In this document: positions 1 through 64,000 of the stretch, one piece after another
How positions within the stretch are numbered: the first letter of the stretch is position 1
Layout: the number at the start of each line of letters is the position of its first letter
DNA from: Streptosporangiaceae bacterium NEAU-GS5
Lineage (GTDB): Bacteria; Actinomycetota; Actinomycetes; Streptosporangiales; Streptosporangiaceae
NCBI GenBank assembly: GCA_017592665.1
Contig: JAGFNW010000014.1
Location: forward strand, 124,001 to 188,000
DNA: 64,000 bases
Direction of reading: 5' to 3'
Translations under genes and position numbers: made by a program
Notes under the pieces: model-generated
The model's database searches: none
What the model was told of the DNA's origin: nothing
What the model saw: only the letters and a program-made list of their open reading frames with translations

Positions 1-284
1 GGCCCGACTCCGAGGATGTGCCCGATCAGGCCGGCCCGCAGGCGGGCCGTGGCCCGTGCGCCGCTCGCCCCGCTCGCCCACACCTCGGCCACCTCGGTCG
101 CCACGATGCCGGCCACCACGGCCGCGCACATGCGCCACGTGCCGGGAGCGTCGATGGCCCGCCCCAGCGTGTACGGCAGGGCCACCCGGAGGGCCGCCCC
201 GCCGACCGCCGTGAACAAGAGCACGGGCAGCCACGGGCCGCCCAGCCGGACGGTCCTCGCGACGAGCTGATCCGCGGGCCCCAT
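1..284 (-). CDS. ABC exporter of the lanthipeptide operon (N-terminus only, partial)
   Basis: The first 94 codons of a minus-strand gene that leaves the window at base 1. The start ATG at 284-282 follows GGGAGG at good spacing. The visible part reads as the N-terminal membrane region of an ABC exporter: a hydrophobic stretch (LPVLLFTAVGG), then LPYTLGRAID, a pattern common in type I exporters of the RamA/RamB (AmfA/AmfB) kind, then a second hydrophobic helix. The nucleotide-binding domain lies outside the window. It sits directly downstream of the lanthipeptide precursor, in the same order as ramC-ramS-ramA/B, so it most likely exports the mature peptide. The role rests mainly on context, because the ATPase motifs cannot be seen. 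Confidence 0.7.
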   Translation of the reverse strand, partial: MGPADQLVARTVRLGGPWLPVLLFTAVGGAALRVALPYTLGRAIDAPGTWRMCAAVVAGIVATEVAEVWASGASGARATARLRAGLIGHILGVG

Positions 285-314
285 CGGACGTCCTCCCAGG
301 CCTCTCAAGGGGAC

Positions 315-344
315 GCCGGGTCCCGGCGAAGACCGGGACCCGGC
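315..344 (-). terminator. Perfect 12-bp hairpin between precursor and exporter genes
   Basis: The arms GCCGGGTCCCGG (315-326) and CCGGGACCCGGC (333-344) are exact inverted repeats around a 6-base loop. There is no T-run on either side. The hairpin lies 17 bases after the precursor stop and 30 bases before the exporter start. Such a position in lantibiotic operons usually gives partial termination or transcript protection, so that precursor mRNA exceeds exporter mRNA. That function is inferred. Confidence 0.7.
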
Positions 345-361
345 ATCTTTCCTCACTACTT

Positions 362-499
362 TTAGTGGCAGAGAAGCAGGCTGACGTTGCTCGGCGTGAC
401 CGAAGCGCAGCCGAGGACGGTCAGCGTGCTGCCGCCACCGCCGTTGCCGTGGCCGTAGCCGCCGGGCGTCTCCATGCCCTGCAGGTCGAGAAGTGCCAT
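362..499 (-). CDS. lanA: Class III lanthipeptide precursor peptide (SapB/labyrinthopeptin-like)
   Basis: A 45-residue peptide too small for ordinary ORF calling. The leader begins MALLDLQGMETP, and the LLDLQ segment matches the class III leader motif recognised by LanKC enzymes (SapB has LFDLQSMETP). A Gly-rich linker (GGYGHGNGGGG) follows. The C-terminal part holds two copies of the labionin/lanthionine pattern Ser-x-x-Ser/Thr-x-x-x-Cys: STLTVLGC at residues 24-31 and SNVSLLLC at 37-44, then a terminal His. The second resembles the SLLLC block of SapB. An AAGGAGGT ribosome site overlaps the lanKC stop codon; the stop and this ATG are 3 bases apart, so translation is probably coupled. The exact leader cleavage point cannot be read from sequence. 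Confidence 0.93.
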   Translation of the reverse strand: MALLDLQGMETPGGYGHGNGGGGSTLTVLGCASVTPSNVSLLLCH

Positions 500-502
500 G
501 TT

Positions 503-3064
503 TTACACCTCCTTCCGGAATTCGATGGCCGCCCGCCTGGCATCGACGCGCGCCGGAGACTCCGCGGTCACGGCTCCGGTCGGCGATGTGCCGTGCGGCT
601 GGACGAACGGGAGGTGCGCCGGCGTGTCGTGACACGCGCCGCCCCAGGCGTACAGGACTCCGGCCGTGCCGGTCGCGAAGTCCATCGAGAGCCGCAGCAG
701 CTGGTCGCCGGGAAAGGCGACGCCGCCGCGGAAGTTGAGAGCGTGCCAGCGCAGGCCGTCGAGCAGCGCGCCGACCGGGCGGCCGAGCGCCGCGGCCGCC
801 GCGATGATCCCGGCGCGGCCCGTGAACAGGCCGGGCTGGACGAAGAAGCCGGCGTCGGTGATCGGCAGGATGTCGCGCAGCGCCTGCCGGAATCCCTCGT
901 CCTCGCGATGGCTCAGGTAGCGGGCGAGGACCAGGGCGATGCCCGCCGAGCCCTCGTCGAGGTAGGGGAGGGTCCGCCAGCCCTGGTTCACCTGGAGGGA
1001 TCCGTCCTGCCCGGGAGCGCAGCGGCGGACGTCCTGGCGGAGCGCGGTCGCGGCGAGGTCGAGCAGGGCGGTGTCCGCGGTGGCCTCGTAGGCGTGCAGG
1101 AAGAGCAGGGCCTGCCCGGCCGAGCCGTACATCAGCCCGGCTCGCGGCTCGCGGCCGCCGCTGATCTCGGAGACCTCGGCGGGGAGGCGGTCGGCGCAGA
1201 TCTCTACGGCCCGCAGCGCCTCTTCGACGCGGCCGAACCGCAGCAGGTTGAGCCCCACTCCGGCGACCCCCGAGTACAGGGAGATGTCGAGGGACTCCCA
1301 CTCCTCGCCCGGGCAGGCGTCGATGAGATCGAGCGCGTCCTCGGTGTGGCCGAGGCCGTCGAGGACGTACGCCACGCCGTGCAGGCCGTCGTAGAAGCCG
1401 GCGGGAGTGCCCGGATCGCGCCGGAGCGCGCGTTTGCGCAGCCATTCTTCGTGGTCTTCGGAGCGCCCGGCCCCGGTCGCGGCGAGCGCGTGGAGGACGC
1501 CGGCCGCGCCGTACGCGAGGCTGATGCCTCCTCCGGGCCGGAACTGGGCGGGATCGCCGGGGAAGAGCCGGTCGTCGCGGTCGAGGGTGGCGGCCGCGAG
1601 GATCGACCGGGCCAGCTGGTCGCGGATCAGCGGCCAGCGCGTCGCGGGCTCGACCGGCGAGCCCGTCTCCGCGCCGAGGAGCGTGCCGACCGCCTCGTCC
1701 AGGGATCCGGCCGGGAACGTCTCGGACACCATCCGGGCCAGCTGCACGCTCTTGGCCCGGTCGAGGCCGAGCATGATGGTCAGCTGCGGCGCGAACATGC
1801 CGATCCGGAGGCAGGCGAGCGCGTAGCGGTCGGTGTCGAGGCCGCGCCGATCAGGCGGCGGGGAGAAGGCCGGGTGCCCGAGGACCGCCCGCGCCTGGTC
1901 GGAGGCCAGGCTGGCCGCCTCGAAGTCGATCAGCACCAGCCGGTCGTCGGCGGTGACCAGCACGTTGTTGGGGTGCAGGTCGCCGAAGACGACCCCGCGG
2001 GAGTGCAGCGCCGCAACCGCGCGCTCGACCTTCTCGATCATTGACAGGGCCCAGGACGCGTACTGCTCGACCTGCTCGGCGGTCCGGCCGGCCCGCGTCA
2101 GGGGATAGCGGTGGACGAGCTGCCGCTGCAGCGGATTTCCGTCGACGAACTCCAGCGCCAGGAACTCGTGCTCGCCGACCAGGTGGTGTCCGAGGACGCG
2201 AGGCACGCAGTCGAGCCCGGCGAGCCGGAGGAGGATGTCGCGCTCGTGCGCCAGGCGGGCGACCGCGTCGCGCCCCGACGCGTCCAGGCCCGCGTGTGGA
2301 CGCGCCTCCTTCAGCACCACGCGGGTCCCCTCCGCGTCGCGGGCCAGATAGACCCCGCCGCCGTTGGAGAAGTGCAGGACGCTCTCGATCGAGTAGGGCA
2401 AGGCTTCCGTGGTGACCGAATTGCGTGCCTCCAGGTGAGGCCGCAGGAAATCGGGCAGGGGAACCCACGGCGGGGTGGCGAAGGTGGTGCCGCGCACGTC
2501 GGGCACGAGCCGCCCCTCGCCGTCCTCCATGGCGTAGACCCGCTCACCCGACTCGTCGACGACATAGCGCTCGGCGAAGCCGCCATATCGGACGAACAGC
2601 GGGCCGGAGCCGTAGCGGAGATCGCTCAGGATGTACGGCCCTTGGACGCCGCGCAGCAGGCCGTCGAGGTCGGCCAGGGTCCGGCGCAGCCGCTCCTGGT
2701 CGACCGGGTAGATCGTGACCAGCTTGCCGCTGGATCCGCGCGGCGCCGACTTGGCGTTCTGCATGACCAGGACCTGCGGGCCGCGCAGGAACTTGAAGGC
2801 CAGGCCGCGCGGCACGCAGTAGTCCCACACGGCGTCGAGCACCCGCTCGGCGTCGCCGGCGCGGGCCGACACGTGGATCTTCCAGCCTTGCTTGGGCAGC
2901 CGGCCCGGCGGGCCGTAGTGCATCCACGTGTCGCTCGCCTGATGGGCCCACCCGTTCGGCGTGGGCCGGGAGCCGTGCGGAAAGTCGAAGTGCCCGTTTC
3001 GGCCGGGCGTGTCGTAGAACAGCGGATCGGTGAGGCAGAATAACTCGTGCGAAGAATTGTTCAC
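503..3064 (-). CDS. lanKC: Class III lanthipeptide synthetase LanKC (RamC/AmfT-like)
   Basis: An 853-residue enzyme that phosphorylates Ser/Thr of the precursor, eliminates phosphate and cyclises with Cys. Order seen: N-terminal lyase region (about 1-210, with FYDTP and the conserved CVPRGLAFKFLRG block), a protein-kinase-like domain (about 225-480; GGGVYLARD, VVLKEARPH with the ATP Lys, FGDLHPNNVLV with the catalytic Asp, LIDFEAA in place of DFG), and a LanC-like C-terminal domain (about 500-820; GLMYGSAG, LDEGSAGIAL, GTAGVLYAWGGAC). The Cys-His-Gly zinc site of class I/II/IV cyclases is absent, which separates class III from class IV. I chose the GTG at 3064 because GCGGAGG lies 7 bases upstream and homologues begin near FCLTDPLFYDTP; a longer reading to 3121 has no such site. 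First gene of the operon. Confidence 0.93.
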   Translation of the reverse strand: MNNSSHELFCLTDPLFYDTPGRNGHFDFPHGSRPTPNGWAHQASDTWMHYGPPGRLPKQGWKIHVSARAGDAERVLDAVWDYCVPRGLAFKFLRGPQVLVMQNAKSAPRGSSGKLVTIYPVDQERLRRTLADLDGLLRGVQGPYILSDLRYGSGPLFVRYGGFAERYVVDESGERVYAMEDGEGRLVPDVRGTTFATPPWVPLPDFLRPHLEARNSVTTEALPYSIESVLHFSNGGGVYLARDAEGTRVVLKEARPHAGLDASGRDAVARLAHERDILLRLAGLDCVPRVLGHHLVGEHEFLALEFVDGNPLQRQLVHRYPLTRAGRTAEQVEQYASWALSMIEKVERAVAALHSRGVVFGDLHPNNVLVTADDRLVLIDFEAASLASDQARAVLGHPAFSPPPDRRGLDTDRYALACLRIGMFAPQLTIMLGLDRAKSVQLARMVSETFPAGSLDEAVGTLLGAETGSPVEPATRWPLIRDQLARSILAAATLDRDDRLFPGDPAQFRPGGGISLAYGAAGVLHALAATGAGRSEDHEEWLRKRALRRDPGTPAGFYDGLHGVAYVLDGLGHTEDALDLIDACPGEEWESLDISLYSGVAGVGLNLLRFGRVEEALRAVEICADRLPAEVSEISGGREPRAGLMYGSAGQALLFLHAYEATADTALLDLAATALRQDVRRCAPGQDGSLQVNQGWRTLPYLDEGSAGIALVLARYLSHREDEGFRQALRDILPITDAGFFVQPGLFTGRAGIIAAAAALGRPVGALLDGLRWHALNFRGGVAFPGDQLLRLSMDFATGTAGVLYAWGGACHDTPAHLPFVQPHGTSPTGAVTAESPARVDARRAAIEFRKEV

Positions 3065-3123
3065 CCGTGAGCACCTCCGCCATGAGAATCCCTGGAATCG
3101 GAGGTGCGTTTCCAGTGGCAAGG

Positions 3124-3150
3124 GTCACGAACATATAGTGACCGCGTCAC
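3124..3150 (-). promoter_or_regulatory. Putative operator/promoter of the lanthipeptide operon
   Basis: A perfect palindrome with 5-bp arms, GTGAC-CGC-GTCAC (3138-3150), abuts a TATATG -10-like box (minus strand, 3132-3137). A further GTGAC half-site lies at 3124-3128. It is about 75 bases upstream of the lanKC start and 90 bases from the divergent helicase gene, so a bound regulator would overlap the minus-strand promoter. No regulator gene of the cluster is visible in this window. The role is inferred from symmetry and position. Confidence 0.5.
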
Positions 3151-3240
3151 GGGTTTAATGGTTTCGGGTTTCGGCGTTCCTGGCCATTTGTATTTCGGGC
3201 GTCATGGTTTGCGGATTTTTTTCCGGGGCAGAGTGCGGCC

Positions 3241-6200
3241 GTGGTAGAACCCATGGACGGGCGCAGGGCCGAGCTCATCGAGGCTGCCCAGGCGCGCTGG
3301 ATCGCCGCTCTGACCGATCTGGGCGGCCGCAACACATTGCTGTACTACAAGGATCGCCGCGCCGGGACGCTGGATCTTGCGCTGGCCGATCGGGCGGCTG
3401 TCGACAAGTTCCTGCGAACCGGATCTATCCGGCTTACCCGGCTATTCTCCGACGTGGATATACGCGCTGACGCGATTCGCCGCGTTCAGACCATTCACCG
3501 TAAAGCGCGCGAACTACTCGAAGAGCGGGGCATCCGGGCCGGATATCTGGCCACCGGGATGGCCCGCTGGGACGAGCTTTTCCTCGAACCGGCGGCGCCC
3601 GTGATGCTGCGCGGCCTGACCATCACGCCGACCCGGGCCCGGCACGACGACTTCGAGCTCGTCCTCGACGATGAAGAAGAACTCAATCCGGTCCTGCTGC
3701 ACAAACTCGCGACCGTTTACGGCGTCGACTGGGAGCAGGCCAAGACCTCGGGCGAGGTGCCCGGCTTCGAGATCGCCGACCGCCTGGTGATCGGCACCTT
3801 CACCTACGCCAAGCTGCCCATGGTCCGCGACATGCAGGCGGCGGGGGAGCTGCTGGCCGACAGCGACATCGTGGCGGCCATCGCCGGCGATCCCGAGGCG
3901 CAGGAGCTGCTGTCCGCCGAGGCCGCGATGACCATGGACGACTCGCCCGAGTCCGACTACTCCGTGCTCGACGCCGACTCCTCCCAGCGCAGCGCCATCG
4001 ACACGGTTCTGTCGGGGCGCAGCCTGGTCATCCACGGGCCGCCCGGCACCGGCAAGAGCCAGACCATCGCCAACCTCATCGCCGCGCTGGTGGCCCGGGG
4101 CCGTAAGACGCTGTTCGTGGCCGAGAAGCGGGCCGCCATCGACGCGGTCCTGTCGCGGCTGAAGGGCGCCGGGCTCGGCGACATGGTCATCGACATCCAC
4201 GAGGGCACCCGCGACCGGCAGCGCATCGCCAAGGACCTCGGCGGCACCCTCGGCCAGGCCGAAAAGGTCGTCGAGGCCCGCGACGACGGCACCCAGCGCC
4301 GCCTTGCCGACCGGCAGCGCAGGTTGAAACAGCACGTCGGCGCCCTGCACGAGGTGCACGAGCCGTGGGGGGTGACCGCCTTCCAGGTCCAGTCGGCGTT
4401 GCTCGGCGTGCCGTCCGAGGCGCGCACCCCGGTGCGGGTGACCGCGCCCATCGACCGCGAGGCGGCCGACCAGATCCGCGACGACCTCCGCGAGTTCGCC
4501 CACCTGGGCGGGTTCACGCTGCGCCCGCGGGAGACCCCCTGGTACGGCGCGGCCCTCCGGACGCCCGCCGACGCCCGTCGCGCGGGGGACCTGGTCTCCC
4601 GGCTGACCACGTCGACCCTGCCGATGCTCGTGGAACGCGTGCGACGCGCCTGCGAGGAGCTCGGCCTCATGCCTCCCGCCACCCACCCCTCCCGCGTCGC
4701 CGTCCTGGAGCTGCTTTCGGGCATCGCCCACACCCAGCAGGTCCTGGCGCCCATCGTCTACGTGTCCGACCCGGTGAAGCTGGCCCAGGCGTACGGCGAC
4801 GGGGTCGGGTTACGCGAGGGCTTCCGGCTGCGCCGCCAGGCGCAGGCGCTGTGGACCGGCCCGCCCAAGCCGTCGAAGGAGGATCTGCACGCCGCGCTGG
4901 CCTCGGCCGCGGCCCAGCTCGACGCGTGGGAATACCTGCGGACGGGCCCGGGCTCGCCGCGCCTGCCCGGCGGGTTCGCCGACCTGATGGCCCTCGCCGA
5001 CCAGGCCGCCCGCGACCTCGCCACGCTGCGGGCGATGGTCCGCGTGCCGGACGACCCGACCGAGACGCTGGCCGCGCTCGCCGCCGACCAGGACACGCCG
5101 TGGAAACTGCCCCGGCTCTACGAGCTCGGCGTCAGATTCGACGGCTACGGCCTCAGCCCGCTCCTCGACGACCTGGCCCGCCGCGGGGCCGGCCCCGACC
5201 TGGCCGGGCACGCCTTCGACCACGCCTGGTATTCGACCGTGCTCGACCACATCCGGGTCCGCGACCCCCACTACGCCGCCCATCGCGGCGACGCGCTCGA
5301 CGAGATCGCCGGTGACTTCCAGGAGGCCGACGTACGGCACCTGCGCACCAACCGGACACGCGTACGGCACGCCTGGGCGGGGCGGGTGCGCGAGGCCGAA
5401 GACCGGCACCCGCTGCAGGCCCGCGTCATCCGCAAGCAGGCGGCGCTGCGCCGCGGGCACCTGCCGCTACGGCGGCTGCTCGACCAGGCGGGCGACGTGC
5501 TCTTCGCGGTGAAGCCCTGCTGGGCCATGTCGCCGCTCATGGTCAGCCAGGTGCTGCCGCCGGCCCGCCTGTTCGACGTGGTCATCTTCGACGAGGCCAG
5601 CCAGGTCGTACCGGCGGACGCCATTCCGTCGATCATGCGCGGCCACCAGATCGTGGTGGCCGGCGACGACCGGCAGCTGCCGCCCACCAACTTCTTCCGC
5701 CAGGTGGGCGACGACCAGGTCGGCGACGACGACGAGGAGGCCGACGAGCTGGTCAGCTTCGACGCCGGATTCGAGTCGGTCCTCGACGCGCTCCGCCCGC
5801 TGCTGCCGACCTGCCCGCTCACCTGGCACTACCGGAGCCGCGACGAGCGGCTCGTGGCGTTCTCCAACTCGCGGATCTACGGCGGCGCGCTCACCACGTT
5901 CCCCGGGGTGTCGCGCGACGACTGCCTGCGGCACGTGGTCGTGGCCCAGACCCCGGGGCGCGGCCAGGAGGCGTCGGTCACGGCCGAGGTCGACCGGGTG
6001 GCCGAGCTCGTGCTCGAGCACGCCCGCACGCGCCCGGACGAGTCGCTCGGCGTGATCGCGCTGGGCATGCGGCACGCCGAGCGCATCGACGCCGCGCTTC
6101 GCGCCCGGATCACCCCGGACGTGGAGGCCTTCTTCGGAGAGGACACGGCCGAGCCGTTCTTCGTGAAGAACCTCGAGCGCGTCCAGGGCGACGAGCGCGA

Positions 6201-6960
6201 CGCGATCATCTTGTCCATCGGCTACGGCAAGCACCCCGACGGCCGGATGCGCTACCAGTGGGGCCCGCTGCTCCGCGACGGCGGCGAGCGGCGGCTGAAC
6301 GTCGCCGCGACCCGCGCCAAGCGGCGGCTGACGCTGGTGAGCTCCTTCTCCAGCCACGACGTGGACCCCGACCGGCTGACGAAGGCGGGCGCCCGGCTGC
6401 TGGCCGAATACCTGGAGTACGCCGGATCGGGCGGCACGGCCGTCGAGGCGGGCGGAATCGGCGCGGCGAACGACCTCGACCCGTTCCTCGCCGACGTCCG
6501 CGACCGGCTGGCGAAGTTCGGCATCAGCGTCGTTCCCCAATATGGCGTGGGCGGCTACCGGGTGGACTTCGCCGCCACCCATCCGGACGACCCCAGCCGG
6601 ATGGTGCTGGCCATCGAGACCGACGGGGTCTCCTACCGGGCCTCACGCAGCGTCCGCGACCGCGACCGGCTGCGCAAGGAGCACCTGGAAAGGCTCGGCT
6701 GGAGTTTCCACCGGCTGTGGTCCACCAACTGGTTCCACAACCCGCAAGCCGAGCTGGCCAAGCTCCGAGCCGCGTTCGACCAGGCCGTGGCGCATAGCCC
6801 GGCCGTCTCGGAGCCTGACCCGCCCGGCGCACCCACCGGGGCCTCGCGGCCCGGGGGTGAGCTGCCCGGGAGTGGGCTGCCTTTGGAGCAGTCTGTGCGT
6901 GAAGGGCCTGGAGGTGAGCTCGACCTGCGCGGACATGGTCCGATCGAGCCCCGATATTGA
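3241..6960 (+). CDS. DUF4011 / superfamily I helicase / Vsr-like nuclease protein
   Basis: A 1239-residue protein. The N-terminus (about 1-230) matches DUF4011. An AAA_11/AAA_12-type SF1 helicase follows: Walker A GPPGTGKSQT near residue 265, Walker B/motif II DEASQ near 783, motif III GDDRQLPPT, and motif VI NVAATRAKRR near 1020, with a long helical insertion between motifs I and II. The C-terminus (about 1080-1200) has the Vsr/DUF559-like endonuclease pattern VDFA...AIETDG...RDRDRLRKEHLERLGW. The all-in-one helicase plus nuclease design is typical of genome-defence proteins that translocate on and cut foreign DNA, but no assay is implied. The GTG start has no clear ribosome site; ATG at 3253 is an alternative. 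It is divergent from the lanthipeptide operon and convergent with the GTPase pair. Confidence 0.85.
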   Translation: MVEPMDGRRAELIEAAQARWIAALTDLGGRNTLLYYKDRRAGTLDLALADRAAVDKFLRTGSIRLTRLFSDVDIRADAIRRVQTIHRKARELLEERGIRAGYLATGMARWDELFLEPAAPVMLRGLTITPTRARHDDFELVLDDEEELNPVLLHKLATVYGVDWEQAKTSGEVPGFEIADRLVIGTFTYAKLPMVRDMQAAGELLADSDIVAAIAGDPEAQELLSAEAAMTMDDSPESDYSVLDADSSQRSAIDTVLSGRSLVIHGPPGTGKSQTIANLIAALVARGRKTLFVAEKRAAIDAVLSRLKGAGLGDMVIDIHEGTRDRQRIAKDLGGTLGQAEKVVEARDDGTQRRLADRQRRLKQHVGALHEVHEPWGVTAFQVQSALLGVPSEARTPVRVTAPIDREAADQIRDDLREFAHLGGFTLRPRETPWYGAALRTPADARRAGDLVSRLTTSTLPMLVERVRRACEELGLMPPATHPSRVAVLELLSGIAHTQQVLAPIVYVSDPVKLAQAYGDGVGLREGFRLRRQAQALWTGPPKPSKEDLHAALASAAAQLDAWEYLRTGPGSPRLPGGFADLMALADQAARDLATLRAMVRVPDDPTETLAALAADQDTPWKLPRLYELGVRFDGYGLSPLLDDLARRGAGPDLAGHAFDHAWYSTVLDHIRVRDPHYAAHRGDALDEIAGDFQEADVRHLRTNRTRVRHAWAGRVREAEDRHPLQARVIRKQAALRRGHLPLRRLLDQAGDVLFAVKPCWAMSPLMVSQVLPPARLFDVVIFDEASQVVPADAIPSIMRGHQIVVAGDDRQLPPTNFFRQVGDDQVGDDDEEADELVSFDAGFESVLDALRPLLPTCPLTWHYRSRDERLVAFSNSRIYGGALTTFPGVSRDDCLRHVVVAQTPGRGQEASVTAEVDRVAELVLEHARTRPDESLGVIALGMRHAERIDAALRARITPDVEAFFGEDTAEPFFVKNLERVQGDERDAIILSIGYGKHPDGRMRYQWGPLLRDGGERRLNVAATRAKRRLTLVSSFSSHDVDPDRLTKAGARLLAEYLEYAGSGGTAVEAGGIGAANDLDPFLADVRDRLAKFGISVVPQYGVGGYRVDFAATHPDDPSRMVLAIETDGVSYRASRSVRDRDRLRKEHLERLGWSFHRLWSTNWFHNPQAELAKLRAAFDQAVAHSPAVSEPDPPGAPTGASRPGGELPGSGLPLEQSVREGPGGELDLRGHGPIEPRY

Positions 6961-6981
6961 CCCTCGCTCAGCTGCACGCCC

Positions 6982-7188
6982 TCACCAGCCGAGGACGATC
7001 CGTACGAGGTCGGAGCAGACTTCGACGGCCACGCCGAGGATCTTGCGCACCGCCTCGCGGATCAGCGCGGCCACGTCTTCCTCGTCGCGGCGCCGGATGG
7101 CCGTCCTCAGCTGGCGCCGGTATTCGGCGTCCTGACGGCTGCGCTGGTTGACCGCGTACAGTATGTCCTCGTCGCCGAGGATTGCCAT
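6982..7188 (-). CDS. Small charged protein paired with the GTPase
   Basis: A 68-residue protein of unknown family: Arg/Glu/Asp-rich N-terminal two thirds (SRQDAEYRRQLRTAIRRRDEED) and an amphipathic or weakly hydrophobic end (ILGVAVEVCSDLVRIVLGW). It starts 15 bases after the GTPase stop, with CAGGAG upstream, so the two genes are co-transcribed. It ends 21 bases from the end of the convergent helicase gene. It may be a partner or membrane-targeting subunit of the GTPase; I do not recognise it from sequence alone. Confidence 0.65.
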   Translation of the reverse strand: MAILGDEDILYAVNQRSRQDAEYRRQLRTAIRRRDEEDVAALIREAVRKILGVAVEVCSDLVRIVLGW

Positions 7189-7203
7189 TTGCGCGCGCTC
7201 CTG

Positions 7204-8208
7204 TCACAGGTTCGGAGGGAGTGCGGGGTCGGCCAGGTCGAAAACCTTCCGGTCGCCGTCCCAGATGAGGAAGTTGCCGAGCTCGCGCATGACGGGCACG
7301 GGCACCTGGGACAGGCGGTCGACATCGCCGAGAAGCCGCTGGAATCGCGCGGCGGCGCCGAAGCCGAGCCGGTTCACGACCGCTACCATGATCCGCGTCA
7401 GGTTGTACCGGAACCGCGCCGAGCACGGCACCACACGGTGGTTGTCGCGGAGCCGGGCGAACACGTCCGCACGGTCGGGATAACGGTGCTGATACGCCTC
7501 GCAGACCTGCCTGCTGAAGTAGCCGCGATAACGGACGGTGTGGTCGTTGAAGGTCATCCGGTCGTCGGCCACGGAGAAGCCGCCGGGGTTGTAGGTGCTC
7601 GTCGTGAGGAAGTCCCCCCACGGGGCCAGGAACACCTCTTCGAAGTAACGGGCCCGCTCCTCCAGCTGCTCGTCCAGACGCAGGCTCGGTGTGAACGACC
7701 CCGAGTCGCCGTTCACGCTGAACACCCACGGCGGGGGGTGCAGCATGTCGGCCTTGGTCATCACGAACGTCAGCTTGTTGACCAGCCGCGCGCGGGTCGC
7801 CGGATCCGCCGTCTCGAGCAGCCGCCGAAGGCACAGCGCCTCGTAGGTGGTCGACCTGCTGTCGGCGTGGACGGCCCAGATGACCACGTCGCAGGCGAGC
7901 AGCTTGTCGGCGTACATCGTCATGTACTCCACGTCCGCGGCCGCCGACTCGCCGATGCCGGGCATGTCCCAGAAGACCAGCTGGTGGCCGTGCGCTCCGG
8001 GCAAGGTGATGGGCTCAGGTCTTCGGGTCGCCGGGCGGACGTCACCGATGGCCAGGTCAGTGCCGAAGAGGACGTTCAGAAGAGACGATTTGCCGGCGCC
8101 CGTCTGTCCGAGAACGGCCACAGATGGTCTCTTATTGGCCTCAATTTGGTATTTATTCCAAACGTCCATCTTGATGCGATTGAGTCGCGCGTTGGGGATC
8201 GACGGCAC
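7204..8208 (-). CDS. Era/YfjP-like (dynamin-related) GTPase
   Basis: A 334-residue P-loop GTPase. G1 is GQTGAGKSS (residues 34-42), a conserved Thr in switch I follows, G3 is DMPG (81-84), and G4 is TKAD near residue 150. The C-terminal 130 residues are helical and Arg-rich, without a KH domain, so it is not a classical ribosome-assembly Era. GTPases of this sort act in membrane or stress functions and some belong to bacterial immunity loci; the substrate is unknown. It is transcribed divergently from the BTAD regulator at 8307 and forms an operon with the 68-residue protein. Confidence 0.8.
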   Translation of the reverse strand: MPSIPNARLNRIKMDVWNKYQIEANKRPSVAVLGQTGAGKSSLLNVLFGTDLAIGDVRPATRRPEPITLPGAHGHQLVFWDMPGIGESAAADVEYMTMYADKLLACDVVIWAVHADSRSTTYEALCLRRLLETADPATRARLVNKLTFVMTKADMLHPPPWVFSVNGDSGSFTPSLRLDEQLEERARYFEEVFLAPWGDFLTTSTYNPGGFSVADDRMTFNDHTVRYRGYFSRQVCEAYQHRYPDRADVFARLRDNHRVVPCSARFRYNLTRIMVAVVNRLGFGAAARFQRLLGDVDRLSQVPVPVMRELGNFLIWDGDRKVFDLADPALPPNL

Positions 8209-8306
8209 CCGCCACCTCGCCTTTTCCGATCGATGGATTTCTGCGGGGTTTGTTTGTTACGAATGTGGTGGTGGGTCATTGAAATGATCTTGCAGATGGG
8301 GATGAC

Positions 8307-11300
8307 GTGAGATTCGAGATCCGGGTTCTCGGACAGATCGAGGTGGTGGCCGACGGCGTCGTACGGCCACTGCATCCCCAGTCGGCCAAGGCGCTCTCCC
8401 TGCTCGTCGCCGCCGGGCGGCCGGTGTCGAGGAGCGCTCTCACCGAGGCGTTGTGGGAGCCCAGCGAGATCCCGGCGAGTGACGGGATCGCGCCGCTGAT
8501 CTCCCGCATCAAGGCCGCCCTGGCCGGCAGTGGGGTGAGTGTCGGTTCCAAACGCGGTTCCGGCACGTACGCGCTGGACGGCGATCCGCGCGAACTGGTG
8601 GACGCCTACCGGTTCGAGCGCGCCGTCGACGAGGCCGTGACCTCGCTTCGCGCCGGCGACGACGAAGGGGCGTTCGCCGCCCTTTCGGCCGCCGCCGCGC
8701 AGTGGCGGGGCAGGCCGTACGCGCTGTGGGGGGACGACCCTCCGGCCGCCTGCGGCGATCACGCCCGCCGCCTGGAGGCGGCGCGCGTCCGGCTGGTCCG
8801 GCACGTCGCCGAGATCGGCCTGCGGCTCGCCCGCTACGACGAGGCGACCGCGCTGCTCGCCGGTCCCGCCGGGGCCGGGCAGGGCGACGACGACCACGTG
8901 TGGCTGCTGGGCTTTCTGCGTACGCTGCGCGACGAGGGCTCGAGCTCGGCCGAGGAGGCCATCGAGCGCCGCCGCCAGCTGACGGGCACCTACGGCGGGA
9001 TCCTCGACCGGGCGCTCAAGCTGCAGAAACTGCACGACGACGGGATCGAGGTGCACCGCCCGCCCGACGGCATGGATCAGGACGTCCGCCAGCCCGAGGT
9101 CCCGGAGACCATGGTCGGCCGCGACGACGACCTCAGGGCGCTGCTCACGCTGCGCGAGCGGCTGCCCGGCCTGGTCGCCGTCGAGGGCGCGGCGGGCGCG
9201 GGAAAGAGCCGGTTGCTGGCCGAGCTCGCCCGGCGATCGGCGATCATCCGGCCGCACACGGTCGTGGTGAGCTGCCAGGCCGGCGGCGAGCTGCAGCCGT
9301 GGCGGGCCCTGACCGGCATCCTCTACGCGCGGCTGCAGCGCGACCCGACCACGGGCGACGACCCGCTGGACGACCGCACCAGCCACGGCACGCTCAACGA
9401 CTTCACCTCGGCCATGCCGGGATCGACGGCGGCCGAGGGTCACGAGCGGCTGCTGACGCTGCTGGCCGGCCTGATCCGCTGGGCCAGCCGCGGCGGCGGC
9501 CTGATCATCGCGTTCGACAACGCCGAGCTGCTCAGCAGCCAGGCCTGCGACCTGCTGCGCGAGGTCCGAAGGGAGCTGGGCGACCTGCCGGTCGGCTTCG
9601 TGCTGGCCGGCCGCCCCGAGCCCAAGGCCCCCTGGTGGCAGATCCGCGAGGTGGTGCGCACCCTGTGGCCGCTCGACTCGCCGGACGTGCGCGCCTGGCT
9701 GGGCGAGGTCTGGGGGCGCGAGCCGACCGACGCCGAGGTGTCGGCCGCGATCCGGCTGACCGGTGGCCTGCCGCGCCGCCTCTGCGAGGTGCGCGAGGCG
9801 GGCGGCGACCTCTACCTGCTGCCCGACCCCACCCGGCGGCCCGGCCCCGTGCCGCCCTGGCTCGCCGCGGCCGCGATCACCTGCGGTGGCGGCGACATCG
9901 ACGCCGAGCTCGTGGCCGCCATGCTCGGGATCGACCCGGCCGAGGCCGACCGGCAGCTCGGCGCGGCCGTGGCCAGCCGGGCCGTGCTGACCCACGGCGG
10001 CGGCCTGCGGTTCCGCTACGAGCTGTGGCGCGAAGACGTGCTGAACGCGCTCGCCGCCGACCCCGGCCTCGCCAGGCGGCTGAACCGCAAGGCCTTCGAG
10101 GTCCTCGACTATCGGCTGCGCATCGCCGAGCGGGTGACGGCCGACCTGCCGGTCCGGATGGCCGAGCACGCCCGCGCGGCCGGATCGGAGATGCCCGAGG
10201 AGCGGGTGGCCACCGCCTATCTCGCCGCCGCGCGCGCCGAGCAGGCCGCCTTCGCCAACGCCTCGGCCGAGAGCTGGGCCAGGCACGGCCTCCGGATGCG
10301 GTGCAGCCAGGCCACCCACTTCGGGTTGCTCATGGTCCTCGGCGACGCCCAGGGCGGCCAGGGCGACATGCACGCGGCCGGCGAGTGCTACCAGGAGGCC
10401 TACGACGTGGCGGCCGACCTGCCGCTGCTCCGCGCCCAGGCCGCCGTCCGGCTGGCCCGCCGCTGGTCCGACCCCGGCCAGCTCGACCAGCAGATCCTGA
10501 TGCTGCTCGACCAGGCGCTCGACGGGCTGGACGGGCTCGCCGACGACACGGCCACCGACCTCCGGGCCCAGCTCAGCGGGCATCTGGCGCACAAGGCCAC
10601 GATGGCCGTCAGCCCCGACCTGCTCACCGGGCGCAGCCGGCAGGGTCCCGAGCTGGCCCGCCGGACCTTGCGCGAGCTCCGGCCGGACGCGCCCGCCGAG
10701 GTCCGGTGCGAGGTGCTGAACGAGTGCCGCTGGGCGCTGTACGACCTCGCGCCGCCGAGCGCGCTGCTCAGCATCGACGAATGGCTGGGGGAGGCGGCCG
10801 CGGACGCCGGATCGGCCTACTTCGACAGCGAGGCGCTGATGGCGCTGGCCCTCGACCAGCTGCGGCTGGGCGTGCTCAACCCGGCCTTCGCCACGATCGA
10901 GAAGCACCGCCGCCAGATCACCCGGCACCCGCGCCCGCTCGGCGATTGGCTCCAGATGACCCTCGACACCCTGCTCGACCTGTGGCGCGGCCGCTTCGAC
11001 CAGGCCGAGGCGCGGCTGTTCGACGAGGCCGACAAGATCGTCTCCGAGCTGGAGACGGCCAACGTGCCGCCCGCCGACACCCTGCGGCAGACCTGGGACG
11101 CCCAGGTCTACTGGCTGTGGCGCGAGCGCGGTGAGTTGGCCCGGATCCAGCAGTCGGACATGGCCGGCCGGATCGAACGGCACGCCTTCTTCCCGATCTG
11201 GCCGGCGGCCATGGCCCTCGCCCTCGCCGAGACCGGCAACCCGGACGAGGCCATGTTCTGGCTCACGGCCCTGTCCGACGGCACGGGCGGGTTCGCGGTG

Positions 11301-11750
11301 TTCCCGCCGCATGGGTGGGGCGTGCCGGCGCTGGCGCTGGTGGCCGAGGCCTGCGGGGCCCTGGACGAGATCGGCGCGACGGGGGAGACGCTCACCGCGA
11401 TCGCCGCGCGCGCGTCGGAGTTACTCGACACGCACGAGCGGGAGATGGCGCTGGCCGGGTGGCCGGCCGTGCTCATGGGACCGGCCGCCCGGTTCGCCGG
11501 AGTGGCCGCCACGGTCGCCGGAGACCTGCCGCTCGCGCTGCGCCGCTTCCAGGTCGCGGCCGACCTTCTCGAAGGGTTCTCGCCGCCGCAGCACGCCCGG
11601 CTCAGGCACGACCACGGGCGCGCCCTGCTGCTGGCCGGCGACATGGAGCAGGGCCTGTCGGCCCTGCGGGTCGCCCAGCGCACGGCCAGGGACAAGGGGA
11701 TGGTGTCGCTGGAGGCGCGGGCGGCCCGCCTGATCGCCGAAAGCGGCTAA
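8307..11750 (+). CDS. BTAD-domain transcriptional regulator with AAA ATPase (large SARP/LAL-like)
   Basis: A 1147-residue regulator. A winged-helix DNA-binding region (residues 1-90) is followed by a bacterial transcriptional activator domain (about 95-245), then an ATPase with Walker A GAAGAGKSR (near 294-302) and LIIAFDNAE as Walker B, then a long helical TPR/MalT-like region to the end. Such proteins activate secondary-metabolism or stress genes, with ATP binding as the switch. The start is GTG at 8307, with only a weak ribosome site. The last 4 bases overlap the convergent oxidoreductase gene. The target is unknown; neighbouring candidates are the lanthipeptide operon and the GTPase pair. 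Confidence 0.87.
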   Translation: MRFEIRVLGQIEVVADGVVRPLHPQSAKALSLLVAAGRPVSRSALTEALWEPSEIPASDGIAPLISRIKAALAGSGVSVGSKRGSGTYALDGDPRELVDAYRFERAVDEAVTSLRAGDDEGAFAALSAAAAQWRGRPYALWGDDPPAACGDHARRLEAARVRLVRHVAEIGLRLARYDEATALLAGPAGAGQGDDDHVWLLGFLRTLRDEGSSSAEEAIERRRQLTGTYGGILDRALKLQKLHDDGIEVHRPPDGMDQDVRQPEVPETMVGRDDDLRALLTLRERLPGLVAVEGAAGAGKSRLLAELARRSAIIRPHTVVVSCQAGGELQPWRALTGILYARLQRDPTTGDDPLDDRTSHGTLNDFTSAMPGSTAAEGHERLLTLLAGLIRWASRGGGLIIAFDNAELLSSQACDLLREVRRELGDLPVGFVLAGRPEPKAPWWQIREVVRTLWPLDSPDVRAWLGEVWGREPTDAEVSAAIRLTGGLPRRLCEVREAGGDLYLLPDPTRRPGPVPPWLAAAAITCGGGDIDAELVAAMLGIDPAEADRQLGAAVASRAVLTHGGGLRFRYELWREDVLNALAADPGLARRLNRKAFEVLDYRLRIAERVTADLPVRMAEHARAAGSEMPEERVATAYLAAARAEQAAFANASAESWARHGLRMRCSQATHFGLLMVLGDAQGGQGDMHAAGECYQEAYDVAADLPLLRAQAAVRLARRWSDPGQLDQQILMLLDQALDGLDGLADDTATDLRAQLSGHLAHKATMAVSPDLLTGRSRQGPELARRTLRELRPDAPAEVRCEVLNECRWALYDLAPPSALLSIDEWLGEAAADAGSAYFDSEALMALALDQLRLGVLNPAFATIEKHRRQITRHPRPLGDWLQMTLDTLLDLWRGRFDQAEARLFDEADKIVSELETANVPPADTLRQTWDAQVYWLWRERGELARIQQSDMAGRIERHAFFPIWPAAMALALAETGNPDEAMFWLTALSDGTGGFAVFPPHGWGVPALALVAEACGALDEIGATGETLTAIAARASELLDTHEREMALAGWPAVLMGPAARFAGVAATVAGDLPLALRRFQVAADLLEGFSPPQHARLRHDHGRALLLAGDMEQGLSALRVAQRTARDKGMVSLEARAARLIAESG

Positions 11751-12889
11751 ACGACGGTGGCGGACACCGTGGCCGACACCGTGGCCGACACCGTGGCCGA
11801 CACCGTGGCGGGCGCTGCGGCGGGGTCGGGCACGCGGGGGATGACCTCGGTCGCGAACAGCTCCATGGCCGCCACGACCTGGCTGTGCGTGCGCCGCCCG
11901 CCGAGGTTGAACCAGCAGATGAAACGCCCGACCGACAGCTCGTCCGCGATCTTGCCGAGCCGCTGGGCGCACTCGTCCGGCGTGCCGAACACCGCACGCG
12001 ACGCGCGCATCTCCTCCAGGGTGAGCGCGTCGATGGCGGCGAGGATGGCGCGGTAGCGCGCCTTCTCGGCCTCCGGCAGGTTGGGCGGCGCGGCCGCCAG
12101 CCCGCCGTTGATCTTGTAGGTGAGCAGCTGCTGATACAGGCTCAGCATGGGCCGGGTGTCCCGGACGACGGCACGCTCGGTCTCGGCCACGTGCACGGGC
12201 AGCAGCAGCGTGATCGCGTCCGGCCCCGGCTCGTGCCCGGCGTCGGACAGCGCCGTCAGGTAGGCGGGCACGATCTGGCGCAGCTGCTCCAGCGGGTTGA
12301 TGTGGGCCGCCAGCAGCACGGGATGGCCGAGGCGCCCGGCCAGCTCGGCCGTTTCCCGGCTGTTGGCCGCGATCCTGATCGGCAGGGCCCGCTGGACCGG
12401 CCGCGGCGCGATGGACAGCGGCCGGTCCACCGGGTGGAAGACCCCGTCGAAGGAGAACGGCTCGCCCCCGAGCGCCGCCTCCAGCAGCCGCAGCCCTTCC
12501 ACCAGGCGGTCGCGGCTCTCGGTGAGCGGCACGCCGAAGCCGTTGAAGTGCACGGCGTCGGCGCCCCTGCCGACGCCGAGCTCGGCCCGCCCGCCGCTCA
12601 GCACGTCGAGCGTGGCCACCTCCTCGGCCACCCGTAACGGGTGGTTCAGCGGCAGCTGCACCACCCCGGTGCCGAGGCGCATGGTCCTGGTGCGCTCGGC
12701 GATGGCCGCGAGCAGCAGCATCGGCGCCGGCATCACCGAGATCTCGCTCAGGAAGTGCTGCTCGACCGGCCACACCGACTCGAAGCCGAGCCGCTCGCCG
12801 TAAACGGCCTGCTCGATCGTGTCGCGGACGCGCAGCGCGGCCGACTGATCCGGCGCGCACGACAACAGAAAATGAAGCCCGAATTTCAC
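11747..12889 (-). CDS. LLM-class flavin-dependent oxidoreductase
   Basis: A 380-residue luciferase-like monooxygenase family protein: MKFGLHF at the start, WPVEQHF, MRLGTGVVQLPLNHPLRVAEEVATLDVLSGGR split over the usual flavin-binding strand, and GRGADAVHFNGFG. The family uses FMN or F420 to oxidise varied substrates; the substrate here is not predictable. I prefer the GTG at 12889 because GGGGGA lies 6 bases upstream; an ATG at 12907 is possible. The C-terminus carries a low-complexity Ala-Thr-Val-Ser tail encoded by a 12-bp tandem repeat and overlaps the end of the BTAD gene by 4 bases. Confidence 0.85.
   Translation of the reverse strand: MKFGLHFLLSCAPDQSAALRVRDTIEQAVYGERLGFESVWPVEQHFLSEISVMPAPMLLLAAIAERTRTMRLGTGVVQLPLNHPLRVAEEVATLDVLSGGRAELGVGRGADAVHFNGFGVPLTESRDRLVEGLRLLEAALGGEPFSFDGVFHPVDRPLSIAPRPVQRALPIRIAANSRETAELAGRLGHPVLLAAHINPLEQLRQIVPAYLTALSDAGHEPGPDAITLLLPVHVAETERAVVRDTRPMLSLYQQLLTYKINGGLAAAPPNLPEAEKARYRAILAAIDALTLEEMRASRAVFGTPDECAQRLGKIADELSVGRFICWFNLGGRRTHSQVVAAMELFATEVIPRVPDPAAAPATVSATVSATVSATVSATVV
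11757..11810. repeat. 12-bp tandem repeat in the tail of the LLM oxidoreductase gene
   Basis: Four and a half copies of GTGGCCGACACC (the first copy has one change) at 11757-11810. They encode the (ATVS)n tail of the minus-strand protein in frame. The period is a multiple of three, so copy-number change would lengthen or shorten the tail without a frameshift. Confidence 0.92.
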
Positions 12890-12986
12890 TGTGGTTCCCC
12901 CGCTCATATGGAGCCCTTATGGGCCCCATGCAGTAGAACATTCAGTGAACGGCCGTTCCAGGCACATTTACGTGATATCGGGGCGT

Positions 12987-14141
12987 CTATCCCTTGTAGT
13001 TGAACACCTGGCGCAGGGTGTGCCGCACCTCGACCAGGTCGCGCTGGTCGGCCATCACCTGGTCGATCGGCTTGTACGCCTCGGGGTGCTCGTCGACCAG
13101 CGACGCCGCCCGGTCGGCGTTCCACGTGCGGCCGGCCATGGCCGCACGCAGCGAGTCGGCGCTCAGGCTCCGCTTGGCCTGCCCGCGCGACATCCGGCGC
13201 CCCGCGCCGTGCGAGCACGAGTTGTACGAGGCCGGGTTGCCGAGGCCGCGCACGATGTACGACCGGGTGCCCATCGATCCCGGAATGACGCCCTCGTCGC
13301 CGGAGTCGGCCTTGATGGCGCCCTTCCTGGTGATCCACAGGTCCTTGTCCTGATGCCGCTCCAACTGCGTGAAGTTGTGGTGGCAGTTGATCGTGCGGAC
13401 CCGCCGGCCCGAGCCGGCGACCTGGAACAGCGCCCGGCCGAGCACGGCGTCCATCCGGGCGCGCGAGGCCAGCGCGTACCGCTGAGCCCACAGCATGTCC
13501 TCGATGTACGCCTCGAACTCGGGGGTCCCCTGGACGAAGTAGGCCAGGTCGGGATCCTCAAGCCCGATCATCTGCCGGCGCATGAGCCGCTTGGCGCCCT
13601 CGATGTGCCGCGAGGCCAGCTGGTTGCCGATGCCACGCGATCCCGAGTGCAGCACGGTCCAGACCCGGTCGCGCTCGTCCAGGCAGACCTCGACGAAGTG
13701 GTTGCCCGATCCGAGCGTTCCGAACTGGGCGGAGGTCGTCTTCTCCTGCTTGGGCGACAGCTGCGTGCGCGGGCGGCCGAGATCGTCCAGCGCCCGGTCG
13801 AGCGACGCGTCGTCGTGGCCCTTGCCGACGCCCGCCGGAATCCGCCGCTCCACGAGCGGCATCAGCGCGTCGAGGCTGTCGGGCAGGTCGGCCGCGGTCA
13901 GCGTGGTCTCGGTGGCGATCATGCCGCAGCCGATGTCGACGCCGACGGCGGCGGGGATGATCGCGTTCTCGGTGGGAATGACGGAACCGACGGTCGCGCC
14001 GATGCCGATATGGGCGTCGGGCATCAGGGCGACGTGCCCGGCCACGAATGGCAGCCGGGCGGTGCGCGCGGCCTGCAAAATCGTTCCGTCGTCGATCTCG
14101 CTGGCCCACGACACCAGATTGTGCGCGGGCTGGTAAGGCAT
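12987..14141 (-). CDS. rtcB: RtcB-family RNA ligase
   Basis: A 384-residue RtcB protein, the GTP- and metal-dependent ligase that joins 2',3'-cyclic phosphate or 3'-phosphate to 5'-OH RNA ends. Seen: MPDAHIGIGATVGS, GVDIGCGM, the metal-binding GSGNHFVEV, the HNF block, and HGAGRRMSR with the histidine that becomes guanylylated. Length is typical of the short bacterial type. AAGGAG sits 6 bases before the second of two adjacent ATGs, hence 14141. No archease, RtcA or RtcR gene lies next to it, so it looks like a single-gene RNA repair unit. Confidence 0.93.
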   Translation of the reverse strand: MPYQPAHNLVSWASEIDDGTILQAARTARLPFVAGHVALMPDAHIGIGATVGSVIPTENAIIPAAVGVDIGCGMIATETTLTAADLPDSLDALMPLVERRIPAGVGKGHDDASLDRALDDLGRPRTQLSPKQEKTTSAQFGTLGSGNHFVEVCLDERDRVWTVLHSGSRGIGNQLASRHIEGAKRLMRRQMIGLEDPDLAYFVQGTPEFEAYIEDMLWAQRYALASRARMDAVLGRALFQVAGSGRRVRTINCHHNFTQLERHQDKDLWITRKGAIKADSGDEGVIPGSMGTRSYIVRGLGNPASYNSCSHGAGRRMSRGQAKRSLSADSLRAAMAGRTWNADRAASLVDEHPEAYKPIDQVMADQRDLVEVRHTLRQVFNYKG

Positions 14142-14209
14142 CATGATCTCCTTCGTTCGAGATCAGTATGCCCAGCGCCCCTGCCGGATCCCCACCGATT
14201 TATCCGCAC

Positions 14210-14569
14210 CTAGCCGGAGATGGCGGTGTATTGGAGGGAGGCCAGCCGCCACTGACCCTCGGCGCGGATCCAGACCTGCGTGACGCGGAACAGGCCATCG
14301 ATGACCTGCCCCTTGAAGACGCACCGGGACTCCTGGACCTCCCAGCGGAGCGCGGTGTCGCCGTGCGACTGCCTCTCCACCTCCCGGGACTCCAGGCGCA
14401 CCTGCTGGTAGTCGCTGTCCTTGTGGGTGCGGATCCACTCGTCCCGGTCGATGAAGAAGCCCTTGGGGCCGATGATCCGGCAATCCTCGGCGACCACGCT
14501 GGTCAGCACTCCGGCGTCGCCGCGCAGCAGCGCCGCGTGGAACTCTTCCTGAATGGCGTGAAGCGACAT
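14210..14569 (-). CDS. NTF2-like/DUF4440 protein
   Basis: A 119-residue SnoaL/DUF4440-type cone-fold protein (HAIQEEFHAALLRGDAGVLTSVVAEDC, then beta strands ending QWRLASLQYTAISG). Members are small isomerases, hydrolases or ligand binders. The ATG at 14569 is preceded by AAGGG; a TTG nine bases upstream is also open. It follows the SDR gene by 31 bases in one operon controlled from the divergent TetR promoter region. Confidence 0.8.
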   Translation of the reverse strand: MSLHAIQEEFHAALLRGDAGVLTSVVAEDCRIIGPKGFFIDRDEWIRTHKDSDYQQVRLESREVERQSHGDTALRWEVQESRCVFKGQVIDGLFRVTQVWIRAEGQWRLASLQYTAISG

Positions 14570-14600
14570 TTCGCTCAATTCCCTTCTGATTCCTTCTGAT

Positions 14601-15359
14601 TCAGACGAGCACGGCTCCGCCGGCGACGTCGACCACGACCCCGGTGATCCAGGCCGAGTCGTCGCAGGCGAGGAACAGCGCGGCCCTGGCCACGTCTTCG
14701 GAGGTGCCGAGGCGGCGCAGCGGGTGGGCCTCGACCAGCGCTTCCTGGGTCGCGGGCGGGATGGATCCCTGGTTGACCTCGGTGAGAATGATCTCGGGCG
14801 CGATGCAGTTGGCCCTGATCCCGTACGGCCCGGCCTGCGCGGCCAGCTCCTTGGTGAGCAGCTCGACCCCGGCCTTGGCCGCGGCGTATCCCATGGGGGA
14901 GCCGGGGTGGGCGCGGCGCGCGGCGGCCGACGACATGGTGATGACGACGCCCGAGCCGCGCTCCTTCATGCCGGGCAGCACGCTCTTGATCGTCAGGAAC
15001 GTGGCGGTCAGATTGCCGTCGATCGACGCCCGCCAGTCATCCTCGGTGATCTGCTCGAGCGGCGCCGGCCTGGCCGGGCTGCCGCCCGCGTTGGCGACCA
15101 GGATGTCGATCGGGCCCAGCCACTGCTCCACCTCGCCGCGCATCCGCTCGATCTCGGCGAGGCTCGTGATGTCGGCCGCGACCTGGATCGCCTGGCCGCC
15201 CATGCGCTCGATGTCGGCGAGGACCTTCGCCATCGCCGCGGTGTCGCGGCCGTGCACCACGACCTTCGCGCCGTGGCGGGCGAACTCGCGGGCGATCTCC
15301 GCCCCTATCCCGCGCGAGCTGCCGGTCACGAGGGCCACCTTGTTCTTCAGATCGCTCAT
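14601..15359 (-). CDS. SDR-family NAD(P)-dependent oxidoreductase
   Basis: A 252-residue short-chain dehydrogenase/reductase. TGSSRGIGAE is the dinucleotide loop, NAGG follows, the catalytic set is Ser in TMSSAAARR with Tyr and Lys in YAAAKAG, and the ITGVVVDVAGG end is typical. I chose the ATG at 15359, five bases after GGAG; two GTG codons just upstream extend the frame. It is divergent from a TetR regulator across 63 bases, which suggests regulation by that protein and a substrate or product as inducer. The substrate is unknown. Confidence 0.9.
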   Translation of the reverse strand: MSDLKNKVALVTGSSRGIGAEIAREFARHGAKVVVHGRDTAAMAKVLADIERMGGQAIQVAADITSLAEIERMRGEVEQWLGPIDILVANAGGSPARPAPLEQITEDDWRASIDGNLTATFLTIKSVLPGMKERGSGVVITMSSAAARRAHPGSPMGYAAAKAGVELLTKELAAQAGPYGIRANCIAPEIILTEVNQGSIPPATQEALVEAHPLRRLGTSEDVARAALFLACDDSAWITGVVVDVAGGAVLV

Positions 15360-15375
15360 CACCACTCCAATCTTC

Positions 15376-15416
15376 TAGTGACACTATTCTTAGGGTCACT
15401 CTAACATTGCTATAGT
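15376..15416. promoter_or_regulatory. TetR-type operator and divergent promoter
   Basis: TAGTGACACTA (15376-15386) is an 11-base perfect palindrome, and AGTGAC/GTCACT (15377-15382, 15395-15400) forms a larger inverted repeat. TATAGT at 15411-15416 is a good -10 box only 6 bases before the regulator's ATG, so that mRNA is probably leaderless. The layout is that of a self-regulated TetR divergon; binding is inferred. Confidence 0.6.
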
Positions 15417-15422
15417 GGTGTC

Positions 15423-16082
15423 ATGCAAGCAGAGCCTGGGCTGCGTGAACGCAAGAAGCGGCAGACCCGGCAGGCGATCGAGGCCGCCGCGTTCACGCTG
15501 TTCGCCGACCGGGGCTTCGACGCCGTGACCGTGGCCGAGGTGGCGCGCGGCGCCGACGTGTCCGAGGCGACCGTGTTCAACTACTTCCCGACCAAGGAAG
15601 ACCTGGTCTACGGCCGCCTGGAGGAGCTCGAGGCCGCCCTGATCCAGGCCATCCGCGACCGCGGGCCCGGCCAGTCGATCACCGCCGCCTTCGGCCGCTT
15701 CCTTCTCGGGCGGCAGGGCGCCCTCGGCGACGACGACCCGCGATCGCGCGACCGCCTCACCGCCATCAGCCGGATCATCGCCGGCAGCGCGTCCCTGCAG
15801 GCCCGCGAACGCCACGTCTACGACCGCTACACGCGCGGCCTGGCCGCCCTCATCGCCGAGGAGCGATCGGCCGACCCCGGCGACGTCGAGCCCTGGGTCG
15901 TCGCCAACGCCGTCATCGGCGTCCACCGCGGCCTGGTCGAATACGTCCGCGGGCGGGTGCTCGCCGGAGAGAGCGGCCCCGCCCTGGCCCAGGCCGTACG
16001 CGCGCAGGCCGGCCGGGCCCTCGCCGTCCTCGACCACGGCCTGGCACGCTATCCTGCCGCCGCCCGGCCCCCCACCGCATAA
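15423..16082 (+). CDS. TetR/AcrR-family transcriptional regulator
   Basis: A 219-residue regulator. The N-terminal helix-turn-helix is clear (RQAIEAAAFTLFADRGFDAVTVAEVARGADVSEATVFNYFPTKEDL over residues 15-60), followed by a helical ligand-binding domain. It probably represses itself and the divergent SDR/NTF2 operon through the palindromes in the 63-base gap. There is no ribosome site before the ATG, in keeping with leaderless translation from the -10 box at 15411. Confidence 0.9.
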   Translation: MQAEPGLRERKKRQTRQAIEAAAFTLFADRGFDAVTVAEVARGADVSEATVFNYFPTKEDLVYGRLEELEAALIQAIRDRGPGQSITAAFGRFLLGRQGALGDDDPRSRDRLTAISRIIAGSASLQARERHVYDRYTRGLAALIAEERSADPGDVEPWVVANAVIGVHRGLVEYVRGRVLAGESGPALAQAVRAQAGRALAVLDHGLARYPAAARPPTA

Positions 16083-16090
16083 TCGTTGCC

Positions 16091-16660
16091 ATGCGCGTGG
16101 GGATCGCCCATCACTTCGGCTGGGCCGTGGCGGTCACGGCGTCGGCCGGCCACCAGGTCGCCGATCGCCGCCGGATCGAGCTGATCGAGCCCGGTGTGCC
16201 GGCCGCGCCCATCCACCACGACGGCAAGCCCCTCGACGACGCGGGGGCCGCCGCGCTCGTGGCCACCGTGCGGGCGTCGGCGGCCCGGGTGACGGCCGGC
16301 GCGCTGGATCACCTCGCGTCCCAATTGCCGGAGCCGATCGTCTCGATGTCGGTGCGCGCCTGGCCGCTCGACTTCCCCGGCGACATCGCGGTCCAGCGCC
16401 GCGTGCCTTATGAGGCCCGGGCCGACTCCGTCATGTACCTCCAGGTCCTCGCCGAGGTCGCGCACGAACGGGGCTGGATCGTGCACGTCTACGACGCCAA
16501 GGACGTGGAGCGCCAAGCGGCCGCGATCTTGGCGGGACGCGCCGACGAGGTCCTGCGCGGCCCCGGGCGACGGCTCGGCCCGCCCTGGACGAAGGACCAC
16601 CGGATGGCCCTCGCCGCCACGGTCGTGGCCGCCGCACGCCCCGTCACCCATGGGGCTTAA
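16091..16660 (+). CDS. Conserved hypothetical protein
   Basis: A 189-residue protein that starts MRVGIAHHFGWAVAVTASAG and continues with RRIELIEPGVPAAPIHH, a pattern I associate with conserved actinobacterial proteins of unknown role. There is no signal peptide or membrane segment, and the fold looks alpha/beta. It starts 8 bases after the TetR stop and could be co-transcribed. No function is claimed. Confidence 0.7.
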   Translation: MRVGIAHHFGWAVAVTASAGHQVADRRRIELIEPGVPAAPIHHDGKPLDDAGAAALVATVRASAARVTAGALDHLASQLPEPIVSMSVRAWPLDFPGDIAVQRRVPYEARADSVMYLQVLAEVAHERGWIVHVYDAKDVERQAAAILAGRADEVLRGPGRRLGPPWTKDHRMALAATVVAAARPVTHGA

Positions 16661-16753
16661 GTCGTGTCTGATACTCCCTAGGCGCGGTGCCGCTTTGGTG
16701 CGTGGTTATGGCAGGGCATAGTGTGGGGTTTCGGAACTGATGGAGGCCATGTC

Positions 16754-17737
16754 TTGCTGGTCGACACGTTTGGGCGGGTAGCAACGGACCTGCGGGTTTC
16801 GCTGACGGATCGCTGTAACCTGCGGTGCGCTTACTGCATGCCGCCCGAGGGCCTCGACTGGCTGCCCAAACCCGACCTGCTCACGGCCGACGAGATCGTC
16901 CGGCTCGTGGGCATCGGCGTGGAGCGGCTCGGCATCCGCGAGGTGCGCTACACGGGCGGCGAGCCGCTGCTGCGCCGCGAGATCGTCGAAATCGTGGCCC
17001 GCACGTCCGCGACCGGCGCGGAGCTGTCGCTCACCACCAACGGCATCGGCCTCGCCCGGCTGGCCGAGCCGCTCGCCGAGGCGGGGCTGCGCCGGGTCAA
17101 CGTCTCCCTCGACACGATCGACCGCGACACGTTCATCCGGCTCGCCCACCGCGACCGGCTGGACGACGTGCTGGCGGGTCTTGTGGCGGCCGCCCGGGCC
17201 GGGCTCACCCCCGTCAAGGTCAACGCGGTGCTCATGCGCGGCATCAACGACCACGAGGCCGTGCCGCTGCTGCGCCACTGCCTCGAGCACGGCTACGAGT
17301 TGCGGTTCATCGAGCAGATGCCGCTCGACGCCCAGCACGGCTGGCGGCGTGAGGGCATGATCACGGCCGACGAGATCCTCGCCCTGCTGAAGGAGGGCTT
17401 CGACCTCGCCGAAGACGACCCGGAGGCCCGTGGCAGCGCCCCCGCCGAGCGTTTCCTCGTCGACGGCGGCCCGGCGGTGGTCGGTGTGATCGGCTCGGTC
17501 ACCCGGCCGTTCTGCGGCTCCTGCGATCGGGTGCGGCTCACGGCCGACGGCCAGATCCGCAACTGCCTGTTCGCGACCGAGGAGTCCGACCTCCGGGCGG
17601 CGCTTCGGGGCGGCGCGTCCGACGAGGAGCTGGCCGAGCGGTGGATCGCGGCCGTGCGCGGAAAGAAGGCCGGTCACGGCATCGATGACCCGTCGTTCCT
17701 GCAGCCGGCTCGTCCCATGTCCGCCATCGGCGGCTGA
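16754..17737 (+). CDS. moaA: GTP 3',8-cyclase MoaA
   Basis: A 327-residue radical SAM enzyme that turns GTP into 3',8-cyclo-GTP, the first step of molybdenum cofactor synthesis. The SAM cluster motif CNLRCAYC gives Cys21, Cys25 and Cys28; YTGGEPLLR follows; the C-terminal second cluster has [18 protein letters not shown]; and the chain ends in the conserved Gly-Gly. The TTG at 16754 is chosen because GGAGG lies exactly 7 bases upstream; a GTG at 16721 would add a poor extension. First gene of a moaA-mobA-DUF6457 operon. Confidence 0.95.
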
Positions 17738-17739
17738 CC

Positions 17740-18327
17740 GTGCCCGGCCCGGGGGTGATTCCCCGGCACGACGCGGTGATCTTGGCTGGTGGGCGGGCGC
17801 GGCGGCTGGGCGGCCGCGACAAGCCAGGTGAGCTGGTGGGCGGGCGGCCGCTCATCGAGCGCGTGGCCGCCGCCGTGCCGTACGCGGAACGGCTGGTCGT
17901 GGTGGGCGAGCGGCGGGCCATGGCGCGAGCGGACGTGATCTTCAGCCAGGAGGAGCCGCCCGGGAGCGGGCCGGTCCCCGCGTTGCGCGCTGGCCTCGCG
18001 CATGTCGCGGCCGGCTGGGTGGCGCTGCTCGCGGCCGACATGCCGTTTCTGCGGGGCGACCACGTCGAGGCTCTGTTCGCGGCCGCGGAGGCCGCCGGGG
18101 CGGTGCTGGTCGACGGTGAGGGCAGGCGGCAGTGGCTGGCCGGAGTGTGGCGCAGAGAGCCGCTGAGCGCGGCCCTGGAGGGTTACCGGGGGGAGTCGCT
18201 GCGCGGGCTGCTGGGGCCGCTCAGGGCGGCGCAGGTCCATCTGGCGGCGAAGGACCCGGGGCGCGAGCCGTGGACGGACTGCGACACCATGGAAGACCTC
18301 GAACGGGCCCGCGGCGGGATCGAGTGA
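17740..18327 (+). CDS. mobA: Molybdenum cofactor guanylyltransferase MobA
   Basis: A 195-residue nucleotidyltransferase. LAGGRARRLGGRDK (residues 13-26) is the GTP-binding loop, and LLAADMPFL carries the metal-binding Asp. The enzyme adds GMP to Mo-molybdopterin to make the bis-MGD cofactor used by nitrate reductases and formate dehydrogenases. The start GTG is two bases after the moaA stop, so translation is coupled. The C-terminus ends DCDTMEDLERAR, a usual MobA closing motif. Confidence 0.9.
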   Translation: MPGPGVIPRHDAVILAGGRARRLGGRDKPGELVGGRPLIERVAAAVPYAERLVVVGERRAMARADVIFSQEEPPGSGPVPALRAGLAHVAAGWVALLAADMPFLRGDHVEALFAAAEAAGAVLVDGEGRRQWLAGVWRREPLSAALEGYRGESLRGLLGPLRAAQVHLAAKDPGREPWTDCDTMEDLERARGGIE

Positions 18328-18338
18328 AGGGTGTTGGC

Positions 18339-18602
18339 ATGAACGTGCTGGAGGAGTGGACCGCGCTCGTCTGCCGTGAGCTCGGCATCGACCCCGCGAC
18401 GGTGGATCGCGACCAGGTGCTCGACCTGACCCGGGACGTGGCCCATGGAGTGGCCAGGCCGGCCGCGCCGCTCACCGCCTACCTGCTGGGGCTCGCGCAG
18501 GGCGCCGGCACCGCCGAGGCGGACGCCCCGGCCCGCCTGGCGGGGCTCGCCCGCGATTGGGCGGCGAGCCGGCCGGCCGGAGACGAGCCTGAAGTCAGGT
18601 AG
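18339..18602 (+). CDS. DUF6457 small protein
   Basis: An 87-residue protein (MNVLEEWTALVCRELGID, then VLDLTRDVAHGVARPAAPLTAYLLGLA). It matches the small helical DUF6457 family that in actinobacteria sits beside molybdenum cofactor genes, often next to or fused with mobA. The start ATG follows GAAGGG and lies 11 bases after mobA. Its role is probably accessory to cofactor handling; that is an inference from the repeated gene context. Confidence 0.82.
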   Translation: MNVLEEWTALVCRELGIDPATVDRDQVLDLTRDVAHGVARPAAPLTAYLLGLAQGAGTAEADAPARLAGLARDWAASRPAGDEPEVR

Positions 18603-18691
18603 TTCAAAGTTAAAGGGGACTGGCGCGCTTACCAGAAAAGCGTTGCCTTGGCCGCACCTGCGTTGGAGCGCTTGTCATAGATGCCTTGCCA

Positions 18692-18811
18692 TAAAAAGGG
18701 CGACGCCGGGTGGTTACGGGGGCAAACCACCCGGCGCCGCTTCATCGGCGTTCCGACGGGGGCCCGGAACGCCGGCACCAGCGCTCCGACGGGGGACCAG
18801 AGCGCTTGGCT
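18692..18811 (-). ncRNA. 6C-type small RNA
   Basis: Three consecutive perfect hairpins on the minus strand: arms 800-806/780-786 (7 bp), 766-773/747-754 (8 bp) and 725-736/704-715 (12 bp), all within 18.7-18.8 kb. Each loop holds the same CCCCCGT. The last hairpin is followed by TTTTT (18697-18693) and acts as an intrinsic terminator. C-rich paired loops ahead of a terminator in an actinobacterium are the hallmark of 6C RNA, a conserved sRNA that pairs with G-rich mRNA. The transcript would be about 120 nt starting near GTTTAGCCAAG. I count five loop Cs rather than six, so a covariance search should confirm the family. Confidence 0.8.
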
Positions 18812-18815
18812 AAAC

Positions 18816-18845
18816 GATACACCTACTACCCATAGTCTGCGTCAA
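18816..18845 (-). promoter_or_regulatory. Promoter of the 6C-type RNA
   Basis: On the minus strand TTGACG (18845-18840) and TGTATC (18821-18816) are 18 bases apart, a sigma-A-like -35/-10 pair ending a few bases before the predicted RNA start. It lies just downstream of the DUF3099 stop codon, so the RNA has its own promoter. Confidence 0.65.
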
Positions 18846-18852
18846 GACTTAG

Positions 18853-19176
18853 TCACGACCCGATCTCGCGTCGATGCCGTGGTATCTCGGTTTGGTTAGA
18901 TTCCGCAAGGTCAAAGGCCGAAGGTTCGCCTCTGCCCCGCTCGTTCGCACCGATAACGGCAACGTACGGCAAAACCACGGCGCCGGCCACGAGCAGGGCC
19001 TTGACAGGCCACGGCGAGGGCACGGCGACCGCCAGGATCAGGCAGATGAGCCGGATCCCCATCTTGACGACATAGCCGATCTCGCGTCGCCGGATGTCGG
19101 CGCTCAGCGACGGCTGCGCGTCGGTCACCCGGTGAACGATCGCGTGGCCGCTACGGTTGAGGCGCCAGATCTTCAC
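18853..19176 (-). CDS. DUF3099 membrane protein
   Basis: A 107-residue protein with VTDAQPSLSADIRRREIGYVVKMGIR, the DUF3099 signature, then two membrane helices (LICLILAVAVPSPW and VKALLVAGAVVLPYVAVIGA) and a charged tail. Function unknown. It begins at GTG 19176, 27 bases from the divergent dodecin gene. Confidence 0.87.
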   Translation of the reverse strand: MKIWRLNRSGHAIVHRVTDAQPSLSADIRRREIGYVVKMGIRLICLILAVAVPSPWPVKALLVAGAVVLPYVAVIGANERGRGEPSAFDLAESNQTEIPRHRREIGS

Positions 19177-19203
19177 CCCACCACCCTACGCCTGGAGACC
19201 GAA

Positions 19204-19416
19204 ATGTCCGATCGTACGTACCGGGTCACCGAGATCGTCGGGACCTCGGCAGAGAGCGTCGACCAGGCCATTCGCAATGGAGTCCGGCGCGCCGCGCAGA
19301 CCCTGCGGCACCTGGATTGGTTCGAGGTCACAGAGGTCCGGGGGCACATCGAGGACGGCGAGGTGGCCCACTTCCAGGTCGGCATGAAAGTGGGCTTCCG
19401 CCTCGAAGACGCCTGA
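19204..19416 (+). CDS. Dodecin
   Basis: A 70-residue dodecin, which forms a hollow 12-mer that stores flavins. Seen: TYRVTEIVGTSAESVDQAI, then the aromatic flavin-stacking Trp in LDWFEV, and the closing HFQVGMKVGFRLED. It starts with ATG after GGAG. It is divergent from DUF3099. Confidence 0.93.
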   Translation: MSDRTYRVTEIVGTSAESVDQAIRNGVRRAAQTLRHLDWFEVTEVRGHIEDGEVAHFQVGMKVGFRLEDA

Positions 19417-19467
19417 CCATGCTCTGCCGGCGTCGCTGAATGTGCTGAAAGTCTCAGTCAGGTCGCC

Positions 19468-20835
19468 TCAGTTGGCCTGGCTGACCGTCGACATGTTGAA
19501 GTCGCTGACCCTGACCGGTGGCATGACGGCCCGCTGGAAGTAGTCGCTCCACTCGCGTGGCAGCGTCTGCTCGGGCGCGCCCACCTCGATCAGCCGGCTC
19601 AGCATGTCGACGGGCGACTCGTTGAACCGGAAGTTGTTGACCTCGCCGACCACCTCGCCGTTCTCCACGAGGTAGACGCCGTCGCGGGTGAGGCCGGTGA
19701 GCAGCAGCGTCTGCGGGTCGACCTCGCGGATGTACCAGAGGCAGGTCAGCAACAGCCCGCGCTCGGTGCTCGCGATCATCTCGGGCAGCGTCCGGCCGCC
19801 GTCGGGGCCCTCGAACGCGAGGTTGCCGATCTGCGGCGTCGCCGACAGCCCGGTGAGCCCGGCCGAGTGCCGGGTCTGCAGCAGGTTGGACAGCACGCCG
19901 TCGGCGATCCAGTCCGTGCGCTCCAGAGGCAGGCCGTTGTCGAACACCGACTGCTCGCGGCTGGACGCGTGCGCTATCACGAAGGGCGCGCAGGCGATCT
20001 CGGGCCGTGCCGGGTCGCTGTACAGCTTGATGGGGGTCTCCGACAGCCGCTCGCCGACCCGGGTGCCGCCGCCGGGCTTGGAGAACACCGTCCGCCCGTC
20101 GGCCGCGTCACGCGCCCCGGCCGACCAGTAGAGGTAGACCAGCAGGTCGGAGACGGCCGTCGGCGGCAGGATCGTCTCGTAACGGCCGGCCTCCAGCGAG
20201 ATGCGCCGCTTGGCCCACTCCAGCCGCTGTGCCAGGGTCTCGTCGAGGGCCGCGACGTCGATGCCGGCGAAGTCGCGCGTGGACAGGCCCGTCCATGCGG
20301 AGCGGGTCATGTCGGGCGACTTGGCGTTGAGCTCCAGCCGGCCCTCCGGCTGGTCGTGCCGGAGCCGCAGGCCCGTGGACGAGCCGAGGAAGGTCGAGGT
20401 CAGGCCGTGCTCGGCGAAGCCGTACAGGCGGCGGCCCGAGGCCTCGGCCGCGCCGAACGCGTCGCCGAGCGCCGGGGCCAGATCGGCGAAAACACCGATC
20501 GAGGTGGGCTCGACCGGCTCGTCCCAGTCGTCCGACATCCGGGCCGGGACCAGGGGCTGGGCGTCCTCGGACGGCTGCGCGTCACGCGCGGCCGCGTCGG
20601 CCGCCGCCACCACGTCGGCCAGCTGATCGGGACGCACGGCGGCGCGCGACACCACGCCCACCGACGCGCCCACGATCGACAGCACCGTGAGCCGGGACGA
20701 GCGGGCCACGCCGTTGGTGGTCAGCGTGTTGCCGGCGAAGCGAAGGTTGGCGGTGGACCCCTCGTCCACGAGCACGACGCACTCGTCGGCCGTGCTCAGC
20801 GACAGCGCCTTCTCGACAGCCTCCTGCGGATTCAC
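19468..20835 (-). CDS. pmbA: TldE/PmbA-family protease subunit
   Basis: A 455-residue TldD/PmbA family protein without the zinc motif, which makes it the TldE (PmbA) partner. The N-terminus (NLRFAGNTLTTNGVARSSRLTV) and C-terminus (LLTCLWYIREVDPQTLLLTGLTRDGVYLVENGEVVGEVNNFRFNESP, in pieces) are typical. With TldD it forms a heterodimeric protease that trims unfolded peptides and, in enterobacteria, matures microcin B17. It overlaps the upstream tldD by 4 bases. Confidence 0.92.
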   Translation of the reverse strand: MNPQEAVEKALSLSTADECVVLVDEGSTANLRFAGNTLTTNGVARSSRLTVLSIVGASVGVVSRAAVRPDQLADVVAAADAAARDAQPSEDAQPLVPARMSDDWDEPVEPTSIGVFADLAPALGDAFGAAEASGRRLYGFAEHGLTSTFLGSSTGLRLRHDQPEGRLELNAKSPDMTRSAWTGLSTRDFAGIDVAALDETLAQRLEWAKRRISLEAGRYETILPPTAVSDLLVYLYWSAGARDAADGRTVFSKPGGGTRVGERLSETPIKLYSDPARPEIACAPFVIAHASSREQSVFDNGLPLERTDWIADGVLSNLLQTRHSAGLTGLSATPQIGNLAFEGPDGGRTLPEMIASTERGLLLTCLWYIREVDPQTLLLTGLTRDGVYLVENGEVVGEVNNFRFNESPVDMLSRLIEVGAPEQTLPREWSDYFQRAVMPPVRVSDFNMSTVSQAN

Positions 20836-22325
20836 TTGCCGCCCTCCTGGACAGTGTTGAGGATCCGTACGCCGCGGAACAGGGCGGACGGGCAGCCGTG
20901 GCTGACCGGGGCCACCTGGCCCGGCTGACCCTTGCCGCAGTTGAACGCGCCGCCCAGCACGTACGTCTGGGGGCCGCCGACGGCCTCCATCGACCGCCAG
21001 AAGTCCGTCGTGGTCGCCTGATATGCGATATCCCGCAATTGGCCGGAAATTCGGCCGTTTTCGATGAGATAGAAACGCTGACCGGTGAACTGGAAGTTAT
21101 AGCGCTGCATATCGATCGACCAGCTTTTGTCGCCGAGAATGTGAATCCCGCGTTCCACCCGGGAGATCAGTTCTTCGGTGGAAGGGCCGTCGTCGGCCGG
21201 CCGCAGCGAAACGTTGGCCATCCGCTGGATCGGCACATGGCCAGGGGAGTCGGCGAAGGCGCACCCGTTCGACCGGCCGAGCCCCTTCAGCAGGGCCATC
21301 CTCCGGTCGAGCTGGTAGCCCACCAGCGTGCCGTCGCGGACGATGTCGAACGACTGGCCCGCCACGCCCTCGTCGTCCCAGCCGACCGTGGCGAGGCCGT
21401 GCTCGGCCGTGCGGTCGCCCGTCACGTTCATCACCGGCGAGCCGTACTGCAGCGTGCCGAGATTGTCGAACGTGGCGAACGACGTGCCGGCGTAGGCGGC
21501 CTCATAGCCGAGCGCCCGGTCGAGCTCGGTGGCGTGGCCGATCGACTCGTGGATCGTCAGCCACAGGTTCGACGGGTGGATCACCACGTCGTACGTCCCG
21601 GCCTCGACGGACGGCGCCTTCAGCTTCTCCTCCAGCAGGGAGGGCAGCTGGGCCAGCTCGGCGGGGAAGTCCCAGCCGGTGCCGGTCAGATACTCATAGC
21701 CGCGGCCCACGGGCGGCGCCAGCGTGCGCATGTCGTCGAACTTCGCGCCGTCGGCCTTCATCACGGTCACGGACGGGTGCAGCCGCACGCGCTGCTGCGT
21801 GGTCACCGTGCCGGCCGTGTCGGCGTAGAACTTCTGCTCCTTGACCTGCATCAGCGCGGCCGACACGTGGTCGACCGCGGCGAGCGGGCCGGCCGACCAC
21901 GCGGCGAGCAGCTCCACCTTGTCCTTGAGCGGCACGTCGAAGGGGTCGATCTCGTACGCCGAGACCCAGGTGGCGTCGGCGTAGACGGGCTCGGGGGCCA
22001 GCTCGATGGGCTCCCGGTTGAGCGGCGCGCTGATCCGCGCGACCTGAACGGCCTCTTCGGCGATCTTCTCGGCCGCCTCGGCCGTGAGCTCGATGCCGGC
22101 CGCGAACCCCCACGTGCCGTCGACCACGACGCGTACGGAGAATCCGATGTCGTCGGCGTCCATGGACCCTTCGAGACGGGCGTCGAACAGCCGCAAGGAT
22201 TCGGCGCGCACCCGCTCGACGCGGAGCGCCGCGTAGGAGGCGCCGAGGTCGCGGGCGCGCTGCAGGGCCGCGTCGGCGAGCCGCCGCAAGGGCAGGGCGA
22301 GGAAGTCCGGATCGATCTGACGCAT
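20832..22325 (-). CDS. tldD: TldD-family metalloprotease subunit
   Basis: A 497-residue catalytic subunit. The zinc site HESIGH (HExxxH) lies near residues 259-264 and downstream Cys/Ser-rich DGTLVGYQLDRR is conserved. It works with the PmbA partner encoded by the overlapping next gene. A general role in peptide turnover is likely. A part in trimming modified peptides such as the lanthipeptide 20 kb away is only a possibility. Confidence 0.93.
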   Translation of the reverse strand: MRQIDPDFLALPLRRLADAALQRARDLGASYAALRVERVRAESLRLFDARLEGSMDADDIGFSVRVVVDGTWGFAAGIELTAEAAEKIAEEAVQVARISAPLNREPIELAPEPVYADATWVSAYEIDPFDVPLKDKVELLAAWSAGPLAAVDHVSAALMQVKEQKFYADTAGTVTTQQRVRLHPSVTVMKADGAKFDDMRTLAPPVGRGYEYLTGTGWDFPAELAQLPSLLEEKLKAPSVEAGTYDVVIHPSNLWLTIHESIGHATELDRALGYEAAYAGTSFATFDNLGTLQYGSPVMNVTGDRTAEHGLATVGWDDEGVAGQSFDIVRDGTLVGYQLDRRMALLKGLGRSNGCAFADSPGHVPIQRMANVSLRPADDGPSTEELISRVERGIHILGDKSWSIDMQRYNFQFTGQRFYLIENGRISGQLRDIAYQATTTDFWRSMEAVGGPQTYVLGGAFNCGKGQPGQVAPVSHGCPSALFRGVRILNTVQEGGK

Positions 22326-22495
22326 GGGGGAGATCCTAAACCCAGCCGCCTGACCAGGCTCGAGCGATCAGGGGGGATAAGGGGTGGTGTAGGGGTTGCC
22401 CTGCGCGGATCTGGCGGAACCCTACTACTCGACGCCTGTGATCTTGTGTCCCGCCGGAGAAGAGATTACCTCCCGGTAGCGGTTATGGTCGGAGC

Positions 22496-23200
22496 ATGTC
22501 TCGCTCTGTTCTCGTCACCGGTGGTAATCGCGGCATCGGCCTCGCGATCGCTCGCGAACTGGCCGCGAACGGCGACGCCGTCGCCGTCACCTACCGCTCG
22601 GGAGAGCCGCCCGAGGGCCTGTTCGGCATCCAGTGCGACGTCACCAGCGTCGAGGACGTGGACGCCGCGTTCTCCAAGGCGGAGGCCGAGCACGGGCCGG
22701 TCGAGATCGTGATCGCCAACGCCGGGATCACCAAGGACACGCTCCTCCCGATGATGAAGGAGGAGACCTTCACCGAGGTCATCGACACGAATCTGACCGG
22801 CGCCTACCGCGTCGCCAAGCGTGCCGTGCGCCCCATGCTGCGCCTCAAGCGCGGCCGGATCATCCTCATCTCGTCCGTTGTCGCGCTGCTCGGCTCGGCC
22901 GGGCAGACCAACTACGCGGCGTCCAAGGCCGGGCTCGTCGGCTTCGGCCGCTCACTGGCCCGCGAGCTCGGCTCGCGCGGCATCACGGTCAACGTGGTCG
23001 CCCCCGGATTCGTGGAGACCCGGATGACCGCCGTCCTCGACGAGGACCAGCAGGAGGCCATCCGCAAGAGCATCCCGCTCGGCCGTCAGGCCTCGCCGGC
23101 GGAGATCGCCCGGGTGGTCCGCTTCCTCGCCAGCGACGACGCTTCCTACATCACCGGCGCGGTCATCCCCGTCGACGGCGGCCTTGGAATGGGGCACTGA
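22496..23200 (+). CDS. fabG: 3-oxoacyl-ACP reductase FabG (MabA-like)
   Basis: A 234-residue SDR reductase of type II fatty acid synthesis. TGGNRGIG is the NADPH loop, NAGITKDTLL is a FabG signature, Ser-Tyr-Lys are in LISSVVALLG and YAASKAG, and the end is GAVIPVDGGLGMGH. It is followed after 5 bases by the enoyl reductase gene, the mabA-inhA order known from mycobacteria. The 170-base upstream gap holds the promoter; no strong ribosome site precedes the ATG. Confidence 0.93.
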   Translation: MSRSVLVTGGNRGIGLAIARELAANGDAVAVTYRSGEPPEGLFGIQCDVTSVEDVDAAFSKAEAEHGPVEIVIANAGITKDTLLPMMKEETFTEVIDTNLTGAYRVAKRAVRPMLRLKRGRIILISSVVALLGSAGQTNYAASKAGLVGFGRSLARELGSRGITVNVVAPGFVETRMTAVLDEDQQEAIRKSIPLGRQASPAEIARVVRFLASDDASYITGAVIPVDGGLGMGH

Positions 23201-23205
23201 GCTAC

Positions 23206-23970
23206 ATGGGAATCCTGGAAGGCAAGCGGATCCTCGTCACCGGCGTGCTGACGGACGCCTCGATCGCGTTCAACGTCGCCAAGATCGCCCAGGAGGAGGG
23301 CGCCACGGTCGTGCTGACCGGCTTCGGCCGGCTCAGCCTGGTCGAGCGGATCGCCCGCCGGCTGCCGAAGCCGGTCCCCCTCCTCGAGCTCGACGTGCAG
23401 AACACCGAGCACCTCGACACCCTGTCCGACCGCATCGGCGAGCACGTCGAAGCCCTCGACGGCGTGGTCCACTCGATCGGCTTCGCCCCGCAGTCCTGCC
23501 TCGGCGGCAACTTCCTCAACACCGACTGGGAGGATGTGGCGACCGCGATGCAGATCTCCACGTTCTCCTACAAGTCGCTCGCGGTGGCCTGCCTGCCGCT
23601 GATGAAGGGCGGCGGCTCGATCGTCGGCCTCGACTTCGACGCGACCAAGGCATGGCCCGTCTACGACTGGATGGGCGTGGCCAAGGCGGGCCTGGAGTCG
23701 GCCAACCGCTATCTGGCCCGCGACCTCGGCAAGCACGGCATCCGCGTCAACCTGGTCTCGGCCGGGCCGCTTCGGACAATGGCCGCCAAGAGCATCCCCG
23801 GCTTCACCGACTTCGAGGAGAGCTGGCCGGCCAAGGCCCCGCTCGGCTGGAATCTCACCGACACCGCGCCCCCGGCCCGGGCCGTGGTCTCCCTGCTGTC
23901 CGACTGGTTCCCCATGACCACCGGCGAGATCGTCCACGTCGACGGCGGCGTCCACGCCATGGGCATCTGA
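23206..23970 (+). CDS. fabI: Enoyl-ACP reductase FabI (InhA-like)
   Basis: A 254-residue NADH-dependent enoyl reductase. ILEGKRILVTGVLTDASIAF is the InhA/FabI N-terminus, HSIGFAP follows, and the catalytic Tyr and Lys lie in VYDWMGVAKAGLES, as in InhA (Tyr158/Lys165). It carries out the last reduction of each fatty acid elongation cycle in the cytoplasm. The ATG is 5 bases after fabG. Confidence 0.94.
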   Translation: MGILEGKRILVTGVLTDASIAFNVAKIAQEEGATVVLTGFGRLSLVERIARRLPKPVPLLELDVQNTEHLDTLSDRIGEHVEALDGVVHSIGFAPQSCLGGNFLNTDWEDVATAMQISTFSYKSLAVACLPLMKGGGSIVGLDFDATKAWPVYDWMGVAKAGLESANRYLARDLGKHGIRVNLVSAGPLRTMAAKSIPGFTDFEESWPAKAPLGWNLTDTAPPARAVVSLLSDWFPMTTGEIVHVDGGVHAMGI

Positions 23971-23981
23971 CGCCCACCCAG

Positions 23982-24109
23982 CCGCCTACTCCGATACCCG
24001 GGCGCCCGCCCCGCCGCCTAGTCCGATACTCCGACGCCCGCTCCGCCGCCTAGCCCGGTACTCCGAGGTCTGCGCCGCCGCCTACTCTGACCTGCCCCCG
24101 CCCATCGCC
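23982..24109. repeat. Four tandem 32-bp units downstream of fabI
   Basis: Units begin at 23982, 24014, 24046 and 24078, each starting CCGCCTA and running to a G/C-rich end (type unit CCGCCTAGTCCGATACTCCG then ACGCCCGCTCCG). The first three are about 80-90% alike and the fourth is decayed. There is no open frame of note and no spacer, so this is a small minisatellite between fabI and the larger repeat. Confidence 0.85.
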
Positions 24110-24130
24110 TAGGCACCTCCGACGAGGACC

Positions 24131-24375
24131 GCTAGTGGTTGTGCCTCCGGCGGGGGCACTCCGGCTCCGGGATGAGATCCCCTTCCCGTCTGCCCCGACC
24201 CTCGGCGAGCCCAGCAGACCGTCTCCTTCGGCTCAAGCCCGGCCGTGCGGGTTGGCGTCTGCGTGCTGTGGAAGGTGCCCGCGCTGATGCACACGCGAGG
24301 CCGGGCTTGCCCCTTCGTCACCGGCCCGCTTCTGCTTCGCTCCGGGTCGACGGCGGACGGGAAGGGGCTTGGGGG
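24131..24375 (+). repeat. Left arm of a ~245-bp inverted repeat
   Basis: Begins GCTAGTGGTTGTGCCTCCGG and ends at GGGAAGGGGCTTGGGGG. It matches the reverse complement of 25172-25420 at roughly 90% by eye. The inner 150 bases are nearly identical, while the outer 100 carry small differences and a few indels. It has no credible gene: the open frames through it are in several phases and do not show the third-position GC pattern of the neighbours. Confidence 0.9.
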
Positions 24376-25171
24376 GGTGCGCGGCGCCGCGGCGGGGCCG
24401 CTTACACCATTCGCGGGGTTTGGATTTAAGAGCGGACCATAATCTCGGCTTCGGTCCAGTGCGGGCTGGTCTGATTCGGGCTGCTTCGCGCCGTCTCCAC
24501 ACTCGCCTGCACCCGCGCCTGTGGCGGGGTGCCAGCCGGGCAGCCGTGTGGGCAAGCGGATCTTTCTTGTCGTCCGTGTGGCACATTTCCGGAGCTCGGA
24601 AAGCGCTTGCTTTGTGTCATAGGGACGACAAGTGAGATGGCGCTCTGCCGGGCTTGACCTGGGCTGCCATCCGGACAGCCGCTGGGCTGTCGGCCGCGAG
24701 GACCGAAACCCCGCCGGGGCCGCACCGGGGCCGCACCCTGCCCGTCCGGCCCCGGATAAAGACGATCAAACCGACCCGGGGGGGCCAGGCTGGGCGAGCA
24801 GACCGGTGGAGCAGGCCGTCGCGCGGGCGCGCCGATGGCGGGGCGCGCGGTGGACCGGGCGAGCGGTGAGGCAGGCCGCCGCGCGGGAGCCGGCGGGCGG
24901 CGGTGCGGGGGTGGGATGGGCAGCGGGCGGGGGTGGGGGTGAGCAAGCCGCGCGGGACGATCGGGCGGGACGTGACTGCGTGCCCTGCCTCCGGCGTGGG
25001 GGTGCCCTGCCGAGGTCGGTGGTCGGGGTCGCCGCAATTATGCGGTGCTGCCTGGCGAGACCCTGTGGGGCGCAACCAGGCGGAGGTGCGCGGCAAGACA
25101 TGGCAAGCCCGGCGAAACGCAGCGACACCCGGTTGCGAGACCCGATGAGACCCTTGTCCTCCAGCCTCCAT
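24376..25171. other. 796-base spacer between inverted repeats, no gene supported
   Basis: Several long open frames exist, as expected at this GC, but none has a ribosome site plus a recognisable domain; they read as Pro/Arg/Ala low complexity. An imperfect inverted repeat CTTGTCGTCC (near 24570) / GGACGACAAG (near 24623) lies inside the left part. The rest is G/C-rich with short runs of G. I see no transposase. Confidence 0.6.
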
Positions 25172-25420
25172 CCCCCAAGCCCCTTCCCGTCCGCCGTCGA
25201 CCCGGAGCGAAGCAGAAGCGGGCCGGTGACGAAGGGGCAAGCCCGGCCTCGCGTGTGCATCAGCGCGGGCACCTTCCACAGGACGCGGACGCCAACCCGC
25301 ACGGCCGGGCTTGCGGCGAAGGAGACGGGCTGCTCAGCTCGCCAAGGGTCGAAGGCGGGCGGAAAGGGGTGAACCCCATCCCGGAGCCGGAGCGCCCCCG
25401 CCGGAGGCACAACCACTAGC
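25172..25420 (-). repeat. Right arm of the ~245-bp inverted repeat
   Basis: The inverted copy of 24131-24375, ending AACCACTAGC at 25411-25420. The two arms point outward with the CTAGTGGTTG ends on the outside. No target-site duplication was seen: the flanks are GACGAGGACC on the left and GGGTCCTCGA on the right. They share GAGGACC/GGTCCTC, which extends the inverted symmetry a few bases. Confidence 0.9.
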
Positions 25421-25505
25421 GGGTCCTCGAGCGGTATTTCCTGGCCAGAGTGGCCTGCCGTGAACGTCGCCAGTTGCAACCCGGACGCCGGAGGCGCTCA
25501 CTCGC

Positions 25506-25760
25506 GCGCGGTGGGTGCCGTGGTGGTGCGGGGTGTCGTGGTGGTGTGGCGGGGTGTCGGTCGGCTGCGCGGGGCTGGTGGGCGACCGGGGTGCGAATGG
25601 GCGCGGTGGCCTGGGTGGGGAGGCTGCTGATGGGTTGGGGGACGGGCCGTTCGGGGGTGGGCTCGGATGGGGGGGCGGGGGTGGGCTCGGGTGGGGTGGC
25701 TGGGGGGTGGGCTCGGATGGGGAGCGGGGGGAGGGCTCGTGTGTGGGGCGGGGGGTGGAA
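25506..25760 (+). repeat. G-rich low-complexity tract with 24-26 base periodicity
   Basis: The plus strand is dominated by G runs (GGGGGGGCGGGGGTGGG and similar). The 16-base motif GTGGGCTCGGATGGGG recurs at 25657, 25681 (one change) and 25707. There are several places with four runs of three or more G close together, so G-quadruplexes could form. The tract ends about 80 bases before the start of the BTAD regulator gene. An in-frame extension of that gene through the tract is Gly/Trp-rich and not credible as protein. Confidence 0.75.
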
Positions 25761-25789
25761 ATGACAGGCGGGCTGGATTGTGGTGGGAT

Positions 25790-25817
25790 CACCTGATATC
25801 TGCCAGGTACCCAGGTG
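25790..25817 (+). promoter_or_regulatory. Possible operator ahead of the BTAD regulator
   Basis: CACCTG (25790-25795) is followed by CAGGT (25804-25808) and CAGGTG (25812-25817), giving both inverted and direct symmetry within 28 bases. The BTAD gene starts 20 bases later. SARP-type regulators bind direct repeats, so autoregulation is possible; the evidence is symmetry and position only. Confidence 0.35.
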
Positions 25818-25837
25818 CTATCACTTCCGGAGTCGGC

Positions 25838-28582
25838 GTGGAGTTCTACGTTCTGGGGTCCCTGCAGGTCACCGACGACGGCCGGCCGGTCTCGATCGGC
25901 GGGGCGGCGAAGGTGCGGCGCGCGCTGGCCGCGCTGCTCTCCCGGGCCGGATACCAGGTCTCCACCGACTGGCTGATCACGGCGGTCTGGGACGACGTCC
26001 CGCCCACCTCCGCGCGCCGGAACCTGCAGCTGTACGTGCACCGATTACGGCGCACGCTCGGCGGGGAGCGCATCGCCGCGCACACCGACGGCTACTCGAT
26101 CGACGTCGCCGGGAGGCTCGACGCGCTGCGCTTTCGCGAGCTGGCCGCCGCCGGCACCAGCGCGCTCGACGACGGCGACGCCGTGACGGCCGCCCGGACC
26201 TTGCGCGCCGCGCTCGACCTGTGGCGCGGGCCCGCGTTCGCCGAGTTCGCCGACAGCGGCCCGATCGCCGAGGAGGCCGGCCGGCTGGAGCTGTTGCGGC
26301 TCGGCGTGTACGAGCGCTGGGCCGAGGCGGAGCTCGCCCTGGGGCGGCACGGCTCACTCGTGCCCGAGCTCGTCGATCTGGTCGCCGGCCATCCATACCG
26401 GGAGAACCTGCGGGCGCAGCTGATGCTCGCGCTCTACCACAGCGGCCGGCAGGACGAGGCGCTGCGCGCCTACCGCGAGGGCCGGGCCCTCCTCAACGAG
26501 CAGCTCGGCGTGGAGCCGGGGCCGCGGCTGCGGCGGCTGCACGAGGCGATGCTCCGCGGCGACGCCCATCCGGAGCGGTCGGCGCTCGCCGCCGCCTTCC
26601 CCCGGGTCCCGCGCGAACTGCCCCCGGACCTTCCCGGCTTCGTCGGCCGCGCCGAGGCCGTCCGGGCCCTCGACGCTATGTCGCCCGACAGCGGCCCCAT
26701 CGTGATCTCCTCGATCAGCGGCACCGCGGGCGTCGGCAAGACGGCCCTCGCCGTGCACTGGGCGCATCGGATCGCGCACCGGTTCCCCGACGGGCAGCTG
26801 TACGCGAACCTTCGCGGCTTCGACCCGTCCGGCGAGGTGGCCGACCCGGCGGCGATCGCGCGCGAGTTCCTGGACGCCTTCGCCATCCCCGCCGACCGGA
26901 TCCCGGCCGACGCGACCGCGCAGATCAACCTGTATCGGAGCCTGCTCGCCGACAAACGGGTGCTGGTCCTGCTCGACAACGCCCGTGACGCCGATCAGGT
27001 ACGGCCGCTGCTCCCCGGCTCGTACGGGAGCAAGGTCGTGGTAACCAGCAGGACCGAGCTGACCGGGCTGGTGGTGACACAGGGCGCGCAACGGCTCGCG
27101 CTGGACCTGATGACCGCGGACGAGGCGCGCGGCCTGCTGGCGCGTCGTCTGGGCACGGATCGGGTGGCGGCCGAACCGGAGGCGGCGGACGAGATCGCCG
27201 ACCTGTGCGCGCGGTTGCCGCTGGCCCTCGCCGTCATCGCCGCGCGGGCCGCGGCCCGCCCCGCGGACGGGCTGGCCGTCATCGCGACCGAACTCCGCGA
27301 GGCCCAGGACCGGCTGGCGGTCTTCGCCGGACAGGACGCCGCCACCGACGTCCGGGCCGTGCTCTCCTGGTCGTACCGCTCGCTCGATCCTCCGGCGGCG
27401 CGGCTGTTCCGCCTGCTCGGGCTGCATCCCGGCCCGGAGATCTGCATGGCGTCCGCGGCGAGCCTGGCCGCGATCCCGGTGAGCGAGGCCCGGCCGCTGC
27501 TGGCCGAGCTGACCCGGGCGAGCCTGATCAACGAGCCCTCGCCCGGCCGGTACGCGTTCCACGACCTGCTCCGCGCGTACGCGTCGGAACTCGCCGCCGG
27601 CGACGACGACCAGGGCGAGGCCCTTGGCCGGATGGCCGACCACTATGTGCACGGCGGGCACGGCGCCGCCCTGCTGCTCAACCCCGCGCGCACGCCGATC
27701 GACCTCGATCGGAGCCGGCCCGGCACGGTCCACCAGCCGCTCCACGCCTCGAAGGAGGCGCTGGACTGGTTCGGCGCCGAGCACCAGGTGCTGGTCGCCA
27801 TGGTGGACCTGGCCGTCGCACGCGGGCTCGACCGCCGGGCCTGGCAGCTTGCCTGGACGCTCACCAGCTATTTCGACTGGCAGGGCCACTGGCGCGACCA
27901 GCTGCGCACGAGCGGCGCGGCGTTGTCGGCGGCCGTGCGGCTCGGCGACCCGTACGCCCAGGCGCACATGTATCGCGGGCTGGCCCGCGCGCACACCCGG
28001 CTTCGCGAGTACGCGGCCGCCACGGCCAACTACGAGCACGCCCTCGAGCTGTACGTGACGCTCGGCGACCAATCCGGTCAGGCCGACATCCTCAACAACC
28101 TGGCCGGCGTCTTCCACTACTACGGCCGCGACGACCTGTCCTTGCAGTACGCGGAACGCGCGCTGGCGATCTACACGAGCACCGGCGACCTGATCGGGCA
28201 GGCCCGCTGCCTCAACGACATCGGATACGCCAACGCCCTGCTCGGCCGCTATGACGAGGCGGTCAGGCACTGCCGTCGCGCGCTCGAGCGCTACCAGGAC
28301 CTCGATGACCCGCACGGCGAGGCCGACGCGTGGGACAGCCTCGGATACGCCTACCACAACCTGGGCGAGCATCAGCAGGCGATCGACGCCTACCAGGCGG
28401 CGCTGGCCGCGTTCGAGGACTCCGGCGACCGGGCCAATCAGGCGGCGACCCTCGACCACCTGGGCGATTCCTACGAGGCGTCCGGACGCCGCCAGGCCGC
28501 CCGTGACGCCTGGAGCCGCGCGTACGCCATCTACGACGACCTCGGCTTCCCCGACGCCGACCGGCTCAGGGCGAAACTCTGA
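25838..28582 (+). CDS. AfsR/SARP-type regulator: BTAD, NB-ARC, TPR
   Basis: A 914-residue regulator. An OmpR-like winged helix (residues 1-90; VEFYVLGSLQVTDDGRPVSIGG), BTAD (about 95-245), NB-ARC ATPase with Walker A GTAGVGKTAL near 295-304 and VLLDNARD as Walker B, then a winged helix and TPR repeats to the end (LGYAYHNLGEHQQAIDAYQAAL and neighbours). This is the AfsR architecture, which activates secondary metabolism in response to phosphorylation or ligand. The GTG at 25838 has GGAG six bases upstream and starts exactly at the conserved N-terminus. The longer reading runs into the G-rich tract. Confidence 0.92.
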   Translation: MEFYVLGSLQVTDDGRPVSIGGAAKVRRALAALLSRAGYQVSTDWLITAVWDDVPPTSARRNLQLYVHRLRRTLGGERIAAHTDGYSIDVAGRLDALRFRELAAAGTSALDDGDAVTAARTLRAALDLWRGPAFAEFADSGPIAEEAGRLELLRLGVYERWAEAELALGRHGSLVPELVDLVAGHPYRENLRAQLMLALYHSGRQDEALRAYREGRALLNEQLGVEPGPRLRRLHEAMLRGDAHPERSALAAAFPRVPRELPPDLPGFVGRAEAVRALDAMSPDSGPIVISSISGTAGVGKTALAVHWAHRIAHRFPDGQLYANLRGFDPSGEVADPAAIAREFLDAFAIPADRIPADATAQINLYRSLLADKRVLVLLDNARDADQVRPLLPGSYGSKVVVTSRTELTGLVVTQGAQRLALDLMTADEARGLLARRLGTDRVAAEPEAADEIADLCARLPLALAVIAARAAARPADGLAVIATELREAQDRLAVFAGQDAATDVRAVLSWSYRSLDPPAARLFRLLGLHPGPEICMASAASLAAIPVSEARPLLAELTRASLINEPSPGRYAFHDLLRAYASELAAGDDDQGEALGRMADHYVHGGHGAALLLNPARTPIDLDRSRPGTVHQPLHASKEALDWFGAEHQVLVAMVDLAVARGLDRRAWQLAWTLTSYFDWQGHWRDQLRTSGAALSAAVRLGDPYAQAHMYRGLARAHTRLREYAAATANYEHALELYVTLGDQSGQADILNNLAGVFHYYGRDDLSLQYAERALAIYTSTGDLIGQARCLNDIGYANALLGRYDEAVRHCRRALERYQDLDDPHGEADAWDSLGYAYHNLGEHQQAIDAYQAALAAFEDSGDRANQAATLDHLGDSYEASGRRQAARDAWSRAYAIYDDLGFPDADRLRAKL

Positions 28583-28591
28583 CGACCCCGC

Positions 28592-29509
28592 TCAGAGCTT
28601 GACGGCCAGGCGGTGGCGGCCGCGGCTGACCGAAAGGCCGGACAGCGGGAGCGTCTCGATGTCCTCCAGGCCGTCGCGCTGCCGCCGTGCCGCGACGATG
28701 CGCGTGGCGAGCACCGCCGACAGCAGCAGCACCGCGGTCAGCGTGGTCGCCAGCGTGTCGTACGCCTGCCGGGGCCGCACGGGCTGGGCGTGCAGCTCGG
28801 CCAGCCCGGGCACGAACTGGCCCGGGATGAGCAGAGGCAGCCCGGCCTGGTCGACGTCGACCCGATGCACCGGCTCGACCGGGCCTTCACGGAGCAGCGA
28901 GGGACGGGTCTGCGGCTGGTCGTAGCCCCGCCCGTGTGGCGGCTCGGTCGGCAGCGTCCCGCCATCCCTCGTGGCCGGCCTGTCCTTCCCCTGCGAGCCC
29001 GGCCGCACGTCGCGGCCGCACTTGGGGGAGACGCCGGACGGCAGGCAGCCGGCCCCGCCATCGTCGTCGGTGGCGTTGTTCACAGCGTCGGTGACGGTGC
29101 CGGTCACGGCGCTGGTGACGGTGTTGTTCACGGTCTGCTTGACGGCGTCGGTCACCGTCTTGGCCGTTTCGGTCACGGCGCCGGTGACGCCCGGCGTGGT
29201 GGAGGACTTCGCGGAAGGGGCGGCCGAGCTCAGGCCGCTCGCGGCGTCGTCAACGGCCTCCGCCGCGCTGTCGACCGTGCTGTTCACCGTGCTCGTGACG
29301 GAGGACGCGGCCCCGCCGGTGGCCGAGTCGACGGCGCTGGTCACGGTGTTGGCGACCGTGCACACGGTGTTGGTGACCTGCGACAGCAGTCCGCCGGCCG
29401 TGCAGTCGCGCGCGAAGGCCGGGCTGATCGCCAGCGCCTGAACGCCCCCGCCGAGCGCGAACGCCAGCGCCCCCACCGTGATGACAGCCCCGGGACGGCC
29501 CGCTCCCAT
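28592..29509 (-). CDS. Secreted or membrane-anchored Ala/Thr/Val-rich protein
   Basis: A 305-residue protein of unknown family. A signal peptide is clear (AVITVGALAFALGGGVQALAISPAFA, cut near residue 30). Next comes a long Ser/Thr/Val/Ala region with repeated TVT/DAV units (VTNTVCTVANTVTSAVDSATG and similar to about residue 150), a Pro/Arg-rich stretch, and a C-terminal membrane helix (LATTLTAVLLLSAVLATRIV) with a basic tail. The make-up suggests a cell-wall spanning protein. ATG 29509 is chosen from AAGGAGG upstream; two earlier ATGs are open. It is convergent with the BTAD gene, which ends 9 bases away. Confidence 0.75.
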   Translation of the reverse strand: MGAGRPGAVITVGALAFALGGGVQALAISPAFARDCTAGGLLSQVTNTVCTVANTVTSAVDSATGGAASSVTSTVNSTVDSAAEAVDDAASGLSSAAPSAKSSTTPGVTGAVTETAKTVTDAVKQTVNNTVTSAVTGTVTDAVNNATDDDGGAGCLPSGVSPKCGRDVRPGSQGKDRPATRDGGTLPTEPPHGRGYDQPQTRPSLLREGPVEPVHRVDVDQAGLPLLIPGQFVPGLAELHAQPVRPRQAYDTLATTLTAVLLLSAVLATRIVAARRQRDGLEDIETLPLSGLSVSRGRHRLAVKL

Positions 29510-29650
29510 GTATCCCTCCTTCATCACTAAGCAGTCTTCCCGCCCAATTCGCGATTCCAGGGGAAAGTTGCGATTCGGTATCGACGCGTGATACGCGAGG
29601 AGGACTCTCGTTCTACCACGTCAAGGCAGGGTCAACCCCGGTGGTCATGA

Positions 29651-30583
29651 TCACGACGACACGTCGTTGAGCGCCTCGCGGATCTCCCAGGGAAGCGTGA
29701 GCTTCTCGGCCGCGAGGACGCCCAGCAGCTGCGCATGCGTGCGCGCGCCGACGATCGCGGCCGCCACGCCGGGCCGGTCGCGCACCCACGACAGCGCCAC
29801 CGCCAGCGGAGACGCGCCGAGGCCCTCGGCGGCCGTGGTGACCGACTCGACGATGCGGCGGCTGCGCTCGTCGAGATAGGGCTTGACGAACCCGGACAGA
29901 TGCGGCGTCGCCGCGCGCGAGTCGGCCGGGATGCCCGTGCGGTATTTGCCGGTGAGCACGCCGCGGCCGAGCGGCGACCAGGCCAGCACGCCCACGCCCG
30001 AGTGTTCGGCGGCCGGCAGCAGCTCGGCCTCCACGTCGCGGTTGAGCAGCGAGTATTCGACCTGGGCCGCGACCACGGGGACCCGGCCCGGCACGGCGCG
30101 CTGCCAGGTGGCCGCGGCCGCGAGCTGCCAGCCGGTGTGGTTGCAGACACCGGCGTAGGCCGTGCGCCCGGTGGACACGGCGATGTCGAGCGCGGCCAGC
30201 GTCTCTTCGAGCGGCACGCGGGGATCGAAGGCGTGCAGCTGCCAGAGGTCGACCTCGTCGATGCCGAGCCTCGCCAGCGAGGCGTCGAGGGCGCGGACGA
30301 GATGGCGGCGCGAGCCGTTGACGCCGAGCGGCGTCAGCCCGGCCTTGGTCGCGATCACCAGCTCCGAACGCGGGGCGATCTCCCGGATCAGCCGCCCTAC
30401 CAGGCGCTCGGCGTCGCCGCCCGCATAGGTGTCGGCCGTGTCGACCAGCGTGCCGCCGGCCTCGGCGAAAGCGGTCAGCTGAGCCGCCGCCTCCTCTGCG
30501 CCGGTGTCGCGGCCCCACGTCATCGTGCCGAGTCCGATGCGGGAGACCGAAAGGCCGCTGCGGCCGACCTGTCGCTGATCCAT
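29651..30583 (-). CDS. Aldo/keto reductase
   Basis: A 310-residue AKR. It starts MDQRQVGRSGLSVSRIGLGTMTWG; the catalytic Asp and Tyr lie in VDTADTYAGG, Lys in IATKAGL, and His in WQLHAFDP. The NADPH-binding IVGART follows near the end. Substrate unknown. The ribosome site is weak. It is divergent from uppP, 34 bases away. Confidence 0.92.
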   Translation of the reverse strand: MDQRQVGRSGLSVSRIGLGTMTWGRDTGAEEAAAQLTAFAEAGGTLVDTADTYAGGDAERLVGRLIREIAPRSELVIATKAGLTPLGVNGSRRHLVRALDASLARLGIDEVDLWQLHAFDPRVPLEETLAALDIAVSTGRTAYAGVCNHTGWQLAAAATWQRAVPGRVPVVAAQVEYSLLNRDVEAELLPAAEHSGVGVLAWSPLGRGVLTGKYRTGIPADSRAATPHLSGFVKPYLDERSRRIVESVTTAAEGLGASPLAVALSWVRDRPGVAAAIVGARTHAQLLGVLAAEKLTLPWEIREALNDVSS

Positions 30584-30617
30584 TACCAGTGCAGAGTAGC
30601 CGATAGGCTCACCCCTC

Positions 30618-31436
30618 GTGGATGTACTGCAAGCCGTCGTCCTGGGCATCGTGCAAGGCTTGACCGAGTTCCTGCCGATCTCCAGCTCCGCGCACCTTCT
30701 GATCGTGCCGAAGCTGCTGGGCTGGCCTGATCCCGGCGCCGCGTTCACCGCGGTGATCCAGCTGGGCACCATGCTCGCCGTCATGATCTTCTTCTGGCGG
30801 GACGTCGTGCGGATCTTCATCACCTGGGCCAAGAGCCTGTTCAACCGAGAGCTCCGCGACGACCTCGACGCCCGCATGGGGTGGTACATCATCCTCGGCA
30901 CCATCCCCATCTCGGTGATGGGGCTGCTGTTCCACAACGCCATCGAGGGACCGGCACGCAACCTGTGGCTGAACGCCTCCATGCTGATCGTCTTCGGCAT
31001 CCTGCTGCTGCTCGCCGACCAGATGGGCCGCAAGCAGAAGGAGGTCCCCGACCTCACCTTGAAGGACGGCCTCATCATCGGCGCCTGGCAGGTGCTCCCG
31101 CTGGTCCCCGGCGCCTCCCGGTCGGGCTCCACCATGACCGGCGCGCTGTTCCTCGGCTACACCCGCGAGGCCGCGGCCCGCTACTCGTTCCTGCTGTCGA
31201 TCCCCGCCGTGTGGCTGTCCGGCCTCTACGAGCTGCGCAAGGTCGGCGAGGAGGGCGGCGTGCCGTTCGTGCCGACCGCCATCGCGACCGTGGTGTCGTT
31301 CGTCGTCGGCTACGCCTCGATCGCCTGGCTGCTGCGTTACGTCGCCAAGCACTCCACGATGATCTTCGTGGTCTACCGCGTCTTCGCCGGCGCCTTCCTG
31401 CTCACGCTGCTCACGCTGGGCCTGGTCCAGGCATGA
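30618..31436 (+). CDS. uppP: Undecaprenyl-diphosphatase UppP (BacA)
   Basis: A 272-residue membrane enzyme that recycles undecaprenyl pyrophosphate to the lipid carrier for cell-wall synthesis. Motifs LTEFLPISSSAHL and VPGASRSGSTM are the BacA signatures, with about seven to eight membrane helices. The GTG start has little leader sequence. It overlaps the next gene by 4 bases, beginning a conserved actinobacterial run to mshC. Confidence 0.95.
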   Translation: MDVLQAVVLGIVQGLTEFLPISSSAHLLIVPKLLGWPDPGAAFTAVIQLGTMLAVMIFFWRDVVRIFITWAKSLFNRELRDDLDARMGWYIILGTIPISVMGLLFHNAIEGPARNLWLNASMLIVFGILLLLADQMGRKQKEVPDLTLKDGLIIGAWQVLPLVPGASRSGSTMTGALFLGYTREAAARYSFLLSIPAVWLSGLYELRKVGEEGGVPFVPTAIATVVSFVVGYASIAWLLRYVAKHSTMIFVVYRVFAGAFLLTLLTLGLVQA

Positions 31437-32107
31437 CCACCCTCCTTCTCGTACGGCACGGCCTGACCGAGCTCACCGGTCCGGTCCTCGCGGGCTGGAC
31501 CCCGGGCGTGCACCTGAGCGACAAGGGGCGCGCGCAGGTGGCCGCGCTCGCCGAGCGGCTCGCCGGGCTGGAGCTGGACGCCATCGTCAGCAGCCCGCTC
31601 GAACGCTGCGTGGAGACGGCCGAGGCCGTCGCGGCCGGCCGGGCGATAGAGATCGACGACCGCTTCGGTGAGTGCGGCTACGGAGAGTGGACCGGCCGCG
31701 AGCTGAAGGAGCTGGCCGCCGAGCCGCTCTGGCGGGTCGTGCAGGCCCATCCCTCGGCCGTGGTCTTCCCCGGCGGCGAGGCGCTGGCCGACGTCCAGGC
31801 GCGGGCCGTGCGTGCCGTACGCGACTGGAACGAGCGGGTCGGGCCGACCGGCATGTATCTCGCCTGCAGCCACGGCGACGTGATCAAGGCCATCGTGGCC
31901 GACGCGCTCGGCCTGCACCTCGACCAGTTCCAGCGGATCACCGCCGATCCGGCCTCGCTCACCGTGATTCGCTACACCCCCATGCGTCCCTTCGTGCTCA
32001 GGGTCAACGACTCGGGGAGTGCCGAGGTCACCCGCGAGGCCCCCTTAGGAGGAGAAAATCACACCGAGAGCGACGCCGCCGTCGGCGGCGGAGCCGGGAC
32101 CACGTAA
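31433..32107 (+). CDS. Histidine phosphatase / phosphoglycerate mutase-like protein (MSMEG_4193 family)
   Basis: A 224-residue protein. LLLVRHGLTELTG carries the phospho-acceptor His; the second catalytic His is in CSHGDVIKAI, and an Arg/Glu set lies in SSPLERCVETAEAV. These are broad phosphatases; the substrate is unknown. ATGA overlap with uppP shows translational coupling. The Gly/Ala-rich end is disordered. Confidence 0.9.
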   Translation: MTTLLLVRHGLTELTGPVLAGWTPGVHLSDKGRAQVAALAERLAGLELDAIVSSPLERCVETAEAVAAGRAIEIDDRFGECGYGEWTGRELKELAAEPLWRVVQAHPSAVVFPGGEALADVQARAVRAVRDWNERVGPTGMYLACSHGDVIKAIVADALGLHLDQFQRITADPASLTVIRYTPMRPFVLRVNDSGSAEVTREAPLGGENHTESDAAVGGGAGTT

Positions 32108-32116
32108 GGTCAAGTT

Positions 32117-32677
32117 ATGCCAGTCTTCGACTATGACCCGCCCGACAGGTTCGTGGCCGGTGCTGTCGGGCAGCCTGGCTCGCGCGCGTTCTTCTTGCAA
32201 GCCCGCGGCCAGGGCAGATTGACCACCGTCGCCTTGGAGAAGTTCCAGGTCGCGGTGCTCGCCGACCGGCTCGACGAGCTGCTGGACGAGGTGCTGCGCC
32301 GAAGCGGCGGCCGCGCCCCCGTGCCCGCCGTCGCGCCGACCGAGCTGTCCGACCTCGGCCCGCTCGACCTGCCGATAGACGAGGATTTCCGGGTCGGCAC
32401 CATGTCGCTCGGCTGGGACGCCGACACCGCGCAAGTGATCATCGAGGCCCAGGAGGCCACGGAGGACGACGAGGAGCCCGTCGACCCCGACGCACCGGAG
32501 CGGGCCGTCCTCCGCGTGCGGATCAGCGCGGCCGCCGCCCGTGCCTTCAGCCGCCGCGCCCTCGACCTGGTGGCCGCCGGTCGCCCGCCGTGCCCGCTGT
32601 GCGGCCAGCCGATCGACGCCGAGGGCCACATCTGCGCGCGCCTCAACGGGCATCATCCAGGAACTTTCGCGTCGTGA
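32117..32677 (+). CDS. DUF3090 family protein
   Basis: A 186-residue protein: VFDYDPPDRFVAGAVGQPGSRAFFLQA at the start and a small zinc-ribbon-like end CPLCGQPIDAEGHIC (two Cys plus His/Cys). DUF3090 sits beside a SCO1664-like gene in many actinobacteria. Its role is unknown, but the metal site and the fixed neighbour suggest a joint function. It starts 9 bases after the phosphatase. Confidence 0.92.
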   Translation: MPVFDYDPPDRFVAGAVGQPGSRAFFLQARGQGRLTTVALEKFQVAVLADRLDELLDEVLRRSGGRAPVPAVAPTELSDLGPLDLPIDEDFRVGTMSLGWDADTAQVIIEAQEATEDDEEPVDPDAPERAVLRVRISAAAARAFSRRALDLVAAGRPPCPLCGQPIDAEGHICARLNGHHPGTFAS

Positions 32678-32750
32678 CCGAGACAGCATCGAGACAGAGG
32701 CGAAGGGAGCCCCGCATCAACACCCGCGCAACACTCCGGCGAGGAGTTGA

Positions 32751-33512
32751 ATGACGGCCGAAAGCGAGCCGAACTTCGGCGAAGTGGAGGAGGGGTCGGG
32801 CCTGGACGAGGCCGCGGCCCTCGCTCTGTTGCGCGACGGGGCGCTCGACGTGGCCGGCCGATTGGTCGAGGCCACGAACATGACGTTGTACTGCTCGATC
32901 AGGGACGGCCGCCACCAGGCCGCGTGCGTCTACAAACCCGTGCGCGGCGAGCGGCCCCTGTGGGACTTTCCCGACGGCACGCTGGCCGCCCGCGAGGTGG
33001 CCGCCTACGAGGTGGCCGCGGCCACCGGATGGCGCATCGTGCCGCCGACCGTCTATCGCGACGGCCCGTTCGGGCCGGGCATGGTCCAGCTGTGGATCGA
33101 CACCGACCCGGAGGTCGACCTGGTCGGGCTGGTCCGCAGCCGTAACCCCGGCCTGCGGCGGATGGCCGTTTTCGACGCGGTCGTCAACAACGCCGACCGC
33201 AAGGGCGGCCACCTGCTGCCGCTCGCCGAAGGCCACGTCTACGGCGTCGACCACGGGGTCTGCTTCTCGGAGGAAGACAAGCTGCGGACCGTGCTGTGGC
33301 AGTGGCGCGGCAAGACGCTGACCCGTGAGGCCGTGACCGTGCTCGCCAAGCTGGAGCGCGACCTCGACGGCAGGCTGGGCCGCCGGCTGCGCGAGCTGCT
33401 CACGGCGCGCGAGGTCGAGGCGACCTGGGATCGGGTCAGACGGCTGCTGGCCACCGGCGTCCATCCCTTTCCGTCGGAGGACTGGCCGGCCATTCCGTGG
33501 CCGCCGATATAA
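32751..33512 (+). CDS. SCO1664 family protein (kinase-like fold)
   Basis: A 253-residue protein with the SCO1664-type pattern: ATNMTLYC, CVYKPVRGERPLWDFPDGTLAAREVAAYEVA, then FDAVVNNADRKGGHLL and YGVDHGVCFSEEDKLRTVLW. The Lys, Asn-Asp and Asp-His-Gly positions resemble the ATP and metal ligands of PI3/PI4-kinase-like folds, so a phosphotransferase role is possible. GAGGAG lies before the ATG. Confidence 0.88.
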   Translation: MTAESEPNFGEVEEGSGLDEAAALALLRDGALDVAGRLVEATNMTLYCSIRDGRHQAACVYKPVRGERPLWDFPDGTLAAREVAAYEVAAATGWRIVPPTVYRDGPFGPGMVQLWIDTDPEVDLVGLVRSRNPGLRRMAVFDAVVNNADRKGGHLLPLAEGHVYGVDHGVCFSEEDKLRTVLWQWRGKTLTREAVTVLAKLERDLDGRLGRRLRELLTAREVEATWDRVRRLLATGVHPFPSEDWPAIPWPPI

Positions 33513-33599
33513 CCCGATGTAACCGAATACGAATCTAGTAATAAGTCCGGATATCGTGCACGATGCAGGGGTCTCTACCGATTCTGGAGGGAACGCACC

Positions 33600-34346
33600 T
33601 TGTGCACGGTGATCGTGAGCATCGATCCGGAGTCGGCGGTGCCGGTCCTCCTGGCCGGGGTACGCGACGAGTTCGTGGCCCGGCCGTGGATGGGTCCCGA
33701 CGCCTACTGGCCGGATCATCCGGGGATCGTGGGCGGCCGTGACCTCCAGGCGGGGGGCACATGGCTGGCGGTCAACCCGGCTATCCGGCGTGTCGCGGCA
33801 CTGCTCAACGCGCACGGCGTGCCGGCTCCCGAAGACGTCCGCAGATCGCGCGGCGACCTGCCGCTGCGCGCCGCGGCCGAAGGCGAGCTGGCCCACCTCG
33901 ACCTGACCGTCTACGACCCCTTCCACCTGGTCGTCGCCGGGCTCGACGGCGTCCGGCTGTGGAGCTGGAACGGCGAGCGGCTCACCGAGGAGAAGCTGCG
34001 GCGCGGCACCCACGTGATTGTCAATTCGGGCCTGAACGACGAGGAGATCCCGCGGGTCGCCCGCTTCCGGCCGCTGTTCGAGGCCGCGCCTCGTCCGTCA
34101 CGGCTCGAACTGGGCTCCACCCGCTCGTTCTGGGGCCGGTGGGCGCGCCTGGCGGCCGGCGACGGCCTGGCCCTCGACGACCCCGGCGCGCTGATCTTCC
34201 GGCACGTCCTCCCGGACGGGCGGATCTTCGCGAGCCTGTCGGTCGGCCTGGTGGCGCTGGGCGAGCCGAGGGGGATGCGCTACGACTTCCTGCCGCAACC
34301 CGAGGATCCCGCCACCTGGTACGAGGTGGATGTACGGCGCGGATAG
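33600..34346 (+). CDS. NRDE (TANGO2-like) family protein
   Basis: A 248-residue protein of the NRDE family, related to Ntn hydrolases. It begins Met-Cys-Thr-Val; Cys2 is the expected nucleophile, which supports the rare TTG at 33600 as the true start (TGGAGG lies about 10 bases upstream). GRDLQAGGTWLAVN gives the N-R-D-E-like block, and VIVNSGLNDEEI follows. Function in bacteria unknown. It sits between the SCO1664-like gene and mshC. Confidence 0.87.
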   Translation: MCTVIVSIDPESAVPVLLAGVRDEFVARPWMGPDAYWPDHPGIVGGRDLQAGGTWLAVNPAIRRVAALLNAHGVPAPEDVRRSRGDLPLRAAAEGELAHLDLTVYDPFHLVVAGLDGVRLWSWNGERLTEEKLRRGTHVIVNSGLNDEEIPRVARFRPLFEAAPRPSRLELGSTRSFWGRWARLAAGDGLALDDPGALIFRHVLPDGRIFASLSVGLVALGEPRGMRYDFLPQPEDPATWYEVDVRRG

Positions 34347-34355
34347 GCTCAACTC

Positions 34356-35570
34356 ATGCGATCGTGGTCCGGACCGAACGTGCCCCGGCTGCCCGGGACG
34401 GGCGCTCTTCCCAACGTCTTCGACACAGCGGCACGCAGTCGGCGCCCGACCGCGCCCGGCCCCACGGCCCGGATGTACGTGTGCGGCATCACCCCCTACG
34501 ACGCCACCCACCTCGGCCACGCCAACACCTACCTGGCTTTCGACCTGCTCAACCGGGCCTGGCGGGACGCCGGGCACGAGGTCCGCTACACGCAGAACGC
34601 CACCGACGTCGACGACCCCCTGCTGGAGCGGGCCGCGCGCGACGGCGTCGACTGGCGTGAGCTGGCCACCCGCGAGATCGACCTGTTCCGCTCCGACATG
34701 CAGGCCCTGCGGATCCTGCCTCCCGACGACTACGTGGCGGTCACCGAGGCCGTCGGCCTGGTGGTCGAGCTGATCGAACGGCTGGTCGAGCGCGGCGCCG
34801 CCTACCGCCTCGACGGCGACGTCTACTTCTCCATGGCCGCCGCGCCCAAGTTCGGCGCGGTGTCGGGCTATTCGCCGGAGACCATGCTCGAGCTGTTCGC
34901 CGAGCGCGGCGGCGACCCCGATCGGCCGGGCAAGCGCGACCCGCTCGACTGGATCCTGTGGCTCGCCGAGCGGCCCGGCGAGCCGTCCTGGCCGTCGCCG
35001 TTCGGGCCCGGCCGCCCGGGCTGGCACGTGGAGTGCACGGCGATCGCGCTGCGCAATCTCGGCAGCGGCTTCGACGTGTCCGGCGGCGGCTCCGACCTGA
35101 TCTTCCCTCATCACGAGATGGGCGCCTGCGAGGGTCACGTGGCCACCGGCGAGTGGCCGTTCGCCCGGGCGTACGTGCACGCCGGGATGGTCGCCCTCGA
35201 CGGCGAGAAGATGTCGAAGTCCAGGGGGAACCTGGTGTTCGTGTCGCGGCTGCGGGCCGCGCACGACCCGATGGCGGTGCGGCTCGCGCTGCTGGCCCAC
35301 CACTACCGCGCCGACTGGGAGTGGACGCACGACCAGATCGAGGCCGCCGAGGCGCGCCTCGCGCGCTGGCGTGCCGCCGTGGCCCGCGACGCCGGCCCAT
35401 CCGGCGCGGCGCTGCTGGAGCGGGTGCGCGAGCGCATGACCGACGATCTCGACGCGCCCGGGGCGCTCGCGGCCTTCGACGCGTGGGCCGCCGCCGAGGG
35501 CGACGACCCGGGCGCCCCGGCGCTGGCCGCCGACCTCGCCGACGCCCTGCTCGGGGTGGATCTGCGCTGA
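34356..35570 (+). CDS. mshC: Mycothiol ligase MshC
   Basis: A 404-residue cysteine:GlcN-Ins ligase of mycothiol synthesis, a class I aminoacyl-tRNA-synthetase fold. [19 protein letters not shown] has the zinc Cys and HIGH-like motif, GWHVECTAI has the zinc ligands, and KMSKSRGN is near residue 286. Mycothiol is the main thiol of actinobacteria. It starts 9 bases after the NRDE gene. Confidence 0.95.
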
Positions 35571-35576
35571 CGGGTT

Positions 35577-36989
35577 CTACCGTTTGCGGGTGTAGAGCAC
35601 GAGGTGGATGCTGCCGAACGTGCTGACCTCGCCCTTCTTGAACTGCGTGCGCAGCGCGAGCAGGCGCGGGTCGTCGCGGTAGCGGAAGACCGTGCTCGGC
35701 GACACGACCCACACCCGGGTGAGGCCGGTCGCGGCCGCCAGCAGTTCCTGGCCCGACCGCGGCCAATACACGCCTGACGCCCGCGTCAGGTCGGTCAGCC
35801 GGTCGTACGGCTCTGGATAGGCGCCCACGAACAGCCGATATTGGTCGGGCACGTAGAGGACCCCGTCGCCGGGCAGTTCGTCCGTCCTGAGCGTGTTCGC
35901 CAGGGCGCGCAGGTCGTCGGCCCGGCTGTCCGGCTGCCGGATGGCCACCTGCGTCCCGGCCGTCAGCACGCCCACGAGCACGACGCCGAGCGCCGGCGGC
36001 GCCCAGCGTGGCGGCAGCAGCCGGCCGAGCCACACGAGCCCCGCGCCCGCGAGCACGGCCATCCCCGGGACCGCGAACAGCACATAACGCGGGTGATACA
36101 TCGGGTAGACCTGCGACACGCCGTACGAGATGAGGACCGGCAGGACGGCCCAGGCGGCCACGACCGGGATCCGGCGGGTCCGCCACAGCCCCGCGAGCGT
36201 GGCCACGCCGATCACGCCGACGGCCTGCCAGCTCCCGGCCACCTGCAGCGGGAAGGCGGCGAGCTCGTCCGGCGTCGGGACCTTCAGCCAGTACAGCTGG
36301 GTGTCGCGCTGGCCGGCGGCCGTCAGGGCCAACGGCGCCAGCAGGGCGGCGGCCACGGCCAGCGCGAGCAGCCACCGGATGGGCCGCCGCCAGCCCGCGA
36401 ACGCGTGCGGGATCAGCATGAGGAGCGCGTAGACGTGCAGCCAGCCGAGCAGCGCCACGCTCAGCGCATATGCGGCGAAGCGCACGAATCCCGGCCGTTC
36501 GACGGCCGCGAGCAGCAGCCATGTCGCGAGCACCGTCACCGCGCTGACCAGGGCATAGCTACGGGCCTCCTGCCCATAGCGGCTCGCGATGGGAAGCAGC
36601 GCGTAGATCAGCCCGCCGCACAGCCCCGCCCACGGCCCGGCCAGGCGTCCGCCGAGGGCGGCCACGCCGTACGCCGTGGCGGCGAAGGCCACCAGGGACG
36701 GCAGCCGCAGGGCCCATTCGACCGGCCAGCCCGAGGCGGCCAACGGCCGCATGAGGAAGTAGTAGAGGCCGTGGACGGCGTCCATGTCGCCGAGCAGCCG
36801 CCACATGTCCGGAAGCGGCATCCGGGCCACGACGGCCGTGACCGACTCGTCCCGCCACATGGAAGGGATCGTGATCTGCCACGCGCCCATGGCGAGGGCC
36901 ACCAGCGCCGGCACGATCGGCACCCACCAGATCCTCCGCAAAGGCCGGGTCTCGCCGGGCGTCACGACCGCGGTAGCGGTGACTGTCAC
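35577..36989 (-). CDS. GT-C (PMT/GT39-like) membrane glycosyltransferase
   Basis: A 470-residue protein with about ten membrane helices. The first large extracytoplasmic loop has WRDESVTAV, the Asp-Glu site of dolichol-phosphate mannosyltransferase-like enzymes (metal/acid), and RYGQEARSYAL is also typical. Such enzymes use polyprenyl-phosphate sugars to glycosylate lipids, polysaccharides or proteins outside the membrane. The acceptor is unknown. It is convergent with mshC, 6 bases apart, and divergent from the GNAT gene. Confidence 0.87.
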   Translation of the reverse strand: MTVTATAVVTPGETRPLRRIWWVPIVPALVALAMGAWQITIPSMWRDESVTAVVARMPLPDMWRLLGDMDAVHGLYYFLMRPLAASGWPVEWALRLPSLVAFAATAYGVAALGGRLAGPWAGLCGGLIYALLPIASRYGQEARSYALVSAVTVLATWLLLAAVERPGFVRFAAYALSVALLGWLHVYALLMLIPHAFAGWRRPIRWLLALAVAAALLAPLALTAAGQRDTQLYWLKVPTPDELAAFPLQVAGSWQAVGVIGVATLAGLWRTRRIPVVAAWAVLPVLISYGVSQVYPMYHPRYVLFAVPGMAVLAGAGLVWLGRLLPPRWAPPALGVVLVGVLTAGTQVAIRQPDSRADDLRALANTLRTDELPGDGVLYVPDQYRLFVGAYPEPYDRLTDLTRASGVYWPRSGQELLAAATGLTRVWVVSPSTVFRYRDDPRLLALRTQFKKGEVSTFGSIHLVLYTRKR

Positions 36990-37048
36990 GAGCGGCTCCT
37001 CATCGCCCCTGATGACCTTTATGGCGGCTACGACCGTACACTGCCCGG

Positions 37049-37561
37049 GTGTACGTCAGACGTGAGAGCCCGCAGGACGTGGCGGCGGTCCGCGCGGTCA
37101 CGGCGGCCGCCTTCGCGGCGCCCGACCGGCCGGTCCCGGCCGAGGTGACGTTGCTCGACGCGCTCCGCGACAGCAAGGAGTGGCTCCCGCGGCTGTCCCT
37201 GGTCGCCGCCGTCGACGGCGAGGTGGCCGGGCACGTGGTCTGCACCCGCGGGCACGTCGGCGGCGCGCCCGTGCTCGGCCTCGGGCCGCTCAGCGTCACC
37301 CCCGGCCGGCAGCGGCAGGGGGTCGGCCTGGCGCTCGTGCACGCCGTGCTCGGCGCCGCCGACGCGCTCGAGGAGCCGCTCGTCGCCCTGCTCGGCAGCC
37401 CCGCCTACTACGGCCGCTTCGGCTTCCGCGCCGCCGCCGACCTCGGGATCGCCGCGCCCGATCCGGCGTGGGGCGCGTATTTCCAGGTCAGAACCCTCAA
37501 CGCGTACGACGCCGGGCTCACGGGCGCGTTCGCCTACGCGCCACCCTTCGACGCCGTCTGA
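37049..37561 (+). CDS. GNAT-family N-acetyltransferase
   Basis: A 170-residue acetyltransferase. GLGPLSVTPGRQRQGVGLALVHAVL is the acetyl-CoA binding motif A; LLGSPAYYGRFGFRAA is the motif B pattern of the YhbS-like group. Substrate unknown. GTG start, with no strong ribosome site. Confidence 0.87.
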   Translation: MYVRRESPQDVAAVRAVTAAAFAAPDRPVPAEVTLLDALRDSKEWLPRLSLVAAVDGEVAGHVVCTRGHVGGAPVLGLGPLSVTPGRQRQGVGLALVHAVLGAADALEEPLVALLGSPAYYGRFGFRAAADLGIAAPDPAWGAYFQVRTLNAYDAGLTGAFAYAPPFDAV

Positions 37562-37608
37562 CACCCGTCTTATGCCGCTGCGCGGATAATGCCGCGAGAG
37601 GTGATCAC

Positions 37609-38973
37609 TTGAGGCGGATCGTCGCGTTACTGGGCGTCCTACTACTGCTAACGGCCTGCGCGTCCACGCCGCAGGCGGCATCCCGAACGTCGGCCCCGCC
37701 GACCGTGGCCGGCACCACCACCCGTGCCCCCGATCCTGTGATCACCAGCCCCAACCTGCGGCGGGTCGCCACCGTGCCGCTGGACGCCCCCTTCGACGGG
37801 CCCGAATCCTGGGGCACCGACCTCGCCTTCCAGGGGAACTACGCCTTCGTCGGCAACTACGACGGATTCACCGTCGTCGACATCTCCGACCCGGAGAAGC
37901 CCTCGGTGGTGACCCGGGTGGTCTGCCCGGCCGGTCAGAACGACGTCTCCGTCTACGGCAACCTGCTGTTCCTGTCGGTGGACGAGCCGCGCTCCGGTGA
38001 GAGCTGCGACAGCGACGTGGGCCGTCCGTCCGAGTCCTCCATGTGGGAGGGCATCCGGATCTTCGACATCAGCGACGTGGCGCACCCGCGCTATGTGTCG
38101 GCCGTGCGCACCGAGTGCGGCTCCCACACGCACACGCTGATCCCCGGAAACGGCGTCCACTACATCTACGTGTCGTCGGCCGGGCCGATCCCGGACACCT
38201 ACAACTGCCCGCCGCCGCACGAGATGATCTCGATCATCGAGGTGTCCGAGGACGACCCGGCCGCCGCCCACGTGGTGGCCACGCCTACCCTCTTCGAAGG
38301 CCGCACGCCCGGCAGGTTCGGCGGCTGCCATGACATCACCGCCTATCCGGCGAAGAAGCTGGCGGCCGCCGCCTGCTACGGCGACGGGCTGCTGCTCGAC
38401 ATCTCCGACCCGGTCCATCCCACGGTGCTGCAGCAGGTCAACGACTACACCAACTTCTCCGTCTGGCACTCGGCCACCTTCAACGACGACGCGACGAAGG
38501 TGGTCTTCACCGACGAGCTCGGCGGCGGCACCTCGCCCATGTGCGTCAGGAGCGTCCCGCGCAACAAGGGCGGGGACGGCATCTACGAGATCACCCCCGA
38601 CCGCAAGCTGACCCTCGAAGGACTGTTCAAGATCCCGCGCGATCAGACCGACGGGGAGAACTGCGTGGCCCACAACGGCGGCCTCGTGCCGGCCAAGGGC
38701 CGCGACGTGCTGGTCCAGGCCTGGTATCAGGGCGGCGTCTCGGTCATGGACTTCACCGACCCGGCCCACGCCGAGGAGATCGCCTACTTCGACCGGCCGC
38801 CGCTGACCGACAAGCTCGGCGGCGCCTGGTCGGCGTACTACTACAACGGTTACATCTACGCCAGCGACGTCACCAAGGGCCTGGACATCCTGAAGCTGAC
38901 CGATCCGCGCACCGACTCGGCCGCCGAGGTCCGGCTCAAAGGTCTGAACGCGCAGAGCCAGGAGCCATATTGA
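37609..38973 (+). CDS. LVIVD-repeat lipoprotein
   Basis: A 454-residue exported lipoprotein. The signal peptide ends LLLLTAC, giving the lipid Cys17. The mature part holds LVIVD-type beta-propeller repeats (GFTVVDISDPEKPSVV, GIRIFDISDVAHPRYV, GLLLDISDPVHPTVL, GVSVMDFTDPAHAEEI, GLDILKLTD). Several His and paired Cys suggest a metal or disulfide-stabilised surface protein; a role is not known. The TTG start is chosen from GAGAGG upstream and a perfect signal peptide. Its last 38 bases overlap the convergent acyltransferase gene. Confidence 0.88.
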   Translation: MRRIVALLGVLLLLTACASTPQAASRTSAPPTVAGTTTRAPDPVITSPNLRRVATVPLDAPFDGPESWGTDLAFQGNYAFVGNYDGFTVVDISDPEKPSVVTRVVCPAGQNDVSVYGNLLFLSVDEPRSGESCDSDVGRPSESSMWEGIRIFDISDVAHPRYVSAVRTECGSHTHTLIPGNGVHYIYVSSAGPIPDTYNCPPPHEMISIIEVSEDDPAAAHVVATPTLFEGRTPGRFGGCHDITAYPAKKLAAAACYGDGLLLDISDPVHPTVLQQVNDYTNFSVWHSATFNDDATKVVFTDELGGGTSPMCVRSVPRNKGGDGIYEITPDRKLTLEGLFKIPRDQTDGENCVAHNGGLVPAKGRDVLVQAWYQGGVSVMDFTDPAHAEEIAYFDRPPLTDKLGGAWSAYYYNGYIYASDVTKGLDILKLTDPRTDSAAEVRLKGLNAQSQEPY

Positions 38974-40045
38974 TCTCGTCGCCCGCATCGCCCGCCCGGC
39001 GCCGGCCGAGCCGCTTGGCGACCGTGTCGGCGGCCTTGTAGAGGGCCGGGGTGCCGAGCACGAGGTTGGTCAGGCGGCGGCGCGGCTCGTAGGCGAGCCA
39101 GTGCGCCGCGGCGCGCGCGGACGGCCGCGACAGGCGTCCCTCGGCCACCATCAGCTCGCCGTTCTTCAGGCTGTCCTTGTAGCCCTTCTCGCCCCGGCCG
39201 AGGTCCATCAGCGTGACCCCGGCCGCCGCGGCCGCCTGGCACAGGCGCAGCCGGTGGATCAGCCCGGGCGAGTAACGGGCGTACGTCACGTCGTAGACCG
39301 GGAACCACCCGATCAGGGTCGACTCTGTCCTTACACCGAAATTTCCGGCTATGAGGTGATCGCCGGCGTAGAGCAGGCCGAGCGAGCCGACGAACAGGTC
39401 GGTCTTGACCGCGTGCAGCCGCTCCACGAGCGAGACGATCCACGGTTCGGCGAACCGGTCGGTGCGCCCGGTGCGCCGGTATTGCGCGGACTTCCAGGCC
39501 AGCAGCGTGTGGAGCGCGTCGCCGTCGGCGGCGTCGAACTCGAAGCGGATCTCGCCGACCTCCCGGGCCAGCCTCCGCTCCTTCTTCAGCGTCGACTTGT
39601 AGATCTTGTTGGAGCGCTCGGCCAGGTCCTTGGCGTAGGCCTCGTAACCGTCGCTCATGTCGATCACGGGGGACGGGTGCAGCGCCTTGTGCCAGCCGGG
39701 GAACTGCGCCGGATCGAGGTGGTCGAACTCCCACACGGCGAGGCCGCAGGCCGCCAGCAGCTCGCGCACGGGCACCTCGAGGCCCGGGGCGTACGCCATG
39801 CCCTGCAGGTCGGAAAGGCCCGTGCCGATCGGCGTGCCGATCCGGCCGGACCGCTGGAAGGGGAAGAACGCCTCTGATTCGCCGAGGACGGCCACGAACG
39901 CGTCGTCGCGGACCTCGCCCACGGCCCGCGCGTATTCGGGGGACAGGAACGGATTGGGGCGCGCACTGTGCGCGCGCTGCAGCGCGCGCCAGCGCGTCAG
40001 CTCGCTCTCGCCCAGTTCGCCGGGGCGGACCACCCGGATCTTCAC
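38936..40045 (-). CDS. CelD/BioF2-like GNAT acyltransferase, copy B
   Basis: A 369-residue double-GNAT fold protein. GNFGVRTESTLIGWFPVYDVTYARYSPGLIHRLRLCQAAAA and DLGRGEKGYKDSLKN match the CelD/BioF2-like domain found in cellulose, exopolysaccharide and peptidoglycan-bridge genes, usually as sugar acyltransferases. It is a tandem paralogue of the next gene (they share SPGLIH, WKS-QYRR, GWFPAYD-like blocks). Its start overlaps that gene's stop by 4 bases. Confidence 0.85.
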   Translation of the reverse strand: MKIRVVRPGELGESELTRWRALQRAHSARPNPFLSPEYARAVGEVRDDAFVAVLGESEAFFPFQRSGRIGTPIGTGLSDLQGMAYAPGLEVPVRELLAACGLAVWEFDHLDPAQFPGWHKALHPSPVIDMSDGYEAYAKDLAERSNKIYKSTLKKERRLAREVGEIRFEFDAADGDALHTLLAWKSAQYRRTGRTDRFAEPWIVSLVERLHAVKTDLFVGSLGLLYAGDHLIAGNFGVRTESTLIGWFPVYDVTYARYSPGLIHRLRLCQAAAAAGVTLMDLGRGEKGYKDSLKNGELMVAEGRLSRPSARAAAHWLAYEPRRRLTNLVLGTPALYKAADTVAKRLGRRRAGDAGDEINMAPGSARSDL

Positions 40046-41103
40046 CGCGACGATCCTCTCCAGCGCAGGAACCGGTCGGCCATCCGATATAAGCGCGGGC
40101 TCTCCAGGACGAGCCTGCGGGCCCTTCGGACCGGCTCGCGGCGCGTCCAGTGCAGCGCCGCCCCGGCCGAGCCCCGGCGCGCCACGCCCTCCGAGAGCGG
40201 CAGCGTGGCGTTGCAGATGGTCTGCTTGTAGTCGCCGGCCGTCCCGGTGTCGATGTGCCGCACGCCGCGCTCGGCCGCCGCCTCCATCAGCCGCAGGTGG
40301 TGGATCAGGCCGGGGGAGTACGCGCCGAACTCGGGATCGTAGGCGGGGAACCAGCCGGCCATCACCCCCTCGCCGACCAGCCCGAAGTGCCCGGCGATGG
40401 GACGGCCGCCGGCGTAGAGCATGGACAGGGGCGCCTGCAGCCGCGCCGAGGATCCGGCGCGCAGGCGCTCGACGAGGGCCGCCACCCAGCCCTCGGCCGT
40501 CCGGTCGGCCCGCCCGATCCGCCGATATTGGTCCGACTTCCAGCGCAGCAGCAGCGCGAACTGCTCCGGGTCGCGCACGTCGTAGTCGTAGGTCACCGGC
40601 CCGATATCGCGGCCCAGCTTCCGCTCTTTGTAGACAATCGTCTTGTACGACTTAGGCGATTTATCGCGAAAGAATTTGATGTATGCGTCAAAGCCGTCTT
40701 GGAGATCGAGGAGCATGGCCTCCTTGGGGAGACCCGTGCCGAACCACGGCTGATCGGCGACCAGATACTCGAATTCGAACACGTCGAGCCGGCAGCCTTT
40801 GAGCAGCTCAGAGCGGCTGATCATGAAGCCGGGAGGATGCACGAGGCCCTGCGCCAGTGTGATCCAGGCGGCCAGCGGCCGGGCCGCGCGAAAGCCGTAC
40901 GGCTCGAAAGGCAGGAACGCCACGGGCCGGCCGGCGTCGGTCAGCACGGCGACCCGCGCGTCCGCGCGAACCTCGCCGACCGCGGCGACGAACTCGGGGG
41001 CCAGCCACGGGCTGGCCAGATGCGGCTGAGCTGCCCGCATGGCATGCCAGGCGGCGTGCTCGGCCGCCCCCAGGTCGCCGGGCCGAGCCACTTCGATCTT
41101 CAT
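40042..41103 (-). CDS. CelD/BioF2-like GNAT acyltransferase, copy A
   Basis: A 353-residue paralogue of the neighbouring acyltransferase, with YAGGRPIAGHFGLVGEGVMAGWFPAYDPEFGAYSPGLIHHL and the motif TAGDYKQTICNA in place of GRGEKGYKDSLKN. The pair is co-transcribed from the promoter at 41.1 kb, divergent from the P450 gene. The change in the end motif suggests that the two copies act on different acceptors. Confidence 0.85.
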   Translation of the reverse strand: MKIEVARPGDLGAAEHAAWHAMRAAQPHLASPWLAPEFVAAVGEVRADARVAVLTDAGRPVAFLPFEPYGFRAARPLAAWITLAQGLVHPPGFMISRSELLKGCRLDVFEFEYLVADQPWFGTGLPKEAMLLDLQDGFDAYIKFFRDKSPKSYKTIVYKERKLGRDIGPVTYDYDVRDPEQFALLLRWKSDQYRRIGRADRTAEGWVAALVERLRAGSSARLQAPLSMLYAGGRPIAGHFGLVGEGVMAGWFPAYDPEFGAYSPGLIHHLRLMEAAAERGVRHIDTGTAGDYKQTICNATLPLSEGVARRGSAGAALHWTRREPVRRARRLVLESPRLYRMADRFLRWRGSSR

Positions 41104-41184
41104 TTAGGTGCTCCATAGGACATGTCCGCGCCATACTAATCATCAGAGCTTGAAATACGATCCCCGAACGAAAGTGGATCTACG

Positions 41185-42438
41185 GTGACGACCGCAGCCG
41201 TATCCGATGAGATAGATCTGGGCAACATGGCCTTCTGGGCCCGTCCGCACAGCGAGCGGTTAGCGGCGTTCGCCCAGCTCAGGAAGATTGAGCGGCCGGT
41301 TTACTTCGGCGAGCCCCGCATCCCCGGGCTGCGGTCGGGCAAAGGCTTCTACGCCCTGGTCAGGCACCACGACGTGACCGAGGCGCTGCGGCATCCGGAG
41401 ATCTTCAGCAGCGAGCCCTCGGTGTCGATCCCGCCCCCGCCGCCCTGGGCCAAATACATCTTCGGCAACTCGATGGTCAATCTCGACGATCCGCGGCACG
41501 GCCGGCTGCGCCGGATCATCTCGCGGGCCTTCACCCCGCGCATGCTCAACAAGAGCGAGCAGGACGTCACGGCCAACGTCAACCGGATCATCGACCGGGC
41601 GATCGAGCACGGGCCCGGCGGCGACTTCATCTCGATGGTCGCCAACCCGATCGCCGCCGGAGTCATCTGCGACATGGTGGGCGTCCCCGAGGAGCATCGC
41701 AAGCTGGTCATCGACCGGGTGCACACCTGGGCCGACTACACCGGCGCGCGCCCGAGCTTCACCGCCTCGCTCCGGCTGGCCGCCAAGAACAGCCTGGGCC
41801 TGATCGGCCTCCGCCGGATGGTCATCGCGCTCGGCAAGGAGCGTGCCAAGGAGCCGAAGGAAGACGTCATCTCCCAGCTGGTCACCGCCAACATCGACGG
41901 CGAGCGGCTGACCAGCATGGAGCTCGGCGCGTTCTTCACGCTGCTCGTGGCGGCCGGCATCAACACCGCGAGCAACGGCATGGCGCACGGCCTCCGGCTG
42001 CTGACCACCCACCCCGAGCAGCGCGAACTGCTGCTGTCCGACTTCGACAAGCACATGCCGACGGCGATCGAGGAGATCGTCCGCTACGTCACGCCGGGCA
42101 TGCGCACGGGCCGCACGATCAAGGTGGAGCACGAGGTCAACGGACAGGTCCTGCGGCCCGGCGACAAGTGCGTGCTCTACTTCATGTCGGCCAACCGGGA
42201 TGAGACGGTGTTCACCGATCCCGACGTGTTCGACATCACCCGCGACCCCAATCCGCACACCGCCTTCGGCGCCCCCGGCATCCACTTCTGCCTGGGCGCC
42301 AACCTGGTGCGCAAGGAGATGACCGTCGCCTTCCGCGAGCTGTTCCGCCGGTTGCCCGACATCCGCGCGATCGGCGAGGGAAAGCAGCTACGGTCGAACT
42401 TCGAAAACGGCCTGACCGAGCTTCGCTTCGAGTTCTGA
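41185..42438 (+). CDS. Cytochrome P450
   Basis: A 417-residue bacterial P450. The heme loop is FGAPGIHFCLGANL with Cys near residue 369, ExxR is EEIVR, and the I-helix reads AAGINTASN. The acidic residue usually before Thr in the oxygen-activation motif (AGxD/ET) is Asn here. GTG start. It begins the plus-strand run P450, glycosidase, GT2, which suggests oxidation of a lipid or glycan made by this cluster. Confidence 0.93.
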   Translation: MTTAAVSDEIDLGNMAFWARPHSERLAAFAQLRKIERPVYFGEPRIPGLRSGKGFYALVRHHDVTEALRHPEIFSSEPSVSIPPPPPWAKYIFGNSMVNLDDPRHGRLRRIISRAFTPRMLNKSEQDVTANVNRIIDRAIEHGPGGDFISMVANPIAAGVICDMVGVPEEHRKLVIDRVHTWADYTGARPSFTASLRLAAKNSLGLIGLRRMVIALGKERAKEPKEDVISQLVTANIDGERLTSMELGAFFTLLVAAGINTASNGMAHGLRLLTTHPEQRELLLSDFDKHMPTAIEEIVRYVTPGMRTGRTIKVEHEVNGQVLRPGDKCVLYFMSANRDETVFTDPDVFDITRDPNPHTAFGAPGIHFCLGANLVRKEMTVAFRELFRRLPDIRAIGEGKQLRSNFENGLTELRFEF

Positions 42439-42451
42439 GGACTGACCGCAC

Positions 42452-43924
42452 GTGTCGAACGAGACCCCCCCGTCCGAGAACGCCGGCGAGCCGGGGCGCG
42501 AGGCCCGCGGCCACTACCGGCACGCCCGGCGGAGCGGCCTGCGCCGTCTGCTGTCGGTGATCGCCGTCGTCGCCGCCGTGGGCTGCGGCACCGTCGCGGC
42601 CGTGGCCATCTCCCGGTCCGCCGCGCCCTCCAAGGCCCCGTCGAACGCGTTGGCGCCGCAGGACACCGCGGCCGAGTCGAGCACCGAGACCGAGGTCGAC
42701 GCCGCGAGCACCGACGCGACCGAGGAGGCCGCCACCGCCGCGGTCGGCGGCATGGGCAAGGACTGGCCGGTGTGGGGCTTCACCCACACCCGCTTCAGCG
42801 CCGACTCCGGCGACGACGGCCCGACCGGTCGCGCCAAGGCGGCCCTGTCGCGGCGCCCGGTCCTGCAGAACCAGCACATCATGGGCTTCGGCGCCGACAA
42901 CCCCGAGCCGTCGCCCGGCCAATACGACTGGGCCTCGCTCGACCAGCGGATGGACCTGGTCCGCAAGACCAAGGGCGTGCCGGTCATCACGCTGTGCTGC
43001 GCGCCCGACTGGATGGTCGGCGGCGTGGCCGGCCAGACGCAGGAGGAGTTCTTCACCCAGGCGCCCAGGAAGAAGTACTTCAAGGACTTCGCCGCGCTCG
43101 CCGCGAAGGTCGCCAAGCGCTACCCGTTCGTCAAGCACTACATCGTGTGGAACGAGTTCAAGGGCTTCTTCGACGAGAAGCTCAAGCGCTGGGACTACGA
43201 GGGCTACACCGAGATGTACAACCTCGTCTACGACGCCCTGAAGAAGGTCAACCCGAACATCAAGGTCGGCGGGCCGTACGTGAACGTCACCGACCGGCCC
43301 GGCTGGCCGTCGGAGCTGAAGGGCCCCTGGGGGAGCGAAGACCAGCGCGGGCTCAACGCCATCAAATATTGGCTGCGCAACAAGCACGGCGCCGATTTCA
43401 TCGTCGTCGACGGCACCTCCGAATCCTCCAAGGGGATGTATCCGGACGAGTTCCGCGCGCTGGACAAGTTCGGGGCCGTCAACGCGTGGCTGCGCAAGCA
43501 GACCAAGCTGCCCATCTGGTGGGCCGAGTGGTATTTCTCCCCGGCCAAGGAGAACTGGTCCGTCGCCCACCGCACGGCCGTGCAGGCCGCCGCGATGATC
43601 GAGTTCGGGTCCAGCGGCACGGCCGCCGCGCTCTACTGGAGCCCGCAGAACACCGGCTCCGACTGCCCCGGCTGCCTGTGGACCAACACCGACCAGTCCA
43701 GCGGCGGCCGGCCGCTGCCCGCCCTCGGCGTGATCCAGGACTTCGCCCGCTGGTTCCCGTACGGCACCAAGCTGGTCAAGGTCGGCGCGAGCAACGACGT
43801 GCGGGTGCTGGCCCAGGCCAAGATGATGGTCGTGGTCAACACCACCGGTCACCGCGTCACGACCACGGTCGACGGCAAGAAGCTCACCCTTTCCGCCTAC
43901 CAGATCAAGTGGGTGGGCCGATGA
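42452..43924 (+). CDS. Membrane-anchored clan-A glycoside hydrolase (GH39-like)
   Basis: A 490-residue type II membrane protein. A cytoplasmic basic head and one membrane helix (LLSVIAVVAAVGCGTVAAVAI, residues 33-53) are followed by a Ser/Thr/Glu-rich linker and a TIM-barrel. YIVWNEFKGF carries the acid/base Glu near residue 233, and PIWWAEWYF the nucleophile Glu near 356. The pattern fits GH39-like or related clan-A families. It would act on a surface glycan. It is coupled to the GT2 gene by an ATGA overlap. Confidence 0.83.
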   Translation: MSNETPPSENAGEPGREARGHYRHARRSGLRRLLSVIAVVAAVGCGTVAAVAISRSAAPSKAPSNALAPQDTAAESSTETEVDAASTDATEEAATAAVGGMGKDWPVWGFTHTRFSADSGDDGPTGRAKAALSRRPVLQNQHIMGFGADNPEPSPGQYDWASLDQRMDLVRKTKGVPVITLCCAPDWMVGGVAGQTQEEFFTQAPRKKYFKDFAALAAKVAKRYPFVKHYIVWNEFKGFFDEKLKRWDYEGYTEMYNLVYDALKKVNPNIKVGGPYVNVTDRPGWPSELKGPWGSEDQRGLNAIKYWLRNKHGADFIVVDGTSESSKGMYPDEFRALDKFGAVNAWLRKQTKLPIWWAEWYFSPAKENWSVAHRTAVQAAAMIEFGSSGTAAALYWSPQNTGSDCPGCLWTNTDQSSGGRPLPALGVIQDFARWFPYGTKLVKVGASNDVRVLAQAKMMVVVNTTGHRVTTTVDGKKLTLSAYQIKWVGR

Positions 43925-44829
43925 GCGAGAGCTGGCCGCCGGTCAGCGTGGTGGTGTGCACCACCGGCAACCGGCCCGACATGCTGCGCGCCGCGCTGAA
44001 GAGCATCGCCGGTCAGGACTATCCAGGCGACGTCACCGCGATCGTGGTGTTCGACCGCTGCGAGCCCGACCTCGCCGTGCTCAGCGACGACCCCCACCGC
44101 CGGGTGACGTGGACGTCCAACACACGCGTCCCCAACGTGGCCGGCAGCCGCAACAGCGGCATCATGGCCGCCACCACCGACCTCGTGGCCTTCTGCGACG
44201 ACGACAACACCTGGCGGCCGGGCAAGCTCCGCGCCCAGGTGCCGGGCTTCCTCGCCGAGCCGGACGCGGCGCTCGCCTCCTGCGGCATGGTCTCCACCCA
44301 GGAGCGGATCTTCCCGGGCGACCACATCACCTTCGCCGACCTGCTGCGCTCCCGGCTCCCGTCGGCGACCACCTCGTCGTTCCTGCTGCGAAGGCCGCTG
44401 CTGCTCGGGCCGGTCGGCCTGTTCTCCGAGGAGATCCCGCGCGGCTTCGCCGAGGACTACGAGCTGCTGCTGCGCGCGGCCCGGCACGCCCCCATCCCGT
44501 ACGTCCAGCAGGTCCTGGTCGAGGTGCCGCCCCATGAGGGCTCCCACTTCTACGGCCGCTGGCAGATGATCGCCGACTCGCACGAGTGGCTGCTGACCCA
44601 CTATCCCGAGTTCCGGCGGACCAGACGCGGTTACGCGCGCCTGGCAGGCCAGGTGGCGTTCGAGAGCTCGATCGCCAGAAACTGGCGCCGCTCGCTCCGC
44701 TGGACCAGGCGCGCCTTCCTGGCCAGCCCGCTTGAGCCCCGGACATACGCGGCGCTGGCCATCTGCTCCCGCGTCGTCACCGGCGAGTGGGTCCTGCGCC
44801 AGATCCAGGCCCGAGGCAGCGGCACCTGA
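43921..44829 (+). CDS. Family 2 glycosyltransferase
   Basis: A 302-residue GT2 enzyme. PVSVVVCTTGNRPDMLRAALKSI is the nucleotide-binding start, DDD in VAFCDDDNTWRP replaces the usual DxD, and RGFAEDYELLLR is the ED motif of the catalytic base. It is cytoplasmic, with no transmembrane segment. The ATGA overlap with the glycosidase gene shows that one operon makes and trims the same glycan. Confidence 0.9.
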   Translation: MSESWPPVSVVVCTTGNRPDMLRAALKSIAGQDYPGDVTAIVVFDRCEPDLAVLSDDPHRRVTWTSNTRVPNVAGSRNSGIMAATTDLVAFCDDDNTWRPGKLRAQVPGFLAEPDAALASCGMVSTQERIFPGDHITFADLLRSRLPSATTSSFLLRRPLLLGPVGLFSEEIPRGFAEDYELLLRAARHAPIPYVQQVLVEVPPHEGSHFYGRWQMIADSHEWLLTHYPEFRRTRRGYARLAGQVAFESSIARNWRRSLRWTRRAFLASPLEPRTYAALAICSRVVTGEWVLRQIQARGSGT

Positions 44830-44863
44830 CCCACCTGTGACCCTCCCCGCCTAAAGTGGCGGA

Positions 44864-46222
44864 ATGGTCGATTATGTGACGCTTGGGCCGTTCGCCGGAC
44901 TTACTCTCGCCGATGTGGCACGCATGCTGCGCGACGGCGCCACGGACGCGGTGGATCTGGTGGGCCGCGCCCTCGAGGCGACGGCACAGGCGCAGCCGGC
45001 GCTCAACGCGTTCGTCACGGTCGACGAGCGCGGCGCGCGGGCCGCGGCCGAGCGGGCGAGGGACGAGCTCGCCCGAGGGCTCGATCGGGGGCCGCTGCAC
45101 GGGGTGCCGGTGGCGGTGAAGGACATCATCGACACGGCCGGCCTGCTGACCACCATGGGCTCACGCCACTTCGCCGGGCACGTGCCGGACCGCGACGCCG
45201 ACGTGGTGACCCGGCTGCGCGAGGCCGGAGCCGTCATCGTGGGGAAGACCACCACGCACGAGTTCGCCTACGGGCCGACCGGCGATCGATCGGCGAACGG
45301 GCCGGGAGCCAACCCGCACGACCCGTCGCGGATGGCCGGAGGATCGAGCGCCGGCTCCGCGGCGGCCGTCGCCGCCGGGCTCGTGCCGTTCGCGCTCGGC
45401 ACCGACACCGGTGGCTCGGTGCGCATTCCCGCCGCGCTGTGCGGGGTCGCGGGCCTTCGGCCCACGTCCGGCGCCCTGCCGATGGCGGGCGTGTTCCCCC
45501 TGTCGCGGTCGCTGGACACGGTCGGGCCGATCGCGAACGATGTCGGCGGCGTCGCGCTCGGCTGGGCCGTCCTGTCCGGCACGGCCGCCGGCGTCACCCC
45601 GTCGCCGCTCGCCGAACTCCGGGTCGGCCTGCCGGTCGGCGATCGGCTGGACCAGGTGGACGACACGGTCGGATCCGCCCTGGAGCGGCTTGTCTCGCGG
45701 CTGGCCGCGGGCGGTGCGACGATCCGCCAGGTCGCCGTGCCCGACGTCGCGGAGCTGCGGGAGATCTATCGGCTGGTGCAGTCCGCCGAGGCGTACGGCG
45801 TCCATCGCGACCGGCTGGCCGCCGCGCCCGAGCTGTTCGGCGCCGAGGTCCGCGATCGTCTGCGGACGGCGGGCCAGGTGACCGCGCCCGAGTACGCCGC
45901 GGCCATGGCGAGGCTCACCGAGCTGCGCGAGACGGCGGCCGGCAGATTCGACGGCGTCGACGTGCTGCTCCTGCCGGCCGCGCCGGTGCTCGCGCCACCT
46001 CTGGACGCCCGCGACGGCGACTTCGGCGGCGGCTGGACGTCACCGCGCGACGCGCTCCTGGCGTTCAACACGCCGTGGAGCGTGCTCGGCCTGCCAGCGA
46101 TGTCGGTGCCGTTGCCGGCGAAGACGCTGCCCGTCGGCGCCCAGCTGGTCGGCCCACCCGCCGCCGAGGCCGCTGTTCTCGCCGCGGCGGCGGTCGTTGC
46201 CGGGGTAGTAGAAGGACCATGA
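44864..46222 (+). CDS. Amidase (amidase-signature family)
   Basis: A 452-residue amidase. VAVKDIIDTAG carries the catalytic Lys, GGSSAGSAAAVAAG the cis-Ser, and GTDTGGSVRIPAALCGVAGLRPT the nucleophile Ser. It is shorter than GatA and has no gatC or gatB neighbour, so a stand-alone amide hydrolase is likely. It is coupled to the next gene by an ATGA overlap. Confidence 0.92.
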   Translation: MVDYVTLGPFAGLTLADVARMLRDGATDAVDLVGRALEATAQAQPALNAFVTVDERGARAAAERARDELARGLDRGPLHGVPVAVKDIIDTAGLLTTMGSRHFAGHVPDRDADVVTRLREAGAVIVGKTTTHEFAYGPTGDRSANGPGANPHDPSRMAGGSSAGSAAAVAAGLVPFALGTDTGGSVRIPAALCGVAGLRPTSGALPMAGVFPLSRSLDTVGPIANDVGGVALGWAVLSGTAAGVTPSPLAELRVGLPVGDRLDQVDDTVGSALERLVSRLAAGGATIRQVAVPDVAELREIYRLVQSAEAYGVHRDRLAAAPELFGAEVRDRLRTAGQVTAPEYAAAMARLTELRETAAGRFDGVDVLLLPAAPVLAPPLDARDGDFGGGWTSPRDALLAFNTPWSVLGLPAMSVPLPAKTLPVGAQLVGPPAAEAAVLAAAAVVAGVVEGP

Positions 46223-46578
46223 CAGATCTCGACACCGTGACGACGTGGATCGCCGGATACGTCAAAGCGTGGAACAGCAACGATCCCGAGCAGATCGGCG
46301 CGTTGTTCACCGAGGACGCCGACTACTACACCGAGCCGTACGCCCGGGCCTGGCATGGCCGGCAGGGGATAGTCGAAGGCTGGCTGGCGATCAAGGACGA
46401 GCCGGGCGCGGCGACCTTCGAATGGCATCCCGTCTCCGTGACCGGCGACGTCGCGGTCGTCCAGGGGATCACCGTCTACTCCGACAAGACCTTCAGCAAC
46501 CTGTGGGTGATCCGCCTGGCCGCCGACGGCCGCTGCCGCGAGTACACCGAGTGGTGGATGGAGCACCCCCGGGAATAG
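46219..46578 (+). CDS. NTF2-like/SnoaL protein
   Basis: A 119-residue cone-fold protein (VKAWNSNDPEQIGALFTEDADYYTEPY, then WHGRQGIVEGW and CREYTEWWMEHP). The 4-base overlap with the amidase gene suggests that they act together, perhaps with this protein binding the same substrate. No catalytic assignment is possible. Confidence 0.85.
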   Translation: MTDLDTVTTWIAGYVKAWNSNDPEQIGALFTEDADYYTEPYARAWHGRQGIVEGWLAIKDEPGAATFEWHPVSVTGDVAVVQGITVYSDKTFSNLWVIRLAADGRCREYTEWWMEHPRE

Positions 46579-46698
46579 CCCTGGGCTGAAAGGTTCAGCC
46601 GTGTGCAGGGGCTTCGCCCGCCGCCCTGGTGAGGTCCTACGGTTTAGTTTGGATGGACGCCTAACATATTCAACATCCTTGTCCCGAGGAGGTCCCGG

Positions 46699-48771
46699 AT
46701 GTTGGATCGGCTCCTGCCCACACGTCACGGCCGCCGGCGCGCCGGACTCACGCTGTCGGCCGCGGCGATGCTCGCCTTCGCCGGGGTCGCCGTCGCGCCC
46801 CAGGCGACCGCCGCCACGTCGGCCACCGTAACCGTCAACGCCGCCATGAGCAGGGGCACGATCCCGGCCGCCGGCCACGGCGTCAACACGGCCGTCTACG
46901 ACGGCAACATGAACAGCGCCGCCATCCCCGGCCTCTACCGCGACGCCGGCTTCACCGCGGTCCGCTATCCCGGCGGCTCGTACGGCGACATCTACCACTG
47001 GCAGACCCACACGGCCGACGGCGGCTTCATCGCGCCGAACACGGGCTTCGACACGTTCATGGGGACCGTGCGCTCGGCCGGGGCCCAGGCGGTGATCATC
47101 GCCAACTACGGCACGGGCACGGCCCAGGAGGCGGCGGGCTGGGTGCGCCAGGCCAACGTCACCCGCGGATACGGCATCAAACTGTGGGAGATCGGCAACG
47201 AGGTGTACGGCAACGGCCACTACGGCGCCCAGTGGGAGCAGGACAACCACGCCGACAAGGGCCCGCGCGCCTACGCCACCAACGCCGTTTCCTACATCTC
47301 GGCCATGAAGGCGGTCGACCCGACCATCAAGGTGGGCGTCGTGCTGACCACGCCCGGCAACTGGCCGGACGGGATCGTCGGCTCGGGCGACAGCGCCGAC
47401 TGGAACCACACGGTGATGTCGGTCGTGCAGGGCCAGGCCGACTTCGTGATCGTCCACTGGTATCCCGGCGCCGGCTCGGCGGCCGACAGCCTCACCAAGA
47501 TGTCGCAGATCTCCGGAATGATGAGCACGCTGCGCTCGCTGATCAACCAGTTCGCCGGCAGCCGGGCGTCGAGCATCGGCGTCGCGGTGACCGAGATGAA
47601 CCCGAGTTTCCAGCTCAACAGCGCCACCGCCGCCCTGTTCGCCGCCGACAGCGCCTTCACCTGGTTCGAGAACGGCGCCATGAACCTCGACTGGTGGAAC
47701 ACGCACAACGGCACGAGCACCAGCCCCGGCACCAACGAGGACGGCACCCCCGACTACCACGACGAGGGCATCCTGTCGTCGGCCGGCACCGGCGAGCCCG
47801 CCGTGAACACCCCCTTCCCGCCCTACTACGGGTTGTCCATGGTGGGCCGGGCCGGCGCGCCCGGCGACACGCTCGTCCAGGCCTCATCCAGCACCGCGCT
47901 GCTGGCCACGCACGCGATCAGGACGCCGACCGGCCTCAACGTCCTGCTGGTCAACAAGGATCCGGCCAACTCCACCACGGTCTCGCTCGCGTACTCCGGC
48001 TTCACCCCGACCGGCACGGTGAGCGTGACGCAGTGGCAGAAGGGCGCCACGTCGATCAGCTCCACGACCCAGGCCTCGGCCACCTCGATCACGGTCCCGC
48101 CGTACTCGATAACCGTCCTGAAGTCGGGTGGGGGCACCGGCGGCGGCGACACGACGGCGCCGAGCGCGCCCACCGGCCTCGCGGCCTCCGGCACCACCTC
48201 GACGAGCACGAACCTCTCCTGGACCGCCTCCACCGACAACGTCGGCGTGGCCGGCTACGACATCCTGCGCGCTCCCGGGGCCTCCGGCGGGACCTTCGCC
48301 GTCGTCGGGACGTCCACCACGACCTCGTTCGCCAACACCGGCCTGACCGCGAGCACCACCTACCGCTACCAGGTCCGGGCCCGCGACGCGGCCGGCAACG
48401 TGTCCGCCGTCTCCAACACGGCCCAGGTCACCACCTCGGCCGGCGGCTCCACCGGCGGCCCGTGCACGGCCGTGCCGACCGTGCAGAGCCAGTGGTCCAC
48501 CGGGTACGTGATCCAGCCGGTGACGGTCACCAACACCGGCACGGCCACGATCACCAGCTGGACCGTGACCATCACCCTCCCGGCCGGGCACGCGCTCACC
48601 GGCTCCTGGAACGCCACCGTCACCACCAGCGGCCAGACCGTGACGGCCAAGAGCGTCGCCCACAACGGCACGCTGGCACCGGGAGCGAGCACGACCAGCT
48701 TCGGCTTCCAGGGCAGCCGCCCCGACGGCAACACCGCGCTTCCGTCCGCCTACACCTGCACGACGCCCTGA
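46699..48771 (+). CDS. Secreted glycoside hydrolase with Fn3 and CBM2 domains
   Basis: A 690-residue exported enzyme. The signal peptide is typical (RRAGLTLSAAAMLAFAGVAVAPQATAA, cut after residue 39). The TIM-barrel part carries LWEIGNEVYG with the acid/base Glu and VTEMNPSF with a candidate nucleophile Glu, similar to GH51/GH79-like clan-A enzymes such as arabinofuranosidases. A Gly/Thr linker leads to a fibronectin type III domain (about 490-580) and a C-terminal CBM2 (PCTAVPTVQSQWSTGYVIQ, TVTNTGTATITSWTVTI). GAGGAGG lies before the ATG. It is likely for plant polysaccharide breakdown. Confidence 0.88.
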   Translation: MLDRLLPTRHGRRRAGLTLSAAAMLAFAGVAVAPQATAATSATVTVNAAMSRGTIPAAGHGVNTAVYDGNMNSAAIPGLYRDAGFTAVRYPGGSYGDIYHWQTHTADGGFIAPNTGFDTFMGTVRSAGAQAVIIANYGTGTAQEAAGWVRQANVTRGYGIKLWEIGNEVYGNGHYGAQWEQDNHADKGPRAYATNAVSYISAMKAVDPTIKVGVVLTTPGNWPDGIVGSGDSADWNHTVMSVVQGQADFVIVHWYPGAGSAADSLTKMSQISGMMSTLRSLINQFAGSRASSIGVAVTEMNPSFQLNSATAALFAADSAFTWFENGAMNLDWWNTHNGTSTSPGTNEDGTPDYHDEGILSSAGTGEPAVNTPFPPYYGLSMVGRAGAPGDTLVQASSSTALLATHAIRTPTGLNVLLVNKDPANSTTVSLAYSGFTPTGTVSVTQWQKGATSISSTTQASATSITVPPYSITVLKSGGGTGGGDTTAPSAPTGLAASGTTSTSTNLSWTASTDNVGVAGYDILRAPGASGGTFAVVGTSTTTSFANTGLTASTTYRYQVRARDAAGNVSAVSNTAQVTTSAGGSTGGPCTAVPTVQSQWSTGYVIQPVTVTNTGTATITSWTVTITLPAGHALTGSWNATVTTSGQTVTAKSVAHNGTLAPGASTTSFGFQGSRPDGNTALPSAYTCTTP

Positions 48772-48809
48772 GGCCTTGACGTCGCGTGGTCTCTACGGGG
48801 TGTGCCGGC

Positions 48810-50876
48810 TCATCGGGACAGATCCCAGACGCGGATGGTCTTGTCCTGGGAACCACTGGCGATCTTCGTGCCGTCGGGACTGAAGGCGACCGTCTCCACC
48901 TGCCCGGAGTGGCCGATCAGGACGGCCCGGACCTGGCCGGTCGCCACGTCCCAGAGGCTGATGACGTTGCTGAGGCCCCAGGACGCGAGGGTCTTGCCGT
49001 CCGGGCTGTAGGCCACGTCGGTCACCGCGTCGTCAAGCCGGTCGAAGGCCGCCTTGGAGCGGCCGGTGGTCACGTCCCAGAGCCGGATGCTGCGCGTGCC
49101 GTCGGAGTCGGGGGCGGCGAGGGTGGAGCCGTCCGGGCTGAAGGCCACGCCGGAGCCGGTCGCGTCGGTGATGGTGCGGACGGTCCGGCCGGTGGCCGGA
49201 TCGGACAACCGGATCTCGCTGCCCTTGCCGCCGCTGGCCAGCAGTTTGCCGTCGGGGCTGAACACGACATTGCGGAATCCGTCGCCATCGGGGAGGCCCA
49301 CGGTGATCTGCCGGGTCCGCACGTCCCAGATGTCGGTGGCGCCGCCGTGCGTGACGCCCGCGATCAATCGGCCGTCGGGGCTGAAGGCGAGGGACTTCAT
49401 GATGGAGCCGCTCTGCGTCAGCGAGCCGATGAGATGCCGGTCGGCGACGCGCCACAGGCGGCTGCTCTCCCCGGTGACGTTGCCGCCGGTGGCGAGGAGG
49501 GCGCCGTCGGGGCTGAAGGCGACCGCGTCCGCCGAGCCGCCGCCGAACGCCGGCGGGCCTTCCAGGGTGGCGATCGGTTTGCCGGTCGCCGGATCCCACA
49601 GCCGGGTCTGGGGCCGGTCGGTCAGATCGCCGTCGCCGCTGGCGAGCAGCTTGCCGTCGGGGCTGAACGCCACCGAGGTGACGATCGAGGTGTGCCCGGT
49701 CAGGCGGAGGGCGCTCGTGATCTGGGCCGGCGCGGACGGCTCGGCCGTGGTCTCCCGCTCGTCCGGCGTGGCCGCGCCGGACGTCTTCGGCGCATGGGAC
49801 GACGTCCGGTCGCCGCTGGTCGTCCGGTCGCTGCCGTTCGTCCGGTCGTCGGAGCCGAAGACCCGCACGCCGTACGGGACGCCGATCACGACGACGGCCC
49901 CGATCGCGGCGGCCAGCAGGGCCCGCCGCCGGACGCGGCCGCGGTCGCGCGGCTCGGGCTCGGGTTCGGGCGCGGTCGTGGACGGCATGGCGTCCCACGC
50001 GGCCGGGGCTGTGGGCGGGCCCATCGCGGCGGTCGGGTGCGGGGCGCCGCCGTTGGCCGCGCCCAAAAGGAGCCGGGCCGTCTGGTCGGCCGTCGGCCGG
50101 TGCGCCGGATCCTTGCGTAACAGGGCCAGCAGCAGCGGGGTGAGGTGCCCGGCGCGTACGGGAGGGCTGGGATCCCGGGTGAGCAGCGCGGCGAGCACGG
50201 CCACCAGGCTGTCGCCCTCGAACGGGGGATGGCCCTCGACGGCGGCGTAGAGCGTCGCACCGAGCGACCAGAGATCCGAGGCGGGTGTGACGGGCTCGTG
50301 GTGCGCCTGCTCGGGGGCCATGAAGGCGGGCGTACCCACCACGGCGTCCGTCCTGGTGAGCCGGGCGTCGCCGGTCAGGCTCGCGATGCCGAAGTCGGTG
50401 AGCACGACGCGGTCGCCGGCCAGCAGCACGTTGGCCGGCTTGAGGTCGCGGTGCACGATCCCGGCCGCGTGGGCGGCGCGGAGGGCGTCGAGGATGGCCG
50501 CGCCGATGCGCGCGACCTCACCGGGCGGCAGGCCGCCTCGCGCCCGGATCGCGTCCGCCAGGGAACCGCCCCGGACGAATTCCATGACGATCGCGGGCGC
50601 GCCGTTGTGGTCGACGACGTCGTAAACGGTGACGATGCCGGGGTGGTTGAGCCGCCCGGCCGCCTGCGCCTCGCGGATGGCGCGCAGGGTCAGCTCTTCC
50701 CGCTGGCCGTCGCTGAGGCCGGGCGGCAGCAGGATCTCCTTGATCGCCACCTCGCGGCCGATCAGCTCGTCGAAGCCGAGCCAGACCCGCCCCATGCCGC
50801 CGGCGCCCAGCACCTTGATCAGCCGATAGCGCCGGGCGATCACCATTCCTTGCTCTGGTCCCTCTGATTCGGGCAC
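48810..50876 (-). CDS. Ser/Thr protein kinase with extracellular WD40 propeller
   Basis: A 688-residue membrane kinase. The Hanks-type kinase (residues 12-270) shows GAGGMGRVW, VAIKEI, VHRDLKPANVLL and DFGIAS, and is complete. A Pro/Glu linker and one membrane helix (RRALLAAAIGAVVVIGVPYGV, near 315-340) lead to about seven WD40 repeats (VAFSPDGKLLASG types) on the outside as a likely sensor. Start GTG 50876 is 9 bases after the upstream gene; ATG at 50846 is an alternative. It is in one operon with the HExxH protein. Confidence 0.9.
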   Translation of the reverse strand: MPESEGPEQGMVIARRYRLIKVLGAGGMGRVWLGFDELIGREVAIKEILLPPGLSDGQREELTLRAIREAQAAGRLNHPGIVTVYDVVDHNGAPAIVMEFVRGGSLADAIRARGGLPPGEVARIGAAILDALRAAHAAGIVHRDLKPANVLLAGDRVVLTDFGIASLTGDARLTRTDAVVGTPAFMAPEQAHHEPVTPASDLWSLGATLYAAVEGHPPFEGDSLVAVLAALLTRDPSPPVRAGHLTPLLLALLRKDPAHRPTADQTARLLLGAANGGAPHPTAAMGPPTAPAAWDAMPSTTAPEPEPEPRDRGRVRRRALLAAAIGAVVVIGVPYGVRVFGSDDRTNGSDRTTSGDRTSSHAPKTSGAATPDERETTAEPSAPAQITSALRLTGHTSIVTSVAFSPDGKLLASGDGDLTDRPQTRLWDPATGKPIATLEGPPAFGGGSADAVAFSPDGALLATGGNVTGESSRLWRVADRHLIGSLTQSGSIMKSLAFSPDGRLIAGVTHGGATDIWDVRTRQITVGLPDGDGFRNVVFSPDGKLLASGGKGSEIRLSDPATGRTVRTITDATGSGVAFSPDGSTLAAPDSDGTRSIRLWDVTTGRSKAAFDRLDDAVTDVAYSPDGKTLASWGLSNVISLWDVATGQVRAVLIGHSGQVETVAFSPDGTKIASGSQDKTIRVWDLSR

Positions 50877-50885
50877 GAACCGAGT

Positions 50886-52610
50886 CTAGAGACCGATGAG
50901 GCGGACCTCGCCGAGGAAGAACGCAGTGCTGGAGTTCGCCTCGCCCACCTCCTGGTCGATGCTCTCCGCGTCCTTGCCCTCCGCGCCGTAGCCGACCTCC
51001 AGGCTCGACGTGTGGGGGAGCTCCCACGTGGTGCCGATGCCGAGAAGCAGATCTCTCATGACCGGGTCGGTCGCGGCATCCGCGACGAGTTTCTTCATGA
51101 CTTTGACGGTGAACACCTCGACGAAGCCCTCTTTGAGGATCTGCGGCTGGTGGGTCTGCTCGGCCGCGGTGATCACCTTGGGATGGGTGATGCGGTGCAT
51201 GAACTCGTGGATCAGCGTGTTGGTGATCCGCCAGCGCCAGACCGCCTTGCGGATGTGAAGGCGGTTGGGATAGACGGGCTCTATGTAGACCTTGCCGTTT
51301 CCGGGGTTGTGCCGCGGGGTCAGCGCTATCAGGCGCCGGAGCTTTTCGGTGAAGCCCTGGTCGCTCAGCAGCGCATGGTATACGCGCGTGAGCTCGTCGC
51401 GGTCGGAGGAGCGGCCCGGGTCGTAGCTCGCGGCGCTCAAGGGCTGTCCCCACTTGGCCATGCGTCCCACGTGGGTGCCGCGATTGACCATCCAGTTGGT
51501 CATCATGTCGTCGTCGATCTGCCCGTCCGCGGTGCTGAGGATGTCGGAGGCGTACGACCCCTTGTAACAGGGGCCCTCTATGTAGGCCAGCGGATACGGA
51601 TGGAGCGCCTTCTTGACGTACTCCTCGACGAATGCGGCCATGGTCGCGATCTCCGCGAAATCCACCGCTTCGAGTTCTTCGTTCTCTGGTGGGGTCCATC
51701 CAAAGAGCTGGTCGTCCACGACATCCTTGAGCGCTTTGGTCATGCCGGTGTGCAGGAGTTCGGCGTTGAGCTCTTCGATGCGGGACACTCGCCGCCCGGT
51801 TTGCGGATCGGGTACGCCGCCGGGGAAGTAGTAGAGGCGGATCCGCTTGAGCACCGGCTTCGCGGGAGACGGCAGCGCGCACAGCTGCGCGGGCATCCAG
51901 CCGCCCAAGAAGATCACTTGCTGTTCGAAGCCCGACGCGGTGATTCCCGGCATCATCGGCGCGACCGGCTGGCTCTTGGTGGCCATGATGTGCAGCCGGA
52001 GGAACACCTCGAAGGTCTTCATGTTCAGGCCCTTGATCAGGCCGAGGTTGCCGGCGTAGATCGTCAGCGCCCGCATCAGCCAGTCCTGCCGCTCCTTGGG
52101 GGCGCTCTCGACGAAGGTCTGGCAGATCTCCGCGCCGTCGAAGCCCAGATTCTGGCAGAGGCTGGACAGGCAGAAGGCCATGCCCTTGCGCTCGGCCAGT
52201 TCGATGCCCGCCGAGTAGTCGATCGTCGCTGTGACGCCGGTGCCGGTCAGCTCGAACGTGGTCGGCGCGTCCTGGTCGGGACGCAGGACGATCTCCGGCT
52301 CGAGCAGCATGAGCGGCGGCAACGTCATCATCGACGGCTGCGCCACGGGTATCTGCTGGACCGGCATCCCGGCCAGTTGCTTCGGGCGCTTGACCTTCTG
52401 GAGGGGAGCCTGCGGTAAGTCCTGCTGGGACTGATCCTGGCCCGGGGTTTGGGTGGGGCGCTGGCTTTGTTGGTCGTTGGGCTGCTTGTTCTGATGCGAC
52501 CCGTGGGAATGCACGGCGCCTCCTGAGGTTCCGGTCGCGGCCGATCCTCTTGAGGGATCCCCAGGAATCCTCTGCCTGTCACCGATCATTGCGCGCTGCA
52601 ATTTTTGCAT
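50886..52610 (-). CDS. HExxH-motif metallopeptidase-like protein with disordered N-terminus
   Basis: A 574-residue protein of a family I do not recognise. Residues 1-80 are Gln/Pro/Ser-rich and disordered, with no signal peptide. The middle is helical. LIHEFMHRITHP near residue 466 has the zinc motif HExxH, and KEGFVEVF 25-30 residues later offers a third ligand Glu, as in gluzincins. The C-terminus has ELPHTSSLEVGYG. It precedes the kinase gene by 9 bases in the same operon and is divergent from a DUF4142 lipoprotein gene. The role may be proteolysis linked to the kinase. The ribosome site at ATG 52610 is weak, so the start is uncertain. Confidence 0.75.
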   Translation of the reverse strand: MQKLQRAMIGDRQRIPGDPSRGSAATGTSGGAVHSHGSHQNKQPNDQQSQRPTQTPGQDQSQQDLPQAPLQKVKRPKQLAGMPVQQIPVAQPSMMTLPPLMLLEPEIVLRPDQDAPTTFELTGTGVTATIDYSAGIELAERKGMAFCLSSLCQNLGFDGAEICQTFVESAPKERQDWLMRALTIYAGNLGLIKGLNMKTFEVFLRLHIMATKSQPVAPMMPGITASGFEQQVIFLGGWMPAQLCALPSPAKPVLKRIRLYYFPGGVPDPQTGRRVSRIEELNAELLHTGMTKALKDVVDDQLFGWTPPENEELEAVDFAEIATMAAFVEEYVKKALHPYPLAYIEGPCYKGSYASDILSTADGQIDDDMMTNWMVNRGTHVGRMAKWGQPLSAASYDPGRSSDRDELTRVYHALLSDQGFTEKLRRLIALTPRHNPGNGKVYIEPVYPNRLHIRKAVWRWRITNTLIHEFMHRITHPKVITAAEQTHQPQILKEGFVEVFTVKVMKKLVADAATDPVMRDLLLGIGTTWELPHTSSLEVGYGAEGKDAESIDQEVGEANSSTAFFLGEVRLIGL

Positions 52611-52697
52611 CCTGCTAGGAACGGTCGGCGGCATTCCGGCGTATCTCCCAGTGATCGGATGGACCGAGCGCGAATCCAGGGCAAGGGAGATGCGGAA

Positions 52698-53399
52698 ATG
52701 CAGCGTGGACGGGGTCGTCTGATTCTGACCGCGTGCGGTTCCGCCCTGCTGCCGGCCGCCGGGATGGGCTGCGCGCCCGACTATCAGGACGCGGCGTCCG
52801 CCCGCCCGGCGTCCACCGTCGTCGGCCTGGGCGACGCGGGCGCCGGCGCCGATCCCGCCGGTGCGGCCGGGCCGGTCGCGAGCCCGCCGGCCGATCCGGC
52901 GAAGGACACCAGCACCTGGGATACGCGGTGGGGGCCGTTGTCGGCGGCCGACCGGGAAATGGTGAGCAAGGTGCGCCTGGCCACGCTGTGGGAGATGGTC
53001 ATGGCCGAGCAGGCCATGCAGCGGGGGAGCAGCGCGCGCATCCGGCAGATCAGCGCGGAGATCTCGGCCCAGCATCACGTGCTCGACGAGGAGGACCGCT
53101 CGATCGCGGCCAAGCTCAAGGTGCCGCTGCCGATCCAGCCCAGCGAGCAGCAGCAGGGATGGATGGCCGACATATCCGGCAGGACGGGCAAGGATTACGA
53201 CGCCACGTACGTGAAGTGGCTGCGCTTCGCGCACGGCCAGGTGTTCCAGCTGATCGGCGTGGTGCGCGGCACCACGCAGAACACGCTGATCCGCCGGTTC
53301 GCCGAGCACTGCAATGCCGCCGTCCTCAATCACCAGCGGCTGCTGGAGAGCACCGGCCTCGCCGGACCCGATGCCTTCCCCAGCCCGCCGACCGCCTGA
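52698..53399 (+). CDS. DUF4142 lipoprotein
   Basis: A 233-residue exported protein. The N-terminus ILTACGSALLPAAGMGCAP is a lipoprotein signal with Cys near residue 24. An Ala/Pro/Gly linker follows, then a DUF4142 ferritin-like four-helix domain (LSAADREMVSKVRLATLWEMVMAEQAMQRGSS..., IRQISAEISAQHHVLDEEDR). ATG 52698 is chosen from GGGAGA upstream; longer frames to 52605 are not supported. Confidence 0.87.
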   Translation: MQRGRGRLILTACGSALLPAAGMGCAPDYQDAASARPASTVVGLGDAGAGADPAGAAGPVASPPADPAKDTSTWDTRWGPLSAADREMVSKVRLATLWEMVMAEQAMQRGSSARIRQISAEISAQHHVLDEEDRSIAAKLKVPLPIQPSEQQQGWMADISGRTGKDYDATYVKWLRFAHGQVFQLIGVVRGTTQNTLIRRFAEHCNAAVLNHQRLLESTGLAGPDAFPSPPTA

Positions 53400-53531
53400 C
53401 CTGGTGACAAGGCCCCTGGTGACCTTCTCGGGCGGTCGGACGATCTGCCGGGCACGGCCGACCTGGTCGCGTACGAGATGGTGCGCGCTGTCTCGTTCCG
53501 GTCATGTGAGAGCGGATGACAGCAGGCTGTA

Positions 53532-54206
53532 ATGCGACAGACTTGCACCATGCAGTCAGGCACGCGCGGCGCCGACCGGCACGCGCCGGACGAGATCGCC
53601 CACGACGCCGACCTGAACGGCGACCTGGACGCCGATCTGAACGGCGACCTGAAGGCCGATCTGAACGGTGACCGCAACGGCGACCCCGACGGCGAACTTG
53701 GCACCGACGCCGACGCCGGCCTCGGCATCGGCTTGGGCGCCGGCCTCGACGAGGTGACCACGGCCGTGCTGACCGGGTCACGACTGCTGGTGGCCATCGC
53801 GGTCAGGTCGGTCGCGCAGGTCGAAGATCGGGTGACTGTGCCGCAGTTCCGGATGCTCGTGGTCCTCGGCCGCCGGGGGAAGGCCAAGCTCGTCACGCTG
53901 GCCGACCTGCTGGGCGTCAATCCGTCCACCGCCATGCGGATGGCCGACCGGCTCGCCGCCGCGGGGATGATCGTCCGCGAGGTCAACCCGCAGGATCGCC
54001 GCGAGAGCCTCATGCGGCTCACCCGCGAGGGCGAGCGCATCGTCGAAGAGGTCACGGCCCGCCGGCGTGCGGAGATCTCCGCCATCGTCTCCCGGATGAC
54101 GCCCGAGCAGCGCCAGGCGCTGATCGGCGGGATGACCGCGTTCACCGAGGCCGGCGATGAGCCGCCCGCCCCGAGCGCCCACTCGCTGGGCTGGCCCGGC
54201 GACTGA
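53532..54206 (+). CDS. MarR-family regulator with Asp/Asn/Gly-repeat N-terminus
   Basis: A 224-residue regulator. The C-terminal MarR domain is clear (TVPQFRMLVVLGRRGKAKLVTLADLLGVNPSTAMRMADRLAAAGMIVREVNPQDRRESLMRLT in pieces over residues 95-165). Residues 22-60 are an acidic repeat built on DLNGDLDA. This N-terminal part is unusual for MarR and may be disordered or bind metal. It is convergent with the FG-GAP gene, separated by a hairpin. A later start (M at about residue 7) is possible but would not remove the repeat. Confidence 0.85.
   Translation: MRQTCTMQSGTRGADRHAPDEIAHDADLNGDLDADLNGDLKADLNGDRNGDPDGELGTDADAGLGIGLGAGLDEVTTAVLTGSRLLVAIAVRSVAQVEDRVTVPQFRMLVVLGRRGKAKLVTLADLLGVNPSTAMRMADRLAAAGMIVREVNPQDRRESLMRLTREGERIVEEVTARRRAEISAIVSRMTPEQRQALIGGMTAFTEAGDEPPAPSAHSLGWPGD
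53610..53681. repeat. Three 24-bp tandem units encoding DLNGD repeats
   Basis: Units at 53610-53633, 53634-53657 and 53658-53681 encode DLNGDLDA, DLNGDLKA and DLNGDRNG. The register is a multiple of three, so copy number can change in frame. Confidence 0.85.
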
Positions 54207-54213
54207 ATGCGAA

Positions 54214-54245
54214 CGGCCCCGCCCCCTGAGGAGAGGGCGGGACCG
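54214..54245. terminator. Bidirectional hairpin terminator between convergent genes
   Basis: CGGCCCCGCCC (54214-54224) pairs with GGGCGGGACCG (54235-54245), 11 bp with one G-U, around a 10-base loop. It lies 8 bases after the MarR stop and 11 bases after the FG-GAP stop on the other strand. No long T-run is present, as is common in actinobacteria. Confidence 0.75.
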
Positions 54246-54255
54246 TGGTGCGGGA

Positions 54256-55479
54256 TCAGAAGTTGCTGTAGGTGGCGTTGAACGACGTGCCGGTGGACAC
54301 CGTGCACGAGACCTTGACGTCGCCGTTCAGCCGGCAGTAGTCGGCCAGGCCGTCGCCGTTGAAGTCGGCCCAGTAGGCCGTGCCGCCGTCGCCGACCTTG
54401 GAGATGGTGTCGCCGAAGCCGGTGCCGACGCCGGGGGTGGACAGTGTGCAGGTGCCCGTGCCCCAGATGTCGCGGCAGAAGTCGTCGGTGTGGTCGCCGT
54501 TGACGTCGGCCCAGGCGCCCGTCGCGCCGCCCGAGTTGAGGACGGTCGAGGTCACGGTGTCGCCGAACGCCGCCCCGACGGACACGGTGCACCGCGCCTT
54601 GGCGAACTGCGAGTCGCCGACCACGCGGCAGTAGTCGGCCCGGCCGTCGCCGTTGTGGTCGCCCCACTGCCGGGTGTTGCCGTAGCCCGCGTCCATGGCC
54701 CCCGACGTGAACGTGCGCCCGAAGCCGGTGCCGTTGGACAGGGTGCACTGCACGCTGTTGGTCCAGAACCCTATGATCCGGCAGTAGTCGGCCTTGCCGT
54801 CGCCGTTGACGTCGACCCAGGATCGGCCCTCGTCGTAGCCCGGGTCGATCGAGGGAGACTGGATCGTGTAGTCCCAGCCGTCGCCGGTCGAGATGGTGCA
54901 CTGCGCGTACTTGTTGCCGGTCGCGGCGCCGACGATGCGGCAGTAGTCGGCCTTGCCGTCGCCGTCGAAGTCGGCCCACGCGCGGCCGGCGTCCCAGCCC
55001 GCGTCGAGCGCGCCCGACGTGAACGTGGACCCGAAGTGATCGCGGCCCGAGACGGTGCACTGGAGCATCAAATTGGGCCAGTCGCCGACGATGCGGCAGT
55101 AGTCGGCCGCGTGGTCGCCGTTGAAGTCGGCCCAGCCGCGTCCGGAGAAGTATCCAGGATCACCCTGGAACGAGGGCCTGGTGCCGAACCCGGTGCCGGT
55201 CGACAGAGTGCAGCTGAGGACGCCCACACCATCGAGGCGGCAGCCGTCGGCCTTGCCGTCGCCGTTGAAGTCGACGAAGCCGTTGCTGCCCTGGATGCCG
55301 CGGAATCCGGGAACCGTGGCATGCGCGGGCTTGGCGGCGCCGGCGAAGATCAACATCAGGGTGGCCAGGATGATCGCCGCCGCCTGTCCGATGCGCCCTG
55401 ATCGGCGCGCCTGGTGGAGTGATGTGTCGTTGAGTCGCACGCCCGTGGCGCGCTGTAACCGTCCCGCGTCGAGACGCAT
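54256..55479 (-). CDS. Secreted FG-GAP/VCBS repeat protein
   Basis: A 407-residue exported protein. A signal segment (QAAAIILATLMLIFAGAAKPAHA, cut near residue 54) follows a basic head. The mature part holds about seven repeats of 45-50 residues, each with a Ca-binding motif such as DFNGDGKADGCR, DVNGDGKADYCR or DHNGDGRADYCR, and paired Cys, as in beta-propeller FG-GAP/VCBS proteins. No catalytic domain is present. AAGGGGG lies before the ATG. It may be a surface adhesin or scaffold. Confidence 0.88.
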   Translation of the reverse strand: MRLDAGRLQRATGVRLNDTSLHQARRSGRIGQAAAIILATLMLIFAGAAKPAHATVPGFRGIQGSNGFVDFNGDGKADGCRLDGVGVLSCTLSTGTGFGTRPSFQGDPGYFSGRGWADFNGDHAADYCRIVGDWPNLMLQCTVSGRDHFGSTFTSGALDAGWDAGRAWADFDGDGKADYCRIVGAATGNKYAQCTISTGDGWDYTIQSPSIDPGYDEGRSWVDVNGDGKADYCRIIGFWTNSVQCTLSNGTGFGRTFTSGAMDAGYGNTRQWGDHNGDGRADYCRVVGDSQFAKARCTVSVGAAFGDTVTSTVLNSGGATGAWADVNGDHTDDFCRDIWGTGTCTLSTPGVGTGFGDTISKVGDGGTAYWADFNGDGLADYCRLNGDVKVSCTVSTGTSFNATYSNF

Positions 55480-55705
55480 GACGGACCCCCTTCGTGTTCG
55501 GGTTTCAAAGAAGACTTGGTGGACTGGAGCACCACTGAGTAGATGCTAACTCTACTAGATAGAGTGACGCTACCCTCATTTGGGTGCTGGGGGTCGACCA
55601 GCCGGTGGGGCACGGCGGCCTACCTGCGTCCCTGTGTGTCTTTCGACATCGTTCACGCGGAATCCCCGGGCGTACTGTTGGGCATCAGCTCGACAGGGGA
55701 CCGCG

Positions 55706-56695
55706 ATGAGCACGTTGATTCGGACCCATGATGTCCCGGCCGCCGACCGCATCGACTTCACCAAGCACGCCATCGCCGCGACGTGGGTGCCCATGGACTG
55801 CCGCTCCGACTACGCGGCGGACTACTGGGGGGAGTTCCGGGTCAGCGGCCTCGGCCCGATGCAGGTGGCCGTGCTCGACGTCCTGCCCGTCACGGTGTCG
55901 CGCACTCCGGAGCTGATATCCCAGGCCGACCCCGACCTGATGAAAGTCCTGATGGTGTGCGGAGACGGCACGTCCGTGGTCGATCAGGGAGGCCGGCAGG
56001 CCCGGCTTCGCGGCGGCGAATTCGCCGTCTACGACACCCAGCGGCCCTACGAGGTCTCGGTCGGAGTGGGCACCGACGGGCCGACGCGGGTGATGACCTT
56101 CATGTTCTCGCCGGCCCTGCTGCCGCTGTCCCCGAGCGGGCGCGGCCGGATCTCGGCCCTGCGCATTCCGGCCACGGCCGGCTTGGGCGACCTGACCTCC
56201 TTGCTTCTGCTTCAGCTGGCCCGCAACATCGACGACTACACCCCGGCCGAGGCCGCGCGCCTGTCGTCGGCCGCGCTCGAGGTGCTGGCGACCCGGCTGG
56301 CGCGGGAGCTCGATGTGCAGGATTGGGGCACGCCGGAGGCGCGCAGGCAGGCCCTCCTCACCACCGTGCAGGCCTTCATCCAGCAGCATCTCGGCGATCC
56401 CCGGCTGGCGCCGGGCGCGGTCGCGGCCGCACACCACATCTCGCTGCGGACGCTCCACCAGCTCTTCCACGACGAAGGGCTGACCGTGGCGGGCTATATC
56501 CGGCAGCGGCGCCTGGAGCGCTGCCGCCGCGACCTGTCCGACCCAGCACTGGACGCGCGGCCCGTCGCGGCCATCGCGGCGAAGTGGGGATTCTCCAGCG
56601 CGAGCGACTTCAGCCGCGCCTTCCGCGCCATACATGGGCTGCCGCCCTCGGAGTTCCGCAGGTTCGCACGCGTTGTGAAGGATTCTGCGCGCTAG
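55706..56695 (+). CDS. AraC-family transcriptional regulator
   Basis: A 329-residue regulator with an AraC-binding-like N-terminal domain (WVPMDCRSDYAADYWGEFRV, GDGTSVVDQGGRQARL, FAVYDTQRPYEV) and a C-terminal double helix-turn-helix (VAAAHHISLRTLHQLFHDEGLTVAGYIRQRRLERCRRDL, WGFSSASDFSRAFRAIHGLPPSEFRR). ATG 55706 has AGGGGA upstream; an earlier in-frame ATG at 55580 is not supported. It probably controls the two downstream genes. Confidence 0.9.
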   Translation: MSTLIRTHDVPAADRIDFTKHAIAATWVPMDCRSDYAADYWGEFRVSGLGPMQVAVLDVLPVTVSRTPELISQADPDLMKVLMVCGDGTSVVDQGGRQARLRGGEFAVYDTQRPYEVSVGVGTDGPTRVMTFMFSPALLPLSPSGRGRISALRIPATAGLGDLTSLLLLQLARNIDDYTPAEAARLSSAALEVLATRLARELDVQDWGTPEARRQALLTTVQAFIQQHLGDPRLAPGAVAAAHHISLRTLHQLFHDEGLTVAGYIRQRRLERCRRDLSDPALDARPVAAIAAKWGFSSASDFSRAFRAIHGLPPSEFRRFARVVKDSAR

Positions 56696-56761
56696 GCCAA
56701 CGACAGTCGGTGCCGTCGTCGCCGACTCTTGCTGAACGGGGAAGCGCGGGAGGCGATGGCG

Positions 56762-57580
56762 ATGACGTACCCCTTTGTAGACCGGGCCGCTGAGGACGAG
56801 CGCCTGGTGGCGCAGGGCCGGATCTTCGATCCGATCACCCGCGCGCTGCTGCTCCGGGCGGGGCTGGCGCCCGGCATGCGGGTGCTCGACCTCGGCAGCG
56901 GCGCGGGCAACGTGGCCCGGCTCGCCGCCGAACTGGTCGGGCCGCGCGGCGCCGTGGTCGGCGTCGAGCGTGATCCGGCCGCGATCGAGCTGGCCCGGCG
57001 GCGGACGGACGCGGCCAACGTCGAGTTCCTGCCCGGCGACGCGCAGACGCTCGACGGGATCGACGGGATCGACGGCGGGTTCGACGCCGTGATCGGGCGG
57101 CTGGTCCTGATGTATCTGCCGGATCCGGCGACGGCGCTGCGCCGGGCCGCCACGCTGCTCCGGCCCGGCGGGCTGATCTGCATGCACGAGGCCGACCTCG
57201 CCTACCTGCCCGCGAGTCCGATGACGCCGCTGTGGGGGCAGGCCCAGGCGTGGTTCCTGACGGCCCTGGAGAAGGCGGGCGTCGAACGACGCATGGGGCC
57301 ATCGTTGTTCACGGTGTTCCGCGCGGCCGGGCTGCCGGGGCCACGCCTGTCGATCGAGGCGTTCGCCGAAGGCGGGCCGGACGCCCCGGCTTGGGGCTGG
57401 GCCAACATCTTCGGGGCGGCCGTGCCGCTCATGGAGCGGCTGGGCGTGGCCACACGCGCCGAAGTCGACCCCGAGACGCTGGCCGGCCGTCTGCTGGCCG
57501 ACACCCTCGCCTACGACGGCTGCGTCATCGGCCCTCCGATGACCGGAGCCTGGACCACCTTGCCCACGGGCCATGAGTGA
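56762..57580 (+). CDS. Class I SAM-dependent methyltransferase
   Basis: A 272-residue methyltransferase. VLDLGSGAGNVARLAA is motif I, GVERD is motif II, and GGFDAVIGRLVLMYLPDP is motif IV. ATG 56762 is chosen because GGGAGG lies 8 bases before it, while ATG 56756 is too close and 56729 has no ribosome site. It is coupled to the next gene by an 8-base overlap. Substrate unknown, perhaps a small metabolite of the same pathway. Confidence 0.88.
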   Translation: MTYPFVDRAAEDERLVAQGRIFDPITRALLLRAGLAPGMRVLDLGSGAGNVARLAAELVGPRGAVVGVERDPAAIELARRRTDAANVEFLPGDAQTLDGIDGIDGGFDAVIGRLVLMYLPDPATALRRAATLLRPGGLICMHEADLAYLPASPMTPLWGQAQAWFLTALEKAGVERRMGPSLFTVFRAAGLPGPRLSIEAFAEGGPDAPAWGWANIFGAAVPLMERLGVATRAEVDPETLAGRLLADTLAYDGCVIGPPMTGAWTTLPTGHE

Positions 57581-58913
57581 CCGGTTCGACGTGCGGTCCG
57601 TCCGCGCGCACTTCGACTTCCCCGAGCTCGGGCGGCTGGTCCTGAACAACGCGGCCAGCACTCAGCCGCCGCGTGAGCTGCCCGCTCTGTACGCTTCGCT
57701 CGCCGGCGCGTACGAGAACGTCCACCGCGGGCAGTCCAGCGCCGCGCGCGAGACGACCGCGCTGTTCGAGGATTCCTACGACACGATCGCGCAGTTCATC
57801 GGGGCGCCGGGCCGCGACTGCCTCGCGCTGTACCGCAACACGACCGAGGCCATCAACGCGGTCATGTATTCGCTGCTCACCGAGTTTCGCGACGGCGACA
57901 ACGTCGTGACGACGATGATGGAGCACAACTCGAACTATGTCCCCTGGCACGCCATGTGCCGGCGGATCCTGCCCCGGCTGGGCCGGCGCGTGGACTATCG
58001 CCTGGCCCGATTCGACCCGCGCACCGGCGAGCTCGACCTGGATCACCTGGCGTCGCTGATCGACGCGCGCACCAAACTCGTCTGCTGCACCGGAGCCTCG
58101 AACTTCCTCGGCGTCAAAACCCCGCTCGCCGCCGTCCGCGCCCTGGCCGACGCGAGCGGCTACCCGCAGCCGACCGGTGAGCGCCGCTCGTATCTGCTGG
58201 CCGACGGCGCTCAACTGGTGCCGGGATCGTACGTCGATGTGCGCGCCCTCGACGTCGACTACCTGGCCTTCTCCTTCCACAAGATGCTCGCCCCCTTCGG
58301 GGTGGGCGTGCTGTACGGCAAGGAGCACCTGCTCGCGTCGGCGCTGCCGTTCCTCTACGGCGGCGACATGATCGCTGAGGGCCGCGTCTTTCACGACCGG
58401 GTCGAATACGGCTCCCTGCCCTGGAAGTACGCGGCCGGGACGCCCAACATCCTCGGCACGATCGTCTCCGCACAGGCCCTCCGCCTCCTGCTGGACCTGG
58501 CGCTGACGCCGGACCAGCCGGTGTACTTCGGGACCGGCAAGCCCGTCGACGGCGTCACCGTGCAGGCCGCCATGGACCGCGTGTCCGCCTGGAACAGGCG
58601 GCTGACCGGCCGGGCGCTGGAGGGGCTGGGCGCGATCGGCGGGATCACGATCTACGGACCCCGCGACGCCGCGCGCCGCACCTCGCTTGTCGCCTTCAAC
58701 CTCGCCGGACGCGATCCCTTCGGCGTGGCCGAAGCCCTGAATCTCGTCGGCGTCGAGGCGCGCGCCGGCTGCCACTGCGCCACGCTCGCCCACCACGCCC
58801 TCGAGCTGACGCCGGCCGCGAGCTGCCGCCTCAGCTTCTACCTCTACAACACCGAGGAAGAAATCGACCTGGCCCTCGACGCCCTGTCCGCCATCGCGGC
58901 AGGCCCCGCCTAA
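57573..58913 (+). CDS. Cysteine desulfurase-like PLP enzyme (aminotransferase class V)
   Basis: A 446-residue class V PLP enzyme. NNAASTQPP starts the fold, DGAQLVPGS carries the pyridine-binding Asp, AFSFHKMLAPFG holds the PLP Lys, and VEARAGCHCATLAHH near the end has the active-site Cys loop seen in SufS/CsdA-type enzymes. It has no suf neighbours. The methyltransferase partner suggests special metabolism, for example sulfur or Cys transfer, rather than iron-sulfur assembly. Confidence 0.87.
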   Translation: MSDRFDVRSVRAHFDFPELGRLVLNNAASTQPPRELPALYASLAGAYENVHRGQSSAARETTALFEDSYDTIAQFIGAPGRDCLALYRNTTEAINAVMYSLLTEFRDGDNVVTTMMEHNSNYVPWHAMCRRILPRLGRRVDYRLARFDPRTGELDLDHLASLIDARTKLVCCTGASNFLGVKTPLAAVRALADASGYPQPTGERRSYLLADGAQLVPGSYVDVRALDVDYLAFSFHKMLAPFGVGVLYGKEHLLASALPFLYGGDMIAEGRVFHDRVEYGSLPWKYAAGTPNILGTIVSAQALRLLLDLALTPDQPVYFGTGKPVDGVTVQAAMDRVSAWNRRLTGRALEGLGAIGGITIYGPRDAARRTSLVAFNLAGRDPFGVAEALNLVGVEARAGCHCATLAHHALELTPAASCRLSFYLYNTEEEIDLALDALSAIAAGPA

Positions 58914-59119
58914 GGCGTCCCCAGTGCCCTGCCCAGATCCCCCTTGTCCTGTCCACGTCCCAGGGTCCTTGGGTCCCCAGGTCGCTGGCTGGGGTCGTTG
59001 GCGGGGCGTCGTCGACCAGCCTGGAAACGCTGCCCAGGTGTGCAGTCCCACCACAGCCGCACCGTTACTGTCAGCAGAGGTACTCTCGCCGGCCAGGTCC
59101 CGCCCGCGGCCTCGACTCC

Positions 59120-61438
59120 TCACGAGGAATCGCCATCAGCCACGCGAGTCCAATAGGTGAGATTGGCCCGCGCGCTCAACGTTTCGGGATGCTCGGCCCC
59201 TGACACTCGCTCCCGGATGGGCATCAGCGCCGCGTACAGGTCCCGCGCCCCAATCGCATCCCCTGCCTGCCCGCTCCAGCGCGCCAGGTTGGCCCGCGCG
59301 GTCAACGTTTCGGGATGCTCGGCCCCTGACACTCGCTCCTGGATGGGCATCAGCGCCGCGTACTGGTCCCGCGCCTGGGCCGCGTCCCCCGCCTCCCCAA
59401 TCCAATAGGCCATGTTGGCCCGATCGGTCAACGTCTCGGGATGCTCGGCCCCTGACACTCGCTCCCGGATGGGCAGTAGCGCCGCGTACTGGTCCCGGGC
59501 CCCGACCGCATCCCCCGCCAGCCCGCTCCAGCGCGCCAGGTTGGCCCGCGCGGTCAACGTGGAGGGATGCTCGGCCCCTGACACCCGCTCGCGGATGGGC
59601 AGTAGCGCCGCGTACTGGTCCCGGGCCTCGACCGCATCCCCCGCCGCACCGCTCCAGAAGGCCAGGTTTGCCCGCGAGGTCAACGTGTCGGGATGCTCGA
59701 TCCCCAGCACCCGCTCGCGGATGGGCAGTAGCGCCGCGTACTGGTCCCGGGCCTCGACCGCATCCCCCGCCAGTCCGCTCCAAGAGGCCAGGTTTGCCCG
59801 CGAGGTCAACGTGTCGGGATGCTCGATCCCCAGCACCCGCTCGCGGATCGGCAGTAGCGCCGCGCACTGGTCCCGCGCTCTGGCAACATCCCCCGCCGCA
59901 CCGCTCCAGAAGGCCAGGTTGGCCCGTGAGGTCAACGTGTCGGGATGCTCGATCCCCAGCACCCGCTCCTGGATCGGCAGTAGCGCCGCGCACTGGTCCC
60001 GCGCTCTGGCAACATCCCCCGCCCGCCCGGTCAAGGATGCCAGCATGGCCTGTGCGGACAGCATGTCGGGATGCTCACTACCGAGCTGATCGCGCATAAC
60101 TTGGACCCTTTGGCGTTGCAGGATCAGGCCGGTGGCGTAATCACCCGAACTATGCAAGTACTCGATGATCGCTCCCATCCCGGACCCAGCAAGATCCAGC
60201 ACCATCGAGGCATGCGCAGCCAGCGCCGCATACACCGGCCAGTTCTGGCGCCGGTCGGGATCCTCAGGCAGCACAGCGTCCAACAGCTCCGCAGCGGCCT
60301 GACGCCACCCGGCGCGCTGCTCATCGGGGAGTTGATCGACAGTGACGGCTTGCACCAGCCGATGCATCGACACCCGCCCCTGTACCGGTTGGCTGACCAG
60401 GGAATAGCGACGCAGCGCCGCAATCGCCCGATCAGCCCGCAACGGATCACCCAGCACCGGCATCAGCACATCGGCGATCCCCTCATCATGAAGATCCGGA
60501 TCCTCCCCTGGGGCCGCGTTGAGCAATATCCCGACCGGGATGTCATCAGGGCCGTAGAAGGCCAGCAACCGCAGCACCGCGACCGCCGATGGATCACTTT
60601 GCTGAAGCCGCTGAAACGACAGGCTCCACGTGGTCGCCACTTGAGCGGCATACCCATCCGCGCCACCGTGCGCCAGCAATTCACCGCGCCGCGTCCGAAA
60701 CAACCCCACGTACTCCGCCAGCCGACGCCCGCTGTCGTGTAGATACGCCCCCGCCTGCTCCAGCGCCAGCGGCAACGTCCCCACCTCTTGGGCGATCTGC
60801 TCCGCCGCAGCCCGATCGCTGTCACCGGACCGGGCCAACAAGAACCCAGCCGCCACCTGGTGATCCAGCACCGGCACCGGCAACGCCTGACCCTTCGGCC
60901 AGTGCGCAGAACGCGAAGTGACCAGCACATGCCCCCGCCCCGCCGGAGGCAACACCTCCCGGACCGCGTCCACGTCAGCGGCGTTGTCCAACACCAGCAA
61001 CCACCGGTCCGGGCGAGCGGCTAGCGCCGCATGCACCTGATGCACCGGATTGGCCGCATCGACCACCTGCCGCACCCCGACCAGCGCCGCCAACTCGGTG
61101 AACGCCGCCGACACCGACGCCGACACCGAACCCGGCACCGATGCCGATGCGCCGGCCGGGTCGTCCACGGTGATCTGCCAGATCACCCCATAATCGGCCT
61201 GGTAGCGATGCGCGTACTCCACTGCCACGCTGGTCTTGCCCACCCCGCCCAGCCCGCACAGCGCCACCACCACCGGCCTATCCCCACCATCCAGCAAGCG
61301 CGACCGGACCTCACCCAGCAGGTCCTCGCGGCCCACTAAGGTGACCGGACGCGGGAACAGTCGGACAGGGCGCGCAGGCACCACCGGCCGATCCTGATAC
61401 AGCCGCCCTACCGCTACGGCGCCGCCATCGGCGTACAC
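59120..61438 (-). CDS. STAND ATPase with NB-ARC domain and near-identical TPR units
   Basis: A 772-residue protein. A short N-terminus, NB-ARC ATPase with Walker A GLGGVGKTSV near residues 62-71 and WLLVLDNAADVD as Walker B, VLVTSRS and GTLPLALEQAG as sensor and GxP motifs, then a winged helix, and at the C-terminus one decayed plus seven nearly identical 42-residue TPR units (RDQYAALLPIRERVLGIEHP and similar). This is NLR-like: ligand binding by the repeats would open the ATPase. No effector domain is fused, so the small upstream protein is a candidate partner. The start GTG 61438 is weakly supported. Confidence 0.87.
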   Translation of the reverse strand: MYADGGAVAVGRLYQDRPVVPARPVRLFPRPVTLVGREDLLGEVRSRLLDGGDRPVVVALCGLGGVGKTSVAVEYAHRYQADYGVIWQITVDDPAGASASVPGSVSASVSAAFTELAALVGVRQVVDAANPVHQVHAALAARPDRWLLVLDNAADVDAVREVLPPAGRGHVLVTSRSAHWPKGQALPVPVLDHQVAAGFLLARSGDSDRAAAEQIAQEVGTLPLALEQAGAYLHDSGRRLAEYVGLFRTRRGELLAHGGADGYAAQVATTWSLSFQRLQQSDPSAVAVLRLLAFYGPDDIPVGILLNAAPGEDPDLHDEGIADVLMPVLGDPLRADRAIAALRRYSLVSQPVQGRVSMHRLVQAVTVDQLPDEQRAGWRQAAAELLDAVLPEDPDRRQNWPVYAALAAHASMVLDLAGSGMGAIIEYLHSSGDYATGLILQRQRVQVMRDQLGSEHPDMLSAQAMLASLTGRAGDVARARDQCAALLPIQERVLGIEHPDTLTSRANLAFWSGAAGDVARARDQCAALLPIRERVLGIEHPDTLTSRANLASWSGLAGDAVEARDQYAALLPIRERVLGIEHPDTLTSRANLAFWSGAAGDAVEARDQYAALLPIRERVSGAEHPSTLTARANLARWSGLAGDAVGARDQYAALLPIRERVSGAEHPETLTDRANMAYWIGEAGDAAQARDQYAALMPIQERVSGAEHPETLTARANLARWSGQAGDAIGARDLYAALMPIRERVSGAEHPETLSARANLTYWTRVADGDSS
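59123..60001. repeat. Seven 126-bp tandem repeats in the STAND gene
   Basis: The coding repeat is 42 codons. Units differ by only a few residues, mainly VLGIEHPDTLTSR versus VSGAEHPETLTAR types, with sharper DNA identity than distant TPR copies. The array grows or shrinks in frame, and the two subtypes are grouped, so it has expanded locally by recombination. Confidence 0.93.
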
Positions 61439-61479
61439 CGACTCTGCGGCCTGGATCGTCGGCCTGCTACCGGGACCGG

Positions 61480-61941
61480 TCAGGCCGACGCCGGACCCGG
61501 CGGGGGAGGGTTTCCGGTCGACACCCCACCATGGATCACCCCACCGGCAACCCCGTGACCCTCCGCATGCACGTTCACATCACGGCCCGCCGCGACGGAA
61601 TGATCTGACGCCGTCACCCCCGCAGTCGGGTCAGCCGCCTGCAACGCGGTCACCAGCTCCTCCAGCCGAGCGGCGAAACCCTGATCGCTCTCGGCCTCAT
61701 CGGCGATCGCCAGCTCGACTCGTTCAATCGTGCGGGCGCTCACCTCGCCCGCCCCGGCTTCCTGCTCCAACTTCGCCAGCGCACGGTCCTGCCCGAGTTT
61801 GCCGCCGATCAGCTCATGCAGCCGATCCATCCCCGCATCCAGCGTCCGATCCACCTCGGCATCGGCCCGACCGGCCACCCGCCGCGCCTTGCGGACGAGA
61901 TACGCCACCGCGTACCCCGCCAGCAACTCCAACCCCATCAT
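61480..61941 (-). CDS. Small membrane-associated partner of the STAND ATPase
   Basis: A 153-residue protein. MMGLELLAGYAVAYLVRKARRVAGR is a short hydrophobic start with a basic flank. A helical, acidic middle follows (ADAEVDRTLDAGMDRLHELIGGKLGQDRALAKLEQEA). The end has SVAAGRDVNVHAEGHGVAGGVIHGGV and a Pro-rich tail, a pattern I associate with actinobacterial proteins beside NB-ARC genes. It stops 41 bases before the STAND gene start, in the same direction. The first methionine could also be at 62040; homologues appear to start at MxGLE. Confidence 0.7.
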   Translation of the reverse strand: MMGLELLAGYAVAYLVRKARRVAGRADAEVDRTLDAGMDRLHELIGGKLGQDRALAKLEQEAGAGEVSARTIERVELAIADEAESDQGFAARLEELVTALQAADPTAGVTASDHSVAAGRDVNVHAEGHGVAGGVIHGGVSTGNPPPPGPASA

Positions 61942-62249
61942 GCGCGCCACCCCCTCACCCGTAGCGACCACTGCCGCACACGTAAGCGTCACGCATAACC
62001 ACAGACCCAACACAGCGTGTGCGCAATCGTTACAACCCAATCACTCGGAGGAGCTCCGAACTCTGGGGGAGACCATCCTGTCTGCTGTAGGCAGAGGTGC
62101 GCGAGATGAGCGGGGGGCATCCGGCCGCCGCGCCGTGCATGGCGGTTCGGTCCGGCAAACGATGCAGCGACTCGCCGACGATCCGGCGAGCCGTGCCGTG
62201 TCCGCGTAGTGGTCGCGCGGGGCTGGGCTGGGGAGGTTTCGGAGCAGGG
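61942..62249. other. Gap between the STAND cassette and the methyltransferase, no gene seen
   Basis: Open frames here are in shadow phases. The one clear signal is the palindrome TCGGAG-GAG-CTCCGA (62045-62059), which could be an operator for the cassette promoter, about 100 bases upstream of the partner gene start. I see no ribosome site, RNA hairpin with T-run, or tRNA. Confidence 0.5.
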
Positions 62250-63011
62250 TCAGGCTTTCCCGTGGACGGCCCAGGCTGTGGCGTCGATGGGGATGGGCCG
62301 CGTGGGCAGCAGCTCCTGGCAGTGCTCGCGAAGCCGCTCTCTGTGCTCGTCGTCGAGACCTGCGACGTATGCGCCGGCGGGTCCCACGCCGAGCAGGAAG
62401 GGATCCCACCACTCCTCGAAGGTCGGGTGGATCACCCGTACGGATAGCATCGCGGGCTTCAGGTCGTGGACGCCGGCCTGCTCGAACAGCTCGACCAGAT
62501 GTCCCTCCCGGGCTCCGGCGAGGAACGCCTCGTTCGGCGCTTCGGGGTCGAGGTCGCCCGCGGCGCGCCAGAACAGCGACAGCGGGCTGCCGTCGCCGGC
62601 GTGATCCCACACGCAGGCCGCCACGAGGCCGCCGGGCCGGGTGACCCGCGCCATCTCCCGCACGCCCGCCACTGGATCGGCCATGAAGTGCACGACCAGC
62701 TGGGAGAGCGTCACATCGAACGTGTCGTCGGGGAACGGCAGCTGTTCGGCGGCGCCCCTCTGCACATCCACGCCGGGTAACCGCTCGCGGATGGCCACGA
62801 GGAACGGCTCGGACGGGTCGACGGCCGCGACGGCGCCGGCGCCGAGCCGCCTGACCAGCTCGGCGGTGAGGGCGCCCGGCCCGCACCCTACGTCGAGGGC
62901 GCGCTGCCCTGACGTTACATCGGCCAGGTCGGCGAAGCGCACCGCGAGCGGCTCGGCGTAGCGGCCCATAAAGCGGCCATAGGCGTCAGCGGTGACGTCG
63001 AAGGTCATCAC
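62250..63011 (-). CDS. Class I SAM-dependent methyltransferase
   Basis: A 253-residue methyltransferase of the UbiE/methyltransferase-11 kind. ALDVGCGPGALTAEL is motif I, VDPSEPFL motif II, and DVTLSQLVVHFMADP motif IV. No signal or membrane part. Substrate unknown; it is divergent from a dienelactone hydrolase gene. Confidence 0.9.
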   Translation of the reverse strand: MMTFDVTADAYGRFMGRYAEPLAVRFADLADVTSGQRALDVGCGPGALTAELVRRLGAGAVAAVDPSEPFLVAIRERLPGVDVQRGAAEQLPFPDDTFDVTLSQLVVHFMADPVAGVREMARVTRPGGLVAACVWDHAGDGSPLSLFWRAAGDLDPEAPNEAFLAGAREGHLVELFEQAGVHDLKPAMLSVRVIHPTFEEWWDPFLLGVGPAGAYVAGLDDEHRERLREHCQELLPTRPIPIDATAWAVHGKA

Positions 63012-63110
63012 CCGAACTTAGGGGCATTCCGCTGCGCGGCACCAGACGTTGATCTGATAGGCACAGATCCTGCCGGGCGCAGAATTCCGCGAGAAACGAG
63101 GTTGGCATCG

Positions 63111-63875
63111 ATGACGGTTGTACATGGTACGAACGTGGACATTCCCACCGAAGATGGCGTGGCCGACGCTTACCTGGCGTATCCCGACGATCAGGCGGCC
63201 CACCCTGCGGTGCTTTTCTATATGGACGCCTGGGGGCTGCGCCCTCGGCTGAGAGAGATGGCCGACCGGCTCGCCGAGGCCGGATACACCGTGCTCGTCC
63301 CCAATGTCCTCTACCGTCAGGGGCGCGCGCCGGTGCTGGACCTCCCCGAGCACATCGGGGCGGAAGACCGGCCGGCCCTGTTCGAGAAGCTCATTCCGAT
63401 CATGCGGCGGCTGACCCCCGAGCTCGCCATGCGCGACGCCGGGGCGTACCTCGCCTGGCTGGCCGCGCAACCGCAGGTCATCGACGGACCGGTCGGCGTC
63501 ACGGGCTACTGCATGGGCGCGGGCCTCGCCCTGCGCACGACCGGCACCTATCCCGACAGGGTGGCCGCCATGGCCGGCTTCCATGGCGCCAACCTGGCCG
63601 GTGACGCGGCCGACAGCCCGCACATGCTCGCCGACCGGATCACGGCCGAGCTGTATTTCGGCTTCGCCGACCAGGACCCGTCCATGCCGGCCGAGCAGAT
63701 CGAGCGGCTCGGCAAGGCCCTCGACTCGGCCGGCGTCCGCTACCGCTCCGAGGTCTACGCCGGCGCCCGCCACGGCTACACCATGGCCGACACCGCCGTC
63801 TACGACGCCGACGCCACCGAACGCCACTGGACTGCCCTGCTCGACCTCCTCGGCCGCACGTTCCCGAGCCGTTAA
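63111..63875 (+). CDS. Dienelactone hydrolase family protein
   Basis: A 254-residue alpha/beta hydrolase. The nucleophile Cys is in GVTGYCMGAG near residue 133, Asp in FADQDPSMP, and His in ARHGYTM, the Cys-Asp-His triad of dienelactone hydrolases. It would open lactone rings or hydrolyse esters. ATG 63111 follows GAGG by 9 bases; a TTG at 63102 is less good. Confidence 0.92.
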   Translation: MTVVHGTNVDIPTEDGVADAYLAYPDDQAAHPAVLFYMDAWGLRPRLREMADRLAEAGYTVLVPNVLYRQGRAPVLDLPEHIGAEDRPALFEKLIPIMRRLTPELAMRDAGAYLAWLAAQPQVIDGPVGVTGYCMGAGLALRTTGTYPDRVAAMAGFHGANLAGDAADSPHMLADRITAELYFGFADQDPSMPAEQIERLGKALDSAGVRYRSEVYAGARHGYTMADTAVYDADATERHWTALLDLLGRTFPSR

Positions 63876-64000
63876 GCGATCACCGATGCGCCAGGAGATG
63901 CGTGGCGCCGACCGGCGAGGTGGCCATGCCGCGGCGATCGCACTCCTGGCGCACGGTGGTCCGTGCCGGGCTCCTGCTCACATGGCGGCTGGTACGGCGC

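Follow-up and report, generated by a model that had tools for sequence, protein, structure and literature searches.

The 64,000-nucleotide stretch of Streptosporangiaceae bacterium NEAU-GS5 analysed here (the window) raises a question at its left edge: does a frame of 45 codons behind a lanthipeptide synthetase gene encode a precursor peptide and, if so, to which group does the product belong and how could its leader be removed? Leader cleavage is a poorly understood step in class III lanthipeptides.

The precursor gene and its operon

The frame is present in the window, translates as MALLDLQGMETPGGYGHGNGGGGSTLTVLGCASVTPSNVSLLLCH and, judged by its family scores, is a real gene encoding a class III lanthipeptide precursor. 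It reaches 59.2 bits against the RamS model of Pfam (cut-off 24.3) and 61.9 bits against the SapB/AmfS model of NCBIfam (cut-off 25), which bears out the original prediction of a two-ring class III precursor of 45 residues. By these same scores it belongs inside the curated SapB/AmfS (RamS) family, and the accompanying view that it is unlike SapB peptides has to be given up. The start codon lies 8 bases downstream of an AAGGAGG and 3 bases past the LanKC stop (Table 1). A search of the window's genome for further copies of the precursor found none, all other matches having E of 1 or more.

The window edge cuts the operon, leaving most of the exporters and the prolyl oligopeptidase (POP) outside, the latter beyond the view of the original prediction, and a 16 kb region around this left edge (L009) was used to see the operon beyond it. 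The order of the genes is LanKC, precursor, hairpin, two ABC half-exporters and POP. The complete LanKC (lyase-kinase-cyclase) expected beside the precursor is confirmed, with a full-length match of 1017.5 bits to the class III model (cut-off 575), as against 366 bits for the class IV model of NCBIfam, below the cut-off of the latter. It also has solved LanKC relatives, for example SalKC (9ugq, 268 bits). Based on a GGAGG at 3078-3074 and on the position where its relatives begin, its start is likely the GTG at 3064. As for the exporter foreseen nearby, an ABC exporter is indeed present, although only its first stretch lies within the window. The two half-exporter genes share a 4-base overlap in L009, and the start of the POP gene overlaps the end of the second. 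Both half-exporters match ABC_tran in Pfam, and a membrane domain is recognised only in the first; against the NCBIfam models shown, neither reached a cut-off, and the names RamA-like and RamB-like are given by gene place.

The hairpin between the precursor and the exporter genes folds at -40.3 kcal/mol (16 pairs, z -3.9), and a simple terminator scan finds it terminator-like on the plus strand only. A perfect stem of at least 10 bp within 100 bases past the last precursor occurs in 33/46 loci of the same type and in 21/46 other loci, and the mean longest stem at this place in the same-type loci is 11.5 bp, compared with 5.2 in shuffles. The hairpin is perhaps an attenuator that would reduce expression of the exporter relative to the precursor. 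Beyond the POP, on the same strand, the next gene encodes a ferritin-like protein (L009:6007-6969, minus strand, PF12902, 154 bits) and lies outside the window. Among the 92 loci listed, this query matched the window's own locus only, and the gene was not kept as a part of the system.

Table 1. Coordinates and supporting evidence for the features of the locus (positions are those of the window unless prefixed by C34).
Feature	Position	Strand	Evidence or remark
LanKC (lyase-kinase-cyclase)	503..3064	-	NF038151; RamC_N, Pkinase, LANC_like; listed ORF extends to 3121
Ribosome-binding site AAGGAGG	514-508 (508..514)	-	between LanKC stop and precursor ATG; read from sequence
Class III lanthipeptide precursor (FlaA/RamS type), 45 aa	362..499	-	ORF, PF19402, NF033212, relatives
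Leader Pro12 codon, putative prolyl oligopeptidase site	464..466	-	12 residues before ring-1 Ser
Ring-1 motif S24-T-L-T27-V-L-G-C31	407..430	-	S.LT...C in 60/60 distinct precursors of same core type
Inter-ring Pro36 codon	392..394	-	always 4 residues past ring-1 Cys; in 46/47 LanKC-clade loci
Ring-2 motif S37-N-V-S40-L-L-L-C44 and C-terminal His45	365..391	-	S..S...C-H in 60/60 + 52/52 named
GC hairpin	315..344	- (strand fold)	12 bp perfect; 16 pairs; between precursor and exporter genes
First ABC half-exporter, start (RamA-like by place)	1..284	-	remainder beyond window, from C34:122629
Second ABC half-exporter	C34:120983-122632, outside window		RamB-like by place
Prolyl oligopeptidase	C34:119055-121001, outside window		648 codons

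A constant core and its prolyl oligopeptidase

Relatives were collected in two sets that overlap in their genomes. The hand-picked set holds 101 loci, that is 100 regions chosen for spread, not at random, and the window's own locus. It was drawn from the 190/341 genomes of the family listed with a PF19402 match; some genomes gave two regions, and one region (L085) came from another family. The pattern search missed the precursor in 9/101 regions, which were re-read with a looser pattern and yielded no precursor of the window's type and no POP; false extra matches at L139, L145 and L175 were removed from the precursor counts. The named set holds the best 80 of at least 548 loci from a scan with a LanKC alignment. 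We call PSN a core with Pro-Ser-[NHA]-[LV]-Ser (in the named set, a longer core pattern). Such a core is found in 46/101 hand-picked loci and in 60 of the best 80 of at least 548, which gives the window's precursor relatives in 45 other loci of the family set and in 60 of the overlapping named set.

The 60 distinct PSN precursors all read S-x-L-T-x3-C-x4-P-S-x2-S-x3-C-H, and the middle ring position is invariably Thr in the first ring and Ser in the second. The constancy of Pro36 and of the ring-2 Pro-Ser within the class is partly circular, the class having been chosen on that string; the figures for Pro36 free of this circularity are the 46/47 loci of the LanKC clade together with all POP-bearing loci. 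The selection criterion did not bear on ring 1, on the spacing, or on the leader proline and the final His. A leader proline stands at positions 9-13 in 69/69 PSN precursors, and the final C-H is kept in 60/60 distinct and 52/52 named ones. Thus, the positions of both predicted Ser-x-x-Ser/Thr-x-x-x-Cys motifs recur in 60/60 distinct homologues of the core type, and the lack of Ser and Cys conservation that the original prediction had named as its own refutation is not what we observed. The Gly-rich linker and the final His had been rightly noted, but they do not stand as marks of oddity: from its recurrence, the C-terminal His is a mark of the subgroup, whereas the Gly/His linker differs in length between members, many of which have a Ser/Ala/Asp-rich one instead. 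The window has one precursor; L065, L066, L068, L069, L183 and others carry two to four in tandem, with near-identical cores.

The cluster POP matches PF00326 (172.8 bits) and PF02897 (156.8 bits) in Pfam, and among solved structures its best match is to the prolyl endopeptidase 2bkl (E 2.6e-114). Its Ser497, Asp580 and His613, which we take to be the catalytic triad, are invariant in the 15/15 sequences compared. In the hand-picked set, a POP accompanies 43/46 PSN loci, or 43/44 when only those flanked by at least 6 kb are counted; of the remaining three, two (L173 and L189) are cut short by a contig edge, and the third, L098, has sufficient flank. None was found in the 55 other loci of this set (46 loci, 43 of them with 6 kb of flank or more, plus the 9 re-read). 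In the named set, the POP is present in 57/57 PSN loci with at least 6 kb of flank and not visible in three with a short one, and it occurs in 0/20 other loci (nine of the HENS group described below, ten others, the flank being short in two of them, and one in which no precursor could be read). Conversely, every POP-bearing locus carries the PSN core (43 hand-picked, 57 named).

In two trees, the cluster POPs group in a single clade, separate from 13 non-cluster POPs that all come from the window's family (SH-aLRT 99 and 100); the 58 cluster POPs set against these 13, with a support of 100, include those of Kribbella. The window's genome holds three POP-like genes, one of them within the cluster, and 40/41 genomes tested have at least one POP, so clusters lacking the gene are not those of hosts lacking the enzyme. 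In the LanKC tree (90 rows, a quick method with SH-aLRT support only), all 46 PSN loci belong to a single group of 47 that lies beside the HENS group. The link between POP and core is strong in numbers, but it goes back to few independent events, roughly a single gain and one or two losses.

The exceptions are informative about which features go together. The sole non-PSN locus in the LanKC group of 47 is that of Planomonospora sp. ID67723 (L153, the same as L228): its precursor has a different core with neither Pro12 nor the inter-ring proline (a Pro stands at position 17), and its cluster has no POP, whereas a congener (G236, locus L073) has both prolines and the POP. This looks like an apparent natural loss of the POP together with both prolines. 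L098 has kept both prolines but, with enough flank, has no POP nearby; one POP lies elsewhere in its genome, and its exporter genes look frameshifted. The nearest group in the LanKC tree, which we call HENS (Microbispora, Sphaerisporangium and Planotetraspora; L077, L078, L079, L091-L093, L099, L138, L150-L152 and L187, and in the named set L234, L239, L243, L244, L246, L249, L252, L261 and L264), resembles the window in the Gly/His-rich linker of most members. It differs in its core, CTPHENSSLSxxCG, and in having no cluster POP (0/12, the flank of L152 being too short, and 0/9 named). These loci keep the leader Pro in 19/21 precursors and have a core Pro two residues past the ring-1 Cys, within CTPHENSS, so that neither the leader proline alone nor just any inter-ring proline predicts a POP, and both ideas were rejected.

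Placement in the flavipeptin group

Based on near-identical Kribbella precursors that lie beside a related POP, the window's precursor is best placed in the flavipeptin (FlaA/FlaP) group, within the SapB/AmfS family. One Kribbella precursor is 84% identical to it, and in both 11 residues separate the leader Pro from the ring-1 Ser, which puts this Pro at -12 if the core starts at that Ser. The flavipeptin system of Kribbella flavida (FlaA, FlaKC, FlaP) shares with the window a class III LanKC, a cluster POP and a leader Pro at -12; in this comparison, K. flavida enters by its description and the genus through other species among the best 80 of at least 548 loci. FlaP, whose source is K. flavida according to the accessible part of PMC5719810, is reported to cut after Pro(-12), efficiently only with the rings in place (PMC10885120, partial text). 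According to available passages of PMC8960859, class III precursors are accompanied by FlaP-like proteases in Kribbella and Streptomyces, and homologues of FlaA occur in Amycolatopsis and Jiangella; those of PMC5719810 mention Brevibacterium clusters that carry weak homologues of flaP and for the most part have no leader proline. As stated in an excerpt of PMC7268733, a POP occurs in class III clusters of Streptococcus, and actinobacterial clusters are usually without a protease.

The window differs from the Kribbella-type loci in gene order. In the latter, the POP directly follows the precursor in 18/18, the order precursor-POP-exporters being that of Kribbella (13), Jiangella (2), Labedaea, Nocardioides and Microlunatus, whereas the order precursor-exporters-POP is that of Streptosporangiaceae (34) and Thermomonosporaceae (5), in 39/39. 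In a class-wide sample, the precursor alignment matches 30/394 genomes, and the three loci outside the family that were examined (L300, L301 and L303, weaker matches with E 1e-7 or worse being excluded) each carry the core, followed directly by the POP. Labyrinthopeptin was also considered. The loci L159, L167 and L168, presumably of this type, share a class III LanKC and an LQ-type leader with the window, but they have WECC and CC-ending cores and a distant LanKC branch, and this identity was rejected.

The suggestion that the product is a new type of peptide is thus not upheld: its core, its leader proline and the neighbouring POP place the precursor in a published group, and the idea of a unique peptide was dropped in favour of what is, on present sequence evidence, an addition to the flavipeptins. 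In the accessible open-licence literature, supplements excluded, we found no published account of a flavipeptin-type group in Streptosporangiaceae. The same literature yielded no description of the exact constant core, of the spread through Streptosporangiaceae and Thermomonosporaceae with the second gene order, or of the joint absence of prolines and POP in Planomonospora, and these three points would be modest additions to it. Taken together, a single core type goes with a dedicated proline protease in several actinomycete families and in two gene orders. This provides naturally occurring substrates, as well as one apparent natural loss, for studying where and when the protease cuts.

Maturation and alternative readings

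We consider it probable that the gene encodes a flavipeptin-type precursor whose two rings are closed by the LanKC, whose leader is cut by the POP after Pro12, and whose product is exported by the ABC pair, perhaps as a SapB-like surfactant. In this model, the LanKC, guided by the LLDLQ leader, would phosphorylate and dehydrate the Ser/Thr residues of both S-x2-S/T-x3-C motifs and would then close two thioether (or labionin) rings; the sequence of the synthetase is described as a poor guide to ring type, lanthionine or labionin (PMC13380574, partial text). The cluster POP would cut after Pro12 (position -12), and other peptidases may shorten the Gly/His-rich tail that is left. As the metalloprotease AplP is also able to remove the flavipeptin leader (PMC12328550, in its accessible passages), the POP may not be the sole leader protease. 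The paired exporter would send the hydrophobic peptide out of the cell, where, by analogy with its relatives, it would probably serve as a surfactant in aerial growth.

That last step is where another reading has the most room. Many lanthipeptides are antimicrobial, and the product could be an antibiotic or another bioactive peptide instead of a morphogen. We hold this to be possible but doubtful, the nearest family models being those of morphogens (PMC13380574, partial text).

In another reading, which turns on the inter-ring proline, the protease could also cut at Pro36 and release two separate one-ring peptides from each precursor. Pro36 directly precedes ring 2 in 46/47 LanKC-clade loci and is present in every POP-bearing locus (43 hand-picked, 57 named), and the HENS cores, with their Pro placed two residues past the ring-1 Cys, have no POP. 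Nevertheless, this seems unlikely: the leader Pro is equally constant (69/69), a ring-bound Ser at P1' may block the cut, and the cleavage by FlaP is reported at the leader Pro(-12) in the available part of PMC10885120. It is similarly improbable that POP and Pro36 are partners, the protease splitting the finished peptide or destroying precursors with an unclosed second ring; if true, one gene would give two products or would contain a built-in quality check.

Less likely still is an ordinary SapB orthologue whose maturation involves no dedicated protease. The RamS and SapB/AmfS models match, the LLDLQ leader, the two S-x2-S/T-x3-C motifs, the LanKC and the paired ABC exporters are those of SapB/AmfS (RamS), and the order of the genes resembles ramCSAB. 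The latter operon is named in the accessible text of PMC13380574. However, the features of SapB proper, a second ring of the GDSSLSxTTC type and no cluster POP, are not those of the window's locus, which has P-S-N-x-S...C-H and a dedicated POP. In addition, the LanKC tree sets the SapB-type loci apart, and these have no POP (0/5, one with short flank). Finally, the frame is short (45 codons) in a GC-rich genome, but the family scores, the ribosome site, the conserved place after LanKC and the homologues in 45 and 60 loci leave chance with a negligible probability, and a chance ORF was rejected.

Returning to the favoured flavipeptin-type cluster, its neighbours inside the window are also of note. 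A helicase-like protein with DUF4011, AAA_11 and AAA_12 and an MTES_1575 nuclease domain (3241-6960, plus strand) adjoins it and looks like a defence protein. A dynamin-like GTPase (7204-8208, minus strand) and a BTAD/AAA regulator (8307-11750, plus strand) lie near.
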